NCBI GenBank assembly: GCA_900470155.1
Contig: UBZT01000009.1
Span: 1 to 64,000, forward strand
Direction: 5' to 3'
DNA: 64,000 nucleotides
Source: Hyphomicrobiales bacterium
GTDB lineage: Bacteria; Pseudomonadota; Alphaproteobacteria; Rhizobiales; Rhizobiaceae
In this document: positions 1 through 64,000 of the stretch, piece after piece
How the letters are laid out: the number at the start of each line of letters is the position of its first letter
Numbering within the stretch: position 1 is the stretch's first letter
The notes under the pieces: generated by a model
Seen by the model: the letters and a program-made list of their open reading frames with translations, nothing else
Told to the model about the DNA's origin: nothing
Database searches by the model: none
Translations under genes and position numbers: made by a program

Positions 1-266
1 TCGATGAGACGTTTCGGACCACCGCCCGGTTGACGACGAGACGCCAAGTTTCGTCGCGCAGAGCCGCCTTGCCAGAGAGACGCATGCAACCGGCAAAAAT
101 CGCCGAACGGGGCGCCGGAAGGAGCCACATACTAAACTTACAGAGGCTGCTACTGGCGCCCTGTCCGAAACTGCCATCATCCCCGGAGGAGTTCGATCCG
201 ACCGGCGGCGAAGCACGGCCTTTTTTCCACCCTTCCCCTTCACCAGCGCTGTTCAGGAGACCCGAG

Positions 267-824
267 ATGACCGAGCGCAAGACCAACCTCCCCCCATCAT
301 CCGCCAGTTTGGCAGTCAGTTCGGCACTCAGTTCGGCAGCCAGGCCGACATCCTCCGATCCGCGCCAGGCATCCGCCGACGACCTGATCTTCCGCACCCT
401 GGTCAAGCTGGTGTTCAAGCTCGACGGCTGCCGGGTGCGCGCCTGCCACCGCCGGCACCGGTGCACCGCCAGCAGCGGCCATCCGGCCTGGCCGCGCTGC
501 CTCGCCGTCCTGCCCGAGGCCGATCGCGCCACGACGCGCCGCGAATTTCACCGGCTTGCGGCCGGCGCCCGCGACAAACTCGGCCGGGACCCCGATCCCT
601 GGCCATTGGAGCAGGATCCTGCGGATCAGGACCCGGCGGATTCGGAAGACGCCGTCGGCCGGCGCCGGCTCGACGTGGTCCTGCTCGATGTCGCCTTCGG
701 CTTTCGGCATCCGGTGCATGGCGCCCGGGTCCGCGCCTGGGTGCGCTCCGATCCCGACTGGCCGAGCGACAGGGCGGCAATGCAGAAACCGTCCAGGAAA
801 AAACGCCCGGTGCCCCCGGGCTGA
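267..824 (+). CDS. Cys-rich hypothetical protein
   Basis: This reads as a 185-residue soluble protein with no signal peptide or membrane helix. I cannot assign a function. The N-terminal 35 residues are Ser/Ala-rich and low complexity. A compact motif follows with Cys at residues 55, 60, 66 and 78, embedded in Arg/His-rich sequence (DGCRVRACHRRHRC), which could bind a metal. Similar C-x4-C-x5-C motifs occur, as far as I remember, in short alphaproteobacterial hypothetical proteins. The ATG at 267 is chosen because coding-like sequence starts there; an upstream in-frame extension to about position 30 looks non-coding. The gene faces the convergent J-domain gene downstream. Competing frames are open in this GC-rich stretch, so confidence is only moderate. 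Confidence 0.5.
   Translation: MTERKTNLPPSSASLAVSSALSSAARPTSSDPRQASADDLIFRTLVKLVFKLDGCRVRACHRRHRCTASSGHPAWPRCLAVLPEADRATTRREFHRLAAGARDKLGRDPDPWPLEQDPADQDPADSEDAVGRRRLDVVLLDVAFGFRHPVHGARVRAWVRSDPDWPSDRAAMQKPSRKKRPVPPG
304..339 (+). repeat. Three tandem 12-bp units
   Basis: Three near-identical 12-base units start at 304, 316 and 328 and share the core CAGTTCGGCA, with one mismatch in the first. They lie in frame in the N-terminal part of the hypothetical gene and encode short Ser/Ala/Leu repeats, so a change in copy number would not break the frame. Confidence 0.6.
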
Positions 825-919
825 GCGGGCAGAGGTCGATCATGCCGACACCCCTGCCCCCAATCCGGACACTGGCCCGGCAATTGGCCCAGCCATTAGC
901 CCGGCCAGAGGCGTACTGC

Positions 920-1543
920 CTATTCCGCCGCCTTGGGCAGTTCCTCGGCATTCACCGGTGCCGGTTCCATCTCGTAGGAATAGCCCTCGAGCATGGTATA
1001 GGCCCGCTCGATCGCGGCGATCTGCGTCTCGCTGTTCTTGATCGCCTCGGAGATCGACGTGGCGCGCGCCCGCAGCATCGAGCCGAGCACGTCGGCCTCC
1101 GGCTTGCGGCCGATCCGGTCCATGTGTTTGCGCACCCGGGCGCGGTGCCGTTCCAGTTCGAGAATATGGAAGCGGGCTTTCAGGATATCGTCGGTGAGCT
1201 TGCGGCGAAGGCCGGCGACGGGATCGAAACTGCCCGGCTCGCGCTCGTCGAGGATCATGTCATTGACCAATGTTTCCAGGACCATAAGCCCCTTCAGGTC
1301 GGTCGGCTCGGCGAGCTGCGGATCGTAGCCGGTATCGTCATAGACGCGCCGGCGCACGGGATCCTTCAGCAGCTCGTAGCAGGCGCTGATCGTCGCGAAC
1401 CGGTCCGTATCGCCACCGCCATCGGGATGCGCGCTTTTCGCCACCTGCCGGTAGGCGGCCTTGATCGCCGCCTCGTCGGCATCGCGCGCGACGCCGAGAA
1501 TGTCATAGGGATCGATCACCGTGGCTCCCGTTTTCGCCATCAT
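920..1543 (-). CDS. J-domain (DnaJ-like) protein
   Basis: A 207-residue protein with an N-terminal J domain at about residues 12-75. It has the diagnostic HPD tripeptide at residues 39-41 (AHPDGGG) and the DPYDILGV start typical of DnaJ-class co-chaperones. Such domains stimulate Hsp70 (DnaK) ATPase. No zinc-finger or C-terminal substrate domain of full-length DnaJ is present. The remaining 130 residues are helical and charged, with a possible coiled coil, and are not recognised. This therefore looks like a specialised type III J protein rather than the main DnaJ. Two adjacent ATG codons (1543 and 1540) are possible. A GAGG ribosome site lies 4 or 7 nt upstream and slightly favours the second. 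Confidence 0.85.
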   Translation of the reverse strand: MMAKTGATVIDPYDILGVARDADEAAIKAAYRQVAKSAHPDGGGDTDRFATISACYELLKDPVRRRVYDDTGYDPQLAEPTDLKGLMVLETLVNDMILDEREPGSFDPVAGLRRKLTDDILKARFHILELERHRARVRKHMDRIGRKPEADVLGSMLRARATSISEAIKNSETQIAAIERAYTMLEGYSYEMEPAPVNAEELPKAAE

Positions 1544-1973
1544 AACACCTCGTTCCCAGCCGCCCTTCCCCTACCCCGGACGGCGGGCGGCATCAAGGCC
1601 GGACGACCGGCTTTCCCCCGCCGCCTGCGATCGGGTCTTGGCCCGACGAGGGCGCACCGGGCACCGGCCGGCCTGTCAATGATCAAGGATATCAGCCGTT
1701 TGCACCGCATACGGAAAGCGCCCCATCACTTTTGGCCCTTGCCTTTCGCAAAAAATGTCCATACCTCTATTGACGTTCGGGCACTAATGATCCCGGAGAC
1801 TGGAACGATTGTTTCGACCGCGTCATGCGGTCTCTGGGGGCCTTCTCCCGCTGGTAGACGTTCTTTCCCCGTTATCGCGACCACTCGACGGTCCCGCCTG
1901 CCGGGACTTAACTTGTCCGCCTCCGGTCTGCCGGGCGCGGAGGATACCGCAACACGGGAAAAGGAAATCCCCC
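1544..1973. other. Intergenic region upstream of cold-shock gene
   Basis: These 430 bases separate the divergently oriented J-domain and cold-shock genes. I see no convincing gene; the open frames across it are GC-driven. A TTGACG near 1770 could be part of a promoter, but no good -10 partner stands at the right distance. The long leader before the cold-shock start may be transcribed, as in other csp genes, but that is inference. Confidence 0.4.
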
Positions 1974-2186
1974 ATGGCCACCAAGGGCATCGTTAAATTC
2001 TTCAATCAGGACAAGGGCTTCGGCTTCATCACGCCGGACGGCGGCGCAAAGGACGTGTTCGTCCACATCTCGGCGCTCCAGGCCTCCGGCCTGCAGACCC
2101 TGAAGGACGGCCAGCAGGTCACCTTCGACACCGAGCCGGATCGCATGGGCAAGGGCCCGAAGGCCGTCAACATCCAGGCTGACTAA
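1974..2186 (+). CDS. cspA: Cold-shock protein, CspA family
   Basis: A 70-residue single cold-shock domain. It has both RNA-binding motifs: RNP1 as KGFGFIT at residues 14-20 and RNP2 as VFVHIS at 28-33. Members bind single-stranded nucleic acid and melt RNA structure. The length matches the family exactly. The ATG at 1974 follows an AAAAGGAAA ribosome site; a longer in-frame ORF upstream is not supported. A strong hairpin terminator lies about 105 bases after the stop. The gene appears monocistronic. The symbol is generic, since alphaproteobacteria carry several paralogues and I cannot tell which this is. Confidence 0.95.
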
Positions 2187-2291
2187 GGTCACCCGCCTGC
2201 TGATTGCCTGCGTACCGATTGCGGCCACCGCCTGACGCGCGCCACAATCCTGCACTATTCTCGGGGCCACAGGCACGAGGAACTAACGAAC

Positions 2292-2321
2292 AAGCGGCGC
2301 CTCAACGGGCGCCGCTTTTTT
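2292..2321 (+). terminator. Intrinsic terminator after cspA
   Basis: A perfect 10-bp stem (AAGCGGCGCC at 2292-2301, GGCGCCGCTT at 2308-2317) encloses a 6-nt loop. It runs into six T residues (2316-2321). This is a textbook rho-independent terminator for the plus-strand cold-shock transcript. It may also stop the converging dusA transcript, although no T-run exists on that strand. Confidence 0.9.
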
Positions 2322-2329
2322 GTTAGGCC

Positions 2330-3409
2330 CTATTCCGCCGCCCGCACGGCCTCGGCCGCCGGACTTGCATCGCTTGCCGGACCTGCCGGAACTGATTGCA
2401 GCTTCGGCCCGCCGGCAATATCGACCGCGGCAAAGGCGTCCGCGATCAGCATCGGCGAAATCCCCGGCTTGGTCGCCTCCGACGACAGGATCTGCCGGAA
2501 CCGCCGCGCCCCGGCATAGCCCTGGAACAGCCCGACCATATGCCGGGTGACATGATTGAGCCGCCCGCCCGAGGCGATCACCTGCTCCGCATAGGCGACC
2601 ATCGTCGCACACAGCGCCGCCCAGTCGAAGTCCCACTCCGGCGCGCCGTAGATCAGATGGTCGACCCCGGTCAGAAGCGTCGAATTGTGATAACTCGCCC
2701 GCCCGAGCATAACCCCATCCATCACCGCCAGATGCGCCTTCGCCTCGGCAAGCGTGCTGATCCCGCCATTGATGCCGAGAAACACATCCGGGTTCTCCCG
2801 CTTCATCCGGTGGACCAGCGCATAGTCGAGCGGCGGAATGTCCCGGTTCTCCTTCGGGCTCAGCCCCTGCAGCCAGGCCTTGCGGGCATGGATCCACACC
2901 GCATCCGCCCCCGCCCCGACCATGCGCGCCAAAAAGTCCGGCAACACCTCTTCCGGCTCCTGATCATCCACCCCGATCCGGCACTTCACCGTCACCGGAA
3001 CCGAGGAGCTAGCCTTCATCGCCGCAACACAGGCCTCCACCGTCTGCGGCTCGCGCATCAGGCAGGCCCCGAACGTGCCCGACTGCACCCGGTCCGACGG
3101 GCAACCGACATTCAGGTTGATCTCGTCATAGCCATAGTCTGCCGCAATCTTCACCGCCTCGACAAGTTTGCCCGGATCCGACCCACCAAGCTGCAGCGCC
3201 ACCGGATGCTCCGCTTCATTGTAGGACAACAGCCTGTCGCGCGGCCCATGAAGGATCGCATCCGCCACCACCATCTCGGTATAGAGCAGCGCATGGCTGG
3301 TCAGCTGCCGCAAAAAATAACGACAGTGCCGATCCGTCCAGTCGATCATCGGCGCAACGGCGAAGACGGGAGCCTTGAAATAATTGAGGTTGTGTTGTTT
3401 TACCGGCAC
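2330..3409 (-). CDS. dusA: tRNA-dihydrouridine(20/20a) synthase DusA
   Basis: A 359-residue FMN-dependent enzyme that reduces U20/U20a in the tRNA D-loop using NADPH. Near the N-terminus it carries the DusA signature APMIDWTDRHCR. It then has NLNVGCPSDRVQ with the downstream FGACLM that holds the catalytic cysteine, and RIGVDD and GINGG further on. Length is normal. The start is a GTG at 3409 with an in-frame TAA directly upstream and no strong ribosome site. The extreme 5' end thus looks rebuilt, as expected where an integrative element has used the dusA 5' end as its attachment site. An integrase remnant begins 121 bases upstream on the other strand. Confidence 0.93.
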   Translation of the reverse strand: MPVKQHNLNYFKAPVFAVAPMIDWTDRHCRYFLRQLTSHALLYTEMVVADAILHGPRDRLLSYNEAEHPVALQLGGSDPGKLVEAVKIAADYGYDEINLNVGCPSDRVQSGTFGACLMREPQTVEACVAAMKASSSVPVTVKCRIGVDDQEPEEVLPDFLARMVGAGADAVWIHARKAWLQGLSPKENRDIPPLDYALVHRMKRENPDVFLGINGGISTLAEAKAHLAVMDGVMLGRASYHNSTLLTGVDHLIYGAPEWDFDWAALCATMVAYAEQVIASGGRLNHVTRHMVGLFQGYAGARRFRQILSSEATKPGISPMLIADAFAAVDIAGGPKLQSVPAGPASDASPAAEAVRAAE

Positions 3410-3477
3410 TTACGGCACTTTCTTCATCGTATTATCTACATTCGTTCGGCGTTATTTCCGCCGATTTTAACACTGGA

Positions 3478-3517
3478 TTTGGTCCAGTCGACCAAAGACA
3501 CTATTCCGCGGACCAAA
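3478..3517. promoter_or_regulatory. GACCAAA repeats before integrase remnant
   Basis: The heptamer GACCAAA occurs at 3490-3496 and 3511-3517, and its inverse TTTGGTC at 3478-3484. The first two form a 19-bp palindrome with a 5-nt centre. A second reading gives a 9-bp inverted repeat, ATTTGGTCC at 3477-3485 with GGACCAAAT at 3510-3518. The cluster ends 13 bases before the integrase start codon. It could be integrase arm-binding sites or an autoregulatory operator; function is inferred. Confidence 0.5.
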
Positions 3518-3530
3518 TTAGGGGCCGGTC

Positions 3531-3893
3531 ATGGGCACGATAAGCGCGCGCAAGCGCAAGGATGGCAGTGTCGCCTACCGGGCGCGAGTGCGGGTCATGC
3601 AGGACGGCGTGGCTTATCACGAGACTGAGACCTTTGACAGCCGTCCGGCGGCAACCGCCTGGATTTCAAAACGCGAGCCTGAGCGCACAGCGACTTGTAA
3701 ATCAGGCGTCTCTATCGAATACGAAACAACGACGCTGGTGCTAAATCGCTGCTTGTCTCGGCAGCTCCAAACGAATGCAGGCTTACTTTTGATAGTGACA
3801 GGGCAGCTCCCTTTTCCAATGATCTGTGTCTGTACGATGGACCGCGACCGATCGCCTCGGCAATTGCTTGCACGGAGACATCAGCAGCAATGA
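3531..3893 (+). pseudogene. Truncated tyrosine-integrase N-terminus
   Basis: The first 50 or so codons (3531 to about 3690) match the arm-type DNA-binding N-terminus of phage or island integrases: MGTISARKRKDGSVAYRARV, followed by TFDSRPAATAWISKREPE. After that the frame runs on for about 70 codons of sequence without integrase similarity and ends. The core-binding and catalytic domains are missing, so this is a stub of a 350-400 residue integrase. It lies next to the dusA 5' end and points away from it. That is the usual position of integrases of dusA-specific elements, so it probably marks a decayed insertion. Confidence 0.75.
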
Positions 3894-4047
3894 AAGCCCC
3901 GACGGTCATTGGCTGATCCCTCCCCGCCAGTCCCGGAGGAACTAAGTCGTAGTTGCCGGCAGGCGCTTGGAACTCAGCAAACAGGCTGACTGTAACAATG
4001 CTCTAACGTCTCTACGGTAGATTTGCATCGAACTGGGAGCAACCCGC

Positions 4048-6279
4048 GTGCGCATTGAATCTGACCTTCTACGTAATCTGCTTGTTTGCCAGGAGGAACA
4101 GCCTACGTCGACCCTTTCCCAGGATCTGGAATACGTGGCCAGTTTGCTCAGGGAGAACGGGCCGACGCTCGCCGACCGGTACAGCTGGCTTGAGGCGATG
4201 ATCAACCACGTCCCCGATTACATCTACGCGAAGGATCTCAATGGAAGGTTCCTGTTCGCGAATAACGCTGTTGTTCTCAACAATGGTCTGTCGAGCGTTG
4301 ACGAGCTCATCGGCCTGACCGATTACGACCTGCATGGCCCGGAACTCGCCGCGCCGATTGCAGAGATCGAGCAAAGAGTTATCGAATCGGGCATTGCCGA
4401 TCTTGGATATGAAGAACGTGCCCTCAAGGGTGGGCCCGACCGATGGCTGATGATGTCGCGCGTTCCCTTGAAGGACAGCGAAGGGAAAATCGTTGGTGTC
4501 GTCGGTGCGTCGCGCGACATTACCGCCCGGAAGATGTCCGAGCGACTGATGTCAGTACAGGCGCAGCTACTCGAGATGATCATTGCGGCGGTGCCCGCGA
4601 ATGAGTTCTTCGAGACGTTTTCTGCCCTGCTTGAGAAGGCCGCCGCCGATGTCGAAACAGCCATGTTCGTGCCCCATGGCAAGGCCGAACTAAGGCTGGC
4701 ATCCCGCTCCGTTCCTGGATGGCTCAAGGACACGAGAGTAAGCGTCGCCGATATGAGCACGGCAGCGCATGAGATGGAGCAGTTCGCCGCAAGCTTGCGG
4801 CACCCGAGGGACTACGTCCGGAGTGTCGAAATTCGCGCCTCCGACGGCAGCCTGCACGCCCTACTGGTCCTGACATTGTTCGGTCGCAGCCCCGAACCCT
4901 CGTTCAGCGAGTTCGTTACCTCTGCGGCGCGATTGGCTGGCATCGCTGTTGACCGCATCCTGGCTGAGAAACGAATCCGGTTCCTGGCAGAGCACGACGC
5001 ATTGACAGGATTGCTGAAACGCGACGGCCTCGACCACAAGCTGAAAGGGATCCTTACCCAAGCGGCACACGAAGGCACGCGGGTGGCTGTCGCATTTATA
5101 GACCTGGATAACTTCAAGCTGATCAATGACACTCTTGGCCACGACGCGGGGGACGAGCTCCTTAGGGAGGTTGCGGCCACCATCGCTGACACGATTGGAC
5201 CCGAGGGAATAGCGGCGCGCATTGGCGGTGACGAATTCGTCGTCGTCGTTCCTGGCGCCGGTGAAGACCTTATGGCTCAGGCACAGCAACTGAGGGGATC
5301 CATCAGTCGTCTTCACCTTGTGGAAGGGCATGAGTTGCGGGCAACAGCGAGCATCGGTCTGGCGGTGTTTCCTGACCATGGCGCAAGTCCCTCACAGCTT
5401 CTTGCACGTGCGGATCTAGCAATGTATCGCACGAAGCGAGACGGTCGTGACGGGGTGACACTCTTTGCCTTCGACATGGCGCAGGAGGCTTCGCAAAAAC
5501 TCCTTCGCCAAGAAGAATTGAGGCGCGCTTTGAACCGGGGTGAATTCCTCCTCCACTATCAGCCGCAGAAGAACCTGCGGACGGGGGTTATCACAGGCGT
5601 CGAGGCGCTTGTCAGGTGGAACCATCCGACGGAGGGCATGATCGCGCCCTGCAACTTCATACCAATGGCGGAGGAAAGTGGGCTTATCCTCGAGCTTGGC
5701 GCGTGGGTCTTGGAAAGGGCTTGTCGCCAGGGGAAAGATTGGCAAGATGCGGGATTTGCCCCTGTGAAGATCGGGGTAAACATGTCGGCACGACAGTTCC
5801 AGGATACTGGTCTAACCGAGATGGTGGCGGACGTGCTCGCACGCACGGGGCTTGATCCCCGATGGCTCGAAATTGAGATCACTGAGAGCCTCATCATGAA
5901 GGACATCGATGCAGCCGTCATTCGAATGGAAGAGTTGACGACGCTCGGAGTTGCCCTGGCATTGGACGATTTTGGCACGGGCTATTCGAGCCTGAGCATG
6001 CTGAAGCGCTTTCCACTGTCGAAACTTAAAATTGATCGCTCCTTCATTGTCGAATCTCCAAACAATCCCGACGACCGCGCGATCGTGTCGGCCATCATCT
6101 CGCTCGCAAAGACACTGGGGTTAGATGTACTGGCAGAGGGCGTGGAGACCGAGGCGCAGGCACAGTTTCTCCTTTCGGCGGGCTGCGATGAGGTTCAAGG
6201 CTTCCTGCTTGGCCGGCCCGAACCGCCGGAAGCGATTGAGCGGCTCCTCCCCGGCGAAAAGTCTAATCAGACCTTGTGA
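4048..6279 (+). CDS. PAS-GGDEF-EAL cyclic-di-GMP signalling protein
   Basis: A 743-residue cytoplasmic protein. The order is a short N-terminal helix, a PAS/PAC domain (about 45-165, ending VGASRDITARK), a GAF-like stretch (about 185-310), a diguanylate cyclase domain and an EAL phosphodiesterase domain. Both enzyme sites look intact. RIGGDEF puts GGDEF at 393-397. EAL is at 519-521 (GVEALVRW), DDFGTGYSS starts at 640, and AEGVETE is near the end. It may make and degrade c-di-GMP in response to a PAS-sensed signal. No membrane segment is seen. The start is GTG at 4048 with a GGAG site 10 nt upstream. It stands alone between two integrase remnants, which suggests it arrived as cargo. Confidence 0.93.
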   Translation: MRIESDLLRNLLVCQEEQPTSTLSQDLEYVASLLRENGPTLADRYSWLEAMINHVPDYIYAKDLNGRFLFANNAVVLNNGLSSVDELIGLTDYDLHGPELAAPIAEIEQRVIESGIADLGYEERALKGGPDRWLMMSRVPLKDSEGKIVGVVGASRDITARKMSERLMSVQAQLLEMIIAAVPANEFFETFSALLEKAAADVETAMFVPHGKAELRLASRSVPGWLKDTRVSVADMSTAAHEMEQFAASLRHPRDYVRSVEIRASDGSLHALLVLTLFGRSPEPSFSEFVTSAARLAGIAVDRILAEKRIRFLAEHDALTGLLKRDGLDHKLKGILTQAAHEGTRVAVAFIDLDNFKLINDTLGHDAGDELLREVAATIADTIGPEGIAARIGGDEFVVVVPGAGEDLMAQAQQLRGSISRLHLVEGHELRATASIGLAVFPDHGASPSQLLARADLAMYRTKRDGRDGVTLFAFDMAQEASQKLLRQEELRRALNRGEFLLHYQPQKNLRTGVITGVEALVRWNHPTEGMIAPCNFIPMAEESGLILELGAWVLERACRQGKDWQDAGFAPVKIGVNMSARQFQDTGLTEMVADVLARTGLDPRWLEIEITESLIMKDIDAAVIRMEELTTLGVALALDDFGTGYSSLSMLKRFPLSKLKIDRSFIVESPNNPDDRAIVSAIISLAKTLGLDVLAEGVETEAQAQFLLSAGCDEVQGFLLGRPEPPEAIERLLPGEKSNQTL

Positions 6280-6483
6280 AAAGCTGTTGTCTCGGAGCGA
6301 CTGAACGACGAGGACGTAGTCCGGCTTGTGAAACGGACTGCAATGACCGCCAGTGTTCGAGGTGAACTCAGCGCGATCCAGCGCGCGTTCAAGTCCTCCG
6401 GTCATCCGCTTCGCGCTGAGCTTGCATCCTCTGCTGACGTCGACGAACGCTACGTCGGAAGCGACGAGACCTCACCCCAATGA
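6280..6483 (+). pseudogene. C-terminal fragment of a second integrase
   Basis: Directly after the EAL stop and in the same frame, 67 codons read as part of the catalytic domain of a tyrosine recombinase: LNDEDVVRLVKRTA, then a degraded GHPLRAELASSADVDERYV. The last piece matches the HxxR-box segment (usually GHSLRAGLA) of rhizobial-type integrases. The catalytic Tyr region is missing and the frame ends at a TGA. It is from a different family than the stub at 3531. There is no start codon of its own, so it is a relic. Confidence 0.65.
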
Positions 6484-6556
6484 AGGCGTCTTGAAGTGGC
6501 TCCACGGGCTGGACGAAGACCGCAGGTTTATCAGCATCGCGTCGGTAGCCGAAATT
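6455..6556 (+). pseudogene. VapC-like PIN toxin fragment
   Basis: In the +2 frame overlapping the end of the integrase relic, 34 codons read SEATRPHPNEGVLKWL then LDEDRRFISIASVAEI. This matches the segment after the first acidic residues of type II VapC toxins (usually SE..P.P.V..WL, DED..F.S..T.AEI). The first Asp of the PIN site and everything after the AEI helix are missing. No antitoxin is visible. It is a 100-bp relic that ends where the next gene ends. Confidence 0.55.
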
Positions 6557-6823
6557 CTAACGTCCGTCGGGGAAATCGAATTCGATGGAACGCCTGCTGA
6601 TCAGTTTCAGCGAACGGTCGGGCTGAACCCTGTAGGTTTCTTCCGCCCGGCGGCCGTTTTGATCGATGAGGCGTTTCGTAAACGTACTGCCGACCGGCGC
6701 TTTGGTCAGCTTCGTCTGTGGCTGGCCACCATAGGTTATGCTGCCCGGAATAGGCTCGACAGCCGGCGCGGAACACCCGGCAAGTACCATCATCATCAAA
6801 ATAGTCGATGCGACATTTCTCAT
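6557..6823 (-). CDS. Small predicted lipoprotein
   Basis: An 88-residue protein with a clear lipoprotein signal. The sequence MRNVASTILMMMVLAGC gives the lipobox LAGC with Cys17. The mature part contains PGSITYGGQPQTKLTKAPVG and QPDRSLKLISRR. I believe I have seen related small lipoproteins of unknown function in Rhizobiaceae, but cannot name one. The ATG at 6823 is preferred over an upstream in-frame start at 6946 because it places the signal peptide at the N-terminus. It sits among gene fragments and may itself be the only intact survivor. No partner gene is evident. Confidence 0.65.
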   Translation of the reverse strand: MRNVASTILMMMVLAGCSAPAVEPIPGSITYGGQPQTKLTKAPVGSTFTKRLIDQNGRRAEETYRVQPDRSLKLISRRSIEFDFPDGR

Positions 6824-6961
6824 AGCCTTGCATCCCATGACTTTGCACCCAATTCTGCCACCGTTCATCGGGCCGATCCTGCGCCGAATAGGTATAGATA
6901 ATCCATTGACCTCGACTGGGCATTTCAAGGCTGCGTGATCAGTCAATTTTCGATCACCAGA

Positions 6962-7309
6962 CGGAACGTGTTCTGCAGGTCGTGTTCACATCCACGCGCG
7001 GCAGCACAACGAAGGGCTCCTGCCAGATTTTCAAAGTGCCCAGGACGCGATGTTCCATGAACATCAGTTTCCAGTTGTCGTGGCGCAGGGCCGCGACGTC
7101 CCCCTCGTCTGTGAAGTGATGAACCCTTGCGCGGACTTCTCTAATCCTTGCCTGAGAGATACGGCAGAAGGTTGTAGCGGTCGAGATGCACCTTGTAGAT
7201 CTTGCTGCCGGCCCTGTGACCCCTCTTGGGCTTCTATCGATATCCGCATCACCTGCCACGGCCAGGATCGTCGGAAACCAGTCCTGATGGCTGATGATCT
7301 GGTTTGATT
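6962..7309 (-). pseudogene. Arylsulfatase C-terminal fragment, frameshifted
   Basis: Read on the minus strand, the fragment starts with ISHQDWFPTILAVAGD. After frame changes it gives KIYKVHLDRYNLLPYLSGKD and then HFTDEGDVAALRHDNWKLMF and GTLKIWQEPFVVL. These are consecutive conserved segments of the C-terminal third of arylsulfatases. At least two frameshifts interrupt it, both ends are truncated, and the catalytic formylglycine site is absent. It cannot make a working enzyme. Sulfatase cargo was probably present in this region earlier. Confidence 0.7.
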
Positions 7310-7370
7310 CCGAGCCCGCCTTGGACTTGCTGGGGTACCGTCTATTTTATGTCATTCCCGAGACTCAATC

Positions 7371-7399
7371 TTGACAGACGTACTCATATTTCCGATGTG
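7371..7399 (+). promoter_or_regulatory. Possible promoter of the TonB receptor operon
   Basis: A perfect TTGACA at 7371-7376 is followed 17 nt later by a weak -10 (GATGTG at 7394-7399). It lies just before the hairpin at 7401-7423 and the receptor start. The -35 box is good and the -10 poor, as often in regulated alphaproteobacterial promoters. No experimental support. Confidence 0.3.
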
Positions 7400-7400
7400 A

Positions 7401-7423
7401 AACATGACTCTTCGAGTCATGTT
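7401..7423. promoter_or_regulatory. Perfect palindrome upstream of TonB receptor
   Basis: AACATGACT (7401-7409) and AGTCATGTT (7415-7423) form a perfect 9-bp inverted repeat around CTTCG. It ends 5 bases before the ribosome site and just downstream of the putative promoter. It could be a repressor operator, for example for a metal-responsive regulator, or an RNA hairpin with a TTCG-like loop near the start codon. It does not match a classical Fur box. Confidence 0.5.
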
Positions 7424-7439
7424 AAATGGGGGATAGGTG

Positions 7440-9614
7440 ATGCGTTTGACTGTCGGGCCGCTTGCAGCGGCTCTTTTGGGTTTCGTCGGTACGAATGGCG
7501 CATATGCGCAAGACGCAGACACAGTTCTGAACCCAATTGTAATCTCGGGGAAAAGCGATCGTCTTTGCATTCCGGCGGGACAGAAGCGCGCCGAGGGCGA
7601 CCGGCGACCGCTCTGCGTTGGCGAAGGCATTGCTCGCAACAACGTGCCCGGCGACACTTTCGACCGCAACCAGCTTGATCGTTTGCCGGCCGGTTCCCAG
7701 GCACAGGATTTCGTCAAGCGCCTTCCCGGTGTCATGACTGGAGGTGCTCCGGGCGAAGACAAAGATGCCCGCGTTCTTGGCATGGACAAGGAATATACCC
7801 GCACCTCTATCGACGGCATCATTCTGCCGGATGGCGGTGAAAAGCGCGAATTCAACCTCGACAGCCTTCCGGCTGGCTTGGTCGACTCCGTCGAAGTGAT
7901 CCGCGGTCGCCGCGCGGACATGGAGGCTGACGGTCTGGCCGGACGCATCGACGTCAAGCTCGCAGACATTCCGGAGACACCGCGTTATGAGGCCCACAGT
8001 GCGATCGGTGGCAGTTCAGATGGTCAGACACTGTTCGATCTCGGCATCCTTGGCGGCGGCATGTATTCCGATGATTTCGGCGCCCAGGGCGGCCTGACGC
8101 GCGCCAGAAATTCCAACAGCAAGACCAAGGGAAAGTTCACGTCGACCGGCCTCCTGTCCGAAGCCGAAGACGAGAACAAGTCGATGAACACCTTCGGCGC
8201 CCTCGCCGACATTCTGTGGCAGAACGATGCAAATGCGTTCCACTTGAAACCCTTGCTGCTTGGTCTTGATGAGGACAAGGACAAGGTCAAATACAAGTAC
8301 AAGGCAAACGGCACGTCGAACGGCACTGAAACGGAAGTCGAGGAAAAGGAAAAGCGCACCTATGGCGCCAGCGGGTCGTGGCGACACGATTTCGATAGCT
8401 GGGTGGGTGCCAGCGTGGAAATGCTCGCGGGGCACTACCGCACCACGGAAAAGAAGGACAAGGGCAAGCGCATATTTACCGCAGCCGGCGTCGAAACCAC
8501 CAACAAATACGAGACGGAAATCGAGGACAAGCTCGATCGGGTGACCTTTGCCCAGGTCGATGTTCTTCTGCCCTTCGAACTGGGTGGCATACAACACGAT
8601 GTAAAGACCGGTACCCTTCTGCGCGTCCGTGACCGGACCAAGGACAAGCAGAAGACCGTTGGCGGCGTGGTTCAGGTGCAGGAAGCCAAGGAAGTCTATG
8701 CGATCGATGAAACCGTCTGGGCAGGTTATGTTCTGGATGAAATCGACTTCGGCAACGGCTTGACCATCGCACCAGGCGTCCGGTTTGAGGCGAGCGATCT
8801 GGATGCAGCGATTGCCGACGGCACATCTGGCGGTGGCAATGTGTTCGATATCCTGCCATCGCTGCCGGTCCATTTCCAGGCGACGGACGACTGGTCCATC
8901 GATGCCAGCGTCGCACGTTTGGTCAACAGGCCGAAATTCGACAACCTGATCCCCCAGCAGTCGAATACGCTGCTCGGCAATCCTGATCTCGATCCGGAGC
9001 GGGCCTGGGCCTTCGATACCAGCGTCACCTATGAGACCGATGATCTCGAGCTCTCCTTCGGCCTCTTCCATCGCGCGATCGAGGATCTGATGGAGACTGT
9101 CGATACCGGACGTCTGAACAGCGACGGCGACAGCATCTATCAGTATCAGAATGTCGGCAACGGCTGGACAAACGGCATCATCCTCAGCCAGCGCGTCAGC
9201 CTCGCGGCACTGAACGCACCGGTGCTGAACGGCTTCTCTATCTTTGCGACCCAAACCTTCGCCCGCAGCAAGGTGACTGAGGCTGATGGTACGACGCGGG
9301 AATTCAAGGAACAGGCGCCGTTCTTCGCCGATCTGGCGGTCGAATGGACAGATCCGAGCGACAGGCTCTCCCTGTCCGCGGGCCTCGGATATACCGCGAA
9401 AATCCATTCCGCCGGCGACAGCGCCAACGAATCCCGCGACGCGGAACTCTCGCTTGATCTGGCAATGAACTACCAACTCACCGAGACATTCGAGCTTTAT
9501 GCACTCGCCAAGAACGTCACAGGGACCGAGCGCGTCACGCATAAATCGGACGGTACGACGGAAATCCAGGAAGGCGTAAAGAGCTATTTCGCCGGTATCC
9601 GCGCGAAATTCTGA
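7440..9614 (+). CDS. TonB-dependent outer-membrane receptor
   Basis: A 724-residue outer-membrane receptor. The signal peptide ends at AYA-QD (about residue 23). A TonB-box-like stretch (DTVLNPIVISG) follows, then a plug domain (about 60-180, with RLPGVMTGG and VDSVEVIRGR) and a beta-barrel ending in AKF with terminal Phe. Two Cys in the N-terminal region (LCIPAGQ and PLCVGEG) are unusual and may form a disulfide. The substrate is unknown; such receptors import ferric siderophores, haem, metals or cobalamin, powered by TonB. The ATG at 7440 is used because GGGGG sits 7 nt upstream; a GTG at 7437 is also possible. It leads a five-gene operon containing a Bfd-like protein, which points to iron. 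Confidence 0.92.
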   Translation: MRLTVGPLAAALLGFVGTNGAYAQDADTVLNPIVISGKSDRLCIPAGQKRAEGDRRPLCVGEGIARNNVPGDTFDRNQLDRLPAGSQAQDFVKRLPGVMTGGAPGEDKDARVLGMDKEYTRTSIDGIILPDGGEKREFNLDSLPAGLVDSVEVIRGRRADMEADGLAGRIDVKLADIPETPRYEAHSAIGGSSDGQTLFDLGILGGGMYSDDFGAQGGLTRARNSNSKTKGKFTSTGLLSEAEDENKSMNTFGALADILWQNDANAFHLKPLLLGLDEDKDKVKYKYKANGTSNGTETEVEEKEKRTYGASGSWRHDFDSWVGASVEMLAGHYRTTEKKDKGKRIFTAAGVETTNKYETEIEDKLDRVTFAQVDVLLPFELGGIQHDVKTGTLLRVRDRTKDKQKTVGGVVQVQEAKEVYAIDETVWAGYVLDEIDFGNGLTIAPGVRFEASDLDAAIADGTSGGGNVFDILPSLPVHFQATDDWSIDASVARLVNRPKFDNLIPQQSNTLLGNPDLDPERAWAFDTSVTYETDDLELSFGLFHRAIEDLMETVDTGRLNSDGDSIYQYQNVGNGWTNGIILSQRVSLAALNAPVLNGFSIFATQTFARSKVTEADGTTREFKEQAPFFADLAVEWTDPSDRLSLSAGLGYTAKIHSAGDSANESRDAELSLDLAMNYQLTETFELYALAKNVTGTERVTHKSDGTTEIQEGVKSYFAGIRAKF

Positions 9615-9623
9615 CCCAAGGAC

Positions 9624-9653
9624 GCACAGCCCGCAATCGTCAGCGGGCTGTGC
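9624..9653 (+). terminator. Hairpin between TonB receptor and next gene
   Basis: A perfect 11-bp stem (GCACAGCCCGC at 9624-9634, GCGGGCTGTGC at 9643-9653) with an 8-nt loop starts 10 bases after the receptor stop. No T-run follows. It is more likely an RNA-processing or partial-attenuation element that lowers expression of the downstream genes than a full terminator. Confidence 0.5.
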
Positions 9654-9682
9654 AAGTCAACGTCACCCCATCAGGAATGGTC

Positions 9683-10672
9683 ATGCAGGTGCTGGAAACA
9701 AAAGGGCCGATCGCATCGATAACCGGAGCCGGGCATTGTCCGCGCACGCCAATCCCAACCCTGATTTGGGAGTTGGTGATCATGATGCTGGCTCACCCCT
9801 GGCTTTTGGCCCTGACGGTTCTGCCCAACATCGTCACCCCGGCGCTTGCGCCAATTCAGGCGTGGTTCGCCAAGGAAGTGCTTCTGGAAATCTCCGAAGG
9901 CGACAGGATGTTCAGCCTGGTTGAACTGCTGACCTACACGCCCTACGCCGTCGCGATTTTCCTCGGCCTGTCCCTTCTTCACATCGTCGAGAAAGTCACC
10001 AACCGCATGTATGACGACCGACTGCTGATCGACGTGCAGCGGCGCTGGTTCGAAATCCGCGGAGATGGCAATCCGGGCAATCATGTCGCCAAGGCCACCA
10101 ATGACTGCAAGAATGTCGTCAAGATTTTCGATCTCGCGCAAAAGGACATGTGGGTCGTTCTGATCGGCGTTCCGGCCGTGCTGATCTGGCAGACGACACT
10201 GTCTCCGGAACTGCTTCCGGCATTGCTGGTATCGGCCCTCGTCCCGTTTCTGGCATCCTTGACATTCGGCGCCTTGATCCAGCGGCTCAGCCATACCGGA
10301 CTGGTGCTGCTTGGCAGTGTCAGTTCCGCCGTTGCCGATGGCGATCGGCTGAAACTCCACCGCGAACAGGAAAAGCTCTATTCCAACCGCATCCGCTTCG
10401 AGCTCTACAAACAGGCCAGCGAGGCGATCAGCGACTTCGCCTTCTGGGTTTCGCTGGTTTTCCTGCTCATCATGTCACTGAGCGGCCTATGGAAACTCCT
10501 GCCGGACGAACTGTCAGCGGTGCAGATCGGGGTGTTTCTGGTCAACCTGAAACTTCTCAATCAGCCGCTTAGCGCCGTCACCAAAATGCACAACAAGATC
10601 CGTGAATGCTGGCCCTCTGTGCGACGCGCGCTTCGCCCGCATGAAACCCGCGCAGAGGAGTATGCCGTATGA
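9683..10672 (+). CDS. Six-helix ABC-type membrane protein lacking ATPase
   Basis: A 329-residue inner-membrane protein that resembles the transmembrane half of a type I ABC exporter. I match it to the ABC_membrane_3 type of stand-alone six-helix proteins. Hydrophobic segments lie around residues 28-60, 90-108, 160-205 and 255-300, with a charged loop (VQRRWFEIRGDG) like the intracellular loop of exporters. No Walker A, signature or Walker B sequence exists, so an ATPase would have to come from elsewhere or is not used. The start at ATG 9683 follows AGGA; upstream in-frame starts at 9677 and 9650 are less likely. The stop overlaps the next start by 4 bases. It may move the cargo of the TonB receptor, or a product made from it, across the inner membrane (inference). 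Confidence 0.72.
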   Translation: MQVLETKGPIASITGAGHCPRTPIPTLIWELVIMMLAHPWLLALTVLPNIVTPALAPIQAWFAKEVLLEISEGDRMFSLVELLTYTPYAVAIFLGLSLLHIVEKVTNRMYDDRLLIDVQRRWFEIRGDGNPGNHVAKATNDCKNVVKIFDLAQKDMWVVLIGVPAVLIWQTTLSPELLPALLVSALVPFLASLTFGALIQRLSHTGLVLLGSVSSAVADGDRLKLHREQEKLYSNRIRFELYKQASEAISDFAFWVSLVFLLIMSLSGLWKLLPDELSAVQIGVFLVNLKLLNQPLSAVTKMHNKIRECWPSVRRALRPHETRAEEYAV

Positions 10673-10968
10673 CCTGCCGGACCAGCTGCACCTGCCACGA
10701 TATTGACGAGGAGACCTTCCGTGCCGCCTGCCGCGCCGGGGCTCACAATGTCAAAACCTGCTTCAGATCCATCGGATGCATGCCCAAGTGCAACAACTGC
10801 ATTCCGCTGGTGAGAAGTGTGCTGAGTGAATTTCAGAACTCGGCACATACCGACGTCGCTTTAGTGGCGACGAAACTGCAAGCTTCAAAAAATGAGGATA
10901 CATATGAAGCAGATGTTCAAGACCAAAATCGCCCACATGCTGGACAATGGAGACAAGCTGGAGCTTGA
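10669..10968 (+). CDS. Bfd-like [2Fe-2S] protein
   Basis: A 99-residue protein. Residues 1-55 resemble bacterioferritin-associated ferredoxin and BFD domains, with Cys7-x-Cys9 and Cys41-x2-Cys44 in the expected spacing for a [2Fe-2S] cluster. The flanking sequence (FRAACRAGA, and GCMPKCNNCIPLV) is typical. Bfd donates electrons to release iron from bacterioferritin. A domain of this kind in a TonB operon suggests reductive iron release from the imported ligand. Extra Cys occur at 3, 21, 31 and 37. The C-terminal 40 residues are not Bfd-like and overlap the next gene by 65 bases in another frame. The start overlaps the previous stop (ATGA). Confidence 0.75.
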   Translation: MTCRTSCTCHDIDEETFRAACRAGAHNVKTCFRSIGCMPKCNNCIPLVRSVLSEFQNSAHTDVALVATKLQASKNEDTYEADVQDQNRPHAGQWRQAGA

Positions 10969-11110
10969 GGCATTCGTCGAGGCCACCAGCCACGACGACG
11001 CTTTTGCCCAGGCCCAGCAGCGTCTGCAATCCGTTGTTGCGGAACTTGCCGGCAAGGGTGAGATCGACATCGACAAGAGCAAGATTGAGCTCGGCGCTCA
11101 CAAGCACTGA
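10904..11110 (+). CDS. Small unknown protein of the TonB operon (1)
   Basis: A 68-residue, charged, soluble protein (MKQMFKTKIAHMLDNGDKLE...). It has a central helical Gln/Ala-rich part (DDAFAQAQQRLQ) and ends GAHKH. I do not recognise a family. The ATG at 10904 is chosen because TGAGGA stands 5-6 nt upstream; an ATG at 10892 in the same frame has no ribosome site. The first 65 bases overlap the tail of the Bfd-like gene in a different frame, indicating translational coupling or an old frameshift. The next gene begins 9 bases after its stop. Confidence 0.6.
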   Translation: MKQMFKTKIAHMLDNGDKLELEAFVEATSHDDAFAQAQQRLQSVVAELAGKGEIDIDKSKIELGAHKH

Positions 11111-11119
11111 GGATTGCTC

Positions 11120-11560
11120 ATGACGATGCACGAAAGCAAAGTGCTTTTGAATTCGTTCTGGGAACTCTCAGTCGATATTCAGCAAGCCGTTGCCCGGTTT
11201 CTCGTCGGTTCCAAACTCGGGGAAATCATCGTCGCGAAGGCGCATGGTGTCACCGAGGTCGAGATCAACTATTTCCGCCATGGTGCGGTTTACAAGCTGA
11301 TCTGGGACGACACCACCAAGAAGATTCTTGGCGGCACGGAAGCGATCGTGATCAACGAAGTTCTATCCGTGCTCACGCCGGAGGCACGCAAGATCGTCGT
11401 GGAAGGTGGCCATGCCATCCGCCATATCAAGATCAAGCATGCCGACTTCGATGATCGCGAATACCTTCACGTGCAATACCTTGGCGAAGATCGCCATATC
11501 ACCGGCCGCAAGCTGGAGATGGACGGTCGCCAGTTCGTCAAGCAGTACCGCACCGCTTGA
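11120..11560 (+). CDS. Small unknown protein of the TonB operon (2)
   Basis: A 146-residue soluble protein without signal peptide or membrane helix, and no family that I recognise. It has a helical N-terminal part (SFWELSVDIQQAVARFLVG) and a beta-rich, His-rich C-terminal part (GGHAIRHIKIKHADF, then DRHITGRKLEMDG). Several His residues in the second part could bind a metal or haem, but that is inference. ATG 11120 follows GAGG by 7 nt. It is the last gene of the operon started by the TonB receptor. A role in handling the imported ligand in the cytoplasm would fit. Confidence 0.65.
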   Translation: MTMHESKVLLNSFWELSVDIQQAVARFLVGSKLGEIIVAKAHGVTEVEINYFRHGAVYKLIWDDTTKKILGGTEAIVINEVLSVLTPEARKIVVEGGHAIRHIKIKHADFDDREYLHVQYLGEDRHITGRKLEMDGRQFVKQYRTA

Positions 11561-11727
11561 CGCACAGGCCTTGAACAGAGCCCTCACGTTCGCGTGGGGG
11601 CTCACGCCGATTGCACGAGGAGTGTGAACCAGGGGGACGAGCTCTGGACTTCGACTGTTAGCTTCCCACGCCTTGCCGTTGGGCTACCTGCCACCTGTCA
11701 GCCGACTTTTGTCAAATTGGGGCGTCC

Positions 11728-12213
11728 TTACCCAGCGGCCGAAATCGCAAGCACGCCGTTGTTTCCGCTTTCTTTGATCGTCTCCATCGCCACATTCGTT
11801 GAAGTGTTTGCGACGTAGGGCAGACTGGAGATACGTTCCCCCAAGACCTCACGGTACCGTCGGATATCACGAGTTCTAATTTTCAAAAGATAGTCAAACC
11901 TGCCGGCAATCATATGGCACTCTTCGACTTCCTTGATCTTTCTCACTGCCGCGTTGAACTTCAGAAGAGCATCTTCCTGAGTGTTGGACAGTTTCACTTC
12001 GGCGAACGCGATATGCTCAAGCTGAAGCTTCGATAAGTTGATTATTGCGGTAAAGCCTTCAATGTAACCGTCGGCTATAAGGCGGTTCATGCGAATCTGG
12101 CAAGGTGTGCGGGATAGCCCTACCCTTTCCGACAATTCTGTGACGGGAATTCTTCCATCCTTTGATAGCACTTCAAGGATGCTGCGGTCAAATTGGTCAA
12201 GTTCACTAGACAT
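11728..12213 (-). CDS. putR: Lrp/AsnC-family regulator, probably PutR
   Basis: A 161-residue Lrp/AsnC protein. The N-terminal winged helix reads LDQFDRSILEVLSKDGRIPV, then LSERVGLSRTP. A C-terminal RAM ligand-binding domain follows with CHMIAGRFDYLLKIRT. It is divergent from putA, exactly as putR is in Agrobacterium and Rhodobacter, where PutR activates putA in response to proline. The symbol rests on that context. The ATG at 12213 has GGA 7 nt upstream; an in-frame ATG at 12225 is the alternative. The 140 bases between the two genes should hold both promoters and the PutR operator. Confidence 0.88.
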   Translation of the reverse strand: MSSELDQFDRSILEVLSKDGRIPVTELSERVGLSRTPCQIRMNRLIADGYIEGFTAIINLSKLQLEHIAFAEVKLSNTQEDALLKFNAAVRKIKEVEECHMIAGRFDYLLKIRTRDIRRYREVLGERISSLPYVANTSTNVAMETIKESGNNGVLAISAAG

Positions 12214-12351
12214 CCCTAATTCCATGGGCGTTCCACCTATCTTTACCGGGAAAATAGCTCACTAAGTGCTGCATGATAGCGAAACAAAGGCGAACTGCCT
12301 AGGGTTTCCCTGCTAGAATCCGTCTGCAAGCTATTGTCGAAAGGTCAACAA

Positions 12352-15300
12352 ATGTCCTCACAGCCTCATTCAAATGCCGAAATCGAGATCTCTCGACCTT
12401 TCGCAGTGTTCGCCCCGCCGATCCGCACGCAGTCAGCTTTTCGCCAAGCTATAACGGCCGCCTACCGTACACCGGAGCCGGACTGCCTACCTCCACTTGT
12501 CGCGTCCGCCCGTCTCGGCGAGGCCACCAAAACGCAGATCTCAATTACAGCCCGCAAGCTGATCGAAGCACTGCGTGCCAAGCACAAGGGAACCGGGGTC
12601 GAAGGGCTCGTTCACGAATACTCATTGTCGAGCCAGGAAGGCGTAGCGCTTATGTGCCTCGCCGAAGCGCTGCTTCGTATCCCCGACACCGAGACACGTG
12701 ACGCCCTCATCCGGGATAAGATTTCGGAAGGGGACTGGAAGGCCCACCTCGGCGGCACGAAGTCCATGTTTGTCAATGCAGCCACCTGGGGCCTGGTCGT
12801 CACAGGAAAGCTGACCTCCACGGTGAATGATCGAAGCCTGTCAGCAGCGTTGACCCGGCTGATCGCACGTGCGGGCGAGCCAGTCATCCGCCGCGGTGTG
12901 GACATGGCAATGCGAATGATGGGCGAACAATTTGTAACGGGCGAAACCATCGACGAAGCCATCAAGCGATCTAAGGCACTGGAAGCGCGCGGATTCCGCT
13001 ATTCATACGACATGCTCGGGGAAGCGGCGACTACCGCCGCGGATGCGGTTCGATATTTGCGCGACTACGAAAATGCCATCCACGCAATCGGCAAAGCCTC
13101 TCAAGGTCGCGGCGTGTACGAAGGGCCTGGAATTTCCATTAAACTCTCCGCGCTCCATCCCCGCTACAGCCGTAGTCAGGCACAGCGCGTGATGAGTGAG
13201 CTGCTACCGCTCGTGAAGCGCTTGGCAGTGCTGTCGAAAAGCTACGATATCGGGCTGAATATCGATGCTGAGGAAGCGGACAGGCTTGAGATCTCGCTGG
13301 ACCTACTTGAAGAGTTGAGCTTGGACGAGGACCTGGGTGGATGGAACGGCCTCGGTTTTGTGGTCCAGGCGTACGGTAAGCGCTGCCCCTTCGTGCTGGA
13401 CTACATCATCGATCTCGCAAGACGCTCGAACCGCCGAATTATGGTCCGCCTCGTCAAGGGCGCTTATTGGGACGCCGAAATCAAGCGCGCCCAGTTGGAG
13501 GGCTTGGAGGGTTTCCCGGTCTACACCCGCAAGATTCACACGGACGTCGCGTATATCGCATGCGCGCAAAAGCTGCTCGCCGCACCGGAGGCCGTTTTCC
13601 CGCAATTTGCCACGCACAACGCCCAGTCGCTCGCGACAATCTATCACCTTGCGGGGCCGGAGTTCCAGGTCGGCAAGTACGAATTCCAGTGCCTTCACGG
13701 AATGGGGGAACCTCTCTATGACGAAGTTGTTGGCAACGCCAAGCTCGACCGCCCTTGCCGAATCTATGCTCCCGTCGGCACGCATGAGACGCTTCTCGCC
13801 TATTTGGTACGCAGGCTCCTAGAAAATGGTGCGAACTCCTCCTTCGTCAATCGCATCTCCGACGAGAACGTCTCGGTCGACGAACTCGTGGCCGATCCGG
13901 TCGATATCGTTGAAGCGATGCCGGTGGTCGGAATGCCGCACGACCAAATCGCGCTGCCAGCAGCACTCTTTGGCCGGGAGCGGTTGAACTCGAGTGGTCT
14001 CGACTTGTCAAACGAGACAACGCTTACCAAGTTGGCGGCAGAGCTGGCGGCAACGGTCAGGGTGAACTGGCACGCGACCCCGCTCCTGGCTGACGGTTCG
14101 CTGTCAGGAGCTGAGCGCCCGATCCTGAATCCCGCCGATCACAATGACATTGTCGGCAAGGTCACCGAGCTTTCCGTTGAAGACGCGGGCAGGATTGCCC
14201 AGATGGCGGCTCAGGGCGTAGCGCAATGGGCGGCAACGTCGCCTGCCGAACGTGCGGACTGCCTGGACCGGGCCGCCAACCTGATGCAGCAACGGCTTGA
14301 GGTACTGATGGCGATCGCCATGCGTGAAGCCGGCAAATCTGCCGCAAACGCGGTCGGTGAGGTTCGCGAGGCGATTGACTTCCTGCGCTATTATGCCGTT
14401 CAAGCGCGCAAGACGCTCGGTCCATCTCATAAACCATTGGGTGCTGTGCTCTGCATCAGCCCATGGAACTTCCCGCTGGCGATTTTCACCGGCCAGGTTG
14501 CGGCCGCCCTCGTCGCTGGCAATTCTGTCATGGCCAAGCCTGCGGGCGTTACCCCAATTATCGCATTCGAGAGCGTAAAGATCCTACACGAAGCGGGCGT
14601 GCCACGCAGCGCGCTGCAATTCGTGCCTGGCAGCGGCCGTGTGGGTGCGGCTCTGGTTGCTGCGCCCGAAACCGCGGGCGTAATGTTCACCGGCTCCACC
14701 GACGTGGCACGGCAGATCCAGGCGCAGCTTGCCGAACGGCTATCCGAAACGGGCAAGCCCATTCCGCTGGTCGCAGAAACGGGCGGACAAAATGGTATGA
14801 TCGTTGATTCCTCCGCGCTTGCGGAACAGGTCGTTTCTGACGTTATTGCATCCGCCTTCGACAGCGCTGGGCAGCGCTGCTCCGCACTTCGTGTGCTTTG
14901 CCTTCAGGAAGACATCGCCGACCGCACTTTGGCAATGCTCAAGGGAGCGCTCAAGGAACTGAGCATTGGTCGCACCGACAGACTGAACGTGGATATCGGC
15001 CCTGTCATCACTGAATTCGCCCAGGCTGACATCGAAACGCACATTGAACGCATGCGGTCGCTCGGCTGCAAGGTGGAGCAGCTGCCTCTGCCAGAATGCG
15101 CAAAACTCGGAACGTTCGTTGCGCCGACGATCATAGAGCTGACCAAGATGTCCGATCTGACCCGCGAGGTGTTCGGCCCTGTGCTCCACATCATCCGTTA
15201 CCGCCGTGAGGACCTCGACCGTCTTATCGACGAGGTCAACGAGTCCGGCTACGGGCTGACCTTCGGCCTTCACACACGTCTGGATGAGACGATCGAGCAC

Positions 15301-16050
15301 GTCACCAGCAAGATCAAGGCCGGAAATCTCTATGTGAACCGCAACATAATCGGTGCAGTTGTCGGCGTGCAGCCCTTCGGCGGTCGAGGTTTGTCCGGTA
15401 CCGGTCCAAAGGCGGGTGGTCCGCTCTATATCGGTCGCCTCGTACAGACTGCCCCGGTGCCGCCACGTCACAGTTCGGTGCACACCGATCCCGGTCTTCG
15501 TGATTTCGCGTCGTGGCTCGGCCGCAGGGGTCACAACGCGGACGCAGAAGCTGCCCGTGATCTTGTGGATGTTTCCGCGCTCGGTCTCAACTACGAACTG
15601 GCTGGGCCTGTCGGCGAGCGCAACCTCTATGCCCTGCATCCCCGCGGGCGCATCCTGCTCGCGCCTCAAACCGAAAAGGGCTTGTTCCGTCAGCTGGCGG
15701 CGGCCCTCGCCACAGGCAACCATGTCGTCATTGACAAGGACTCCAATCTAGAAACTGCGTTGACGGGCCTGCCCCTCGCCATAGCTTCAAGAGTATCGTG
15801 GAGTTCAGATTGGAACGGAGCAGGTCCGTTCGCGGGCGCGCTTGTAGAAGGCGACATGGCTCGTGTCCAAGAAGCCAATAAGCGTATCGCGACGATGGAA
15901 GGGCCGCTTGTGCTCGTCCAGGCTGCCACAACTGAAGAGCTGACCTCGGATAGTTGTGCATATTGCCTCAATTGGCTTCTTGAAGAGGTTTCGACGTCAA
16001 TCAACACGGCCGCCGCTGGAGGGAATGCCAGTCTGATGACAATTGGCTAA
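12352..16050 (+). CDS. putA: Bifunctional proline dehydrogenase / P5C dehydrogenase PutA
   Basis: A 1232-residue enzyme that oxidises L-proline to glutamate in two steps, feeding electrons to quinone. A dimerisation arm (residues 1-130) precedes the FAD-dependent proline dehydrogenase barrel (about 190-480, with SIKLSALHPRYS and RLVKGAYWDAEIKRAQ). The aldehyde dehydrogenase domain (about 570-1010) follows, with ISPWNFPLAIFTGQ, catalytic Glu809 in ETGGQN and Cys843 in GQRCSALR. A C-terminal domain completes it. No ribbon-helix-helix DNA-binding domain is present, as usual in alphaproteobacteria. The ATG at 12352 follows AAAGG by 7 nt. It is divergent from the Lrp-type regulator. All key residues are intact. 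Confidence 0.96.
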   Translation: MSSQPHSNAEIEISRPFAVFAPPIRTQSAFRQAITAAYRTPEPDCLPPLVASARLGEATKTQISITARKLIEALRAKHKGTGVEGLVHEYSLSSQEGVALMCLAEALLRIPDTETRDALIRDKISEGDWKAHLGGTKSMFVNAATWGLVVTGKLTSTVNDRSLSAALTRLIARAGEPVIRRGVDMAMRMMGEQFVTGETIDEAIKRSKALEARGFRYSYDMLGEAATTAADAVRYLRDYENAIHAIGKASQGRGVYEGPGISIKLSALHPRYSRSQAQRVMSELLPLVKRLAVLSKSYDIGLNIDAEEADRLEISLDLLEELSLDEDLGGWNGLGFVVQAYGKRCPFVLDYIIDLARRSNRRIMVRLVKGAYWDAEIKRAQLEGLEGFPVYTRKIHTDVAYIACAQKLLAAPEAVFPQFATHNAQSLATIYHLAGPEFQVGKYEFQCLHGMGEPLYDEVVGNAKLDRPCRIYAPVGTHETLLAYLVRRLLENGANSSFVNRISDENVSVDELVADPVDIVEAMPVVGMPHDQIALPAALFGRERLNSSGLDLSNETTLTKLAAELAATVRVNWHATPLLADGSLSGAERPILNPADHNDIVGKVTELSVEDAGRIAQMAAQGVAQWAATSPAERADCLDRAANLMQQRLEVLMAIAMREAGKSAANAVGEVREAIDFLRYYAVQARKTLGPSHKPLGAVLCISPWNFPLAIFTGQVAAALVAGNSVMAKPAGVTPIIAFESVKILHEAGVPRSALQFVPGSGRVGAALVAAPETAGVMFTGSTDVARQIQAQLAERLSETGKPIPLVAETGGQNGMIVDSSALAEQVVSDVIASAFDSAGQRCSALRVLCLQEDIADRTLAMLKGALKELSIGRTDRLNVDIGPVITEFAQADIETHIERMRSLGCKVEQLPLPECAKLGTFVAPTIIELTKMSDLTREVFGPVLHIIRYRREDLDRLIDEVNESGYGLTFGLHTRLDETIEHVTSKIKAGNLYVNRNIIGAVVGVQPFGGRGLSGTGPKAGGPLYIGRLVQTAPVPPRHSSVHTDPGLRDFASWLGRRGHNADAEAARDLVDVSALGLNYELAGPVGERNLYALHPRGRILLAPQTEKGLFRQLAAALATGNHVVIDKDSNLETALTGLPLAIASRVSWSSDWNGAGPFAGALVEGDMARVQEANKRIATMEGPLVLVQAATTEELTSDSCAYCLNWLLEEVSTSINTAAAGGNASLMTIG

Positions 16051-16272
16051 AACCACTGAGGCTGCTCGGCTGACCGCCGGCAGCCTCATCTTGTCATCCA
16101 AACGGCGACGGATCTCTACGCCTTCGATTATGCGTTTCCGCGCTTCGGTGGAATATGCCGGTCCGGCTTGGCAACAGTGATCATTAGGATGTCCGCCGCG
16201 GAAACTTGAAACATCGTAAGCATCCGTTGATGACCGCGTGGGGGCCCTTATTGTGTGCAGGTTCACAGGTCT

Positions 16273-16720
16273 GGACGCCGCACGTTCAGCATCACGATCC
16301 AATCCGGCGAAGAGGCATGACTTCCGTCCGAGCGCAAAGCCCCGAAGCACTCGCTCGGCGGCATTGTTCGTCAGGCAAATCCGGCCGTCATCGAGGAATG
16401 ACGTGAAGCCATCCCAGCGCTTCAGCATGTAGTCGATCGGCTCAGCGACGGGAGAACTGCGCGACAGTTTAGTCCGTTCGGTTTGGAGCCAATCATGCAG
16501 CTCTTCGACGATTGTCAGGCTGTCCTGGCGGCGACGCTCCATGCGTTGATCGGCGGCAAGACCGTTGATCTCCCGTTCGATTTCGAACAGGGCATCGATC
16601 CGTTTGACGGCCTCCAATGCCATTGGCGAGATCGGCGCAGCTTTGTTGCCACGTTTGGCGTTCGCGCCGATGTCGGCCAGCACGAAGAACTTGCGGCCTA
16701 CTGGCTTCGCGAACCGCAAC
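16273..16720 (-). pseudogene. IS66-family transposase fragment
   Basis: On the minus strand the frame from about 16720 to 16273 gives RKFFVLADIGANAKR, then PIDYMLKRWDGFTSFLDDGR, TNNAAERVLRGFALGRK and FAGLDRDAERAA. This is the C-terminal catalytic part of the IS66 transposase (TnpC). The zinc-finger and N-terminal part and the last 40 residues are replaced by unrelated sequence. It has no start codon of its own and no TnpA or TnpB partner, so it is a dead remnant. Its upstream end abuts the AceE fragment, which probably marks a rearrangement joint. Confidence 0.82.
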
Positions 16721-16741
16721 CGAACACCTCTCGTATTGGCG

Positions 16742-17126
16742 TACCAGGGCTGTGCCGCACCGGAAGTGCTGACCGCTGCAGGGCAACCGGCGGAGCGGCA
16801 TCGCGACGTGGCGGTTCTGGCCGTCACGTCGTCCGACCGGCTCAATGCTGGATGGACGGCAGCACAGCGCGCAAGGCGGCACGGATATGGCGCGGCCGTA
16901 GCCACGTGGAAGAGCTGCTCGCACCCCTGCCCCAGCATGCCCATGTGATAACCGTCACCGATGGTCATCCGGCAACACTCGGCTGGCTCGGCTCGGTTCA
17001 TGGTCATGCGCTGACCAGCTTCGGCGTGGAGCATTTCTGCCAGACCGGGACGATCGCCGATCTCTATACCCATTTCGGCATCGATACCTATTCGATCATC
17101 GAAGCGGCGGAGGCAGCCGTTCGGCA
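16742..17126 (+). pseudogene. AceE-type pyruvate dehydrogenase E1 C-terminal fragment
   Basis: Two frames together give the C-terminus of a homodimeric pyruvate dehydrogenase E1 (AceE) or a close transketolase-like enzyme. The first frame has AAPEVLTAAG and VLAVTSSDRLNAGWTAAQRA. After a frameshift at about 16895 the second has SHVEELLAPLPQHAHV, TDGHPATLGWLGSV, GVEHFCQTGTIADLY and HFGIDTYSI. Only about 130 of some 800-900 codons remain and the TPP site is absent. It borders the IS66 fragment directly. It is non-functional. Confidence 0.75.
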
Positions 17127-17251
17127 CAGCCAGAGGCGTAGAGTTCGACCATGGAGTGACGCCTGAGTCTATTTATCGATTTCGACGTGCCCCACTCGAT
17201 TCTGAACACGGAGCTCTCAGCACACTGTTAAAAGCGGCATCGAAGGGGCGC

Positions 17252-17280
17252 TTGACTCGCTTGCTGCATCGCACCATTAA
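17252..17280 (+). promoter_or_regulatory. Possible promoter of LuxR gene
   Basis: TTGACT at 17252-17257 is followed 17 nt later by CATTAA (17275-17280). Together they form a plausible sigma-70 type promoter 39 bases before the likely LuxR start. Weak support from sequence only. Confidence 0.3.
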
Positions 17281-17318
17281 TTGCAGTGCGGCGTTTTAGC
17301 GCACTGTGGAGTATGGCC

Positions 17319-18014
17319 ATGGCTTTCTCAGAGGTTCGCAAGCGGGAATTCATCGATGAGACGTTTCGGCTGCTTTCCGGGGCACTGGGAGCAAGCAGAC
17401 TGGTGTTTTACTCAGTTGATGACAACAATAACCTGCACAATTTCGTCTGTTCGCGTGTGCCCTCCGACTTCCTGAAAATCTACATCCGCGAAATGCATGC
17501 CCATGACCCGCTGCATGTGCGCCAGATCGAGCATGAGCAGAGCCCGGTGATCAAGATGATGGATGCTGGGCGCTATGCGCCGGCAAGCGAGGTGGCCCTC
17601 TACAGGCAGTTCCTCGACGTCTTCCAGGTCAGCAACACCATCGAACTGATCTTTCAGCGCGACAGCCAGATCTATGCCGGTATCAGCGTGATGTGGACGG
17701 CCGACGACACCATGCCGACTGACAGTCAGTTCCACCTTGCCGATACGCTGCATCCCTACATCTCCTTCAATCTCAAGGAGGTGTTGCCGCGCTCCAAGGC
17801 CGGCACCGCCCAGAAAGCCAATGCCCTGCTGCATCTGACCCAGCGCGAGGCGGAAGTTGCCAGACTGCTGTGCTGCGGCCGCACCAATGCCGATATCGCC
17901 GAATGTCTGGGAATCGGGCTTTCAACCGTGAAGACCCATCTCATCCACATCTTCGACAAGGCCGGCGTCGACAATCGCGCCGGCCTGGTGTCGCGGATGA
18001 TGCAGTTCAGCTGA
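17319..18014 (+). CDS. LuxR-family transcriptional regulator
   Basis: A 231-residue regulator. The C-terminal LuxR/GerE helix-turn-helix (about 165-225) starts LTQREAEVARLLCCGRTNAD and continues IGLSTVKTHLIHIF. The N-terminal 150 residues resemble a sensory domain (YIREMHAHDPLHV) that keeps an Asp-Pro pair, but I see no clear acyl-homoserine-lactone pocket. The ATG at 17319 is preferred because GGAG stands 7 nt upstream; in-frame starts at 17313 and 17286 exist. It lies just upstream of, and in the same direction as, the amine oxidase and polyamine-type ABC genes. It is the obvious candidate to control them. Confidence 0.85.
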   Translation: MAFSEVRKREFIDETFRLLSGALGASRLVFYSVDDNNNLHNFVCSRVPSDFLKIYIREMHAHDPLHVRQIEHEQSPVIKMMDAGRYAPASEVALYRQFLDVFQVSNTIELIFQRDSQIYAGISVMWTADDTMPTDSQFHLADTLHPYISFNLKEVLPRSKAGTAQKANALLHLTQREAEVARLLCCGRTNADIAECLGIGLSTVKTHLIHIFDKAGVDNRAGLVSRMMQFS

Positions 18015-18077
18015 ACCTTCAAAGCCACTGGATACCCAGAACAGATCCGACCATCGCATCCTGCGGTGACCGCTGCC

Positions 18078-18100
18078 GGCCGGCTTGCCGTGTGCCGGCC
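18078..18100 (+). terminator. Hairpin after LuxR gene
   Basis: GGCCGGC (18078-18084) and GCCGGCC (18094-18100) form a 7-bp GC stem with a 9-nt loop, 64 bases after the LuxR stop. Only a short T-rich stretch follows, so it is a weak terminator candidate separating LuxR from the amine oxidase. Confidence 0.4.
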
Positions 18101-18136
18101 TATCTCTTTGCCGTTGCGGGCCAAACCCTGTCTTCT

Positions 18137-18150
18137 TTGACGTATGTCAA
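18137..18150. promoter_or_regulatory. TTGAC-N4-GTCAA dyad before amine oxidase
   Basis: TTGAC (18137-18141) and GTCAA (18146-18150) form an inverted repeat about 120 bases before the amine oxidase start. It could be a regulator site, perhaps for the adjacent LuxR protein, or a fortuitous -35-like sequence. No good -10 is seen at 17 nt. Confidence 0.3.
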
Positions 18151-18269
18151 CCGTTCGGTGGATGGACATTATTTGGGCATGCACAAATATTGACCTCCAA
18201 GAGTTGACGAGACGCAAAATGATGGTTGCGGCGGTCGACGGTGAAAAACCTTTCAAAGGAGGATCGGCC

Positions 18270-20255
18270 ATGAACGAGAGGCCCAATGTTTCCCTGTCCC
18301 AGCAGGCCTCGCCCGCCTTTAGCCATCCGCTCGATCCGCTGACGGCGGAAGAGCTGGTCAAGGCCGCCTCGATCCTGCGGGCCCACTTCGATTTCGGCCC
18401 TGCTCTGCTGTTCGAGACGATCGAATTGCTGGAACCGGCCAAGGATGTCGTGCGGGCGTTCATTCCCGGCATGCCGATCGAGCGCAGCGCGCGCTTCAAC
18501 GTGCACAAGCGTGGCGGCACCGGCGTCTGGCGCGGCCGGCTGGATCTTGGGCTCGCCACCATCACCAAGGTCGAGTTCCTCGCCGATGCCCGGCCGATGA
18601 TCTCGCCGGAAGAATTCATGATGATCGAGGATGTCGCGAAAGCCGATCCGCGCTTCCAGGAGGCGATCCGCCGTCGCGGCATCGAGAACATGGCCTATGT
18701 CTGCGTCGATCCCTGGTCGGCCGGCAATTTCTCGGTGCCCGGCGAAGAGAACAAGCGGCTGGCGCACACCTTTGTCTGGCTGCGCATGTCCGACCTCGAC
18801 AATTATTACGCCCACCCGGTCGAGGGGCTGAACGTCGTCGTCGATGTCGACAAGCTGGAAGTGCTGCGGGTCGACGACCATTCTGCCGCCTCCGGTACCT
18901 TCGTTCCGGTCCCGGACACCCTGATCAACTACGATGCCGACCTGCTCACCGATTTCCGCAAGCCCTTGAAGCCGCTGGACGTTGTCCAGAGCGAAGGCCC
19001 GAGCTTCACCATCGAAGGCAACAAGCTGACCTGGGACAACTGGGATGTGCGCATCAGCTTCAACGGCCGCGAGGGCCTCGTCCTGCAGCAGGTCGGCTAC
19101 ACCGTCGACGGCCTGCGCCGGCCGATCCTCTACCGGGTGTCGATGGCCGAAATGGTCGTGCCTTATGGCACACCGGAAGGCGTGCATTACCGCAAGAACG
19201 TCTTCGACAGCGGCGAATACGGCTTCGGCAAGCTGGTCAATTCCCTGGCGCTCGGCTGCGACTGCCTCGGCCATATCCATTACATGGATGTGGTGCTGCC
19301 CGACATGATGGGCAATCCCCGCCTGATCCCGAGCGCCATCTGCATCCATGAAGAGGATGCAGGCCTTGCCTGGAAGCATTTCGACTTCCGCTCGGAGCGC
19401 ACCGAGACCCGCCGCATGCGCCGCCTCGTCATCTCCTCGATCACCACCGTCGGCAATTACGAGTACTGCTGCTATTGGTATCTGTTCCAGGACGGCGCCA
19501 TCGAATTCGAGATGAAGGCGACCGGCGTCATCAACACCGCCGCCTGCATTCCGGGCTCTGAGCAGAAATACGGCACCGAAGTCGCCCCCGGCGTGGTCGG
19601 CCACATCCACCAGCACGTCTTCTGCATGCGCCTCGACATGGAGGTTGACGGCCCTGACAATACCGTCGTCGAATGCGACACGGTGGCCCCGCCGATCGGC
19701 CCCGACAATCCGATGGGCAATGCCTTCTATGTCGAGCAGACGCCGCTGACCAGCGAACTGAAGGCGCAGCGCCGCGTCGATTTCGAGAAGTCGCGCTACT
19801 GGAAGATCACCAATCCCAACGTCAAGAACTGGGTCGGAAAGCCGACGGCCTACAAGCTGGAAACGCCCTCGGCCATCCAGGCCTATACCCATCCGGAAGG
19901 ACCATCGGGCAAACGCGGCGGCTTCGTCTACAACCATCTCTGGGTGACGCCCTACGATGCCGAGGAACGCTTCCCGGCCGGCGAATACATGAACCATTCG
20001 AGCGGCGGCGACGGCCTGCCCGCCTGGACGGCCAAGGACCGGCCGACCGACAATACCGATATCGTCGTCTGGCATTCCTTCGGCCTGCATCACATTCCCC
20101 GCGTCGAGGACCATCCGGTCCAGCCCTGCGTGCTGTGCGGTTTCAAGCTGATGCCGGTCGGCTTCTTCAACGGCAATCCGCTGATCAACCTGCCGCCCGA
20201 AACCAACAAGGCCAGCAAGTCCAATGCGCAAGGCGCTGCCTGCTGCCACAGCTGA
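18270..20255 (+). CDS. Copper-containing primary-amine oxidase
   Basis: A 661-residue copper amine oxidase that oxidises primary amines (tyramine, phenylethylamine or similar) to aldehyde, ammonia and hydrogen peroxide. The cofactor tyrosine that becomes topaquinone is Tyr397 in TVGNYEY. The catalytic-base region is KNVFDSGEYGFG. Copper ligands are the HIHQH pair and a distal His in the DIVVWHSFGLHH region. No signal peptide is visible, so it is probably cytoplasmic, as in Arthrobacter-type enzymes. The ATG at 18270 follows a perfect AAAGGAGG. The next genes encode a polyamine-type importer, so imported amines are the likely substrate. It ends in a CCHS tail. Confidence 0.95.
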   Translation: MNERPNVSLSQQASPAFSHPLDPLTAEELVKAASILRAHFDFGPALLFETIELLEPAKDVVRAFIPGMPIERSARFNVHKRGGTGVWRGRLDLGLATITKVEFLADARPMISPEEFMMIEDVAKADPRFQEAIRRRGIENMAYVCVDPWSAGNFSVPGEENKRLAHTFVWLRMSDLDNYYAHPVEGLNVVVDVDKLEVLRVDDHSAASGTFVPVPDTLINYDADLLTDFRKPLKPLDVVQSEGPSFTIEGNKLTWDNWDVRISFNGREGLVLQQVGYTVDGLRRPILYRVSMAEMVVPYGTPEGVHYRKNVFDSGEYGFGKLVNSLALGCDCLGHIHYMDVVLPDMMGNPRLIPSAICIHEEDAGLAWKHFDFRSERTETRRMRRLVISSITTVGNYEYCCYWYLFQDGAIEFEMKATGVINTAACIPGSEQKYGTEVAPGVVGHIHQHVFCMRLDMEVDGPDNTVVECDTVAPPIGPDNPMGNAFYVEQTPLTSELKAQRRVDFEKSRYWKITNPNVKNWVGKPTAYKLETPSAIQAYTHPEGPSGKRGGFVYNHLWVTPYDAEERFPAGEYMNHSSGGDGLPAWTAKDRPTDNTDIVVWHSFGLHHIPRVEDHPVQPCVLCGFKLMPVGFFNGNPLINLPPETNKASKSNAQGAACCHS

Positions 20256-20352
20256 GCGGGTGGCGGGCTCGCCCCGCCTCCTGCCTGTCTCGTAATGCCC
20301 ATTCGCAATGCCAAATCGCAATGATGTCGATGTCCAACCAGAGGGTCCATCC

Positions 20353-21531
20353 ATGAAGCGTAGAAACCTCTTGCAATCCTTCAGCCAGTCGCGGCGCGCC
20401 TTCCTGCGCGACACTGTCTCGATTTCGGCCGGCATTGCCGCAGCCTCTATGTTGCCGCGTGGCGCCTTTGCGGCCCGCGAAAAGGAAATGAACATCTACT
20501 GCTGGGAGGGCTACAATTCCGACAAGGTGCTCGACCCGTTCCGCAAGGAATTCGACTGCAACGTCAAGGCGCAGGGGCTGATCTCCGACCCGGAAGCCGT
20601 CAACCAGCTGCGCGCCGGCGATACCAAGGTCTGGGACATCATCAACCTCAACAATGCCTGGGGCCGCCGGCAGCTCTATCCGGAAAACCTCATCAAGCCG
20701 CTCGACAAGGCCAAGTTCGAGCCGCTCTGGGAGATGATGATTCCCGAATTCAAATGGCCGTACAAATGGTCGACCTCCGACGACGGTAACCAATTGCTGG
20801 GCATGATCCAGCGCTATGGACCTTCGGGCATGTTGGTCAACACCGACAAGGTCTCGGCCGCCACCCTTGAAGACGAGGGCTACGACCTGATGCTGCAGGA
20901 CAGCTACAAGGGCAAATATGCCGTGCTGATGTATGACGACTGGGTGATCATGCATGTGGTGATCGCCGCCGGCTTCAGCCCGTTCCGCGAAATGACCGAC
21001 GACGAAATCGGCAAATACGAAGTGTTGATGCGCAAGCTGATCAACAATGCCGCCTTCCTGTCGGATGACATGAATGCCATTGCGCTCGGTATGATCAACG
21101 GCTCGATCGAAGGCTCCTTCCCCGGCAGCGTCTATTCGGTCTCGGCGGCCCGCTACGATGGCAACCCCAACCTGCGCTGCATCGTGCCCAACAAGGGACC
21201 GGAGGAACTCGGCGGCAAGGCCGGCGTCTGCTGGATGGAACTGACCTCGCTGGTCAACAACCCGCAGCTCTCGCCGCGCGGCGAGGATTTCCTGCAATAT
21301 TGCTTCCGCCCGGAGACCGCCAAGAACGTCTCGTTCGCCGAAGGCACCTACAACCCGGTCGGCCAGATGGGCGATCCCAAGGTCATGTCGCTGTTCAACA
21401 CCGAAGAACTCGATGCCTTCCAATACGACACGCTGGCGGCCGACATGGCCAAATGCGCCGACTTCGACATCATCCCGAGCTACACAAAGCTGCACGAGAT
21501 CTTCTCCGCCGCCGTGCGCGAGAAGGCCTGA
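20353..21531 (+). CDS. Polyamine-type ABC transporter binding protein
   Basis: A 392-residue periplasmic binding protein of the PotD/PotF family. The N-terminus has a twin-arginine signal (SRRAFLRD at about 14-21) followed by a hydrophobic stretch ending AFAAREK. The mature part begins with MNIYCWEGYNSDKVLDPF, typical of the family. It should bind a cationic amine and deliver it to the permeases downstream. The ATG at 20353 follows GAGGG; the in-frame start at 20308 would spoil the signal peptide. The neighbouring amine oxidase suggests a monoamine or diamine ligand rather than spermidine itself, but that is inference. Confidence 0.92.
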   Translation: MKRRNLLQSFSQSRRAFLRDTVSISAGIAAASMLPRGAFAAREKEMNIYCWEGYNSDKVLDPFRKEFDCNVKAQGLISDPEAVNQLRAGDTKVWDIINLNNAWGRRQLYPENLIKPLDKAKFEPLWEMMIPEFKWPYKWSTSDDGNQLLGMIQRYGPSGMLVNTDKVSAATLEDEGYDLMLQDSYKGKYAVLMYDDWVIMHVVIAAGFSPFREMTDDEIGKYEVLMRKLINNAAFLSDDMNAIALGMINGSIEGSFPGSVYSVSAARYDGNPNLRCIVPNKGPEELGGKAGVCWMELTSLVNNPQLSPRGEDFLQYCFRPETAKNVSFAEGTYNPVGQMGDPKVMSLFNTEELDAFQYDTLAADMAKCADFDIIPSYTKLHEIFSAAVREKA

Positions 21532-21601
21532 TGACGACGGGAGGCCGCCGCTCCTGGCCTTCCCGCCGTTCCGACCCTGCGCAACAGACAGATGGGACCG
21601 C

Positions 21602-22720
21602 ATGATGACAGCAGCCACCGCCGACATCGCATCCACAACGCCCCTGCCCATTCTCCAGCTGCGCGGCGTCGACAAGTTCTTCGGCGAATTTCCGGCCGTC
21701 GACCGCATCAGCCTGGATATTCGCGAGGGCGAGTTCTTCACCATCGTCGGCCCGTCCGGCAGCGGCAAGACCACCATGGTGCGCATGCTGGTCGGCATGG
21801 ACAAGCCCACCAATGGCGATATCCTGCTGCGCGGCGAACGCATCAACGATGTACCTGCCAACAAGCGCCCGACCTGCATGGTCTTCCAGTCGCTCGCGCT
21901 GTTTCCCCATCGCACCGTCGGCCAGAACATCGAATTCCCCTTGAAGATCCGCGGCGTGAAGGCAGCAAGCCGCAAGGAACGGGCGCTGGAACTGATGGCG
22001 CAGCTGCGCCTGCCGGAATGCTATTACGGCAAGGGCGTGCTGCAATGCTCCGGCGGCGAGCGCCAGCGCGTCGCGCTGGCCCGGGCGCTGGCCTTCGATC
22101 CCGAAATCCTGTTCTTCGATGAGCCGCTATCGGCGCTCGACTACAAGCTGCGCAAGATCTTGGAAAAGGAACTGAAGGACATCCACCGCGAAACCGGCAA
22201 GACCTTCGTCTACATCACCCATTCGCTCGAGGAAGCTATGGTCATGTCGGACCGCATCGGCGTGATGAACAAAGGCCGTTTCGTGCAGATCGGCACGCCC
22301 AACGAGATCTACGGCAATCCCTCGACCCGCTTCGTCTCGGAATTCATGGGCGAGGTCAACATTCTCGAGGTCGGCCCCGGCCCGGACGGCACCGTCATCG
22401 ACCAGGCGACCGGCGCCAGCTATCTGGCGCCGCCGATCGCCGACGCCTTTGCCGGCGGTTCGCTGGTCATCCGCCCCGAAGACATCCGCTTTCTCGACGA
22501 CCCCGCCGCCCCGGCCGCCAACAAGCTCGAAGGCGTCGTCTACAATGAATATCTGCTGGGATCGCGGGTGCAATATCAGGTGCGGGTCGGCGATGCCCAG
22601 GTCTTCCTGGTCGAGAAACTGCGCGAGCAGCAGCTGGCCCGCGCCCGCGGCGGTCGCGTCACGATCGCCTGGGACGCCAAGGATTCGACCATTTTTCCGA
22701 CCGCCCGTTTTGCCAATTGA
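21602..22720 (+). CDS. Polyamine-type ABC transporter ATPase
   Basis: A 372-residue PotA/PotG-like ATPase. Walker A is GPSGSGKTTM at about residues 52-61. The signature is CSGGERQRVALARAL, with Cys in place of the usual Leu before SGG. Walker B is ILFFDEPLSALD, and the switch His lies in YITHSLEEA. A C-terminal TOBE-type regulatory domain follows from about residue 260. It powers the importer formed with the two permeases and binding protein around it. ATG 21602 is followed at once by a second ATG (21605), so either may be used. Confidence 0.93.
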   Translation: MMTAATADIASTTPLPILQLRGVDKFFGEFPAVDRISLDIREGEFFTIVGPSGSGKTTMVRMLVGMDKPTNGDILLRGERINDVPANKRPTCMVFQSLALFPHRTVGQNIEFPLKIRGVKAASRKERALELMAQLRLPECYYGKGVLQCSGGERQRVALARALAFDPEILFFDEPLSALDYKLRKILEKELKDIHRETGKTFVYITHSLEEAMVMSDRIGVMNKGRFVQIGTPNEIYGNPSTRFVSEFMGEVNILEVGPGPDGTVIDQATGASYLAPPIADAFAGGSLVIRPEDIRFLDDPAAPAANKLEGVVYNEYLLGSRVQYQVRVGDAQVFLVEKLREQQLARARGGRVTIAWDAKDSTIFPTARFAN

Positions 22721-22750
22721 TATGAGCAGTATTGACGAAGGACGTCGCGC

Positions 22751-23686
22751 ATGACGGATGCAAGCGAAACGCTCAGCCACAATGCCGCCCTGCCGCGTAA
22801 GGTTTCCCGCGCCGAACCCTGGGCGGTGCGGCTCGGCCGCGGCATGATGAAACCCGGTTTCCTGGCAGCCCTGCCGGTCGGCCTTCTGCTGCTTTTGGGT
22901 TTTCTCGGCCCCCTGACACTGGTCTTCGTCTTCGCCTTCATGCCGCCGCAGACCTTTTCTGTCCTGCAGATGCCAACGTTTGAGAATTTCCGCACGATCT
23001 TTGCCGACAGTTATTACCTGTCCTTCCTCGCCTCCCTGCAACTGGCCGCCTCCACCGTCGCCATCCTGCTGGTGATCTGCTATCCGCTGGCGATCGCCAT
23101 GGTGCGGGTATTCACCCGCAAGGCCGGTATCCTGGCGCTGGTTCTCGCCGCGCCGCTCTTCGTTGCCGACAATCTGCGGCTGATGGGCTGGATGCTCTTC
23201 CTGGTCAAGGGCGGCGTCGTCTCCGGCACCTTGCAGACCTATTTCGGCATTCCGGTCGATTCCATGCTCTACACCTTCAGCGCCACGCTGTTCGGCCTTG
23301 TCTATATCAACCTGCCGATGATGCTCTTCCCGATGATCCTCGGCGTCTCCATGGTGCCCACCCAGATGCGCGAGGCAGCCTTCGATCTGGGCGCCAGCCG
23401 CTGGCAGGTGATGAAGGAGGTCGACATACCGCTCGCCATGCCCGGCATCATGATCGGCGCGCTGATCACCTTCATCCTCGCCGCCGGTGCCATCACCGAG
23501 GCCAAGGTGCTCGGCGGCACCGCCGTGGTGATGATTGCCCAGGACATCCAGAAGGAATTCACCTTCGCGCAGAACTGGCCGAAAGGCTCGGCCCTGTCGA
23601 TGCTGATGATCGTGCTGGCCGGCTCTCTGGCGCTGGCCATGTTCAATCGCGTCGATCTCGACGCCATCTTTGGCCGCAAGGGATGA
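22751..23686 (+). CDS. Polyamine-type ABC transporter permease (PotB/PotH-like)
   Basis: A 311-residue inner-membrane permease with six predicted helices. It has the EAA-type coupling loop MREAAFDLGASRWQVMKEVD at about residues 205-224. The long hydrophilic N-terminus before the first helix is normal for PotB/PotH. It pairs with the next permease. The start is the ATG at 22751, 30 bases after the ATPase stop. Confidence 0.93.
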   Translation: MTDASETLSHNAALPRKVSRAEPWAVRLGRGMMKPGFLAALPVGLLLLLGFLGPLTLVFVFAFMPPQTFSVLQMPTFENFRTIFADSYYLSFLASLQLAASTVAILLVICYPLAIAMVRVFTRKAGILALVLAAPLFVADNLRLMGWMLFLVKGGVVSGTLQTYFGIPVDSMLYTFSATLFGLVYINLPMMLFPMILGVSMVPTQMREAAFDLGASRWQVMKEVDIPLAMPGIMIGALITFILAAGAITEAKVLGGTAVVMIAQDIQKEFTFAQNWPKGSALSMLMIVLAGSLALAMFNRVDLDAIFGRKG

Positions 23687-23699
23687 GAGGATCAAGCCC

Positions 23700-24503
23700 A
23701 TGAACGATTTCAGCCGCCGCGCCACCCTCGCCTATGGCAGCGCCATGGCCGCCCTCATCTTGTTCATGTATCTGCCGATGATCACCATGGCGCTCGCCTC
23801 GTTCTCGCGCTCCAAATATTTCAGTTTCCCGGTGCCGAAATATTCGGACAAATGGTATCTCGAAGTCTTCCAATCCCTGTCGATCCGCGATTTCTTCTGG
23901 ACCTCCACCGTCGTTGCCATTGCCGTCGCTTGCCTGTCGACGGTGCTCGCCTTTTTCGGGGCGCTGGCTTTTGCCCGTTACGACTGGAAGGGCCGGCGGC
24001 TATTCCAGAAGATCGTTCTGCTGCCCATCCTCTTTCCGCAGGCCGTGCTGGGTCTTGCTCTGCTGCTGTGGTTCACGGCGCTCGGCATCACGCCCTCCTG
24101 GCAGGCGACCGTCTTTGCCCATCTGGTCTGGATCGCGCCGATCGCCACGCTGGTGATCGCCATCCAGGTCTATTCCTTCGATCCGGCAGTGGAAGAGGCC
24201 GCCTATGATCTGGGAGCGAGCCGTTGGCAGGTGATGCGTGAAATCACCCTGCCCTTGCTGGCTCCGGGCATCTTTTCCGGCTTCACCTTCGCCTTCCTGC
24301 TGTCCTGGGCGAATTTCCCGCTGTCGATGCTGTCCTCGGGCGCCGATTCGACCATCCCCGAATGGGTCAGCGCCAAGCTGCAGTCCGGCTACACGCCGCA
24401 GGTACCGGCCGTCGGCACTCTGACGATCCTTGCCGCCGCCGTGGTCATGGCATCCGGCCACCAGATCTCGGCTCTCATGAAGCGCCGCCAGATCAAAGGC
24501 TAG
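23700..24503 (+). CDS. Polyamine-type ABC transporter permease (PotC/PotI-like)
   Basis: A 267-residue inner-membrane permease with six helices and the coupling loop VEEAAYDLGASRWQVMREIT, nearly identical to that of its partner. It completes a binding protein, ATPase and two-permease importer in one operon with the amine oxidase. The ATG at 23700 is chosen because GAGAGGA stands upstream; an in-frame start at 23670 would overlap the previous gene. Confidence 0.92.
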   Translation: MNDFSRRATLAYGSAMAALILFMYLPMITMALASFSRSKYFSFPVPKYSDKWYLEVFQSLSIRDFFWTSTVVAIAVACLSTVLAFFGALAFARYDWKGRRLFQKIVLLPILFPQAVLGLALLLWFTALGITPSWQATVFAHLVWIAPIATLVIAIQVYSFDPAVEEAAYDLGASRWQVMREITLPLLAPGIFSGFTFAFLLSWANFPLSMLSSGADSTIPEWVSAKLQSGYTPQVPAVGTLTILAAAVVMASGHQISALMKRRQIKG

Positions 24504-24767
24504 CTAAACCAGATGCAGCGGGTTGGCGGCTGCTTGGGGTCGCCGCTTGATTGGCCGAAATCACCCAAGATTCGTGAAGGACAAAACGCGCTAGATCGGA
24601 TCAGGTTTAGTGCTGGCGCACGGCCTTTTTGTCCGCGAATGACCCGTTGATTTCAGGCGATGTCGATTGCACCCTAGCGACGGAGTTGCTGTGGCAATGA
24701 AACTGCCGAGGGCGACAAGCCAGACGACGACCTTTCCGGCAGTAGCAACCATGATGCAAGAAATGTA

Positions 24768-25613
24768 TTATGCTGTTGCTGCCCAATATGCCCACGTAGA
24801 TCCCGCTAGAACGAGGGCAATGCCGATGCCGTGCGATACATGGTTTCTCACCACTCCTTTCTCTAGAATCATTGCCAAGAGAAGAAGCGCCATCGCGACG
24901 ATGTTCATCATGCCAAGAAAGATCATGGTCATCATCAACGGCCCGTTGGATTTTACACAACATCCGGCATAGCGAAGGCCTGCCGCAAACGATGCGCAGA
25001 TGCTCTTGTTACTATGACTTGCCAGAACTTTGCCTGTTGCGATTTTGAGGCGTGCGCTGTTTTTGATTGGTGTCCATTGAAATGCTCCGGCACCGATAAT
25101 AGCGCCTGCGGCCACAACACCTGTCATTCCCGCGGTGGAGACGAGGTGTGATCCGACGTGAAGATGCAATGTCATATCGATTGTCGCGAGCACCAGGGAA
25201 AACAGGATCCAGATGACGCTGTAGCCGCCGAGGAAGGCGAAACCAGTGGCGGCAGAACATCTGGTTTTGAGCATCCGCCATGCGGGCGTTGCGCAGGGCA
25301 ACATCATCGCCAGCGTCATTATTGCCCCCATGCTGCAGAACTGGCTCCAGGAAACCCATGAGAAAGATGGCGCTACATCTGCGATACAAAGTGACTGCCA
25401 GAGTTCAAAGGGAATACCTTTCATCATAAGGAAGATTGCATTGGCGGTCGCCATACCGGGGCCAAGCGACCCGTTTTCAGGCAAGAAAATGGCCGTACCG
25501 AGCATGTCGAAGATCGCCAGCCATCCCAGCGCGACAAAGCTTGCCGCGATCAAAAATGGCAGTGGTGCGAAAGTTGGAAACCGCATGGAAAGCAAAAATT
25601 GCAGCGAAGGCAT
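24768..25613 (-). CDS. DUF2182 polytopic membrane protein
   Basis: A protein of about 281 residues with six or more predicted membrane helices, belonging to the DUF2182 (COG5486, predicted metal-binding membrane protein) family. The conserved AMMLPCATPAWRML, GAFQWTPIKNSA and GLRYAGCCVKSNGPLM with MMNIVAMALL are visible. The Cys pair and Met-rich helices suggest copper or another soft metal, but the function is not established. The start is uncertain: ATG 25613 has a GGAA site, and the frame opens to 25688. It stands alone between the polyamine operon and the TetR gene, and no partner (for example DUF1326) is present. Confidence 0.78.
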   Translation of the reverse strand: MPSLQFLLSMRFPTFAPLPFLIAASFVALGWLAIFDMLGTAIFLPENGSLGPGMATANAIFLMMKGIPFELWQSLCIADVAPSFSWVSWSQFCSMGAIMTLAMMLPCATPAWRMLKTRCSAATGFAFLGGYSVIWILFSLVLATIDMTLHLHVGSHLVSTAGMTGVVAAGAIIGAGAFQWTPIKNSARLKIATGKVLASHSNKSICASFAAGLRYAGCCVKSNGPLMMTMIFLGMMNIVAMALLLLAMILEKGVVRNHVSHGIGIALVLAGSTWAYWAATA

Positions 25614-25750
25614 CCCAGTCGTTCCTTTCCAGGCTGACCGTATCTCGATACGAGACGCAAGTCTCCGCACTGGGCCGTCACTACGCAATCAACCGTTTGG
25701 TGGAAGGGAGGGAAACGAGGTATTCAGCCGACCGTTGTGCGATTGCGGCT

Positions 25751-25867
25751 ATCGATCGTTGTCAGCGCCGGACGGGCCTGCTCCACCACAACATCCCAGT
25801 TGCCGAAGCTGACGACGGAAACGTCGTGCGGAATGGATATGTTGCGGTCCCTGAGGGCATCGATCAC
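25751..25867 (-). pseudogene. LacI-family regulator fragment
   Basis: On the minus strand 39 codons read VIDALRDRNISIPHDV then SVVSFGNWDVVVEQ and ARPALTTID. This is the well-conserved C-terminal part of the sugar-binding domain of LacI/GalR regulators. Neither the DNA-binding domain nor the rest of the ligand domain is nearby, and the frame stops soon after. It is a small relic of a lost regulator, and possibly of a lost sugar operon. Confidence 0.65.
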
Positions 25868-26094
25868 CCTTGGCGATGGCGATGGCGGCTGGGATCGCGG
25901 CCTGACTAGGACGACACTCGATGGGCGAGCGCGCTTTTTCCTGCCTCCGCCAGCCACCTGCGCAACGCTTCTTCAGCAGCGAGAAAAAGCGCACACCTAA
26001 GCCGAAGGGATCAATCTGGCTATCAGATGACAGTGCTTACAATCGCGCCATCATATTCTTTACCTTCACGGAGAAGATCGGCTATCTGGTAAGG

Positions 26095-26751
26095 ATGAAC
26101 GAAAAAGCAGATACCATCTCACCGAACCAGTTGCGCCCGTCGCGGCGCAAGCGCGGCATCGAGCGATATGAGCTCCTTCTGGATGCTGCTGCGGCCGTTC
26201 TCGGTCAACGACCGAACGAGGATATCAGTCTGGCGCAAATCGCAGAGAACGCAGGCGTGCCGCTGGCGTCGGTCTACCATTTTTTTCCCAATCGCAATGC
26301 TGCGCTCGAAGCCTTGGCCAGTCGATACCATGGTCAGATCTTTGAACTTGCGATGACGGAAGGATCGAACATTCCAGATCGCTGGCAAGATGTCTTCATT
26401 TATCGCCTGCGTCGAAGCGCCGCCTTTCTGAACAGTGAGCCGGCGGCACTTCGTCTGTTTATGGGCGCTGGTGTCAGTGTTGAAATCCGCAACGTCGATG
26501 TATCGGGTAACGCCGCGATTGCCACCCGTCGTGCAGAGTATCTGCGGGAGGTATTCGATCTGCCGGCCATGCCGGAACTGGAGAAGCGGATCGCAATTTC
26601 CCTAGCACTGATCGACGGCATCTGGGCCCTGTCCTATGCCATGCACGGACATATTACCGACGAATATGTCGAGGAGGCCGTCCTTGCTGCCTTGACCTAT
26701 CTGCGCTGCTATTTGCCGGAACACCTGCAGAAGCGCGCCACCGTGTCTTGA
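26095..26751 (+). CDS. TetR-family transcriptional regulator
   Basis: A 218-residue regulator. The N-terminal TetR helix-turn-helix (about 22-70) reads IERYELLLDAAAAVL, then ISLAQIAENAGVPLASVYHF and FPNRNAALEALASRY. The C-terminal part is the usual helical ligand domain. The ATG at 26095 is preferred because homology begins there, though the frame is open from 25921. It is directly upstream of, and co-oriented with, the aminotransferase/importer operon. A 23-bp palindrome in the 285-base gap is a good operator candidate. A repressor of the following operon is the likely role. Confidence 0.88.
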   Translation: MNEKADTISPNQLRPSRRKRGIERYELLLDAAAAVLGQRPNEDISLAQIAENAGVPLASVYHFFPNRNAALEALASRYHGQIFELAMTEGSNIPDRWQDVFIYRLRRSAAFLNSEPAALRLFMGAGVSVEIRNVDVSGNAAIATRRAEYLREVFDLPAMPELEKRIAISLALIDGIWALSYAMHGHITDEYVEEAVLAALTYLRCYLPEHLQKRATVS

Positions 26752-26945
26752 GCACAATTCAATAATCGAAATTTCTAGCAACATTTTTGAACTGTGTCGT
26801 TGCATCGAAGGTTGGCGACGAGCCTCCCCTATTGCCGGTATGCACGCCGAATAGCCTTCAGTCTGGAAATTCCGCGGATATTTTAACCGCGGCGCCCATG
26901 ATTTGTGCAGTGCGAAAAAATGCCTACCCAATTGTCAGATTCAGT

Positions 26946-26968
26946 TTGATAATCGATTTTTTTATCAA
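26946..26968. promoter_or_regulatory. Palindrome before aminotransferase operon
   Basis: TTGATAA (26946-26952) and TTATCAA (26962-26968) form a perfect inverted repeat with a 9-nt AT-rich centre, about 70 bases before the aminotransferase start. Size and position fit a TetR-type operator, with the TetR gene just upstream. A second GC dyad, CCGCGG twice, lies at 26872-26891. Confidence 0.45.
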
Positions 26969-27036
26969 TAACTTTCTGGGTGGAAGGTCGATCTAAGTGC
27001 GACTGGCCGATCATCTCAAATTTCGGGCTATACAAA

Positions 27037-28323
27037 ATGCGAACAAATTCGAAAAACAGTGAACTGCTGGAGCGCGCCCGCAAAGTCATCCCGGGCGGAA
27101 TGTACGGCCACGAATCCGTGGCTCTCCTGCCATCAGAGTACCCGCAGTTTTTCTCAAGGGCTGATGGTGCCCGGCTTTGGGACGCCGATGGCAATGCCTA
27201 TGTCGACTACATGTGCGCCTTTGGCCCGAACCTTCTCGGCTACAATCATCCGACGGTTGAGGCAGCAGCGCGTGCACAGGCCGAACTCGGAGACACAATG
27301 ACCGGTCCTTCCGAATTCATGGTGCGGCTGGCGGAGGATTTTGTCGGCATGATCGACCACGCCGACTGGGCGATGTTTTGCAAGAACGGTTCGGACGCCA
27401 CCTCCATGGCAATGGTGTTGTCGCGAGCCCATACCGGGCGTCGCAAGATCCTCGTAGCCAGAGGGGCCTATCACGGGGCCTCTCCCTGGAACACACCGTC
27501 GCCCAAAGGCATTCTGCCGGAAGATCGGGCCCACATCATATATTTTGCATATAACGATCTCGATAGTCTGCGCGACGCGGTCAAGAGCGCTGACGGCGAT
27601 GTCGCAGCCGTCTTTGCCACGCCTTTCCGCCACGAAGTATTCCAGGATCAGACCACACCATTTGACGTCTATGCCAAAGGCGTGCGCCAGATCTGCGACG
27701 AGGCCGGCGCATTGCTGATCATCGATGAGATCCGCACCGGCTTCCGGCTGTCGCGTGATTGCAGCTGGGCGCGGTTCGGCGTCAAGCCCGATCTCAGCAC
27801 CTGGGGCAAGGTTCTTGCAAACGGCTATCCGCTCTCTGCGCTTCTCGGAGCCGAAAAGATCCGCGCTGCCGCACAGACGATTTTCGTCACCGGGTCATTT
27901 TGGTTTTCCGCTGTCCCGATGGCTGCAGGCGTCGAAACCCTGAGGCTCATACGCGAAACAGATTACCTCGAGCGCATGATCGCCATCGCCGATCGCCTGC
28001 GCGCAGGCATTGCCGAACAGGCGTCCTCCCATGGCATCGGCATCCGCCAGACCGGCCCCGCCCAGATGCCACAGATCCTGTTCGAGAATGATCCGGACAT
28101 GCGCTACGGTTATTTCTGGACGGCTGCCGCCGTCCGCCGCGGGGTCTACCTGCACCCCTATCACAACATGTTCGTCACTTCGGCGCTGACCGAGGCAGAC
28201 ATCGAAAAGACGTTCGAGGTCACCAATGCGGCCTTTGAAGAGCTGAAGCGGTCTTATTCATCGATCGAGCCACAATCCAATCCGTTCGTTGCCGCCCGCC
28301 TGGGCGCGATAGCCGCCGCATAA
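27037..28323 (+). CDS. Class III aminotransferase, GSA-aminomutase-like
   Basis: A 428-residue PLP enzyme of aminotransferase class III, closest in pattern to glutamate-1-semialdehyde aminomutase and beta-amino-acid transaminases (RKVIPGGMYGHESV at the start). The PLP-binding Lys is Lys258 in STWGKVLANGYPLS, and the cofactor Asp lies in LLIIDEIRTGF. The sequence differs from true HemL and the gene sits before a peptide/amine importer, so a catabolic transaminase is more likely than tetrapyrrole synthesis. ATG 27037 gives the usual family N-terminus; the frame is open from 26980. It is probably the first gene of the operon running to 35813. Confidence 0.9.
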   Translation: MRTNSKNSELLERARKVIPGGMYGHESVALLPSEYPQFFSRADGARLWDADGNAYVDYMCAFGPNLLGYNHPTVEAAARAQAELGDTMTGPSEFMVRLAEDFVGMIDHADWAMFCKNGSDATSMAMVLSRAHTGRRKILVARGAYHGASPWNTPSPKGILPEDRAHIIYFAYNDLDSLRDAVKSADGDVAAVFATPFRHEVFQDQTTPFDVYAKGVRQICDEAGALLIIDEIRTGFRLSRDCSWARFGVKPDLSTWGKVLANGYPLSALLGAEKIRAAAQTIFVTGSFWFSAVPMAAGVETLRLIRETDYLERMIAIADRLRAGIAEQASSHGIGIRQTGPAQMPQILFENDPDMRYGYFWTAAAVRRGVYLHPYHNMFVTSALTEADIEKTFEVTNAAFEELKRSYSSIEPQSNPFVAARLGAIAAA

Positions 28324-28364
28324 CGCCAGATCGCAGCCAATCACCAACAATAATGGGGAATGAC

Positions 28365-29975
28365 ATGACAATGACGGCTTTCACGAAAAAACTCCGTAAT
28401 GCCCGCAGACTTGCCTATGCCCTGGCACTTGCCTCCTCGGTTGCGCCCCAGGTGCTGGCGGCCGACACTGATACGCTGGTCATCGCGCGATCGATGGATG
28501 TCAACGCCCTCGATCCGGCCCGCGCCTTTTGCGATACCTGCCAGATCTACCTGACCTCGGTCTATGACACGCTGGTGACACTCGGCAAGGACAACAAGTC
28601 CGTCGAGCCGCGATTGGCCAAAAGCTGGGAAATCAATGCCGACCAGACGATCTTCACCTTCTTCCTCGATACCAAGGCGGTCTTTTCCGATGGTTCGCCC
28701 GTCGAAGCTCAGGACGTCAAATGGAGCCTGGAGCGGCTGAAGAACATCCAGGGCAGCCCGTCCTTCTTCATGGACGGCGTGAAGTCGGTCGAGGCGAAGG
28801 ATGCAGCGACGATCGTGGTCACGCTCGATGCTTCCAACGGTGAATTCCTCAACAAGCTGACGGCCGGCTTCACCGGCATCGTCAACAAGGATGTCGCAAC
28901 AGCCAATGGGGCGACAGCCGATGCCGATGCGGCATCCGCCGACAAGGCAGAGAATTGGTTCCTCGCCAATTCCGCTGGCAGCGGACCGTTCAAGCTTACC
29001 TCGTACCGTCCGGATGACGAGTTGCGCTTGGCGCGCAACGATGCCTATTGGGGCGTAGCGCCGGCATTTTCCGAAGTGGTTTTCCGCCAGTCGCAGGATG
29101 CCGTCTCCCAGGCACAAATGCTGGAATCAGGCGATGCCGACATTGCCATGCAGATCGATTTTGACACAGCCGGCTCGCTCGGAACCGACGAAGTCAAGAC
29201 CGAGGTCATCCCATCCTACAACTTCCTCTACATCGCCATCGGCGCTGGCGCGAAGTCGGCCCCCATTCCCATGACCCCAGACATCCGCGAAGCCATTGCG
29301 GCGGCCATCGACTATGAAGGCGTGATCGAGTTTACCGTCGGCGGCCAGGGCGCCAAGCAGTCCTCGCCGATCCCCAACGGTTTTCCCGGAACAGCAGGAC
29401 TGCCGGAACGCAAGCGCGATCTCGACAAGGCAAAGACGCTGCTGGCCAAGGCTGGTGTGGCCGACGGCTTCGAGATCGAGGCCGTCTATCCCAATGACAA
29501 CATCTATGGCGTCGACATCAATCTGATGATGCAGAAGGTCCAACAGGATCTGGCAGAAGTCGGCATCAAGGTACAGCTCAAGCCTTCCACCTATCCCGTC
29601 TGGCGCGACCAGATCAATGGCGATGGAATACCACTCACCGCCGTCTATTATGCTCCGGACTACTACGGGTCGGGCCAGTATGCGAACTACTTCGCGATGA
29701 TGCCGGGCACGTCCTGGTCGAAGCGCGCTGGCGCGGCAAACGATCCTTCGGTGATCAATCCGAAGGAAGCGGAACTCCTCGCCAAGGCGCTGGCCGCACC
29801 AGCGGCCGAACAGGAGGGCATCTATCATGATCTCGGGCTGGAAATGATGAAGGACAACATCATCATCCCGATGGTCAGCCCCAATCTGGTCCTCGCGTAT
29901 CGCGGCGATATCGAAGGGGTCCGCTATAGCGCCTGCTGCAACCTACCGCTCGCCGACATCAGCCGGAAGAAGTGA
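28365..29975 (+). CDS. Dpp/Opp-type ABC binding protein
   Basis: A 536-residue periplasmic solute-binding protein of family 5 (peptide, opine or nickel type). A Sec signal peptide ends at VLA-ADTD (about residue 29). The family features IARSMDVNALDPA and SVYDTLVTL, and later EVVFRQSQDAVSQAQMLESG, are present. There is no lipobox. Cys pairs at CDTCQ near the N-terminus and SACCN near the C-terminus could form disulfides and are uncommon in the family. The ATG at 28365 follows GGGGAA; an in-frame ATG at 28353 is less likely. The ligand is not evident. Confidence 0.92.
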   Translation: MTMTAFTKKLRNARRLAYALALASSVAPQVLAADTDTLVIARSMDVNALDPARAFCDTCQIYLTSVYDTLVTLGKDNKSVEPRLAKSWEINADQTIFTFFLDTKAVFSDGSPVEAQDVKWSLERLKNIQGSPSFFMDGVKSVEAKDAATIVVTLDASNGEFLNKLTAGFTGIVNKDVATANGATADADAASADKAENWFLANSAGSGPFKLTSYRPDDELRLARNDAYWGVAPAFSEVVFRQSQDAVSQAQMLESGDADIAMQIDFDTAGSLGTDEVKTEVIPSYNFLYIAIGAGAKSAPIPMTPDIREAIAAAIDYEGVIEFTVGGQGAKQSSPIPNGFPGTAGLPERKRDLDKAKTLLAKAGVADGFEIEAVYPNDNIYGVDINLMMQKVQQDLAEVGIKVQLKPSTYPVWRDQINGDGIPLTAVYYAPDYYGSGQYANYFAMMPGTSWSKRAGAANDPSVINPKEAELLAKALAAPAAEQEGIYHDLGLEMMKDNIIIPMVSPNLVLAYRGDIEGVRYSACCNLPLADISRKK

Positions 29976-29976
29976 C

Positions 29977-30990
29977 ATGCTGCGCTTCATCCTTCGCCGC
30001 CTCCTCGCAACGCCCTTGCTCCTGCTCGGTGTTGCAACCGTTGCCTTCTTCCTTTCGCAGATGACCAAGGGCGACCCGCTCTCGGCCATCGTCCCGGAGC
30101 GGCAGATGAACAACCCGGAGATCGTGGCGGCAGCGAAGGAGAAGTGGGGACTGGATAAGCCGCTTGTCGAACGTTACGCGATCTATATCGGCAATCTGGT
30201 CCAGGGTGATCTCGGCGTATCGTTTTCGACCCGTCGCCCGGTCAGCGCGGATATTGCCGACAGACTGCCCGCAACCTTTGAGCTTGTAAGCGTGGCGATG
30301 ATGATTGCCACGCTGTCGGGCGTCGCCATCGGCGTGATTGCCGCCCGTTACCGCGACGGACCGGTCGATTATCTCTCGCGCATGTTTTCGCTGATCGGAT
30401 CATCGCTTCCTGTTTTCTGGTCCGGGCTGCTCCTGCTTTTCCTCTTCTCGGTAAAGCTCGATCTGTTTCCCGGCCCAGGCAGGCTTGACGCAAGAACGAC
30501 GGCACCGCCAGATTTCACTGGATTCTACACCATCGACTCGCTTCTTGCTGGAAACTTCCCCCTCTTCCTCGAAAGCCTGCATCATCTTGTCCTGCCCGCG
30601 CTCGTGCTCGCCTGGTCGGTGGTCGGCATTATCGTCCGGCTTGTGCGCTCCAGTCTGCTGGAGGTGATGGGACAGGATTACATTCGCACCGCACGGGCGA
30701 AGGGCGCCGGTGAAGCGCGCGTCATGATCCATCATGCGCTACGCAACGCCTTGATCCCGACACTGACGATCATCGGCTTTTCCTTCGCCTATCTGATAAC
30801 CGGCGCCGTGCTGACGGAGGCGGTATTTTCCTGGCCGGGCATCGGCTCCTATGCGGTGACGTCAGCGAGATCGCTCGATTTTCCCGGCATTGTCGGCGTG
30901 ACGCTGGTCGGATCAACGGCTTTCCTGCTGACCAATCTGCTGACCGACATTGCCTATGCCTTCGCAAATCCCCGCGTAAAGCTTCAGTGA
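29977..30990 (+). CDS. Dpp/Opp-type ABC permease (DppB-like)
   Basis: A 337-residue inner-membrane permease with six helices. It has the DppB-type N-terminus (MLRFILRRLLATPLLLLGV) and the coupling loop with YIRTARAKGAGEARVMIHHA. It begins one base after the binding-protein stop, so the two are translationally coupled. Confidence 0.95.
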   Translation: MLRFILRRLLATPLLLLGVATVAFFLSQMTKGDPLSAIVPERQMNNPEIVAAAKEKWGLDKPLVERYAIYIGNLVQGDLGVSFSTRRPVSADIADRLPATFELVSVAMMIATLSGVAIGVIAARYRDGPVDYLSRMFSLIGSSLPVFWSGLLLLFLFSVKLDLFPGPGRLDARTTAPPDFTGFYTIDSLLAGNFPLFLESLHHLVLPALVLAWSVVGIIVRLVRSSLLEVMGQDYIRTARAKGAGEARVMIHHALRNALIPTLTIIGFSFAYLITGAVLTEAVFSWPGIGSYAVTSARSLDFPGIVGVTLVGSTAFLLTNLLTDIAYAFANPRVKLQ

Positions 30991-31000
30991 GGCCAACCGA

Positions 31001-31894
31001 ATGGAATTATCGTCAATGGTTGGATCGGAGCCTAAGGCCATCAGCAATTCGTCGGCCAGAAAACGCCGTCCGCCATCATTCCTGACATGGCTCGCCAAGC
31101 TGTCGCTGCCGGCCAAAATCGGCGGTGTGGTGGTTCTCTTCTGGATCGTCACGGCACTGACGGTTTCCCATTGGGGCCTGCCTGATCCGCTGCAGATGGC
31201 CGGACGCCGCCTTCAGGCCCCGAGCCTGCAGAACTGGCTCGGCACCGATGCGCTGGGCCGCGACGTCTTCTCCCGCACGCTGCACGGCGCCATCTATTCC
31301 GTTCCGATCGCGATCTTCGTGGTTGTCGCCGGTATCACCATTGGCGCCCTACTCGGCGCAATCGCCGGCTATGTCGGCGGTCTGGTCGACAGCGCCATCA
31401 TGCGGCTGGTCGACGTGACCGTGTCCTTCCCGCCGATCCTGCTGGCCATGACGGTTGCAGCGACGCTCGGTCCAGGCATCGTCAATGCAGCGCTGGCCAT
31501 GGTCATCGTCTGGTGGCCGGTCTATGCCCGGCTGATGCGGGCGCAGGTGCTGGAAGTGAAGGAGCGCGAACATGTAGAGGCTGCCATTGCCGGCGGCGCG
31601 GGACATCTTCGCATTCTTCGGGTTCATATCCTGCCGCTCTGTTGGACCCCGGTTCTGATCAATGCAACGATGGATTTCGGCCAGGTCGTGTTGCTGGCCG
31701 CGTCACTCAGCTTCATCGGACTGGGTGCGACGCCACCCTCGCCGGAATGGGGCTCGATGATCTCCGAAGGCGCATCGCGCTTCTACAACTGGTGGATCGC
31801 GCTTGGCCCGGGCCTGGCCATTCTCAGCCTCGTGCTCGCCTTCAGCTTCCTTGGCGACGGCCTGCGTGATCGGCTCGATCCGCGTTCGAAATGA
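31001..31894 (+). CDS. Dpp/Opp-type ABC permease (DppC-like)
   Basis: A 297-residue permease with a soluble N-terminal 40 residues, then six helices. GTDALGRDVFSR is typical of DppC/OppC proteins, and the coupling loop is HVEAAIAGGAGHLRILRVHI. It completes the membrane channel with the DppB-like protein, whose stop lies 10 bases upstream. Confidence 0.95.
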   Translation: MELSSMVGSEPKAISNSSARKRRPPSFLTWLAKLSLPAKIGGVVVLFWIVTALTVSHWGLPDPLQMAGRRLQAPSLQNWLGTDALGRDVFSRTLHGAIYSVPIAIFVVVAGITIGALLGAIAGYVGGLVDSAIMRLVDVTVSFPPILLAMTVAATLGPGIVNAALAMVIVWWPVYARLMRAQVLEVKEREHVEAAIAGGAGHLRILRVHILPLCWTPVLINATMDFGQVVLLAASLSFIGLGATPPSPEWGSMISEGASRFYNWWIALGPGLAILSLVLAFSFLGDGLRDRLDPRSK

Positions 31895-31906
31895 AAGGGG
31901 GAGACC

Positions 31907-32902
31907 ATGCAAGATCCCGTCAACACGCCCCTCCTGGAAATCAGAGACCTGCGCGTCAGCTTCGGCACCGGTGACGATGCGGCTGACGCCATATGCGGCG
32001 TCGATCTCTCGCTGAACGCCGGCGAAGTCCTTGGCATCGTCGGGGAATCAGGTTCCGGAAAGAGCGTAACCATGATGGCGCTGATGCACCTACTTCCGTC
32101 CTCCTCGCGCATCTCGGGCAGCGTCCGCTTCCAGGGCCAGGAGCTGGTCGGCATGTCGGCGTCGGAGATGACGAAACTACGCGGTTCGCGCATCGGCATG
32201 ATCTTCCAGGACCCGCTGACCGCCTTCAATCCGGTGCTCACCATCGGACAGCAGATCGTCGAGGCCCTGCGCCTGCATGATCGCAGCTTATCGCGGAAAG
32301 CGGCGCTGAACCGCACCATTGAACTGCTGGCCGAGGTATCGATCCCGCAGCCCGATCGGCGGGTGCATCAATATCCGCACGAGTTTTCCGGCGGCATGCG
32401 CCAGCGTGCCATGATCGCCATGGCAATTGCCAACCGGCCGGTTCTGCTGATTGCCGACGAGCCGACGACGGCACTCGACGTCACGGTGCAGGCACAGATC
32501 ATGGATCTCCTGCAGAAGCTGCGCGAGGACCTCAAGATCGGCATGGTGCTGATCACCCACGATCTCGGTGTGGTCGCCGGCGCCGCCGACCAGGTCGCGG
32601 TGATGTATTCCGGCCGTATCGTCGAGCGCGGTGCCGTCCGTGATGTCTTCCGTCATTCGCGCCATCCCTATACACGCGGCCTTCTAGGATCCCTGCCCAA
32701 GCTCAATGGCGGCGGCGGTCCGCTCGTCGCCATCGAGGGCATGCCGCCGTCGCTGCGCAACCGACCGCCTGGTTGCGCATTTCGGCCGCGCTGTCTGAGC
32801 GCCGCATGCATCTGCGCTGCTGAGGTGCCCGCGCTCCTGCCGGCCGGCGTCGTCGAAAGCGCCTGCCACTTCTCCCAAACCCTGGCGGAGAATGCCGCAT
32901 GA
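31907..32902 (+). CDS. Dpp/Opp-type ABC ATPase (DppD-like)
   Basis: A 331-residue ATPase. Walker A is [12 protein letters not shown], the signature [15 protein letters not shown], Walker [13 protein letters not shown] and the switch VLITHDLG. The C-terminal oligopeptide-transporter zone has a Cys cluster ([16 protein letters not shown]), which in this family can hold an iron-sulfur cluster. It works as a heterodimer with the next ATPase. The ATG follows a strong AAAGGGGGAG site. Confidence 0.95.
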
Positions 32903-33918
32903 TCGAGCCCGAAACCTCCACGCCGCTTCTGGAAGTCCATGGCCTGGTCAAGGAATTTGCCGTCGGGCGCGGGCTGATCTTCAACAAGCCGACCGGCCAT
33001 GTTCGCGCCGTCAACGGCGTTTCGTTCAAGCTGGCGCCCGGCGAGACGCTCGGCCTGGTGGGTGAATCAGGCTGCGGCAAGTCCACGCTCGGCCGCTGCA
33101 TCATGCGGCTGCTGACACCCTCGTCCGGCGAAGTCCGCATGGCCGGCCGCGATATCGCTGCAGCATCCCCCAAGGAACTGCGCGCCATCCGCCAGGACCT
33201 GCAGATCGTCTTCCAGGACCCGATGGCCTCGCTACATCCGCGCATGACGATGCGGCGCATCCTCGAAGAGCCCTTGCGGCTGAAAAACATGTCGCGGCCC
33301 GACATGCGCCGGCGCGTCGACGAATTGCTGGACCTCGTGCAATTGTCGCTGGAGATGGCGGATCGCTTTCCCCACGAGCTCTCGGGCGGCCAGCGCCAGC
33401 GCATTGGCATCGCTCGCGCGCTGGCGCTCCAGCCGAAGCTGATCGTGCTGGACGAGCCTGTCTCGGCGCTCGATGTCTCGGTCCAGGCCGGCGTGCTGAA
33501 CCTGCTTCAGGGCCTGCAACAACGATTTGGCATTTCCTACCTGTTCATCGCCCACGATCTGGCGGTGGTCAAACACATCTCACACCGTGTGGCCGTGATG
33601 TATCTCGGCGGCATCGTCGAGATCGCGTCGGCTGAAGACCTCTATCACAGGCCACAGCACCCTTACACGCAGGCGCTGCTGTCCGCCGTGCCATTGCCGG
33701 ATCCCGACGCCGAGAAGGGTCGCAACCGCATCGTGCTGCAGGGCGACGTGCCCAGCCCGATGGATCCGCCGAGCGGCTGCCGGTTCCGCACCCGCTGCTG
33801 GAAGGCGACCAACACATGCGCACGGCTGGAGCCTGCGCTGCGGCAGCGCACCGACGGACATTTCTTCGCATGCCATCATCCCGACGATGCAGCTCTACAG
33901 ACCGCTGGAGCACAATAA
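32899..33918 (+). CDS. Dpp/Opp-type ABC ATPase (DppF-like)
   Basis: A 339-residue ATPase partner. Walker A is [11 protein letters not shown], the signature [15 protein letters not shown], Walker [13 protein letters not shown] and the switch IAHDLAVV. The usual C-terminal zone has [15 protein letters not shown]. The start overlaps the DppD-like stop by 4 bases (ATGA) and its own stop overlaps the next start by one base, showing tight operon structure. Confidence 0.95.
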
Positions 33919-34802
33919 TGCGCTACCGCGACTTTCTGGTGCTGATGGGCGTCTGCCTCATCTGGTCGCTCAACGTGATCATTGGTAAAGTGATGCTGAG
34001 CAGCTACGACATCCCGCCCTTCTATTATGCCGGCATTCGGTTCCTCGGCGTCGCGATCGTGCTTTCGCCACTGCTGCGTCCCATTCCTCAGCGGATCGGA
34101 CAGGTTGCGCTGGTCGGTCTGCTGGTTGGCGCCAGCCATTTCGGCTTCCTGTTCCTCGGCCTGTCGGCCGCCTCACCCTCGAGCGCGGCGATTGTCCTGC
34201 AACTCGGCATTCCACTAACCGCCATGTTGTCAGTCATCTTCTTGGGTGAACGCATCTCAAGCCTCAGGATTACCGGCATCGCGTTGGCGCTTGCCGGCGT
34301 GATCGCGGTCATGTGGAACCCTGAACAGATGACCGCCTCGATCGGCCTGGTGGCGATCGTGATTTCCACGAGTTCGCTTGCCGTCGGCGGTATCTTCTTG
34401 AAGCGCCTGCCGCCGATCGCGCCGCTGAAATTGCAGGCCTGGGTCGGCCTCGTCTCGTGGGTCCCACTGCTGCTCGCCTCCTGGCAGCTCGAAGCGGGTC
34501 AGATAACCACCTCGCTCGACGGCGGCTATGTCTTCCTCGCCGCAACGCTGTTTTCGGTTCTCGTGGTGACGGTCATTGCCCATACGGCCTATTTCGGCCT
34601 GCTGCAGCGCTATGAGGCCAGCATGATCGCGCCGTTGACGCTGGCCATGCCGATCATGACCATCCTGCTCGACGTGCTGCTGATCGGCGGCCATCTTAGC
34701 CTGCGCACCATTGCCGGCTCGACGGTGGCGCTTGCCGGCGTTCTCATCACCCTTAAGGCCCAGCCGCCGGCGCGCCGCGATCCCGTTCCGTCACAGACCT
34801 GA
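33918..34802 (+). CDS. EamA/DMT-family transporter
   Basis: A 294-residue membrane protein with ten predicted helices in two EamA repeats (WSLNVIIGKVMLSSY in the first, the second from about residue 150). This is the layout of drug/metabolite transporters such as RhtA or YdcZ-like exporters. In an operon with an importer and two aminotransferases it probably exports a product or surplus amino acid. The start ATG shares its A with the TAA stop of the upstream ATPase. Confidence 0.92.
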   Translation: MRYRDFLVLMGVCLIWSLNVIIGKVMLSSYDIPPFYYAGIRFLGVAIVLSPLLRPIPQRIGQVALVGLLVGASHFGFLFLGLSAASPSSAAIVLQLGIPLTAMLSVIFLGERISSLRITGIALALAGVIAVMWNPEQMTASIGLVAIVISTSSLAVGGIFLKRLPPIAPLKLQAWVGLVSWVPLLLASWQLEAGQITTSLDGGYVFLAATLFSVLVVTVIAHTAYFGLLQRYEASMIAPLTLAMPIMTILLDVLLIGGHLSLRTIAGSTVALAGVLITLKAQPPARRDPVPSQT

Positions 34803-34844
34803 TCGGCGATCCCGCCGTCCATTCCCATCTCCAAGGAGCAGCCG

Positions 34845-35813
34845 ATGTCTTTCATGGAAACAGTCTTTGCCCCCCATGCCGAGCGCGCAGCAAAGCTTGC
34901 GGAAAGCTGCAGCCCCTTCGCCAACGGGATTGCCTGGATCGAGGGCGAATTCGTGCCGCTGGCCGAAGCGCGTATTCCGTTGCTCGACCAGGGCTTCCTG
35001 CATTCCGACCTCACCTATGACGTGCCTGCGGTGTGGAACGGCCGGTTTTTCCGGCTCGACGACCATATCGACCGCCTGGAAGCCAGTTGCGAAAAGCTGA
35101 GGCTGAGGCTTCCCATGCCGCGCGCGGAGATGCGCGCGACGCTGGTTGACATGGTGGCCCGCAGCGGCATCCGCGACGCCTATGTCGAGATGATCGTCAC
35201 CCGCGGCCTGAAATTCGTCCGCGGCAACAAGCCAGAGGACATCGTCAATTCGCTCTATATGTTGGTGATGCCCTATGTCTGGGTGATGCCGCCCGACCTT
35301 CAGCGATCAGGCGGCAGCGCCGTCATCACCCGCACGGTGCGGCGCGTGCCGCCGGGTGCCATTGACCCGACAGTCAAGAACCTGCAATGGGGCGATTTCG
35401 TCCGCGGCCTGTTTGAAGCCCAGGACCGCAATGCCATCTATCCCATCCTGCCCGACGGCGACGGCAACATCACCGAGGGCTCCGGCTTCAACGTCGCGCT
35501 GATCAAGGACGGTGTGCTCTACACGCCGGAACACGGCGTGCTGGAAGGCGTGACACGTATGACGGTTTTCGATATCGCCCGCAGGAAGGGCATCGAGATC
35601 CGGCTGGAGCATGTACCGGTCGATTTAGCCTATCATTGCGACGAGTTGTTCTTCTGCACCACGGCAGGAGGCATCATGCCGGTGACCCGCTTGGATGACC
35701 AACCGGTCGGTGGTGGTCAGGTCGGTCCCATTACACGCATGATCTGGGAGGAATACTGGTTGTTGCACGATGATCCCTCCTACAGCTTCGCAGTCACTTA
35801 TCCCGACAATTGA
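34845..35813 (+). CDS. Class IV aminotransferase
   Basis: A 322-residue PLP enzyme of the class IV fold (branched-chain or D-amino-acid transaminase and aminodeoxychorismate lyase group). The PLP Lys is Lys178 in [15 protein letters not shown]. Further family features are [11 protein letters not shown] near the N-terminus, [15 protein letters not shown] and [15 protein letters not shown]. The GFLHSD element replaces the G.FRYGD of typical branched-chain enzymes, so substrate preference is open. D-amino acids or (R)-amines are possible. It is the last gene of the operon and converges on the minus-strand oxidase cluster. Confidence 0.92.
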
Positions 35814-35922
35814 AATCGAAACTCTGTTTGCGGTCACGTGTTGGCACGTCCACCTTGAAAGTCCAGACTCTTTGGCATCCCCGCGACTTGGTTCATTCGA
35901 CAATGCTGCACGGCAGTCAACT

Positions 35923-37029
35923 TCATGTTGCGGAAAACCGTCGCCGATCAAAGCTGACCATTTCTTGCGGAATGGCTCCCTGCTCAACCCACCCCGCAGT
36001 TTCGTTCGCGTGGATCGCGGCAAGCGAAACACCACTGTGACATGTGACCAGAAAGGCGCCGGGTAGGACTTGCTCATAGATCGGCGCGGCATCGGGCGAG
36101 ATGATCCGCAGTGCCGACCAACTGCGGATGATACGAACGTTCTTCAAGAAGGGGAAAAAGTGAAGTGCGTCTTCGGCAATCCGGCGTGACACGTCGAACG
36201 TGGTGCCGAGATCGAAGCCGACATCCTCCCAGCTGCCGCCAATCATCAACGTGCCATCCTCCGTCTGGCGGACCTGCTCTATCGCGATGTCGAAGATCGG
36301 CGGCATGCGCTCGGTCACCAGGATCTGACCCCGGATGGGTTTGACAGGAATGGTGACCCCGAGCATCTCGCCAAGACCCGCATTGCCCAGACCTGCGGCC
36401 AGGACGATGCGACTGGCAATCACCTGCCCCGCCGCCGTCGTGAGCACGAACTTTTCGCCCTGGTGGTCAATATCTGTAACGCCGCCATCCGACAAAACGC
36501 GACCGCCGCGGCGAAGATAGCCCCGATGCAGCGCGTGCAGCAATCGGAGAGGATTGGCCTGGCCGTCATATCGGGAGTAGCTTCCACCGACGACATCCGG
36601 TCCGATCTCCGGCACGCGCTTCCGGATCCCGTCATTGTCGAGCATTTCGAAGTCATAGTCGCCGTTGAAGCGCGATTTTACGGCGGCCAGATCCTGAGAC
36701 CTTTGCGCGTAAGCTTCCGTAGTTCTGCTCAGATAGAGGCCCCCTCTTTGCGTCAGCCCGACATCGATCCCGGTTTCGGAGCCGAGCCGCTCGGCCAGTT
36801 CCGGCCATTGTTCGACGGCACGCATGGCCCAGCCGGTATAGGCCGGAAGTGACAGACCCTTGCCCTGAACCCAAACGAGGCCAAAGTTTCCGCGACTGGC
36901 GCGGATGGCGCCGTCGCCTTCGTCCAGCACAACATTGTCAACGTGACGCTGGGCAAGGCCATAAGCGACCGATATCCCGACCAGACCGCCGCCGATCACC
37001 GCCACATCTGTTTCAATCCGCATGGTCAT
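35923..37029 (-). CDS. DadA-like FAD oxidase subunit (HcnC/OoxB type)
   Basis: A 368-residue FAD-dependent amine/amino-acid oxidoreductase of the glycine oxidase/DadA family. The N-terminal dinucleotide fold is VAVIGGGLVGISVAYGLA, and the C-terminal part has HSGVSLAAIHANETAGW. It overlaps the gene before it by 17 bases. Together with the next two genes it forms the three-part set seen in hydrogen cyanide synthase (HcnCBA), opine oxidase and D-hydroxyproline dehydrogenase. It is probably the catalytic beta subunit that oxidises a secondary or N-substituted amino acid. Starts at 37029 and 37023 are both possible. Confidence 0.9.
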   Translation of the reverse strand: MTMRIETDVAVIGGGLVGISVAYGLAQRHVDNVVLDEGDGAIRASRGNFGLVWVQGKGLSLPAYTGWAMRAVEQWPELAERLGSETGIDVGLTQRGGLYLSRTTEAYAQRSQDLAAVKSRFNGDYDFEMLDNDGIRKRVPEIGPDVVGGSYSRYDGQANPLRLLHALHRGYLRRGGRVLSDGGVTDIDHQGEKFVLTTAAGQVIASRIVLAAGLGNAGLGEMLGVTIPVKPIRGQILVTERMPPIFDIAIEQVRQTEDGTLMIGGSWEDVGFDLGTTFDVSRRIAEDALHFFPFLKNVRIIRSWSALRIISPDAAPIYEQVLPGAFLVTCHSGVSLAAIHANETAGWVEQGAIPQEMVSFDRRRFSAT

Positions 37030-38437
37030 TGCCCTCCGTCAGGTCCCCGTCGCGACCACAGCGGGCCATGTCGAAGACGGTGACGGGCTTGAGAGGAAAG
37101 CGCACAGTGTAGGTGCCGACCTCTCCGATCGGCCGGTCGGTTTCCGTTGCGATCACTTGGCTGACAATCGGCCCGCAGACCCTTCCCTGACAGGCGCCCA
37201 TGCCGCACCGCGTAAAAGCCTTGGCCTGGGAGGGACCGATGGCGCCATCCTTGACGGCCGCCCGGAGCGTGCCCGCACTCACCTCCTCGCAACGACAGAC
37301 GACGGTCTGATCGCTTGGCGAGACGGCAGACAGGCGCGGCGGATAGAGGGCGTCGAGAAAGGGGCGAAAGGCCCGTTCCCGTGCAAGCACGGCCGACGCA
37401 CGGCGAACCGTTGCAAGCGATTGCTCGTCATTGCGTCCGGTCCGCTCCAGGATACGGCCGATAGCGATCTCGGCGGATGCAGGTGCGGCGATCGCGCCAT
37501 TGATGGCAGCGCCGTCGCCGACGATATAGACATGCGCGAGACTGCTTTCACCGAAGCGGTCAATGTCCGGGCGCAGGCATTTTTGTCCGTTGTCCCACAC
37601 GTGTCCGCACCCCAGAGCACGCGGCAGCTGCGTGTTCGGAATGATACCTTCATGGACCAGCAAGGTGTCGACGTCGAGCTGCTGGTGGGCTCCATCCGCT
37701 TCGAAGCGGATGGCATCGACCCGGTCGCCACCGGAGGCAGACAGGCTGGAGACATTGCGATGAACACGGATGCCGGCACGGCGGATGTCGCGCAACAGGC
37801 GCACACCCTTGTAAACCTTGTCGTAATTGCGCAGGAGCCCGCGGAGATTTGCGAGTGCGACGGATAAGCCGAACCGGCTTGGAGACGTATCGAGAATGGC
37901 GGCGATCTCGACCCCCAGCCGCAACAGCTGCGATGCGAATAACAGCATCAAGGGACCATTGCCGGCGAGCGCAATCCGGCCGGCCGGCACCATCGCCGAT
38001 GTCTTCAACAGCAGTTGCGCCGCGCCAATGCCCATGACACCGGGCAGTGTCCAGCCTTCGAAAGGAACCGGACGTTCGTTTGCCCCGTTCGCCAGGACAA
38101 GATCGGCAAACGCCAGGCGCCGGGACACGCCATCGTGGCTGTAGCTGACTACACCGCCGGTTTCAGCCATGTCGATCCGCCAGAGGCTCGCGCCGAAATA
38201 GGTGGCCACATCGGCTGCTTGCAAACCTGCGATCGCCCTCGCTCCCTGCCGATAATCGGCCCCGAGAGCAGCCGAGTTCCGGAACGGCCCGTCCTCCAGG
38301 CCCCGATAGATCTGCCCGCCGGCGCTCGGGCGCTCGTCGAGCAGCGCCACGGAGAGCCCGTGTCTCGCCGCCATGACGGCCGCCGCCATTCCGGCAGGAC
38401 CGCCGCCCACCACGCAGAGATCGAAGGCCTGGATCAT
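37013..38437 (-). CDS. Opine-oxidase-like flavoprotein subunit (HcnB/OoxA type)
   Basis: A 474-residue NAD(P)/FAD-type oxidoreductase subunit. The N-terminal FAD fold is CVVGGGPAGMAAAVMAARHG, and a second nucleotide fold (GRIALAGNGPLMLLFASQLL) lies near residue 155. The C-terminus has a Bfd-like iron-sulfur domain with VVCRCEEVSAG then CGMGACQGRVCG. This matches HcnB, OoxA and the alpha subunit of D-hydroxyproline dehydrogenase. It would pass electrons between the beta-subunit flavin and the small ferredoxin-like subunit. Its start overlaps the ferredoxin gene by 4 bases. Confidence 0.92.
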   Translation of the reverse strand: MIQAFDLCVVGGGPAGMAAAVMAARHGLSVALLDERPSAGGQIYRGLEDGPFRNSAALGADYRQGARAIAGLQAADVATYFGASLWRIDMAETGGVVSYSHDGVSRRLAFADLVLANGANERPVPFEGWTLPGVMGIGAAQLLLKTSAMVPAGRIALAGNGPLMLLFASQLLRLGVEIAAILDTSPSRFGLSVALANLRGLLRNYDKVYKGVRLLRDIRRAGIRVHRNVSSLSASGGDRVDAIRFEADGAHQQLDVDTLLVHEGIIPNTQLPRALGCGHVWDNGQKCLRPDIDRFGESSLAHVYIVGDGAAINGAIAAPASAEIAIGRILERTGRNDEQSLATVRRASAVLARERAFRPFLDALYPPRLSAVSPSDQTVVCRCEEVSAGTLRAAVKDGAIGPSQAKAFTRCGMGACQGRVCGPIVSQVIATETDRPIGEVGTYTVRFPLKPVTVFDMARCGRDGDLTEGNDHAD

Positions 38438-38751
38438 AGCTGCGGCTTCCGTTCAGACGAGGTGGTTGCAATCCCGACCTGCCGCCGGAGCCGCATGCCC
38501 GGCTCGACGCGCCGCAGACAGCCCTGCTGATTTGCCACGCCGTCGATTTCGATGAGGCATTCGAAACAGATGCCCATCATGCAGAATGGCGCCCGATCGG
38601 AACCGGACAGGATGCTATGCCGGTAAGGGCGCGCAGCATGGAGCATCACGACCGCCGCCACGGTGTCCCCGTCCCGGCACAAGACGTCATGGCCGTCTAT
38701 CGTGATGCTCACCGCGTCTCGATCGTCGATCACATTCAACTTGCTGAACAT
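38434..38751 (-). CDS. Small [2Fe-2S] subunit (HcnA type)
   Basis: A 105-residue ferredoxin-fold protein of the HcnA/opine-oxidase gamma type. Three Cys form APFCMMGICFECLIEIDG and a fourth follows in QQGCLRRV, the plant-type [2Fe-2S] spacing. The N-terminal beta strands (AVSITIDGHDVL) fit the fold. It starts the three-subunit set and overlaps the alpha-subunit gene (ATGA). Confidence 0.92.
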   Translation of the reverse strand: MFSKLNVIDDRDAVSITIDGHDVLCRDGDTVAAVVMLHAARPYRHSILSGSDRAPFCMMGICFECLIEIDGVANQQGCLRRVEPGMRLRRQVGIATTSSERKPQL

Positions 38752-38814
38752 GGATCCTTCCTCTCAGTTTTGAAGGGCCTGCGGACCAGGCGTCCGCTCT
38801 CGCGTCTGTATCGG

Positions 38815-39585
38815 TCAGTGAAGGATCTGGCTGAGAAAGAGCTTCGTGCGTTCTTGCTGTGGATTGTCGAAGAATTCGGCCGGCGCATTCTGCTCGACGA
38901 TCTTCCCCTGGTCCATGAAGATGACCCGGTTGGCGACCTGCCGAGCAAAGCCCATTTCATGCGTGACACAGACCATCGTCATGCCTTCGTCAGCCAGGCC
39001 CACCATCGCGTCGAGCACTTCCTTGACCATTTCCGGATCGAGCGCCGAGGTCGGCTCGTCGAACAGCATGATCTTCGGCGTCATGCACAGCGCCCGGGCA
39101 ATGGCGACGCGCTGCTGTTGGCCACCGGAGAGCTGGCCGGGATACTTGTTCGCCTGCTCCGGGATCTTGACCCGTTTCAGATAATGCATGGCGATGTCTT
39201 CGGCGTCCTTCCGCGACATCTTGCGGACCCAGATCGGCGCAAGGGTACAATTTTGCAGAATGGTCAGATGCGGGAACAGGTTGAAGTGCTGGAACACCAT
39301 GCCGACTTCGCGACGCACCTCGTCGATCTTCTTCAGATCATTGGTGAGTTCGATCTTGTCGACGATGATCGTTCCCGACTGGTGTTCTTCCAGCCGGTTG
39401 ATGCAACGGATCATCGTCGATTTGCCGGAGCCTGACGGGCCGGCAACGACAATGCGCTCGCCCGTCCTGACCTTAAGATCAATGTCGCGCAAGACATGGA
39501 ATTCACCGAACCACTTGTTCATGCCGATCAGTTCGATCGAATAGTCCGAAGCGGACGCGAGCGCTGCAGGGTGGGCTTTGGCCAT
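38815..39585 (-). CDS. Polar amino-acid ABC ATPase (GlnQ-like)
   Basis: A 256-residue ATPase of the GlnQ/HisP/ArtP group. Walker A is [13 protein letters not shown], the Q-loop [12 protein letters not shown], the signature [15 protein letters not shown], Walker [13 protein letters not shown] and the switch VTHEMGFA. No permease or binding protein is in this operon. The matching two permeases and binding protein lie at 44.6-46.9 kb in the adjacent minus-strand operon, so the transporter is split. The ATG at 39585 follows CAGGA; the frame is open further up but without family similarity. Confidence 0.93.
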
Positions 39586-39656
39586 GGTCGGTATCCTGAT
39601 GTTGTGCATCGAAGCAGGTGGCCGGAACGCGACAAGCGGGTTCCGGCCCCGATTTT

Positions 39657-40010
39657 TCAGTCCGGCATGGCAACCGTGAACTGGATCTCGACCAGGATCT
39701 CCGGCAGACCGAGTTTGGCTTCCACCGTCGCCCGTGCCGGCGGCGCATCCTTGTCGATCCAGTCGACCCAGGCCACGTTCATTTGGTCGAAATCGTCGAT
39801 ATCGCGAAGCCAGATCATCGCACTGATGATCGCGGCGCGATTGGAGCAAATTCGCTCCAGGTAGCCATCGGCCTTGGCGAGGATCTGTGCGGTCTGGCCG
39901 CGCACATCCTGCTGCTTGTCATCGGCGGTCAGCCCGGAAAAGTAAGCGATCCCTTTGTGCACGACGACACGGCTCAGTCGCTCGGTCTTGTCAATTCTCT
40001 GTATCGTCAT
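39657..40010 (-). CDS. RidA/YjgF-family protein
   Basis: A 117-residue protein of the YjgF/YER057c/UK114 family. Features are [28 protein letters not shown] and [14 protein letters not shown]. Family members hydrolyse reactive enamines and imines. The usual substrate-binding Arg near position 105 (RvEve in archetypal RidA) is not obvious, so it may be a subgroup with another substrate. It overlaps the FAD oxidase upstream by 4 bases, which makes sense because such oxidases release imines. Confidence 0.9.
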
Positions 40011-41134
40011 GATCTCTGTCCCATGCCATTTTTCGCTGCGATGAATCGGTCCGGGCGAAAGTCGGCCAGGCTCTGGTGAACGTGTCCGCGAACGACCTCG
40101 TCTGCGACGGCCTTGCCGAGATAGGGGGCGATCGTCACGCCGCTATGGGTGACCGCGGCGTAGTAGCCGCTGACACCGGGCACCCATCCGCTGCAGGTCA
40201 GGCGATCGCTCGGGATCGGACGCATGGTCGTGCGGATGGATTCAAGATCGCCTGGCTGAACCGCCGGCAGCACCCGGCGAACGGCATCGATCAGGAGGCC
40301 GGCTTCCCAGCCCTTCGGATCGAGGTCACCCAGTTCCGGGACGACGTCATCCACCGAGATCTTGTGGATCATCAGCCTCCCGGCACCATCGGGACGAACA
40401 TCAAGATCGTCCATGTGAAATTGCCTCTGGAGCGTCAGGGCTACCGGCAGGGTGAAGCCGAGGACACCGATGTTCGAGGCCATCGGTATGGGTGGCGCAC
40501 CCTCGAGACTACGATCTGCCCAACTGCCGGTGCAGTTGATGACAACGTCGGCTTCGTAGACATCGCCGTTCGTCGTGCGCACCGTCTTGGTCTCACCGCT
40601 CAGGTCTATCGCCGCGACAGGGGAAAATGCATGGATCGACGCATTCCATCGTTCCTTGGCCGCCCGCAAAAGGCTGGCAGAATAGAGCACCGGATGAACC
40701 CAGCCTTCTTCCGGATAGTAGACGATCGGCGACTTGGCGATGGCGGAGAGATCGATCTCGGGCTCCAGCTCAGCCAGGCGGTCCTTGCTGATCCACTCGA
40801 CACCGTAACCCCAGTCCCGCATCTGGTCGGCATTTTCCGCCTGCGAAGCCCAGTCCTCTTCCTTCGAATACCATTCGAGGCTGCCGGCCTGGTGGAACCA
40901 CGGCGCCTTGCCGAATTCGCGACTGAGGTCCAGGTGGGCGCGCATGCCGGCAACGTTCAGGGCGAAGTAGCTCTGCGGTCTCTTTCCGGTGGCGTTGGTC
41001 CAGGCAAAACTGGCCGCGGACGCTCCACCGGCAATCTTTCCGGCTTCGAGAACAGTGACCTGCGCACCGGCCTTGGCCGTTTCATATGCCACTGAACTCC
41101 CGATGATCCCTGCCCCTATGACGACAACGCGCAT
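40007..41134 (-). CDS. DadA-like FAD-dependent oxidoreductase
   Basis: A 375-residue glycine oxidase/D-amino-acid dehydrogenase family enzyme. The N-terminal FAD-binding fold is MRVVVIGAGIIGSSVAYETA and an acidic residue follows the second strand (VTVLEAG). The C-terminal GYYAAVTHSGVTIAPYLG closes the FAD site. It is the first gene of the minus-strand operon that continues with RidA, the GlnQ-like ATPase and the three-subunit oxidase. It probably oxidises an imported amino-acid derivative. It is divergent from the cyclodeaminase homologue, with 290 bases between. Confidence 0.92.
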   Translation of the reverse strand: MRVVVIGAGIIGSSVAYETAKAGAQVTVLEAGKIAGGASAASFAWTNATGKRPQSYFALNVAGMRAHLDLSREFGKAPWFHQAGSLEWYSKEEDWASQAENADQMRDWGYGVEWISKDRLAELEPEIDLSAIAKSPIVYYPEEGWVHPVLYSASLLRAAKERWNASIHAFSPVAAIDLSGETKTVRTTNGDVYEADVVINCTGSWADRSLEGAPPIPMASNIGVLGFTLPVALTLQRQFHMDDLDVRPDGAGRLMIHKISVDDVVPELGDLDPKGWEAGLLIDAVRRVLPAVQPGDLESIRTTMRPIPSDRLTCSGWVPGVSGYYAAVTHSGVTIAPYLGKAVADEVVRGHVHQSLADFRPDRFIAAKNGMGQRS

Positions 41135-41269
41135 TCTATTCTCCGGTACAAATTTCGACGATTCCGTCCTGCTTCGAAGCGAAGCCGGCGCCGAGTTGGC
41201 GATGTCTGATGTTTTGGAGAACGGGGTGTTTTAGGTCAAACAACCGCATCGGGGCCGCTTATAATGAAT

Positions 41270-41359
41270 AGTTATGAAGCGCGGGCGGACTTGCCGAGAA
41301 GCCTGAAAATGCGGGAATTATGAGAAAACAAGCGAACGTGTCGCCCTGCAGTTATGAAG
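41270..41359. promoter_or_regulatory. Direct repeats AGTTATGAAG in divergent promoter region
   Basis: The 10-mer AGTTATGAAG occurs at 41270-41279 and again at 41350-41359. A degenerate copy (AATTATGAGA) lies at about 41317. All are in the 290-base gap between the oxidase operon and the cyclodeaminase gene. They are candidate binding sites, for example for the LysR protein at 43633. Confidence 0.35.
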
Positions 41360-41424
41360 TTTCCCGGCCCAGACTATTTTCGCAATGATATCTCTGGGGC
41401 CAGCTGAAATGTCAGAGGTTCCCC

Positions 41425-42444
41425 ATGTCTTTGCGCTCCCCGCAGATCGTAAACCCCTCAACAGGATTGCTCGTTGTCGACGGACCGACCGTCGAGGCGC
41501 TCGTGACGCAGCAGGATGCCATCGAGCTGGCGGAAGCGGCGTTGCGAACGACATCCAACCGGGTTGCACATCAGGATATCCGACGCACTCTGGATCTGCC
41601 GGCGGCGGACGGTGCCTGCCTTTCCGTCATGTACGCCTCGTCGGGAGACCGACCGCTGTTCGGAGCCAAAGTCCTGTCGGTCAGTCCGCAGAATTTCCAA
41701 CGTGGCCTGCCATCGCACCAGGGCGGCGTGCTCCTGTTCGAAAAGGAGCATGGGCGTCCGGTGGCCTTGATCAACGGACACGCAATCACCGGTCTGCGCA
41801 CACCGGCTGCCAGTGCCGTCGCGACGCGAACCCTTTCCCGTCCTGATTCCGGCTGCCTGGCGATGATCGGTTATGGCGAGCAGGCCGCCCGGCATATTGA
41901 AGCAATCGCGCTCATACGCCCCATCAGCCGGGTTCACGTGTGGGGGCGCGATCCGCAAAAGGCTGCGCTGTTCGCCGACGTTCAAATCCGGAAGGGTTAC
42001 CCGACAACGGCCTATCCGACCGCTCGGCAGGCCGTCGAAGGAGCCGATATCGTCTGCACCGTCACATCCGCAAAATTTCCGGTGCTGGAAGGCAAATGGA
42101 TCACCGACGGAACGCATATCAATGCGGTCGGCGCCAGCATCGCCTCGCTCAAGGAACTGGACACGGACTGCGTCATTCGCTCCAGCATCTGGGTTGACTA
42201 CATGCCGATGGCCATGACCTCGGCGTCGGATCTGTTCGAGCCGCTCGCCGACGGCAGCCTCGATCCCGCGAGGATTATCGGAGAAATCGGCGCGACCCTG
42301 AATGGTGAGATCCGGGGCCGCCGCGACCCGTCCGAAATCACCCTGTATCGTTCGCTGGGCGTTCCCGCCCAGGACATCGAACTTGCGAACTTCATTTACC
42401 AGAAGGCGAAAGACCTCGGTCTCGGCGTCGAGGTCTCATTGTAA
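41425..42444 (+). CDS. Ornithine cyclodeaminase / mu-crystallin family protein
   Basis: A 339-residue NAD(P)-dependent enzyme of the OCD/mu-crystallin family. The Rossmann nucleotide site is LAMIGYGEQAARHIEAI at about residues 150-166. Upstream is GHAITGLRTPAASAVATR, and near the C-terminus IGEIGATLNGEI. The family includes ornithine cyclodeaminase, alanine dehydrogenase and pyrroline-2-carboxylate reductase, so the exact reaction cannot be read. Next to imine-forming oxidases, an imine reductase role (such as pyrroline-2-carboxylate) is attractive but inferred. It is followed after 10 bases by a class V aminotransferase. Confidence 0.92.
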   Translation: MSLRSPQIVNPSTGLLVVDGPTVEALVTQQDAIELAEAALRTTSNRVAHQDIRRTLDLPAADGACLSVMYASSGDRPLFGAKVLSVSPQNFQRGLPSHQGGVLLFEKEHGRPVALINGHAITGLRTPAASAVATRTLSRPDSGCLAMIGYGEQAARHIEAIALIRPISRVHVWGRDPQKAALFADVQIRKGYPTTAYPTARQAVEGADIVCTVTSAKFPVLEGKWITDGTHINAVGASIASLKELDTDCVIRSSIWVDYMPMAMTSASDLFEPLADGSLDPARIIGEIGATLNGEIRGRRDPSEITLYRSLGVPAQDIELANFIYQKAKDLGLGVEVSL

Positions 42445-42454
42445 GGATAGTCCC

Positions 42455-43603
42455 ATGCTGGCCAGCCAAAGGCATCTGTTTTCCATTCCCGACGACGTCA
42501 CCTATCTGGACGTCGCGTATATGTCGCCCATCCCCAAGACTGCCGTCGAGGCCGGCATTCGCGGCGTTAAGGTCAAGGCGGCGCCTTGGGATATGACCAT
42601 CAATTCCTACTATGACGAGGTGGAAAAGGCCCGGACACTTGCGGCCTCCTTCATCGGCGCACAGCCGGACGACATGGCGATCATTCCCGCGACGAGCTAC
42701 GGCGTCGCGGTCGCCGCCGCGAATGTGCCGGTCGCCGCAGGATCCGTGATCCTGATGATGGAGAACGAACATACCTCGCATCGCTACGCATGGCTGGAAC
42801 TGGCCAAGCAGAAGGGCGCGCGTGTCGTGACCGTACAGCGCTTGCCGCATGAGGCCTGGGCGGACAAGCTCATTTCCGCGATCCGGAATTCGGATGCGCC
42901 GGTCTCGGTCGTTGCCGGAACGATCGTCCACTGGTTCGAGGGAACGCATGTCGACATCGAAGCGGTGGCAGAAGCAACGCGGCAGGCCGGCGCAAGCCTG
43001 GTGATGGATGGAACCCAATGGGTGGGTGCCGTGCCATTCGATGTGTCACGCGTGCGTCCTGATTTTCTGGCATTCGCGACCTACAAGTTTCTGCTCGGCC
43101 CCTACCGGCTTGCCTTTCTCTACGCCAACAAGGACTGGCAGCAGAAAGGACGCCCGCTTGAATTTCATTCCTGGAACCGTGCAGGCGGCGAACGCCCTGA
43201 TTTCTACCTGCAGACAATGCTGGATTATCTGCCGGGCGCCCGCCGGTTCGACATGGGTGAGCGCTCCGACTTCGCTGTCCTACCGATCGCGATCGATGCG
43301 ATGGAACTCTTGCAGCAATGGGGTGGAGAGGCCGTGCATGACCGGCTCCTGTACCTCAACCGCTTCATCTGGCAAGAGGCGGAAAGACATGGGTTTTCCG
43401 GACCGAACCTCGCCATGAGGGCCGGGCATATTTCCGTCGTCGATCTCGGGGAGCGATACCGCGACGATCTGGCGAAACGGCTGAGGGAAAAGAAAGCCTT
43501 TGTCACCATCCGGGGCAGCAAGATGCGGATAACCCCGCATGTCTACAATGACGAGGCCGACATTCTGAAACTTTTCGACATCGTCGAGGCGCTCACCCGA
43601 TAG
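42455..43603 (+). CDS. Class V aminotransferase
   Basis: A 382-residue PLP enzyme of the cysteine desulfurase/kynureninase/isopenicillin-N epimerase superfamily. The PLP Lys is Lys211 in FATYKFLLGPY. An Asp in SLVMDGTQWVGAVPFDV binds the cofactor, and TSYGVAVAAANV contacts phosphate. No mobile Cys loop of cysteine desulfurases is evident, so it is more likely an epimerase, lyase or transaminase acting on an amino-acid derivative. The ATG at 42455 follows AAGGA by 7 nt and lies just after the cyclodeaminase stop; the two form an operon. Confidence 0.9.
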   Translation: MLASQRHLFSIPDDVTYLDVAYMSPIPKTAVEAGIRGVKVKAAPWDMTINSYYDEVEKARTLAASFIGAQPDDMAIIPATSYGVAVAAANVPVAAGSVILMMENEHTSHRYAWLELAKQKGARVVTVQRLPHEAWADKLISAIRNSDAPVSVVAGTIVHWFEGTHVDIEAVAEATRQAGASLVMDGTQWVGAVPFDVSRVRPDFLAFATYKFLLGPYRLAFLYANKDWQQKGRPLEFHSWNRAGGERPDFYLQTMLDYLPGARRFDMGERSDFAVLPIAIDAMELLQQWGGEAVHDRLLYLNRFIWQEAERHGFSGPNLAMRAGHISVVDLGERYRDDLAKRLREKKAFVTIRGSKMRITPHVYNDEADILKLFDIVEALTR

Positions 43604-43613
43604 GGTCGGCCCG

Positions 43614-43652
43614 AAAAAAGCAAGTGGGGCACTCAGGAACCCGTGAGTGCCC
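43614..43652 (-). terminator. Hairpin between converging genes
   Basis: GGGCACTCA (43627-43635) and TGAGTGCCC (43644-43652) form a perfect 9-bp stem. On the minus strand a run of six T residues (43619-43614) follows eight bases after the stem. The stem overlaps the LysR stop codon, and the gene on the other strand ends 24 bases away. It probably terminates the LysR transcript. Confidence 0.55.
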
Positions 43653-44583
43653 TGACACCGCGGTCGACACCGTTCATGTAGTCCCTGGTGGACTGGATGA
43701 GGTGTTCGACAAAGGTATCGGCGACCGACGAGGCGATGGTACCCCATGGCCTGTAAACGCTCAGATTGATGTCGAGATGCGGCTGGAAGTCGCGTATTTC
43801 GATGGGCAGGTCCCTCGCCACCCATGCGGAAAGCCTGTCGATCACGGCAACGCCCACGCCGTTTGCAACAAGATTGGCGCAGGTGTTGGAAAGGGCAGCT
43901 TCGATCTTCAGCGAACGCGCCACGCCGCGTTCCTCGCACAAGGCATCCAGTTGCCGCCGCATCGGGTCGCCGACCCCCAGCGAGACGAAATTCAGCGCTT
44001 CCAGATCGTCAACCTGCACGACCGAAAGCCTGCTCAACGGATGGCCCTTCGGCATGATGCACACCGGTGGCGTCGCGACCAGCGCCCGCCGGACCACGGA
44101 CGGTGTCTCGTCATTGACCTCGGCCGCGACCCCGATGTCGAGTTGATTCCGGCTTGCACGCTGAATGATCGTGGATGAGCTTCTGATGTCGACGGTCACG
44201 GCAACATCGGGATAGTCCTTGGTGAAGCCAGCGATGATCGACGGCAGCAATGTCAGGCCGAATGCCGGCAAAGCCGATATATTGAGCCGACCGCTCCGCA
44301 ACTCCTTGATCTCCCGCGCCACCCTCGAAATACCGCGCACGGTGTCGTAGACGCGCCGAACCTCCGCGTGCAGCATGTGCGCCTCGGGCGTTGGGATCAG
44401 GCGCTGGCGATGATTGCGGAAAAGCGGAAAGCCTGCCTTCGTCGTCAATTGAAGCAGAATCTTGCTCACGGCGGGTTGAGTGATGTTGAGCGCATCGGCG
44501 GCCTTGGTCGTCGTGCCATGCGACATGACCGCAGCGAAGACTTCAATCTCCCGCGGTGTGAATTCGCCGTCGTTGGTCAGCAA
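43633..44583 (-). CDS. LysR-family transcriptional regulator
   Basis: A 316-residue LysR regulator. The N-terminal winged helix reads TPREIEVFAAVMSHGTTTKA then ALNITQPAVSKILLQL, and the C-terminal periplasmic-binding-type effector domain follows. It is the last gene of a minus-strand block after the two permeases. That placement, between the transporter and the cyclodeaminase/aminotransferase pair, suggests that it senses the imported compound and controls both groups. GVAVIDRLSAWVARD lies in the effector domain. Confidence 0.92.
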   Translation of the reverse strand: MLTNDGEFTPREIEVFAAVMSHGTTTKAADALNITQPAVSKILLQLTTKAGFPLFRNHRQRLIPTPEAHMLHAEVRRVYDTVRGISRVAREIKELRSGRLNISALPAFGLTLLPSIIAGFTKDYPDVAVTVDIRSSSTIIQRASRNQLDIGVAAEVNDETPSVVRRALVATPPVCIMPKGHPLSRLSVVQVDDLEALNFVSLGVGDPMRRQLDALCEERGVARSLKIEAALSNTCANLVANGVGVAVIDRLSAWVARDLPIEIRDFQPHLDINLSVYRPWGTIASSVADTFVEHLIQSTRDYMNGVDRGVRALTGS

Positions 44584-44625
44584 CTCGATCTCCCAAACAG
44601 GTGTGGAACGCAGACAATCACCCCA

Positions 44626-45312
44626 TCAAGAGTAAGAGGGTAGTCGTCGTTCCACAAACTTGAACCCGGATGTGATGACGATTGCCAGCATAAAATAGGC
44701 GAAAGCCGCAGCGAGAAGAGGCTCATAGACGCGGAAGGTTTGTGCGCGGACGAGGTTTGCCGCACCCATGAGTTCGAAAAGCGTGATGGTCGCGGTCAAT
44801 GCGGTGCCCTTCAGCAGCAAGATGTTCTGCCCGCCAATGGCCGGCAAGGCCAGCCGGAATGCCTGCGGCAGAAGGATCGAACGCAGAATCTGGCGTTTCG
44901 ACAGGCCGAGGGATCGGCCGGCCTCGCTCTGGCCACTTGGGACGCCCTGCAAGGCACCCCGCCAGATCTCGCTGCAATAGGCAGCCGTGTTCAGGGACAA
45001 CGCGAAGAAAGCGTAGCTGTAGGCGCTGCGGAACAGGGGCCAAAGGGGACTATACCGAATGCTCGGGATGCCGGACAGGATCTGCCCCACGCCGAAATAG
45101 ACAAGGTAGAGCTGGACCAGAAGAGGCGTGCCCCGGAAAGCGAGGACAAATCCGATGGCCGGATATCGCAACCAGCGCGATGGCGACAGCCTGGCCAGTG
45201 CGACAGGAATGGCCAGCGCATTGCCGACCAGCGCGCAACCGACGAACAACAGGATCGTCGACTGCAGTCCGGTCAACAATTGGGTCGCGAGATAGGTGCC
45301 AAAATCCGTCAT
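44626..45312 (-). CDS. Polar amino-acid ABC permease (HisM-like)
   Basis: A 228-residue permease with about five helices. The family signature FRGTPLLVQLYLVYFG and the coupling loop PSGQSEAGRSLGLSKRQILR are both present. It pairs with the permease whose gene ends 2 bases upstream and forms the channel for opine- or amino-acid-type substrates. Confidence 0.94.
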   Translation of the reverse strand: MTDFGTYLATQLLTGLQSTILLFVGCALVGNALAIPVALARLSPSRWLRYPAIGFVLAFRGTPLLVQLYLVYFGVGQILSGIPSIRYSPLWPLFRSAYSYAFFALSLNTAAYCSEIWRGALQGVPSGQSEAGRSLGLSKRQILRSILLPQAFRLALPAIGGQNILLLKGTALTATITLFELMGAANLVRAQTFRVYEPLLAAAFAYFMLAIVITSGFKFVERRLPSYS

Positions 45313-45313
45313 G

Positions 45314-46036
45314 CTACTTTTGCCTCCAGACGTGGTAAGATCTCACTTCGCAGACGTGCAGCAAGGCTGTCGAAACGGCCGACATCACCAGAAACATGAA
45401 TGCGATTGCCGAATAGAACAGGAAGTAGTGGCGTGTTGCACCCGCGGCCATCTTTCCTGCGAGGACGAGTTCGGTGAACCCGATGAGGCTGACGAGTGAA
45501 CTCTCCTTGAGGACGACCAGCCATAGATTGCCCAAGCCCGGCAGAGCCAAGGGGACCATCTGCGGCATCACCACCAGAAGAAATGTCTGGCGGCGTGTCA
45601 GACCGACCGCGAAGGCTGCCTCCGATTGTCCGGCCGAGACCGCAACGATCGCGCCGCGCAGGACTTCGGTGCTGTAGCCGCCCTGGACGATACCAAGAGA
45701 GATCGCCGCCGCAACGAAGCCATTCAGCTGGAAATCGGCGAGCAGGCCGGTCATGCCAAGAAGCGACCTCAGGGCATCGGTTGCCGAGTAGTAGACCAGA
45801 AAGATGATGAGAATGTCCGGGATCGAGCGAATGATCGTGGTGTATCCGGCGGCGATGCCCCTGGCGACCGGGCTTTTCGACACTTTTGCGATTGCGCCGA
45901 TCAACCCAATACAGAGACCGATGAGATATGCGCTGATCGAGATACCCAGGCTCAGACAGGCGCCGCGAACGAGTTCATCACCCCAGCCCTGGTCGCCAAA
46001 ACTGAGGAGGGTTAGCCAAGAGACCGTCGAGTCCAT
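45314..46036 (-). CDS. Polar amino-acid ABC permease (HisQ-like)
   Basis: A 240-residue permease. It has TIIRSIPDILIIFLVYY in place of the usual FRGTP element, and the coupling loop AGQSEAAFAVGLTRRQTFL. This N-terminal element resembles opine/octopine-type permeases (OccQ, NocQ, HisQ). The ATG at 46036 is preferred over a TTG at 46060 because GGAA stands upstream. It works with the next permease and the binding protein upstream. Confidence 0.92.
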   Translation of the reverse strand: MDSTVSWLTLLSFGDQGWGDELVRGACLSLGISISAYLIGLCIGLIGAIAKVSKSPVARGIAAGYTTIIRSIPDILIIFLVYYSATDALRSLLGMTGLLADFQLNGFVAAAISLGIVQGGYSTEVLRGAIVAVSAGQSEAAFAVGLTRRQTFLLVVMPQMVPLALPGLGNLWLVVLKESSLVSLIGFTELVLAGKMAAGATRHYFLFYSAIAFMFLVMSAVSTALLHVCEVRSYHVWRQK

Positions 46037-46112
46037 GCTGCATGTGTTCCAATTCGACAAGGATGGTGCCGGCGGCCAAGTGGCCAGCCGGCACCGACTT
46101 TGAATTCAAGAC

Positions 46113-46898
46113 TCAGTCACCGTAAATGTCGAAGTCAAAGTAACGTTTGGTGATCGTGTCGTATTCGCCGCTGGCGCGAACCGCCTTGATCGCCACGTTG
46201 AGACGATCCCGAAGGGCAACGTCTTCCTTGCGGACGCCGCCGCCGTCTCCATAGCCGAACATCTTTTCATGCGGCATCTCGACCTTGATCTCGTAGCCCT
46301 GCCCTTCCGGCTTCTTCAGGAAATCGGAGATCTGGATGGCCGATGCCGCCATGAGATCGACACGTCCTGCCTGGAGGTCTGCGATCTCGTCGTCCAGTGT
46401 CGGATAGAGCTTGAGATCGGCCACGCCGCCGAACTTTTCCTGCATATAGGTTGCCTGCAGGCTGGCGCTCTGCGCAGCGACTGCGACACCTTTGAACGTG
46501 TCAGGCTTGGTCACGTCGAATGCTCGCGTATCGGCCTTGGCACCGACGAGCACATTCGCCGAGTAGTAATATTTGTCGGTGAAATCGATCACTTCCTTGC
46601 GCTTGTCGGTGATCGACATCGAGCTCCAGATGACGTCGAACTTCTTTTCGAGCAGAGCCGGGATGATGCCATCCCAGGCGATATCGACGATCTCGCACTT
46701 GGCTTTCATTTCCGCGCAAACGGCATCCATGAGATCGATTTCCCATCCCTGCCATTTGCCGCTCGCATCCTTGACGGAGAAGGGCGCATAGGGCTCGGCG
46801 GCGACGCCGAAACGCAACACTTCATCTGCCGCCATCGACGCGCTGGCGGCTCCCAGCGGCGCGACAAGAATAGACAATGCAATCAGTATTTTTTTCAT
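46113..46898 (-). CDS. Polar amino-acid ABC binding protein
   Basis: A 261-residue periplasmic binding protein of family 3 (HisJ/ArgT/OccT). A signal peptide of 24 residues ends at SMA-ADE. The mature part has LRFGVAAEPYAPFSVKDASG and WQGWEIDLMDAVCAEM, typical of the family. Two Cys (CAEMKAKC) probably form the disulfide seen in HisJ-like proteins. The Met at 46898 has an AGGGGA site at good spacing; an in-frame ATG two codons earlier sits too close to it. The ligand is probably a basic or N-substituted amino acid. Confidence 0.93.
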   Translation of the reverse strand: MKKILIALSILVAPLGAASASMAADEVLRFGVAAEPYAPFSVKDASGKWQGWEIDLMDAVCAEMKAKCEIVDIAWDGIIPALLEKKFDVIWSSMSITDKRKEVIDFTDKYYYSANVLVGAKADTRAFDVTKPDTFKGVAVAAQSASLQATYMQEKFGGVADLKLYPTLDDEIADLQAGRVDLMAASAIQISDFLKKPEGQGYEIKVEMPHEKMFGYGDGGGVRKEDVALRDRLNVAIKAVRASGEYDTITKRYFDFDIYGD

Positions 46899-46942
46899 TT
46901 TCATTCCCCTTTTGGTTTGTATGGTCGTCTTGGGTTCTCGTC

Positions 46943-48280
46943 TCAGCGCGCCTCCACCGTGCGAAGCGCTTCGCATATCGAAAACAGGTGCGCGTCGGTA
47001 TCGGGTCGTGTCGAGATTTGAATGGATGCCGGCAACCTGCCCTGCGTCTTCAGGGGCATGGCAAGCGTCGGAAGTCTGAGAAAATTCGCCCACCGGCGGA
47101 AGGTGCCGCCCGCCAGGCCATAGGGCACCAGATCGGAGCCGACCGCTGTCATCTCGTCGGACAGGCGTGGCGCCAGTCCGGGTGCCACGGGGGCAGCGAG
47201 GAGATCGGCCGCCGACATCACGCGCTGAAAGGCCTCGCAAGCCTCGGCGCGAAACGCGAGCGCCATCTCGTAGGTCGCTGCATCTATGGCTGCGCCTGAC
47301 GCCAGGAAGCTGCGTACCTGGCTGCCGACGGCATCCGGCTCTCGGTCGATGAGATGCGCATACTGCGCAGCGAATTCGTATTGCAGGATCGTCAAGCCGG
47401 CATCCTTGACCCGTCCGGCGAGCGGGAATTCCAGATGCTGAATGCAGGCGCCCGCCTTTTCCAGAGCGCGCAGCCATCCGGCATGCGCATCCGCCACGGC
47501 AGGATCGATCGCTGCGGCATGGAGATCGGGACACAGGCCGATCCGAAGGCCGACAAGGTCGACTGTCTCCCGTTGCGGGACATCGCCGCCCTCACTGGCG
47601 AAATGGACCAGGCGGACATCTTCGATGCTGTTCGCAATCGGCCCGATTGTATCCAGGCTTGGTGCGGTAGGACGGACCCCTGCGCGATCGGCACAGCCAT
47701 TCGTCGGCTTGAACCCGAAAAGGCCGGTGGCAGCGGCCGTCGACCGGTTCGATCCGCCGGTGTCCGTGCCAAGGGCTGCGACGCAATACCCTGCAGCAAC
47801 GGCCGCTGCCGAACCGCTGCTTGTTCCACCGGTGCCGCGGGACGGATCAAGCGGATTGGTGACTTTGCCGAACCACGGGTTTTCATGACCCCCGGCCGTC
47901 AACTCATGCAGATTAGTCTTGCCGATGATCACGGCTCCGGCGGCGCGGAGGTTTTTAATGCAGGCAGCATCGTCAACCGCGACATGATCCCGGAAAAGAC
48001 GCGAACCGGACGTGGTCGGCCAACCTTTGACATCAATGACGTCCTTAACGGCAATTGGGATGCCATGGAGTGGTCCGCGGCTCCGACCGGAGCCAAGCTC
48101 CGCTTCCATCAACCGCGCATCGTCGAGTGCCTCGTCGCGGCCGACGAAGATCATCGCCTTGCAAGCGTCGTTGCCGCGCTCGATCCGGGCGAAACAGCCC
48201 TCTACGAAAGCCACCGGAGACAGACCGTCGGCAAAATCTCTCTGTATCCGAGCGATCGACCGAGGAGTATGATCTGTCAT
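46943..48280 (-). CDS. Amidase, amidase-signature family
   Basis: A 445-residue amidase-signature enzyme. The catalytic Lys is Lys79 (IAVKDVIDVKG), the glycine/serine loop is GGTSSGS at 151-157, and the nucleophilic Ser is probably Ser177 in GTDTGGSNRS. The loop reads GGTSSGS rather than the common GGSSGGS, and SNRSTAAATG replaces the usual SIRIPA. It is therefore an unusual member and its substrate is open. As first gene of the block with the binding protein and permeases, it may hydrolyse the imported amide. There is no signal peptide, so it is cytoplasmic. Confidence 0.9.
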   Translation of the reverse strand: MTDHTPRSIARIQRDFADGLSPVAFVEGCFARIERGNDACKAMIFVGRDEALDDARLMEAELGSGRSRGPLHGIPIAVKDVIDVKGWPTTSGSRLFRDHVAVDDAACIKNLRAAGAVIIGKTNLHELTAGGHENPWFGKVTNPLDPSRGTGGTSSGSAAAVAAGYCVAALGTDTGGSNRSTAAATGLFGFKPTNGCADRAGVRPTAPSLDTIGPIANSIEDVRLVHFASEGGDVPQRETVDLVGLRIGLCPDLHAAAIDPAVADAHAGWLRALEKAGACIQHLEFPLAGRVKDAGLTILQYEFAAQYAHLIDREPDAVGSQVRSFLASGAAIDAATYEMALAFRAEACEAFQRVMSAADLLAAPVAPGLAPRLSDEMTAVGSDLVPYGLAGGTFRRWANFLRLPTLAMPLKTQGRLPASIQISTRPDTDAHLFSICEALRTVEAR

Positions 48281-48744
48281 TGCTTTGAGCCCGCCTGTTG
48301 GTCACTGCGACCGTCACATGCAAGCTAGCAGGAAGCTCCATCCGGCCCTAATTCCCAGGAGCGCGCGGTTAATTACCAATTGTTATTAACCCCGTGCCAA
48401 GCGCATGTGGTTCTCTCGACAGTCGAGTTGGTCATCTCGCTCGAGCAAGAGACGGTGCAGGTCGGGGCAAGCCGCCACCCTGCCCGCTTATTCTGCTCTC
48501 GTCACTTTCGAGACGTGGGATATCTCCCTATGCGTGCCTGCGGCAGAACCTTCTCCTGCAAACCGCGCTTTGTGATGGACACGGGGCGCTGACCGTCGCG
48601 TGGTGGCGGCGGCAACTGCATCAGGTCATTGCGCAATGTGAACTCGCCAGCAGCGCGACGGCTCAGAGATTTTCAAGCGCCTTGGGATATGGATCCCCCC
48701 ACCAATGGCGTTCGCCACTCGTCACGCGTCTTCCGCCGCTGTGC
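48281..48744. other. 464-base intergenic region
   Basis: This separates the amidase (upstream end) from the converging end of the iminopeptidase gene on the same strand. It should carry the promoter of the amidase/transporter operon. Apart from the dyad at 48367-48391 I see nothing recognisable. The open frames at 48394-48777 show no family similarity, although this could be a decayed gene. Confidence 0.4.
48367..48391. promoter_or_regulatory. Imperfect 25-bp palindrome upstream of amidase
   Basis: GGTTAAT (48367-48373) and ATTAACC (48385-48391) are perfect inverted arms around an AT-rich centre containing CAATTG. Ten of twelve positions pair overall. It lies 87-111 bases upstream of the amidase start and is an operator candidate for the amidase/amino-acid transporter operon. 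Confidence 0.4.
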
Positions 48745-49692
48745 TCAATCCTCGTCGTACCGCTTGAGGAAATCTGAGACAGTTGCCAGGCAAAGGTCCT
48801 TCTCCTCGACATGCGGCATGTGACTGGACTGCTCGAACACAACCCAGCGGCATCCCGGCACGCGCTCGACATAGGGGCGCACCACTTCGGGTGTTGCCTC
48901 GTCGTGACGACCGGAGATCAGCAAGGTGGGCGCTTCGATCTGTGACAACCGGTCCTCGATCGTCCAATCCTTCATCGTGCCGATGACGTGAAACTCGGTC
49001 GGACCGTTCATGTTGCGGTAGACGGTATTGTCTTCGTCCATGATGGCGAATGTGCGCGCCACTTCCGGCGGCCAGGGCGAGACGCGGCAGACATGGCGAT
49101 CGTAGAAGACGCGCGAGGCCGCGATATAGTCCGGATCGGTGATCGTTCCGGCTTCCTCGTGCCTGAGAAGTGTCACTTGCACCTCGGCCGGCAGCTCACG
49201 GCGCAGGCGGTTGGCCTCCGAGACCCAAGTGTGCATATTGGCCGGTGAATTGGCGATCACAAGAGCTTTCAGCCCCTTCGGTCGTAACACCGCATGTTCG
49301 GCGCCGAGCATCCCGCCCCAGGACTGGCCGAGAAAAGCATACCGCTCCACGATGCCGAGATGAGTCAAAAGCGCATCCAGCTCTTCGAGAAACAGATCGA
49401 CCGTCCAGAAGTCCGGGCCTTTTTCCGGCAAACGCGTCGAGTTGCCATTGCCGAGTTGGTCGTAGTGGATGACCGGGCGGCCATCGAGCCCCGCGATGTC
49501 CTTGAAGCTGTCGACATAGTCATGGGTACAGCCGGGCCCGCCATGAGCGACGACGAGCGGCAGCAAAGGCGAATCCAGCGATCCGGTGATGCGGTACCAG
49601 GTCTGATAGCCGCGAAACGGTAGATAGGATTCCTGAACTTCGACCGGTGCCACGTCTTCATCTCCATGCGCTTGTTCCGATGGAGAAAGCAT
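48745..49692 (-). CDS. Proline iminopeptidase-type alpha/beta hydrolase (1)
   Basis: A 315-residue proline-iminopeptidase family hydrolase. The oxyanion element is [13 protein letters not shown], the nucleophile Ser lies in [11 protein letters not shown], the acid Asp in [10 protein letters not shown] and the His in SSHMPHVEE. Members remove N-terminal proline, or act as amide or lactone hydrolases on plant-type signals. The ATG at 49692 has a perfect AGGAGG upstream. It follows the LuxR-solo gene by 28 bases on the same strand, forming a luxR-pip pair as in OryR, XccR, PsoR and PipR loci. No signal peptide. Confidence 0.92.
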
Positions 49693-49720
49693 AGCCTCCT
49701 GATTCAGGTCGCGGCAGCTA

Positions 49721-50503
49721 TCACAAGTAATAGGATGGAGGCTCTTCCAGCAGCCGGTAATGGGTGGCGCGCACAACCGCCTGCGTCCGGTTCTTCGCCC
49801 CGAGCTTCTTGGCAGCGGCGTTGAGGTGCATCACCACGGTTGGAACCGAGCGGCCGATGATGCGGGAAATTTCCTTGGCCGAAAGGCCTTCCGCCGAATG
49901 CCGCAGGCACTCGCGCTCGCGGTTCGTCAGGTGCGCACGCGCTCCGGTCTTCGCCGTCTCGTCGAAGGCCGCAAAGGCGGCCTCGTGGAACAGATGGGCC
50001 AGCAGGCCGAAATCCGCCATATGGCGGTCCGCGTCGCTCTGGAATCCGCGGCCAGCGCCGAAGCGCACCCCCGTCACGGTTGCGCAGTCGCCGCGCGGCA
50101 GATGCACCGGTACGGTCACGCCGCAGGACATGTTGCGCTCGTGCAGATAGCGTGACACCGGCGCACTGCGCTCGTCGAGAAAACGATTGATCTGGGTTCC
50201 GGCCTTGTGGTCGTAGTTCCAGAAGAAGGGCGTCGTGGTGCGCATCGCCAGCAGTTGAACCGGGTCGATGCGGAAATATTCGCGGTCGAACCAGTATTCG
50301 CGCATGTCCTCGGAAATGTTGCGCAGCTTCAACAGCGAGGGCAGCATCAGCGCGCCGTCGAGATCGTAGGGAACCGGCGTGTAGTCATAGATCAGGGCGT
50401 CGAAGCCGAAACCTTTGATGACCTCGAACGCGGTGTCGATCCGCCCGTCCAGTGTCTCACCCGCGGTGAGCCGCGATCGGATCGAACCAATATCGTCAAA
50501 CAT
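49721..50503 (-). CDS. LuxR solo of the plant-responsive (PipR/OryR) type
   Basis: A 260-residue LuxR protein. An autoinducer-binding domain (about 20-165) precedes a C-terminal GerE helix-turn-helix ([20 protein letters not shown], then [16 protein letters not shown]). In the pocket the conserved Asp-Pro is Asp80-Pro81 and the invariant Trp is Trp95. The positions that are Trp57 and Tyr61 in TraR-type AHL receptors are Met67 and Trp71 here. This double change is the known hallmark of plant-associated-bacteria LuxR solos, which answer plant compounds instead of AHLs. No luxI gene is present. The ATG at 50503 is preferred over TTG 50509. It sits between two iminopeptidase genes, the usual neighbour of these regulators. 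Confidence 0.9.
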
Positions 50504-50554
50504 GCGCAAACCCTAAAGTCGAACCGGGATCTGGAGTGCAGCGGAGTTCTCATC

Positions 50555-50570
50555 CTATCACTTCTTATAG
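50555..50570. promoter_or_regulatory. lux-box-like dyad between LuxR solo and iminopeptidase
   Basis: The 16-mer CTATCACTTCTTATAG fits the lux/las consensus CT-N12-AG and has CTAT/ATAG arms. It lies in the 147-base divergent gap, 81-96 bases before the plus-strand iminopeptidase start. That is a sensible place for a site of the adjacent LuxR solo. Confidence 0.4.
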
Positions 50571-50650
50571 CTGGTGCGGAACCGATAAAACGCTAAAAAT
50601 TAGCCTTGCTGAAAAGATGAGCAGTCATTGCGACATGCAGGAGACGCACG

Positions 50651-51544
50651 ATGTGGCGCGAGATGGAACCGGATGAGCGGATCGAGATCGATGTGACGGG
50701 CCACAAGGTCGTCGCCTACAGTTTCGGCTCGGGTCCGGACACGGTGTTCTGTCTCAATGGTGGGCCCGGCCTGCCCTGCGACTATCTGCGCGAAGCCCAT
50801 TCCTGCCTCGTAGACCAGGGCTATAGGGTTGTTGCCTTCGACCAGCTCGGCACCGGCGCCTCCGACCGCCCGACCGACACGGCGCTGTGGACCATCGGCC
50901 GCTATGTCGAAGAAACCGAAACCGTGCGCAAGGCACTCGGGCTCGGCAAGGTGCATATGCTCGGCCATTCCTGGGGCGGCTGGCTCGCGATCGACTATGC
51001 GCTCACCTATCCGGAAAACCTCAAGACGCTGATCCTCGAGGATACCGTTGCCGACATGCCGCATCTGATCCTCGAACTCGAGCGGCTGCGGGCAGCACTC
51101 GGTTCTGAGACCGTGGCGATGATGCAGAAGCACGAGGCGCGCGGCAGCATCGATCACCCGGAATATCTGGCGGCGATCACCCTTCTCAACTATCGCCATG
51201 TCTGCCGGCTTTCGGATTGGCCGGCGCCGGTGAAGCGGTCGCTGGACGACTGGAACATGGAACCTTACAGCACGATGCAGGGCCCGAACGAATTTCTCTA
51301 TATCGGCAACCTGAAAGACTGGAACCGCGTGCCGGATCTTCCGAAGATCACCGTCCCGGTGCTCATCACCTGCGGTGAACACGACGAGTTGACCCCGGCC
51401 TGCGCGCTTCGCATGAAACTGAACCTCCCCGACGCGCAACTGAGCGTCATCGACAATGCCAGCCACATGCCGTTCTATGAAAATCCGGATGGCTATTATC
51501 CGGTGCTTGTCGATTTCCTCGCGCGTCACAGGACGGCGGCATGA
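50651..51544 (+). CDS. Proline iminopeptidase-type alpha/beta hydrolase (2)
   Basis: A 297-residue hydrolase of the same family as the gene at 48745, but clearly divergent in sequence. The oxyanion element reads FCLNGGPGLPCDYL, with Asn replacing the usual His. The nucleophile Ser is in MLGHSWGGWLA, the Asp in CGEHDELTPA and the His in ASHMPFYEN. Divergent from the LuxR solo, it heads the operon with the peptide-type importer. It probably cleaves the imported substrate in the cytoplasm. The ATG at 50651 follows CAGGAG. Confidence 0.92.
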   Translation: MWREMEPDERIEIDVTGHKVVAYSFGSGPDTVFCLNGGPGLPCDYLREAHSCLVDQGYRVVAFDQLGTGASDRPTDTALWTIGRYVEETETVRKALGLGKVHMLGHSWGGWLAIDYALTYPENLKTLILEDTVADMPHLILELERLRAALGSETVAMMQKHEARGSIDHPEYLAAITLLNYRHVCRLSDWPAPVKRSLDDWNMEPYSTMQGPNEFLYIGNLKDWNRVPDLPKITVPVLITCGEHDELTPACALRMKLNLPDAQLSVIDNASHMPFYENPDGYYPVLVDFLARHRTAA

Positions 51545-51598
51545 TCGGCAGCGCGCGACATTCGCTTCAAGGCCGACAGGCCGGAAAGGTGCAGGCCC

Positions 51599-52537
51599 AT
51601 GCACCGCTATAGGTTCGTGCTGTTTCGGCCGCTGCAGTTTCTGCCGGTGCTGTTCGGCATCAGCGTCATCACCTTCATTCTCGTCCGGCTGATCCCAGGC
51701 GATCCCGCCCGCGTGCTGCTTGGTGCCCGTTCCACCCCGACGGCGATCGCCCGCATCCGCGCCCAATACGGTCTCGACGAGCCGATTTGGCTGCAATATT
51801 TCTATTTCATCCAAAACCTCGGCAAGGGCGAGATGGGCAAGTCGATCCTCTACAAGATCGACGTGCTGAAGCTGATTGTCACCCGCATCGAGCCGACGCT
51901 GGTGCTGGTGCTGACCAGCGTCCTGCTGTCGATCCTGATTGCCGTTCCGATGGCAGCGCTCGCGGCACGCAACAGCGGTCGCCTGCCGGACCATGCCGTG
52001 CGCATCGTCTCCACGCTCGGTATCGGCTTTCCGCCTTTCTGGTTGGCGCTGATGCTGATCATCCTGTTCTCCGTCAAGCTCGGCGTCCTGCCGGTCTCCG
52101 GCTATGGGACTGGCTTTCTCGACAAGGCAGCGCATCTGGTCCTGCCGAGCCTGACAATTGCGCTTTCGCTATCGGCAGTTTTGACGCGTAGCCTGCGAGC
52201 GGCGATGATCGTCGAGCTGCAATCGGATCTGGCGACCGCGGCCCGCGCCCGTGGCATGCCGGAAAGCATCGTCTTCTGGCACCATGTCTTGCCCAACTCG
52301 CTGGTGCCGACCATCAATCTGCTGGCCGTCAACATCGGCTGGCTGATCGGCGGCACGGTCGTGGTCGAGACCGTGTTTGCCATTCCGGGCATGGGCCAGC
52401 TTCTGGTGCGCGCCATCTTCTCGCGCGACTACATGGTCGTCCAGGGCGTCGCCATGGTCTTTGCCTGCGCCACCGTGCTGGTCAATTTCCTGGCCGACAT
52501 CATCACCGTGACACTCGATCCGAGGGTGCGCCTATGA
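51599..52537 (+). CDS. Dpp/Opp-type ABC permease (DppB-like)
   Basis: A 312-residue permease of the DppB/OppB type with six helices. The N-terminus is FRPLQFLPVLFGISVITFIL, followed by LIPGDPARVLLG, and the coupling-loop region is DLATAARARGMPESIVFWHH. It follows the iminopeptidase by about 55 bases, and the next permease overlaps its stop (ATGA). Confidence 0.94.
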   Translation: MHRYRFVLFRPLQFLPVLFGISVITFILVRLIPGDPARVLLGARSTPTAIARIRAQYGLDEPIWLQYFYFIQNLGKGEMGKSILYKIDVLKLIVTRIEPTLVLVLTSVLLSILIAVPMAALAARNSGRLPDHAVRIVSTLGIGFPPFWLALMLIILFSVKLGVLPVSGYGTGFLDKAAHLVLPSLTIALSLSAVLTRSLRAAMIVELQSDLATAARARGMPESIVFWHHVLPNSLVPTINLLAVNIGWLIGGTVVVETVFAIPGMGQLLVRAIFSRDYMVVQGVAMVFACATVLVNFLADIITVTLDPRVRL

Positions 52538-53382
52538 CCGCCGTCGCGACCCGCATGACTGTATCGTGGAACCGATTTCTGGGGCGCAACCTCACCCTGG
52601 TCACCGGCGCCGCCATTCTGGGACTGTTTCTGCTGGTTGCGCTCGCCGCACCGCTGATCGCGCCATACGATCCCATCTATCAGGATGCGGCCGTTCGGCT
52701 CGCTGTGCCTTCTCTGGCCCATCCCTTCGGCACAGACAATTTCGGTCGCGACATCTTCTCGCGTGTCATTTGGGGCACGCGCATCGACCTGCAGATCGCC
52801 GTCATCGGCGTCGCCTTCCCGTTCCTGATCGGCACCTTCATCGGCACGATCGCCGGTTTCTTCGGCGGTATCGTCGATACGATCTTCATGCGGCTGGTCG
52901 ATATCATCCTCGCCTTTCCCTTCCTCGTGCTGATGCTGTCGATCATCGCCATTCTCGGGCCGGGCCTGTCGAGTTTCTATATCGCCATGGCGCTGGTGGG
53001 CTGGGTCTCCTACGCCCGGCTGATCCGCGCACAGATGCTGGTGCTGAAGAACAGCGATTATGCGGTGGCCGCCGTCAGCCTCGGCTTCAGCCGCAGCCGC
53101 ATCATGTTCCGCCACCTGTTGCCGAACGCGATTGCCGGATCGATCGTGTTTTCCATGTCGGATGCGGTGCTGGTGCTGCTCAGTGGCGCCGCCATCAGCT
53201 ATCTCGGCCTCGGTGTTCAGCCGCCGGTCGCCGAATGGGGCGTGATGGTTGCGGAAGGCCAGAGCTTCATCACCACGGCCTGGTGGATCACGCTTTTTCC
53301 GGGCCTTTCCATCGTCGTGCTGGCCTTCGGCTTCAGCCTTCTCGGCGATGGGCTGGGTGAATGGCTGGGAGTGAGAGAATGA
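52534..53382 (+). CDS. Dpp/Opp-type ABC permease (DppC-like)
   Basis: A 282-residue permease. FGTDNFGRDIFSRVIWG is the DppC-type element, and the coupling loop reads YAVAAVSLGFSRSRIMFRHL. It overlaps both neighbours by 4 bases, showing coupled translation with the DppB-like protein and the fused ATPase. Confidence 0.94.
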   Translation: MTAVATRMTVSWNRFLGRNLTLVTGAAILGLFLLVALAAPLIAPYDPIYQDAAVRLAVPSLAHPFGTDNFGRDIFSRVIWGTRIDLQIAVIGVAFPFLIGTFIGTIAGFFGGIVDTIFMRLVDIILAFPFLVLMLSIIAILGPGLSSFYIAMALVGWVSYARLIRAQMLVLKNSDYAVAAVSLGFSRSRIMFRHLLPNAIAGSIVFSMSDAVLVLLSGAAISYLGLGVQPPVAEWGVMVAEGQSFITTAWWITLFPGLSIVVLAFGFSLLGDGLGEWLGVRE

Positions 53383-55067
53383 GCGAGCCGATCCTCTCCA
53401 TCCGCGATCTGACCGTCCACGCCCTGCTCGACGGCGAGACGCGCAGGCTCATCGATGCCGTGTCCTTCGATCTCGACCGCGGCGAAATTCTCGGCCTTGT
53501 CGGCGAAAGCGGCTCCGGCAAGAGCATGATCTGCCGGGCGCTGGTGCAACTCCTGCCATCGAAGGCGATCACCATCACCGGTGGGTCGGTGATGCTGGGT
53601 GGTCGCGACCTGACCATGCTGGATGACGATGCCATGCGCGGGGTGCGCGGCGCCCAGATCGGCATGGTATTCCAGAACCCGACCAGCCATCTCGACCCGG
53701 TAATGCGCATCGGCGACCAGATCGCGGAAGGCATTCGCTATCACCAGGGCAAGTCGCGCCGCGATGCGAAAGCCATGGCCATCGACATCCTCGCCCAGGT
53801 CGGTTTTCCTGATCCCGAGCGACAATACGACAACTATCCGCACGAGTTTTCCGGTGGCATGCGCCAGCGGGCGATGATTGCCGTCGCACTGTCCTGCAAT
53901 CCGGAAATTCTGATCGCCGACGAGCCGACGACAGCGCTCGACGTCACAATCCAGGCGCAGATCCTCAAGCTGCTGATGGACCTTCGCGACGCGCGCGGCC
54001 TGTCGATCATCCTCATCACCCATGATCTTGGCATCGTCGCCCAGACCTGCGACCGGATCGCCGTGCTGCGTCATGGGCAATTGCTGGAACTCGGCGACAA
54101 GCGGCAGGTGCTGTCGAACCCGCAGCATGCCTATACCGTCAGCCTGCTCGAGAGCCACCCGTCTATGCCCGAGGACATTGCTTCCGCAATCGTCGTGGAA
54201 GCACCGAAAACGCCTGCGCGTGCGCTTCTCGAAATCGATGATCTCGTGGTTCGCTTCCCGACCCCCGGTTTCAGCTTGTTCAACAGCGGCAAGTCCCATG
54301 TAGCCGCCGTCAATGGCGTCAGCCTGCGCGTGATGCCCGGCGAAACAGTCGGCATCGTCGGTGAAAGTGGGTCCGGCAAGAGCACGCTGGCGCGCGCCAT
54401 CCTCGGCCTGACACCGCTGTCCTCGGGCCATATCAGCTTCGAGGGTCTGGACCTCGCCCAGCAGCGCCGACAGGCGCTGGCAAAGATCCGCACGCAATCG
54501 GCCATGGTGTTTCAGGATCCCTACAACGCGCTGAACCCGCGCATGAGCATCGGCGCGATGCTGGCCGAGGTTTTGGCGGTGCAGAACAAGGTGCCCGCCA
54601 ACCGGATACCCGCCCGCGTCCACGAATTGCTCGATCTGGTCGGCCTGGACCGGGAATTTGCCACCCGCCGCCCGCAATCGATGAGCGGCGGCCAGTGCCA
54701 GCGCGCCGGCATCGCGAGGGCGCTGGCTGTCGATCCGAAACTGATCATCGCCGACGAATGCGTGGCGGCACTGGATGTAACGATCCAGGCACAGATCATC
54801 GACCTGTTTCGCGATCTGAAGAGCGCCATGAACCTGACGCTTCTGTTCATTGCCCACGACCTCGCCATCGTCCGCAACCTCTGCGACCGGGTTGTGGTGA
54901 TGTATCGCGGACAGATCGTCGAGGAGGGCCGCTGCGAAGATGTCTTTGCCCGACCGCAGCACGCCTATACCGCAGCGCTGATCGCCGCCATTCCCGATAT
55001 AGACCCCGACAAACCGCTGATGGGCGGCCTGCCGGCGGAGACAATACCGCATCTCCTGACTGCCTGA
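53379..55067 (+). CDS. Fused Dpp-type ABC ATPase (DppD-DppF in one chain)
   Basis: A 562-residue protein with two complete nucleotide-binding domains. The first has Walker [15 protein letters not shown], signature [15 protein letters not shown] and Walker [13 protein letters not shown]. The second, from about residue 285, has [29 protein letters not shown] and [12 protein letters not shown]. The second Walker B reads ADECVAALD instead of the usual DEPVSALD, and the signature has Cys in SGGQCQR; both are slight departures that do not remove the catalytic Glu. This is the GsiA/YejF layout. It drives the two permeases just upstream. Confidence 0.94.
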
Positions 55068-55090
55068 TAACAACAAAGGGAACGAATGAC

Positions 55091-56608
55091 ATGACAAGCA
55101 ATTGGAAGACCATCAGCGTGGCCACCGTGCTCGCGATGCTGACGCTGGGTTCCACGCTGGCGCAAGCGGCCGGCGTGCTGACCATCGGCCGGCGCGAGGA
55201 CTCGACGACGTTCGACCCGATCAAGTCGGCGCAGAACGTCGACAACTGGGTGTTCTCCAACGTCTTCGACGTGCTTGTGCGCGTCGACAAGACCGGAACC
55301 AAGCTGGAGCCCGGCCTTGCCGAAAGCTGGACCATTTCCGATGACGGCCTGACCTATACCTTCAAGATGCGCGACGCCAAGTTCTCCGACGGCTCGCCGA
55401 TCACGGCCGGTGACGCCGCCTTCAGCCTGCTTCGCATCCGCGACAATGAAGGCTCGCTATGGAGCGACAGCTACAAGGTGGTCGACACCGCGGAGGCCGC
55501 TGACGACAAGACGCTGATCGTCAAGCTGAAGACGCCGTCGGCGCCGTTCCTCTCGACGCTCGCCCTGCCCAACGTCTCCGTCCTTTCCAAGAAGGGTCTG
55601 GAAGAAGCCGGCGAGGAAGCCTTTGCCGAAAAGCCGATTGCCTCATCCGGCGCCTTCACGGTCAAGGAATGGCGCCGCGGCGACCGCGTCATCCTCGAGA
55701 AGAACCCGAATTTCTGGCAGGCGGACCGGGTGAAGCTCGACGGTGTCGAGTGGATCTCGGTGCCTGACGACAATACCCGCATGCTGAACGTGCAGGCCGG
55801 CGAACTGGATACCGCGATCTTCGTGCCGTTCTCGCGCGTCGAAGAACTGAAGAAAGATGCGAACCTTCAAGTGCATGTCGATACCTCGACCCGCGAAGAC
55901 CATCTGCTGATCAATCACGAGCATGGGGCGCTGGCCAAGAAGGAAGTGCGCCAGGCGCTGGACATGGCGATCGACAAGAAGGCGATCGTCGATACCGTGA
56001 CCTTCGGTCTCGGCACGGTCGCCAATTCCTACATTCCCAAGGGCTCGCTGTATCACTATGACGCCAATTACCAGTATCCCTATGAGCCGGAAAAGGCCAA
56101 GGCCATGCTGGCGGAAGCCGGCGCATCCGATCTGTCGCTGAACTACATCGTCAACGCCGGCAACGAGGTCGACGAGCAGATCGCCGTTCTCCTGCAGCAG
56201 CAACTGGCCAAGGCCGGCGTCACCGTCAACCTGCAGAAGGTCGATCCGAGCCAGAGCTGGGACATGCTGGTGGCCGGAGACTACGACATCTCGGTGATGT
56301 ACTGGACCAACGACATCCTCGACCCGGACCAGAAGACAACCTTCGTGCTCGGCCACGACACCAACATGAACTACATGACCCGCTACAACAGCGACAAGGT
56401 CAAGGACATGGTCGCCGCGGCGCGCCTTGAACTGGATCCGGCCAAGCGCGAGGCGCTGTATATCGATATCCAGAAGGCCGCCAAGGACGACGTGCACTGG
56501 GTCGACCTCTATTACAGCCCCTACATCAACGTTTCGCGCAAGAATATCGAGAACTTCTACCAGAATCCGCTCGGTCGCTTCTTCCTCGAAGACACCGTCA
56601 AGAACTGA
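55091..56608 (+). CDS. Dpp/Opp-type ABC binding protein
   Basis: A 505-residue periplasmic binding protein of family 5. The signal peptide ends at AQA-AGVL (about residue 23). Family features are REDSTTFDPIKSAQNVDNWV, LAESWTISDDGLTYTFKMRD and GAFTVKEWRRGDRVILEKNP. There is no lipobox. It completes the importer that starts with the iminopeptidase and is the counterpart of the AapF-like binding protein in PipR-type loci. Start ATG 55091 follows AAAGGGAACG. Confidence 0.94.
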   Translation: MTSNWKTISVATVLAMLTLGSTLAQAAGVLTIGRREDSTTFDPIKSAQNVDNWVFSNVFDVLVRVDKTGTKLEPGLAESWTISDDGLTYTFKMRDAKFSDGSPITAGDAAFSLLRIRDNEGSLWSDSYKVVDTAEAADDKTLIVKLKTPSAPFLSTLALPNVSVLSKKGLEEAGEEAFAEKPIASSGAFTVKEWRRGDRVILEKNPNFWQADRVKLDGVEWISVPDDNTRMLNVQAGELDTAIFVPFSRVEELKKDANLQVHVDTSTREDHLLINHEHGALAKKEVRQALDMAIDKKAIVDTVTFGLGTVANSYIPKGSLYHYDANYQYPYEPEKAKAMLAEAGASDLSLNYIVNAGNEVDEQIAVLLQQQLAKAGVTVNLQKVDPSQSWDMLVAGDYDISVMYWTNDILDPDQKTTFVLGHDTNMNYMTRYNSDKVKDMVAAARLELDPAKREALYIDIQKAAKDDVHWVDLYYSPYINVSRKNIENFYQNPLGRFFLEDTVKN

Positions 56609-56631
56609 GCTGCCAGCAGCCTGCTTGAGCA

Positions 56632-56661
56632 CACCATTCGCTGTCTTGGCAGCGAATGGTG
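56632..56661. terminator. 12-bp hairpin after binding-protein gene
   Basis: CACCATTCGCTG (56632-56643) and CAGCGAATGGTG (56650-56661) form a perfect 12-bp stem with a 6-nt loop, 24 bases after the stop. No T-run follows on either strand. It is probably the transcript end or a stability hairpin between converging operons. Confidence 0.6.
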
Positions 56662-56741
56662 AATGACTGCATCATCAATCCGGCCGGGCAAGTCGAAGGA
56701 GGCGCCGCTTCCCGTTCGGCGCAAGCTCCGGGCCTTATGGC

Positions 56742-57368
56742 TCAGCTGTCCAGGCCGATTACCTTTTCCAGCGCTTCCCAGGTCGTGTCCATCGCATAGG
56801 GACCAAGGAAAGGCAGGCCGATATGGCCGTAGATCGGCGAGAGCTGCCATTCGGCGGTCTCTTCGTCAATGCCGGCGACCTGCTGCAGGAAGATCACCGA
56901 GGCAAGCCCCGTGCGATCGGCGCCTGAAGCGCAATGCACGAGGACCGGCTGCTGTGCGGTCTTCAGGATGCCAAGCAGCCGCTGCACGTCCTCCGCCTTC
57001 AGTTCCTTGAGGGCCGACATCGGGAAGTTGACCAGTGTCGTACCACGCGACGCTGTCGCCGCGGCCTCCGCATCGTACCAGGGCGTGCCGACATGCTCAC
57101 CGCGCAGATTGATGACCGTCTTGATCTTGTACTGGTCGATATACTGGCCAAGCGCATCGCCCGACAATTGTGCCGACCGGTAGTATTGACCCGGCAGGAT
57201 TTCGTGGAAATTGCCGCGCAGCAGGGCGATCCCGATATAGATGCCGTAAGCGAGGCAAACCGCAGCGAGGAAGATGCCGAAACGCTTGAGCGTTTTCAGC
57301 GCGACGCGACCAATGTTAGCGCCGCGCGTATTGGAGATCAGTGTTTCAACCCCGGCCGTATTCGACAT
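56742..57368 (-). CDS. Membrane-anchored dual-specificity phosphatase-like protein
   Basis: A 208-residue protein. One membrane helix (about residues 28-50, FGIFLAAVCLAYGIYIGIAL) is followed by a tyrosine/dual-specificity phosphatase domain. The phosphate loop is HCASGADRTG (HCx5R), with an upstream Asp-containing loop and IKTVINLRGE typical of this group. The catalytic Cys is intact. The anchor orientation is not certain, so the domain could face either side. Targets are unknown; such proteins occur widely in Rhizobiales. It appears monocistronic. Confidence 0.88.
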   Translation of the reverse strand: MSNTAGVETLISNTRGANIGRVALKTLKRFGIFLAAVCLAYGIYIGIALLRGNFHEILPGQYYRSAQLSGDALGQYIDQYKIKTVINLRGEHVGTPWYDAEAAATASRGTTLVNFPMSALKELKAEDVQRLLGILKTAQQPVLVHCASGADRTGLASVIFLQQVAGIDEETAEWQLSPIYGHIGLPFLGPYAMDTTWEALEKVIGLDS

Positions 57369-57486
57369 TCTTCAAAGACCCCAACCACAAGACCCGACGC
57401 CTATGACCGCGCACCAAGGCTTTCCTGTGGCGCCGCGCGGTGCGGATCAAGGCCTGTGAACAGACAGGCCAAAATGAGTGTGTGGC

Positions 57487-57924
57487 CTAGAGAAGACCGA
57501 GTTCCGCCAATTCACGCTTCAACTCATCCGGCATGGCTTCGAGATTGGCGCCGGAAGCGCCGAGATCGCGCGGGGCAGCATCCGGCTCGAGGTAACGCCA
57601 GCCCTGAAACGGCCGGCGCGGCACGGGCGAGGTTTCGATGACCTCAGGGCCGAGGATCAGTTCGCAACGCGAGATGCCGTCGCCGCCGGTAAAGGTCTTG
57701 ATGTCGAGCAGCATCTGGCGCGCGGCCACCTGCCCCTTGATGATCCAGTAGAGAGAACCGCCATCGAGCAATTCCTCGGCACGTTTCGGCACCATGCGGG
57801 TGACGTGGCTGCTTTGCGGCTGAAGGCCGGCCGCGACCGATACGAGCGCGCGCTCGGCAACCCATTCCCGCAGGTCGTCGATGGCTTCGCAGCCGACACA
57901 GAGCTTGATCAGATGAAGGGTCAT
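57487..57924 (-). CDS. DUF1489 family protein
   Basis: A 145-residue soluble protein of the DUF1489 family, common and almost confined to alphaproteobacteria. The N-terminus is MTLHLIKLCVGCEAIDDLRE, followed by TRMVPKRAEELLDGGSLYWI and a tail containing PFQGWRYLEPDAAP. The function is unknown. It is read in the same direction as the phosphatase gene and sdaA, about 110 bases from each. Confidence 0.9.
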   Translation of the reverse strand: MTLHLIKLCVGCEAIDDLREWVAERALVSVAAGLQPQSSHVTRMVPKRAEELLDGGSLYWIIKGQVAARQMLLDIKTFTGGDGISRCELILGPEVIETSPVPRRPFQGWRYLEPDAAPRDLGASGANLEAMPDELKRELAELGLL

Positions 57925-58032
57925 GCCTCGGAGATAGCCGGTTCCACGCCGCCGTCAAGAGGCACTGGTGCCGCAGGCCCTTCCCTCCCCAACCGATCGA
58001 TCACGTGGATCGCTGCCGGCAATGGCAGCGCG

Positions 58033-59433
58033 TCAACATTCGACGACGTTGACGGCCAGACCTCCGAGCGAGGTTTCCTTGTATTTCTCGTTCATGTCAT
58101 TGCCGGTCTGGCGCATGGTCTCGATACAGGCGTCAAGCGGCACGAAATGTTCGCCGTCGCCTTTCATCGCCAGCGACGCAGCCGTCACCGCCTTGACGGC
58201 ACCGAGCGCGTTACGCTCGATGCACGGCACCTGCACGAGGCCGGCAATCGGGTCGCAGGTCATGCCGAGATGATGTTCCAGCGCGATCTCCGCGGCATTC
58301 TCGATCTGCTCCGGCGAGCCGCCCATCACGGCCGCCAGACCTGCGGCCGCCATCGCCGAGGCCGAGCCGACTTCGCCCTGACAGCCGACTTCCGCGCCCG
58401 AGATCGAGGCATTGTGCTTGATGATGCCGCCGATGGCAGCCGCCGTCAGCAGATAGTCGCGCACCCCTTCCTGGTCCGCTTCCGGATGGAAATGCAGGTA
58501 GTAGCGCACCGTGGCCGGAACAACGCCGGCCGCACCATTGGTCGGCGAGGTCACGACGCGACCGCCGGCGGCATTTTCCTCGTTGACCGCCATTGCATAG
58601 ACGGAGAGCCAGTCATTGGCGAGCAGCGGATTCTGCCGGTTGCTGCGCCATTCCTCCTGCAGCTTGTCATGGATCGACCGGGCGCGGCGGCGCACATTCA
58701 GTCCGCCCGGCAGCCTGCCGTCCTGTTTCAGTCCGCGGTCGATGCAGCCGCTCATCGCATCCCAGATCCGGTCGAGCCCGGCATCGAGCGTGGCGCGGTC
58801 CATCACCGCCTCTTCATTCGCCCGCTTCATCTGGGCAATGCTCAGGCCGGAACTGGCCGCCATGGCCAGCATCTCCTTGGCCGAGGCGAAGGGATAAGGC
58901 ACCTTCTGCGTCGAGGCCGCCTTCTTGTTCTTCTGCATCGCGAGCAATTCCGTCTCGGTGACGACAAAACCGCCACCGATGGAGAAGTAGACCTGGGTCA
59001 GCAGCACGCGGCCGTCACGATCAAGGGCAGTCAGCCGCATGGCATTGGCATGGCCAGGCAGCGGTGTCTTCTTGTCGTAGACGAGATCGTCCTTCGGCTT
59101 GAAATTATAACCCGGATGGCCGGGCGGCGTGACGCGTCCGGTGCGTTCGACCTCAGCGATGATCTCGTCCATCCGGTCCGGATCGACCTTGTCGGGCGCC
59201 TCGCCCATCAGGCCGATGATCACGGCATTGCCGGTGCCGTGGCCGATGCCGGTATAGGCGAGAGACCCGTGCAGGCTGGCTTTCAGCGCCGTCACATGCG
59301 CGCCGGCCGGTCGCGGCCATTCATCGGACAAGATAAGGTCGAGAAACCGGTTGGCCGCCGTCATCGGTCCCATCGTATGGGAACTCGAAGGACCGACCCC
59401 GATCTTGAACACGTCGAAAACCGAAAGAAACAT
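58033..59433 (-). CDS. sdaA: L-serine ammonia-lyase
   Basis: A 466-residue single-chain iron-sulfur L-serine dehydratase that converts serine to pyruvate and ammonia. The N-terminal beta domain starts [20 protein letters not shown]. The alpha domain holds the Cys ligands of the [4Fe-4S] cluster in [14 protein letters not shown] and [18 protein letters not shown]. The length matches the E. coli enzyme. The ATG at 59433 is chosen because AAGGA stands upstream; a GTG at 59451 is in frame. It fits the amino-acid catabolic theme but sits in what looks like core sequence. Confidence 0.95.
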
Positions 59434-59559
59434 GGATCCGTCCTTCTGCACTGCAATTATCAGAGGCTAAAGGATCGCGTAGCACGAATGCGGGCGAGGA
59501 TCGACATCGGCTTTCACCGCCGCGACATCTAAGGGAATGATTATGTCGTTACAAACGCA

Positions 59560-59587
59560 AACAGCGCGACCCGAAGACCGCGCTGTT
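59560..59587 (-). terminator. Hairpin downstream of small ORF
   Basis: AACAGCGCG (59560-59568) and CGCGCTGTT (59579-59587) form a perfect 9-bp stem. On the minus strand it stands 22 bases after the stop of the 33-codon ORF, and a short TTTG follows. It is a candidate terminator and supports a short minus-strand transcript here. Confidence 0.45.
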
Positions 59588-59609
59588 GGCAATTGATTGC
59601 GTGTAGGCG

Positions 59610-59711
59610 TTACATACTGCTGAAAAGATAAGCTAGGCAAAGAACGCCTGCAAATCCCATCAAAGCCCGAATAGTAACGCTCCAGCACGACTTCTGGACA
59701 CTGCCTTCCAT
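59610..59711 (-). CDS. Candidate 33-residue membrane peptide
   Basis: A short ORF (MEGSVQKSCWSVTIRAL...) has one predicted membrane helix in its C-terminal half (ALMGFAGVLCLAYLF) and ends SSM. A GGAG ribosome site stands 5 nt before the ATG at 59711, and a hairpin follows the stop. The frame is open upstream to 59849, but that part has no ribosome site and looks random. I know no family. Size, ribosome site and following hairpin make it a reasonable small-protein gene, but chance cannot be excluded. Confidence 0.42.
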   Translation of the reverse strand: MEGSVQKSCWSVTIRALMGFAGVLCLAYLFSSM

Positions 59712-60021
59712 GGAAACTCCGAATGAGAACGCATTGTTGACAAAAGCTGTCCCCCGACCGCCTTGTGGAGAACCATTTATTAAAATTTCCAGCTCTTCGC
59801 AACCGCAAAAAAGGCGAAACGAAGACTGATTCCGGGATGCGGCATGCATTCAATGCATGGATATATGTAATTTCAATGGCTTGTAGCCATATGCGCCTGA
59901 GCCACCACCGAGACGACCTGCCTCATTTTGGCCCAAAATCATTGGGGAGAGTTAATTTCCGTGGCGAGATCGGCACTCCAAAGCTAACAATGGGCGGGGA
60001 ATCTTACGGTGGACTCACGGA
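59712..60021. other. 310-base intergenic region
   Basis: It lies between the divergent small ORF and the DUF599 gene and is more AT-rich than its surroundings. It contains the 17-bp palindrome at 59843-59859 and presumably two divergent promoters. I see no further gene. Confidence 0.45.
59843..59859. promoter_or_regulatory. Perfect 17-bp palindrome CATGCATTCAATGCATG
   Basis: Eight-base arms CATGCATT and AATGCATG around a single C. It lies 163 bases before the DUF599 start and 132 bases before the small ORF on the other strand. The symmetry and setting suggest a dimeric regulator site; which regulator is unknown. Confidence 0.5.
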
Positions 60022-60714
60022 ATGACAACGATCGACTACTGCGCCATGGCACTCTTCGTCTTTCTCTGGGTGACCTATGCCTGGATTACCGGACAGAAGC
60101 GCATCCTGAAGCGGACCAGCCTGACAAAAGCCATGGCAGAGCGCCGGCGTGAATGGATCCTCAATTCGCTGTCGCGCGATCTGAAGATGATCGACACGCA
60201 GATCATGGGGGGCTTGCAGAACGGAACGGCGTTTTTCGCGTCGACGACGATCTTTGCCATCGGCGGCTGTTTTGCCCTGCTTGGCGCGACCGAGCAGGTC
60301 GACGCCATCATCAAGGACATTCCCTATCTGGTCCAGGGTGGCCGCGCGGCCTTCGAAATGAAGGTGAGTGGCCTGATCGCGCTGTTCGCCTATTCCTTCT
60401 TCAAGTTCGGCTGGTCCTACCGCCTGTTCAACTATTGCACCATCCTGTTCGGCGCCATTCCGATGATGAGCGAAGCCGAAAAGAACCCGGAAAAGGCACG
60501 CGAGGCGGCCGAAATCACGATCCGCATGAACATTATCGCCGCAAGCCATTTCAACGCCGGCCTGCGCGCCATTTTCTATTCGATCGGCTATCTCGGCTGG
60601 TTCGTCAGCCCGTATATCTTCATGCTGTCGACGGTCCTTGTCTTCTTCGTGCTCCTGCGCCGGCAATTCTTTTCCGAAGCACGGCTGGCACTGTTGAGCG
60701 ACAAGGACCGGTAA
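60022..60714 (+). CDS. DUF599 membrane protein
   Basis: A 230-residue inner-membrane protein of the DUF599 family, with about four helices. The N-terminus is DYCAMALFVFLWVTYAWITG, followed by SLSRDLKMIDTQIMGGLQNG and SYRLFNYCTILFGAIP. The function is unknown; the family is common in alphaproteobacteria. It is followed by the DUF1624 gene with a 120-base gap. Confidence 0.9.
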   Translation: MTTIDYCAMALFVFLWVTYAWITGQKRILKRTSLTKAMAERRREWILNSLSRDLKMIDTQIMGGLQNGTAFFASTTIFAIGGCFALLGATEQVDAIIKDIPYLVQGGRAAFEMKVSGLIALFAYSFFKFGWSYRLFNYCTILFGAIPMMSEAEKNPEKAREAAEITIRMNIIAASHFNAGLRAIFYSIGYLGWFVSPYIFMLSTVLVFFVLLRRQFFSEARLALLSDKDR

Positions 60715-60834
60715 GTCGCCGGGGGGCACGATCGATGCCGACCTGCAGCCATGAAAAGGCCGCGTTTGACGGCTTTGCCACGAGCACGGCGCGGATAAGA
60801 TGTCGGCGCAGGAATCAGACCGGAAGGACACAGC

Positions 60835-61800
60835 GTGGCGGAAATGAACAGCGCCGGAGCAGCGCCGGTGAAACACCGGCTCTTGTGGCTCGATGCCCTA
60901 CGCGGCATTGCCCTGATCGCCATGGCAACCTACCACTTTTCATGGGATCTCGAATTCTTTGGTTATCTGGCGCCCGGAACATCGACGGAAGGCTTCCTCC
61001 GGCTCTATGCCAGGATCATCGCCTCCAGCTTTCTCTTTCTCGCCGGCTTCAGCCTTGTGCTCGCCCATTATCCGCAACTGAAGCTTCAGGCCTTTCTCAA
61101 GCGTCTTGCCGTCATTGTTGCCGCAGCTCTGGCGATCTCGACGGCAACATGGTGGTTCGTCCCCGACGGCTGGATTTTCTTCGGCATCCTGCATTCCATC
61201 GCCACGGCCAGCGTCATCGGCCTGCTGTTTCTGCGGCTGCCGCCGCTGGTCACGCTGGTGGCAGCCGGTGGCGCCATCGCCCTGCCGAACCTGTGGCGGT
61301 CGGAGATCTTCGACACACCCTGGTTTTGGTTTACCGGCCTGTCGCAGACCGTTCCGCGTTCGAATGACTTCGTCCCGCTGCTTCCCTGGCTGGGTGCCTT
61401 GCTATGCGGCATAGCGCTAGCCCGCATCCTGCGTGATCGCGGCGCGTTTGCAGCACTCGCCAAGCTCCCGGCGGGACCTGGCTGGCTGCGTTGGGGCGGT
61501 CGCCACAGCCTGATCGTCTACCTGTTGCATCAGCCGCTGCTGTTTGCCCTGGTCTATCTGGTGTCCCAGGTGTTGCCTCCGGCAAAACCGGACCCGGCAC
61601 TCACCTATATCCGCAGTTGCGAGAGCGGCTGCCTGGCCGAAGGCAGCAACCTTCAGCTCTGCCAGCGCTTCTGCAGCTGCACGCTCGACCAGTTGCAGCA
61701 GCAATCACTGCTCGAACCGCTCCAGTCTGGCGCAATCTTGCCCAGTCAGGATGACCGCATCCTGAAGCTTGCAAGTGAGTGTACGACCACAAGCCAATGA
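60835..61800 (+). CDS. DUF1624 / YeiB-like acyltransferase-fold membrane protein
   Basis: A 321-residue membrane protein with eight or more helices, belonging to the DUF1624 (heparan-alpha-glucosaminide N-acetyltransferase-like) family. The characteristic LLWLDALRGIALIAMATYHF at the N-terminus and RHSLIVYLLHQPLL near residue 225 are present. The His of TYHF is the probable catalytic residue of the fold. A Cys-rich C-terminal tail (CESGCLAEGSNLQLCQRFCSC) is unusual and could hold disulfides or a metal outside the membrane. The start is GTG 60835 with GGAAGGA upstream; an ATG lies three codons later. Confidence 0.88.
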   Translation: MAEMNSAGAAPVKHRLLWLDALRGIALIAMATYHFSWDLEFFGYLAPGTSTEGFLRLYARIIASSFLFLAGFSLVLAHYPQLKLQAFLKRLAVIVAAALAISTATWWFVPDGWIFFGILHSIATASVIGLLFLRLPPLVTLVAAGGAIALPNLWRSEIFDTPWFWFTGLSQTVPRSNDFVPLLPWLGALLCGIALARILRDRGAFAALAKLPAGPGWLRWGGRHSLIVYLLHQPLLFALVYLVSQVLPPAKPDPALTYIRSCESGCLAEGSNLQLCQRFCSCTLDQLQQQSLLEPLQSGAILPSQDDRILKLASECTTTSQ

Positions 61801-61824
61801 CTTTAGCTGAAACGGAAGCTGGCC

Positions 61825-62295
61825 ATGAATGCCTATCGGCTGCAGCCCTTGCGTTATCCCTGGCCACCCATGCTGTTTGGGATTGCCATCATCGTTGCGC
61901 TGCTTGCGCATAAATTCATCGCCACTCTGCCGCTCGGTGGCGACAGGTGGCGATGGATTGCCGGGCTTCTTCTCGCTGCCTTTGCTGTCGCGCTCGATGT
62001 CTGGGCCGTGAAGACCTTGATGGACTGCCACACGCCAGTCCTGCCGACCCGATGCGCACAGCGGCTTGTCACCACCGGACCGTTCAGGCTCAGCCGCAAT
62101 CCGATATATCTCGGCTATACGTTGTTGACGATTTCCCTAGGCCTGATCAGTGGCAACGGCTGGTTCCTGATCGCCGCTGGCGTTGCGGCATTTGCCACAA
62201 GTCTGGTGGCTATACGCTGTGAGGAAATGCACCTGCTCGCCCGCTTCGGTATCGATTTCGAACGGTATTGTCGCCACACCCGGCGCTGGGTCTGA
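61825..62295 (+). CDS. Isoprenylcysteine carboxyl methyltransferase-like membrane protein
   Basis: A 156-residue inner-membrane protein with four helices, of the ICMT/phospholipid methyltransferase family. The SAM-binding C-terminal motif is visible as LVTTGPFRLSRNPIYLGY followed by EEMHLLARFGIDFERYC. Bacterial members methylate unknown small or lipid substrates. It follows the DUF1624 gene by 24 bases and converges on the MerR gene, so it probably shares a transcript with the former. Confidence 0.9.
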   Translation: MNAYRLQPLRYPWPPMLFGIAIIVALLAHKFIATLPLGGDRWRWIAGLLLAAFAVALDVWAVKTLMDCHTPVLPTRCAQRLVTTGPFRLSRNPIYLGYTLLTISLGLISGNGWFLIAAGVAAFATSLVAIRCEEMHLLARFGIDFERYCRHTRRWV

Positions 62296-62313
62296 GGCGG
62301 AGGCAAGCGAAGG

Positions 62314-62700
62314 TCAGCTGCCGACGCCGATTTCGACCAGGCGGGTCAGGCAGGCTTCCTCGGCATTGTTGAGTTCCGTCAGGGTCTCGTCGATGTCGCG
62401 CCGCTTCTGGCGTAATTCTTCGCGTTTCTCGTCGATGCGCTTCATCATCAGCTTCAACTGACCGATCTCGCCCGGCGGTTCCTTGTAGACATGCACGATC
62501 TCGCGGATCTCGGCGATGGTGAAGCCGATGCGGCGGCCACGCAGGATTTCCTGCAGCAGTCGACGATCCGCCGAGCGATAGAGACGGGTTCTGCCGCGCC
62601 GCTCGGGATGAAGCAGGCCCTCATCCTCGTAGAAGCGTAGAGTGCGCGTCGACACGCCGAATTCCCGTGTCAGCTCGGTGATGCTATAAAATTTCTTCAC
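62314..62700 (-). CDS. MerR-family regulator, LiuR-like
   Basis: A 128-residue MerR protein. The N-terminal helix-turn-helix is SITELTREFGVSTRTLRFYE followed by DEGLLHPERRGRTRLY. A dimerisation coiled coil with many Lys/Arg/Glu follows (MKRIDEKREELRQKRRD). The C-terminus has one Cys (EEACLTRL). In this group (LiuR and PmtR-like) targets are often branched-chain or fatty-acid catabolism genes, but none is adjacent here. It has its own promoter with an embedded palindrome, so it is probably autoregulated. Confidence 0.92.
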   Translation of the reverse strand: MKKFYSITELTREFGVSTRTLRFYEDEGLLHPERRGRTRLYRSADRRLLQEILRGRRIGFTIAEIREIVHVYKEPPGEIGQLKLMMKRIDEKREELRQKRRDIDETLTELNNAEEACLTRLVEIGVGS

Positions 62701-62728
62701 ATGCGTTCCTGCTCAATCAAGAACCGAC

Positions 62729-62756
62729 AGCATATTTACATTTACGTAAAAGTCAA
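62729..62756 (-). promoter_or_regulatory. MerR promoter with embedded operator
   Basis: On the minus strand TTGACT (62756-62751) and TATGCT (62734-62729) form a promoter with a 16-nt spacer. The spacer holds the palindrome TTTACGTAAA (62741-62750). The whole resembles the LiuR-type motif (TTGAC, then a TTACGTAA-like core). It lies 29 bases before the MerR start. Confidence 0.65.
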
Positions 62757-62759
62757 TTT

Positions 62760-64000
62760 TTAGCTGCCGATCCCAATCCCAAACCACCATGTGGCAAGAC
62801 CGAGGAAACTGAAAAATCCGGTGGTATCGGTGATCGCCGTGACAAACACTGCAGACGAAACCGCCGGATCGGCGCCGGCGCGCACCAGAAGAATGGGGAT
62901 GGTAATCCCGGCCATGGCGGCGGCGAACATGTTGATCAGCATGGCGGTGGTAATCAGACCGCCGATGTAGATGTTCTGGAACCAGGTCGCCGCAACCGCG
63001 CCGACCAGACAGCCGAACAGGACGCCATTGATCAGCCCAACCCCCGCTTCACGACGCACGACGCGCCAGGCATTGTGGATGTCAAGATTGCGGGTTGCCA
63101 GCGCCCGGACGGTCACGGTCATGGTCTGCGAACCAGCATTGCCGCCCATACCGGCAACGATGGGCATCAGGATCGCCAAAGCCACCACCTGCTCGATCGT
63201 TGCCTCGAACAGCGAGATGACCGATGCCGAGACGAAGGCGGTGAACAGGTTGACCGCCAGCCACGGCACGCGTGAGCGCGACGTTTCCGCGACACTGTCA
63301 GACAGTTCTTCGTCGCCGACGCCGCCGAGGCGCATCAGGTCTTCCTCGGCCTCTTCCTGGATAACGTCGACCACGTCGTCGATGGTCAGCACGCCGACGA
63401 GCCGGCCGCTTTCGTCAACAACGGCGGCCGACAGAAGGTCATACTGCTCGAAAAGCTGCGCAGCCTCTTCCTGGTCCATTTCGGCCGGAATCGGATGATT
63501 GGTCTCGCGCATGATGGTTTCGATCTTCACCTGGCGTTTGGTGCGCAGGATACGGTCGAGATCGATGACGCCGAGCAGTTTGAAGGTCGGGTCGATGACG
63601 AAGATCTGGGTGAAGCTGTCCGGCAACCCCTCTTCGTCGCGCATGTAGTCGATCGTCTGGCCGACCGTCCAGAACGGCGGCACGGCGACGAACTCGGTCT
63701 GCATGCGGCGACCGGCCGAGCTTTCCGGATATTCCAGAGCCCGGCGCAGGCGAACGCGCTCGGTGAACGGCAACTGAGCCAGGATTTCGTCGCGGTCTTC
63801 CTTGTCGAGGTCTTCGAGAATGTAGACCGCGTCATCGGAATCGAGATCGCCGATGGCAGCCGCAATCTGGGCATTCGGCAGATGGCCGACGATCTGCAGG
63901 CGGATCGCCTCGTCGACCTCGGTCAGCGCCGTCATGTCGAAATCGTCGCCAAGCAGGCGGACAAGCGCGATGCGCTGATCCGGCTGGATAGCCTCGATCA
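62760..64000 (-). CDS. mgtE: Magnesium transporter MgtE (5' end outside the window)
   Basis: About 413 codons of an MgtE-type Mg2+ channel; the N-terminal start lies beyond the window edge, and the frame is open through position 64000. In order are the MgtE_N helical domain (IALVRLLGDDFDMTALTEVD), two CBS domains (about 63350-63650) and five C-terminal membrane helices. The pore signature PIVAGMGGNAGSQT is present, and the protein ends GIGIGS. MgtE senses cytoplasmic Mg2+ through the N and CBS domains and gates the pore. It runs in the same direction as the MerR gene and ends just before the MerR promoter. Confidence 0.94.
   Translation of the reverse strand, partial: IEAIQPDQRIALVRLLGDDFDMTALTEVDEAIRLQIVGHLPNAQIAAAIGDLDSDDAVYILEDLDKEDRDEILAQLPFTERVRLRRALEYPESSAGRRMQTEFVAVPPFWTVGQTIDYMRDEEGLPDSFTQIFVIDPTFKLLGVIDLDRILRTKRQVKIETIMRETNHPIPAEMDQEEAAQLFEQYDLLSAAVVDESGRLVGVLTIDDVVDVIQEEAEEDLMRLGGVGDEELSDSVAETSRSRVPWLAVNLFTAFVSASVISLFEATIEQVVALAILMPIVAGMGGNAGSQTMTVTVRALATRNLDIHNAWRVVRREAGVGLINGVLFGCLVGAVAATWFQNIYIGGLITTAMLINMFAAAMAGITIPILLVRAGADPAVSSAVFVTAITDTTGFFSFLGLATWWFGIGIGS

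What the first reader, a model, noticed from the sequence alone, without database searches (positions are those of the whole stretch)
7371..11560. TonB operon with ATPase-less ABC membrane protein, Bfd-like protein and two small unknowns
Seen: five co-oriented genes with overlaps or short gaps: TonB receptor, six-helix ABC-exporter-like membrane protein without nucleotide-binding domain, [2Fe-2S] Bfd-like protein, and soluble proteins of 68 and 146 residues. A hairpin follows the receptor, and a palindrome and possible promoter precede it. Known: TonB receptors import iron complexes, haem, metals or cobalamin, and Bfd-type domains donate electrons for iron release. Inference: this is a complete import-and-release pathway for an iron-bearing or other redox-labile ligand that does not use a classical periplasmic-binding ABC importer. 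I know of no described system with this five-gene layout. The small proteins could be carriers or chaperones for the ligand.
Basis: partly seen in the sequence, partly recalled or inferred. Interest (0 to 1): 0.78.

Follow-up and report, generated by a model that had tools for sequence, protein, structure and literature searches.

The report
Likely iron-import operon lacking an ATPase
A rare group of five neighbouring bacterial genes, also found together in a distantly related bacterium, looks like an iron-switched pathway that brings an iron compound into the cell through an inner-membrane protein that resembles an ABC transporter without its ATP-burning motor.

Summary
The five genes are real: a TonB receptor, a six-helix membrane protein, a Bfd-like protein, and soluble proteins of 68 and 146 residues. 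All five recur in Zobellella iuensis (Gammaproteobacteria, 37-74% identical) and Rhizobium sp. PDO1-076 (89-96%). An unnamed gammaproteobacterium has the first four; an alphaproteobacterial MAG has receptor plus membrane protein. Otherwise the set is very rare.

The membrane protein is not ABC_membrane_3. It is an undescribed family, distantly related to type IV ABC-exporter membrane domains, and ends where the ATPase would begin in all five sequences. The 146-residue protein models as a PepSY-like (DUF2874) fold without signal peptide. The Bfd-like protein has seven invariant cysteines but scores below the Pfam cut-off.

Two TGA-N9-TCA boxes precede the operon in both rhizobia, the genome encodes RirA, and Zobellella has a Fur-like box, so iron control is the best reading.

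Best explanation: a horizontally moved system importing a ferric chelate, the membrane protein being the inner-membrane step, with cytoplasmic reductive release. Driving force, ligand and small-protein roles are inferred. Closest precedents: SbmA/BacA, YbtPQ/IrtAB, HiuABC. Novelty: new variant of a known kind.

The parts
7371..7386 (+). TTGACA hexamer (7371-7376) overlapped by first TGA-N9-TCA box (7372-7386, TGACAGACGTACTCA)
   Evidence: Present in L014 two bases further from the start codon (TGACAGTCCTACTCA); two boxes in 180 bases reached by 0.0025 (window) and 0.001 (L014) of 2000 dinucleotide shuffles
7401..7423 (.). Perfect inverted repeat with 10-bp arms containing the second TGA-N9-TCA box (7405-7419); proposed RirA operator
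   Evidence: the same box in L014, at the same offset, lies inside a 22-bp-arm inverted repeat. rirA is in the genome
7440..9614 (+). TonB-dependent outer-membrane receptor, 724 aa, hydrophobic N terminus fitting a signal peptide
   Evidence: PF00593 E 9.8e-33 and Plug PF07715 E 4.7e-10; below cut-off of the 10 NCBIfam models hit; 90/37/25% identical in L014/L015/L009
9624..9653 (+). Hairpin between receptor and membrane-protein genes, no U-run
   Evidence: z -3.75; hairpin with different stem letters at the same place in L014, z -6.48
9683..10672 (+). Six-helix membrane protein distantly related to type IV ABC-exporter membrane domains, no nucleotide-binding domain (alternative start 9677; longest frame 9650)
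   Evidence: Profile match to ABC transporter 9kwi_B, whole-sequence E 1.5e-4, best single stretch only 0.7; PF00664 in 1 of 5 members, E 1.2e-4, 22.3 bits against a cut-off of 28; 50 of 50 Foldseek rows shown are ABC transporters, from a weak model, pLDDT 52.5; all five sequences end after helix 6
10669..10968 (+). Bfd-like protein, 99 aa; CxC-x31-CxxC plus three further invariant cysteines
   Evidence: PF04324 hit in 4 of 4 members at E<=1 (22.1, 22.1, 14.5 and 24 bits), all below the cut-off of 26; cysteines; profile found no PDB sequence at E<=1
10904..11110 (+). 68-aa soluble protein of unknown family, ends GAHKH
   Evidence: 96, 74 and 42% identical in L014, L015, L021; no Pfam family for the window protein at E<=1
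11120..11560 (+). 146-aa soluble protein with modelled PepSY-like (DUF2874) fold and no signal peptide
   Evidence: Model pLDDT 72.5; 3due Z 9.6, rmsd 2.9, 112 aligned; hydropathy; 58% identical in L015

Best explanation
The operon is an iron-repressed, horizontally moved uptake system for an iron-bearing chelate, most likely a xenosiderophore. When iron is short, RirA leaves the two IRO boxes and the genes are read. The TonB receptor takes the ferric chelate into the periplasm. The membrane protein, a dimer of type IV ABC-exporter-like membrane domains without ATPase, carries the chelate across the inner membrane, driven by the proton gradient as in SbmA/BacA. In the cytoplasm the Bfd-like [2Fe-2S] protein, helped by the PepSY-like 146-aa protein and the 68-aa protein as chelate- or partner-binding subunits, gives electrons to Fe(III) and releases Fe(II). 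Shown: gene set, its recurrence, absence of the ATPase, cysteine motif, TGA-N9-TCA boxes and a rirA gene. Inferred: RirA binding, ligand, direction of transport, dimer and proton drive, the iron-sulphur cluster, electron transfer and the roles of the two small proteins.
For: Five-gene recurrence in another class and four genes in G1291. Receptor and membrane protein adjacent in all five family loci, including the MAG. Two TGA-N9-TCA boxes in both rhizobia, shuffle fractions 0.0025 and 0.001; rirA present at 285.9 bits against a cut-off of 193; TGA-N9-TCA as RirA motif, and 5 of 10 RirA ChIP peaks carrying it in Sinorhizobium fredii, seen in passages of PMC8822346. Fur-like 14/19 box upstream in Zobellella, shuffle fraction 0.004. 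Distant relationship to ABC membrane domains. No LSGG[QMEHR] in L009, L014, L015 or L021, and none nearer than 33379 in the window. Ferredoxin cysteine motif kept in 4 of 4. Precedents from passages: SbmA, proton-driven with ABC membrane fold and no NBD (PMC13316013); YbtPQ, IrtAB and Rv1819c, importers with exporter fold (PMC10967856).
Against: No expression or transport data. The MAG has no convincing Fur-like box (11/19, reached by 0.999 of shuffles) and G1291's best is 12/19 (0.379). The MAG lacks genes 3-5 in the stretch read, and G1291 has no gene 5 next to gene 4, so these are not essential to the receptor/membrane pair. The ABC relationship is weak by sequence: best single stretch E 0.7, PF00664 below cut-off in the one member that hits, model pLDDT 52.5. 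The stretch aligned to the exporter's first cytoplasmic loop keeps a G-E and an N-D pair, which could fit an ATPase from elsewhere; PMC13316013 says SbmA-type transporters lack coupling helices. No glutamate ladder is evident: of 9 acidic residues invariant in 5 of 5, 8 lie outside the hydrophobic stretches. The Bfd-like proteins are below the Pfam cut-off in 4 of 4 and their profile found no PDB sequence at E<=1. Of 7 places in the genome with one mismatch to the palindrome core, only 1 lies directly before a gene that I read by eye as iron-type ABC uptake, and 1 more inside such an operon.
Confidence: 0.45

Rival explanations
1. The membrane protein is the membrane half of an ATP-driven type IV importer (YbtPQ/IrtAB-like) that borrows a nucleotide-binding subunit encoded elsewhere.
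For: The cytoplasmic-loop stretch keeps exporter-like residues in the profile alignment; PMC13316013 notes YddA-clade proteins with separately encoded domains (passage).
Against: No LSGG[QMEHR] signature in the four relative loci examined (L009, L014, L015, L021), and none close in the window (a regular expression, so a deviant signature would be missed); a shared partner would have to exist in several distant hosts.
Confidence: 0.2
2. The membrane protein does not carry the chelate; iron is released in the periplasm or enters by another transporter, and the protein is a regulator, exporter of the emptied chelator or redox partner, as in HiuABC-type systems where the inner-membrane route is unknown.
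For: HiuABC has TBDT, PepSY protein and small membrane protein but no ABC parts (passages of PMC12424826); most proteins of exporter fold export; a PepSY-like partner is present.
Against: The PepSY-like protein and the Bfd-like protein lack signal peptides by hydropathy, so the redox parts look cytoplasmic; only one His, H49, is invariant in the membrane protein, so no haem ligation as described for FoxB/HiuB is evident.
Confidence: 0.2
3. The ligand is haem, copper or another metal complex rather than a ferric siderophore.
For: Below-cut-off similarity to haem-receptor models; a TBDT/PepSY_TM copper family exists (CrtA, PMC12914433, passages).
Against: RirA-type and Fur-like boxes favour iron, though haem would fit these too; PMC12914433 reports no Fur-binding site at the crtA promoter; the PepSY-like protein here is soluble, not PepSY_TM.
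Confidence: 0.22
4. The five genes are neighbours without a joint function.
For: The MAG stretch has only two of them and G1291 four; the receptor is divergent in L015, L021 and L009.
Against: Genes 2-5 keep order and orientation between window and Zobellella at 54-74% identity; the rhizobial copies share DNA from the promoter on (7363) but nothing further upstream at blastn E<=1e-5.
Confidence: 0.07

Closest known systems
SbmA/BacA (SLiPT family)
   Same: ABC-type membrane domain without nucleotide-binding domain, import across the inner membrane (passages of PMC13316013)
   Different: No SbmA/BacA family among Pfam hits at E<=1; PDB profile search at E<=1 returned two ABC transporters, not SbmA; glutamate ladder not evident; sits in an iron-type operon with a TonB receptor
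YbtPQ, IrtAB, Rv1819c (importers with type IV exporter fold)
   Same: Exporter-type membrane domain; YbtPQ and IrtAB import siderophores (PMC10967856 passages; PMC10246721, start of abstract in the listing)
   Different: Those are ABC transporters with ATPase domains; this protein ends after helix 6 in 5 of 5 sequences
HiuABC of Caulobacter crescentus
   Same: Iron-regulated TBDT operon with PepSY-type protein and no ABC importer parts (passages of PMC12424826)
   Different: HiuB is a PepSY membrane protein similar to the periplasmic reductase FoxB, and HiuC a small membrane protein; here a soluble PepSY-like protein, a Bfd-like protein and an ABC-type membrane protein
Bacterioferritin-associated ferredoxin (Bfd, PF04324)
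   Same: CxC-x31-CxxC motif; PF04324 matched nearly end to end
   Different: Below the cut-off of 26 in 4 of 4 (22.1, 22.1, 14.5, 24 bits); three further invariant cysteines (C21, C31, C37)
Single-component siderophore permeases (FptX, RhtX, FiuB, FegB; recalled, no call)
   Same: One membrane protein replaces an ABC importer
   Different: Those belong to other membrane-protein families, by recall
DUF2874/PepSY-like proteins (3due, 3elg, 3db7)
   Same: Fold of the model, Z 9.4-9.6 over 112-115 residues
   Different: Those are titled putative periplasmic proteins; this one has no signal peptide and no Pfam hit to the family

Membership tests
ABC_membrane_3 (PF13748) | Match to the Pfam model over its cut-off | tested here: not met
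   0 matches at E<=0.001 in the whole genome; not among hits at E<=1 for any of 5 members
Type IV ABC transporter membrane domain | Sequence relationship to exporter membrane domains | tested here: inconclusive
   A3 profile to 9kwi_B and 8wcw_B, whole-sequence E 1.5e-4 and 1.8e-4, the only two PDB sequences at E<=1, but best single stretch 0.7; PF00664 in 1 of 5 members, E 1.2e-4, 22.3 bits against 28
Type IV ABC transporter membrane domain | Six-helix exporter fold | tested here: inconclusive
   Model pLDDT 52.5 with six long helices; best Foldseek E 2.4e-4 to MsbA, TM 0.42; 3 rows at E<=0.001; 50 of 50 rows shown ABC transporters
ABC transporter (full) | Fused or neighbouring nucleotide-binding domain | tested here: not met
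   ORF ends after helix 6 in 5 of 5; no LSGG[QMEHR] in L009, L014, L015 or L021, and in the window only at 33379 and 39132; a distant partner is not excluded
SbmA/BacA (SLiPT) | Match to the SbmA/BacA Pfam family | tested here: not met
   Not among Pfam hits at E<=1 for any of 5 members
SbmA/BacA (SLiPT) | No nucleotide-binding domain | tested here: met
SbmA/BacA (SLiPT) | Glutamate ladder and proton coupling | tested here: inconclusive
   Invariant E76, E114, E187, E241, E251, E258; no reliable model to place them; coupling not testable
TonB-dependent receptor | Plug and beta-barrel domains over Pfam cut-off | tested here: met
   PF07715 40.4 bits (cut-off 23.9), PF00593 115.1 bits (27)
Characterised receptor orthologue | NCBIfam receptor model over cut-off | tested here: not met
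   All 10 models hit are below cut-off for P0001
Bfd (PF04324) | CxC-x31-CxxC cysteines | tested here: met
   C7, C9, C41, C44 invariant in 4 of 4
Bfd (PF04324) | Pfam gathering score | tested here: not met
   22.1, 22.1, 14.5 and 24 bits against 26; profile without PDB match at E<=1; hence called Bfd-like only
PepSY-like / DUF2874 | Fold | tested here: inconclusive
   Z 9.6, rmsd 2.9, 112 aligned to 3due on a pLDDT 72.5 model; the tool's note gives 7-8 as typical best Z for models without a clear match; best Foldseek E 4.9e-3, none at E<=0.001
PepSY-like / DUF2874 | Exported (signal peptide) | tested here: not met
   Highest 15-residue mean hydropathy starting in residues 1-16 is 0.99
RirA regulon | TGA-N9-TCA palindrome upstream and rirA in the genome | tested here: met
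   motif as described in PMC8822346 (passages)
RirA regulon | Binding by RirA and response to iron | not testable with these tools
   Needs an experiment

The most novel reading that the evidence does not exclude
The membrane protein founds a second family, separate from SbmA/BacA, of ABC-fold proteins that lost their ATPase and became gradient-driven importers, this one for ferric chelates, with its own cytoplasmic release module of a seven-cysteine Bfd-like protein, a soluble PepSY-like protein and a 68-residue protein, spreading between bacterial classes as one cassette.
Probability: 0.27. Interest if true: 0.75.

Novelty: new variant of a known kind. Interest (0 to 1): 0.55.

Why it matters
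How ferric chelates or their iron cross the inner membrane in TonB systems that lack an ABC importer is open (PMC12424826 says so for HiuABC, passage). This operon offers a candidate protein with a testable mechanism, and a test of whether loss of the ATPase and a switch to another energy source happened more than once in the ABC membrane fold. It also supplies protein families without a known role that are tied to iron uptake by neighbourhood and operator sites.

Tried and rejected
ABC_membrane_3 label: rejected.

Other collections: no relative of P0001 (E<=1e-20), P0002 (E<=1e-3) or P0004 (E<=0.01) in plasmids; P0003 found one weak 2Fe-2S protein in Skermanella rosea (35%, E 4e-3), not followed; P0005 found only a 34-residue match in Agrobacterium sp. 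MA01, as did the operon's DNA in distant mode. A megablast of 3000-11700 found only the GGDEF/EAL neighbour in Rhizobium sp. WL3. Viral contigs gave no relative of P0002. The phages collection was not searched.

Genome G013 (24% identity, L002/L010): a protein of similar type without ATPase, but its neighbours are, read by eye, a two-component system and PepSY-type proteins, no TonB receptor; the weak receptor hit there (E 0.079) lies on the other strand of the sensor-kinase gene and was dropped. Further weak hits with open frames of 575-685 aa (G177, G076, G206, G900, G930, G976, G1132, G1498) I take for full-length ABC transporters from frame length alone; dropped from the family. A 24-residue match of gene 5 in the MAG locus (E 0.03) was dropped as chance.

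Reading the 68-aa protein as a ribosomal-peptide precursor (methanobactin-like operon, by recall): rejected because it is conserved along its length, has no cysteine in the window copy and looks like a folded domain.

Reading the 5' palindrome as a Fur box: best 10/19 in the window, reached by 0.938 of shuffles.

First palindrome pattern, with a wrong spacer, gave 0 matches; the corrected one with up to 2 mismatches gave 1 against 2.34 expected.

Stenotrophomonas hemP-hemA operon as a precedent: passages of PMC9241770 show no matching parts; not used.

Finding the five-gene set in print: the searches listed no paper that I recognised as describing it; of most listed papers only title and start of abstract were seen.

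Families not listed by the VIA comparison are not excluded.

Full report
WHAT IS THERE. The window holds five co-oriented intact genes at 7440-11560: a TonB-dependent receptor of 724 aa, a membrane protein ending at 10672, a 99-aa Bfd-like protein, a 68-aa protein and a 146-aa protein. Genes 2 and 3 overlap by 4 bases, 3 and 4 by 65, and 4 and 5 are 9 bases apart. The membrane protein most likely starts at ATG 9683 or 9677, because GTG 9650 is not kept in the close relative L014. Neighbours are a PAS/GGDEF/EAL protein upstream and an Lrp/AsnC regulator divergent from a proline dehydrogenase/aldehyde dehydrogenase (PutA-type) gene downstream; I see no link to the operon.

THE PROTEINS. The receptor has Plug and barrel domains over the Pfam cut-offs but lies below the cut-off of all 10 NCBIfam models it hits. 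The membrane protein matches no Pfam family over cut-off and not ABC_membrane_3. A profile of four homologues finds two PDB sequences at E<=1, both ABC transporters (whole-sequence E 1.5e-4 and 1.8e-4; for the first, the best stretch on its own is only 0.7). One of five homologues hits PF00664 (E 1.2e-4, 22.3 bits, cut-off 28). A low-confidence model (pLDDT 52.5) gives ABC transporters in 50 of 50 Foldseek rows shown (3 rows at E<=0.001, best 2.4e-4, TM 0.42). Each signal is modest; together they make an ABC-type membrane domain the best reading. All five sequences end just after the sixth long helix. No LSGG[QMEHR] signature lies in L009, L014, L015 or L021, and the two in the window are at 33379 and 39132. 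The Bfd-like protein has C7-x-C9-x31-C41-xx-C44 and three more invariant cysteines (C21, C31, C37) in 4 of 4 sequences; PF04324 is hit in 4 of 4 at E<=1 but below its cut-off of 26 in all (22.1, 22.1, 14.5, 24 bits), and the profile finds no PDB sequence at E<=1. The 146-aa protein has no Pfam family over cut-off and no PDB relative by sequence; its model (pLDDT 72.5) aligns with DUF2874/PepSY-like proteins (3due Z 9.6, rmsd 2.9, 112 aligned; the four best rows Z 8.2-9.6, all putative periplasmic proteins of Bacteroides, the fifth row 5.4). Foldseek's best E is only 4.9e-3. It has no signal peptide by hydropathy. The 68-aa protein has no known family.

RECURRENCE. In Zobellella the receptor is divergent and genes 2-5 follow in the same order; identities are 37, 55, 54, 74 and 58% for genes 1-5. 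A search around it found G1291, with receptor divergent (35% by tblastn) and membrane protein, Bfd-like and 68-aa protein (52, 51, 42%). Its contig ends 135 bases beyond the 68-aa gene, and no frame of those bases resembles the start of gene 5, so gene 5 is not next door there. The MAG stretch has only receptor and membrane protein, divergent. So the full set is seen in three genomes of two classes, four genes in a fourth, two in a fifth.

RARITY. Genomes with a membrane-protein match at E<=0.001, self included: 5 of 297 in the order, 2 of 385 in the class, 4 of 398 in the phylum, 3 of 295 in the order of Zobellella, 2 of 303 in the class of G1291, 1 of 24 in its family. After dropping weak matches with long open frames and G013, only self, G358, Zobellella and G1291 remain. 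Gene 5: 1 of 121 in the host family, self. Gene 4: 1 of 168 in the order of Zobellella, itself. The groups overlap, so these counts must not be added.

MOVEMENT. Between window and L014 the DNA similarity starts at 7363, the promoter, runs to the L014 contig end, and nothing upstream is shared at blastn E<=1e-5. Agrobacterium sp. MA01 carries on a 311-kb plasmid only the last stretch of gene 5 and the bases after it (window 11462-11579, 81%), a remnant. With the 54-74% identity of genes 2-5 between two classes and their rarity this points to horizontal transfer and loss. The operon is slightly poorer in G+C than its window (0.576 against 0.603).

CONTROL. Two TGA-N9-TCA boxes lie upstream at 7372-7386 and 7405-7419; both recur in L014, the second at the same distance from the start codon, the first two bases off. 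Two or more boxes occur in 0.0025 (window) and 0.001 (L014) of 2000 dinucleotide shuffles; the two tests are not independent. The perfect palindrome core occurs at one place in the genome; with up to two mismatches there are 111 sites against 27 for the reversed pattern. Of the seven sites with one mismatch, one lies directly before and one inside what I read by eye as iron-type ABC operons; the others show no such link. The genome has a RirA equivalog (NF008886, 285.9 bits, cut-off 193). TGA-N9-TCA as the RirA motif, found in 5 of 10 ChIP peaks, is from passages of PMC8822346. In Zobellella a 14/19 Fur-like box lies in the divergent region (0.004 of 1000 shuffles); G1291 has 12/19 (0.379) and the MAG 11/19 (0.999) (consensus recalled). 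So iron control is well supported in the rhizobia, suggested in Zobellella, unsupported in the other two.

HOW IT LIKELY WORKS. Receptor into periplasm, ATPase-less ABC-type protein across the inner membrane, cytoplasmic reduction by the Bfd-like protein with the two small proteins as partners. Precedents, from passages: SbmA shows that this fold can run on protons without an ATPase (PMC13316013); YbtPQ, IrtAB and Rv1819c show that it can import (PMC10967856); HiuABC shows TonB-linked iron use with a PepSY partner and no known inner-membrane carrier (PMC12424826). Against a simple SbmA analogy, the profile alignment keeps residues of the first cytoplasmic loop, and the nine invariant acidic residues do not form an evident ladder. 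I give 0.45 to the full explanation.

NOVELTY. Each element is of a known kind, but the membrane-protein family, the seven-cysteine Bfd-like protein, the soluble PepSY-like protein and the 68-aa protein, and their combination, were not met in the searches. Those cover an open-licence library only. I file it as a new variant of a known kind, not as a member of SLiPT, ABC_membrane_3 or Bfd.

Noticed in passing
L014:5721-5767: In Rhizobium sp. PDO1-076 the second box sits in a perfect inverted repeat with 22-bp arms that pairs the likely ribosome-binding site (RNA fold -43.9 kcal/mol, z -12.35); the window keeps only the inner 10 bp perfectly (z -3.14), so an added RNA-level control is possible.
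   Followed up: partly
10904-10968: 65 bases code for the end of the Bfd-like protein and the start of the 68-aa protein in two frames; the same overlap is in L014, but not in L015 or L021.
   Followed up: partly
7566-7616 (receptor residues 43-59): The two rhizobial receptors carry an N-terminal stretch with two cysteines that is absent from the Zobellella and MAG receptors.
   Followed up: no
L008:12007-12122: Remnant of the end of gene 5 on plasmid punanmed2 of Agrobacterium sp. MA01, without the rest of the operon.
   Followed up: partly
L010:6720-7694: Another protein without ATPase distantly like the membrane protein (24%) sits between what look by eye like a two-component system and PepSY-type proteins, without a TonB receptor.
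   Followed up: partly
9624-9653: Hairpin between genes 1 and 2, present in L014 with different stem letters; could tune the ratio of receptor to the later genes.
   Followed up: partly
33379 (+) and 39132 (-): Two ABC ATPase signatures with Walker A elsewhere in the window, presumably of other transporters.
   Followed up: no
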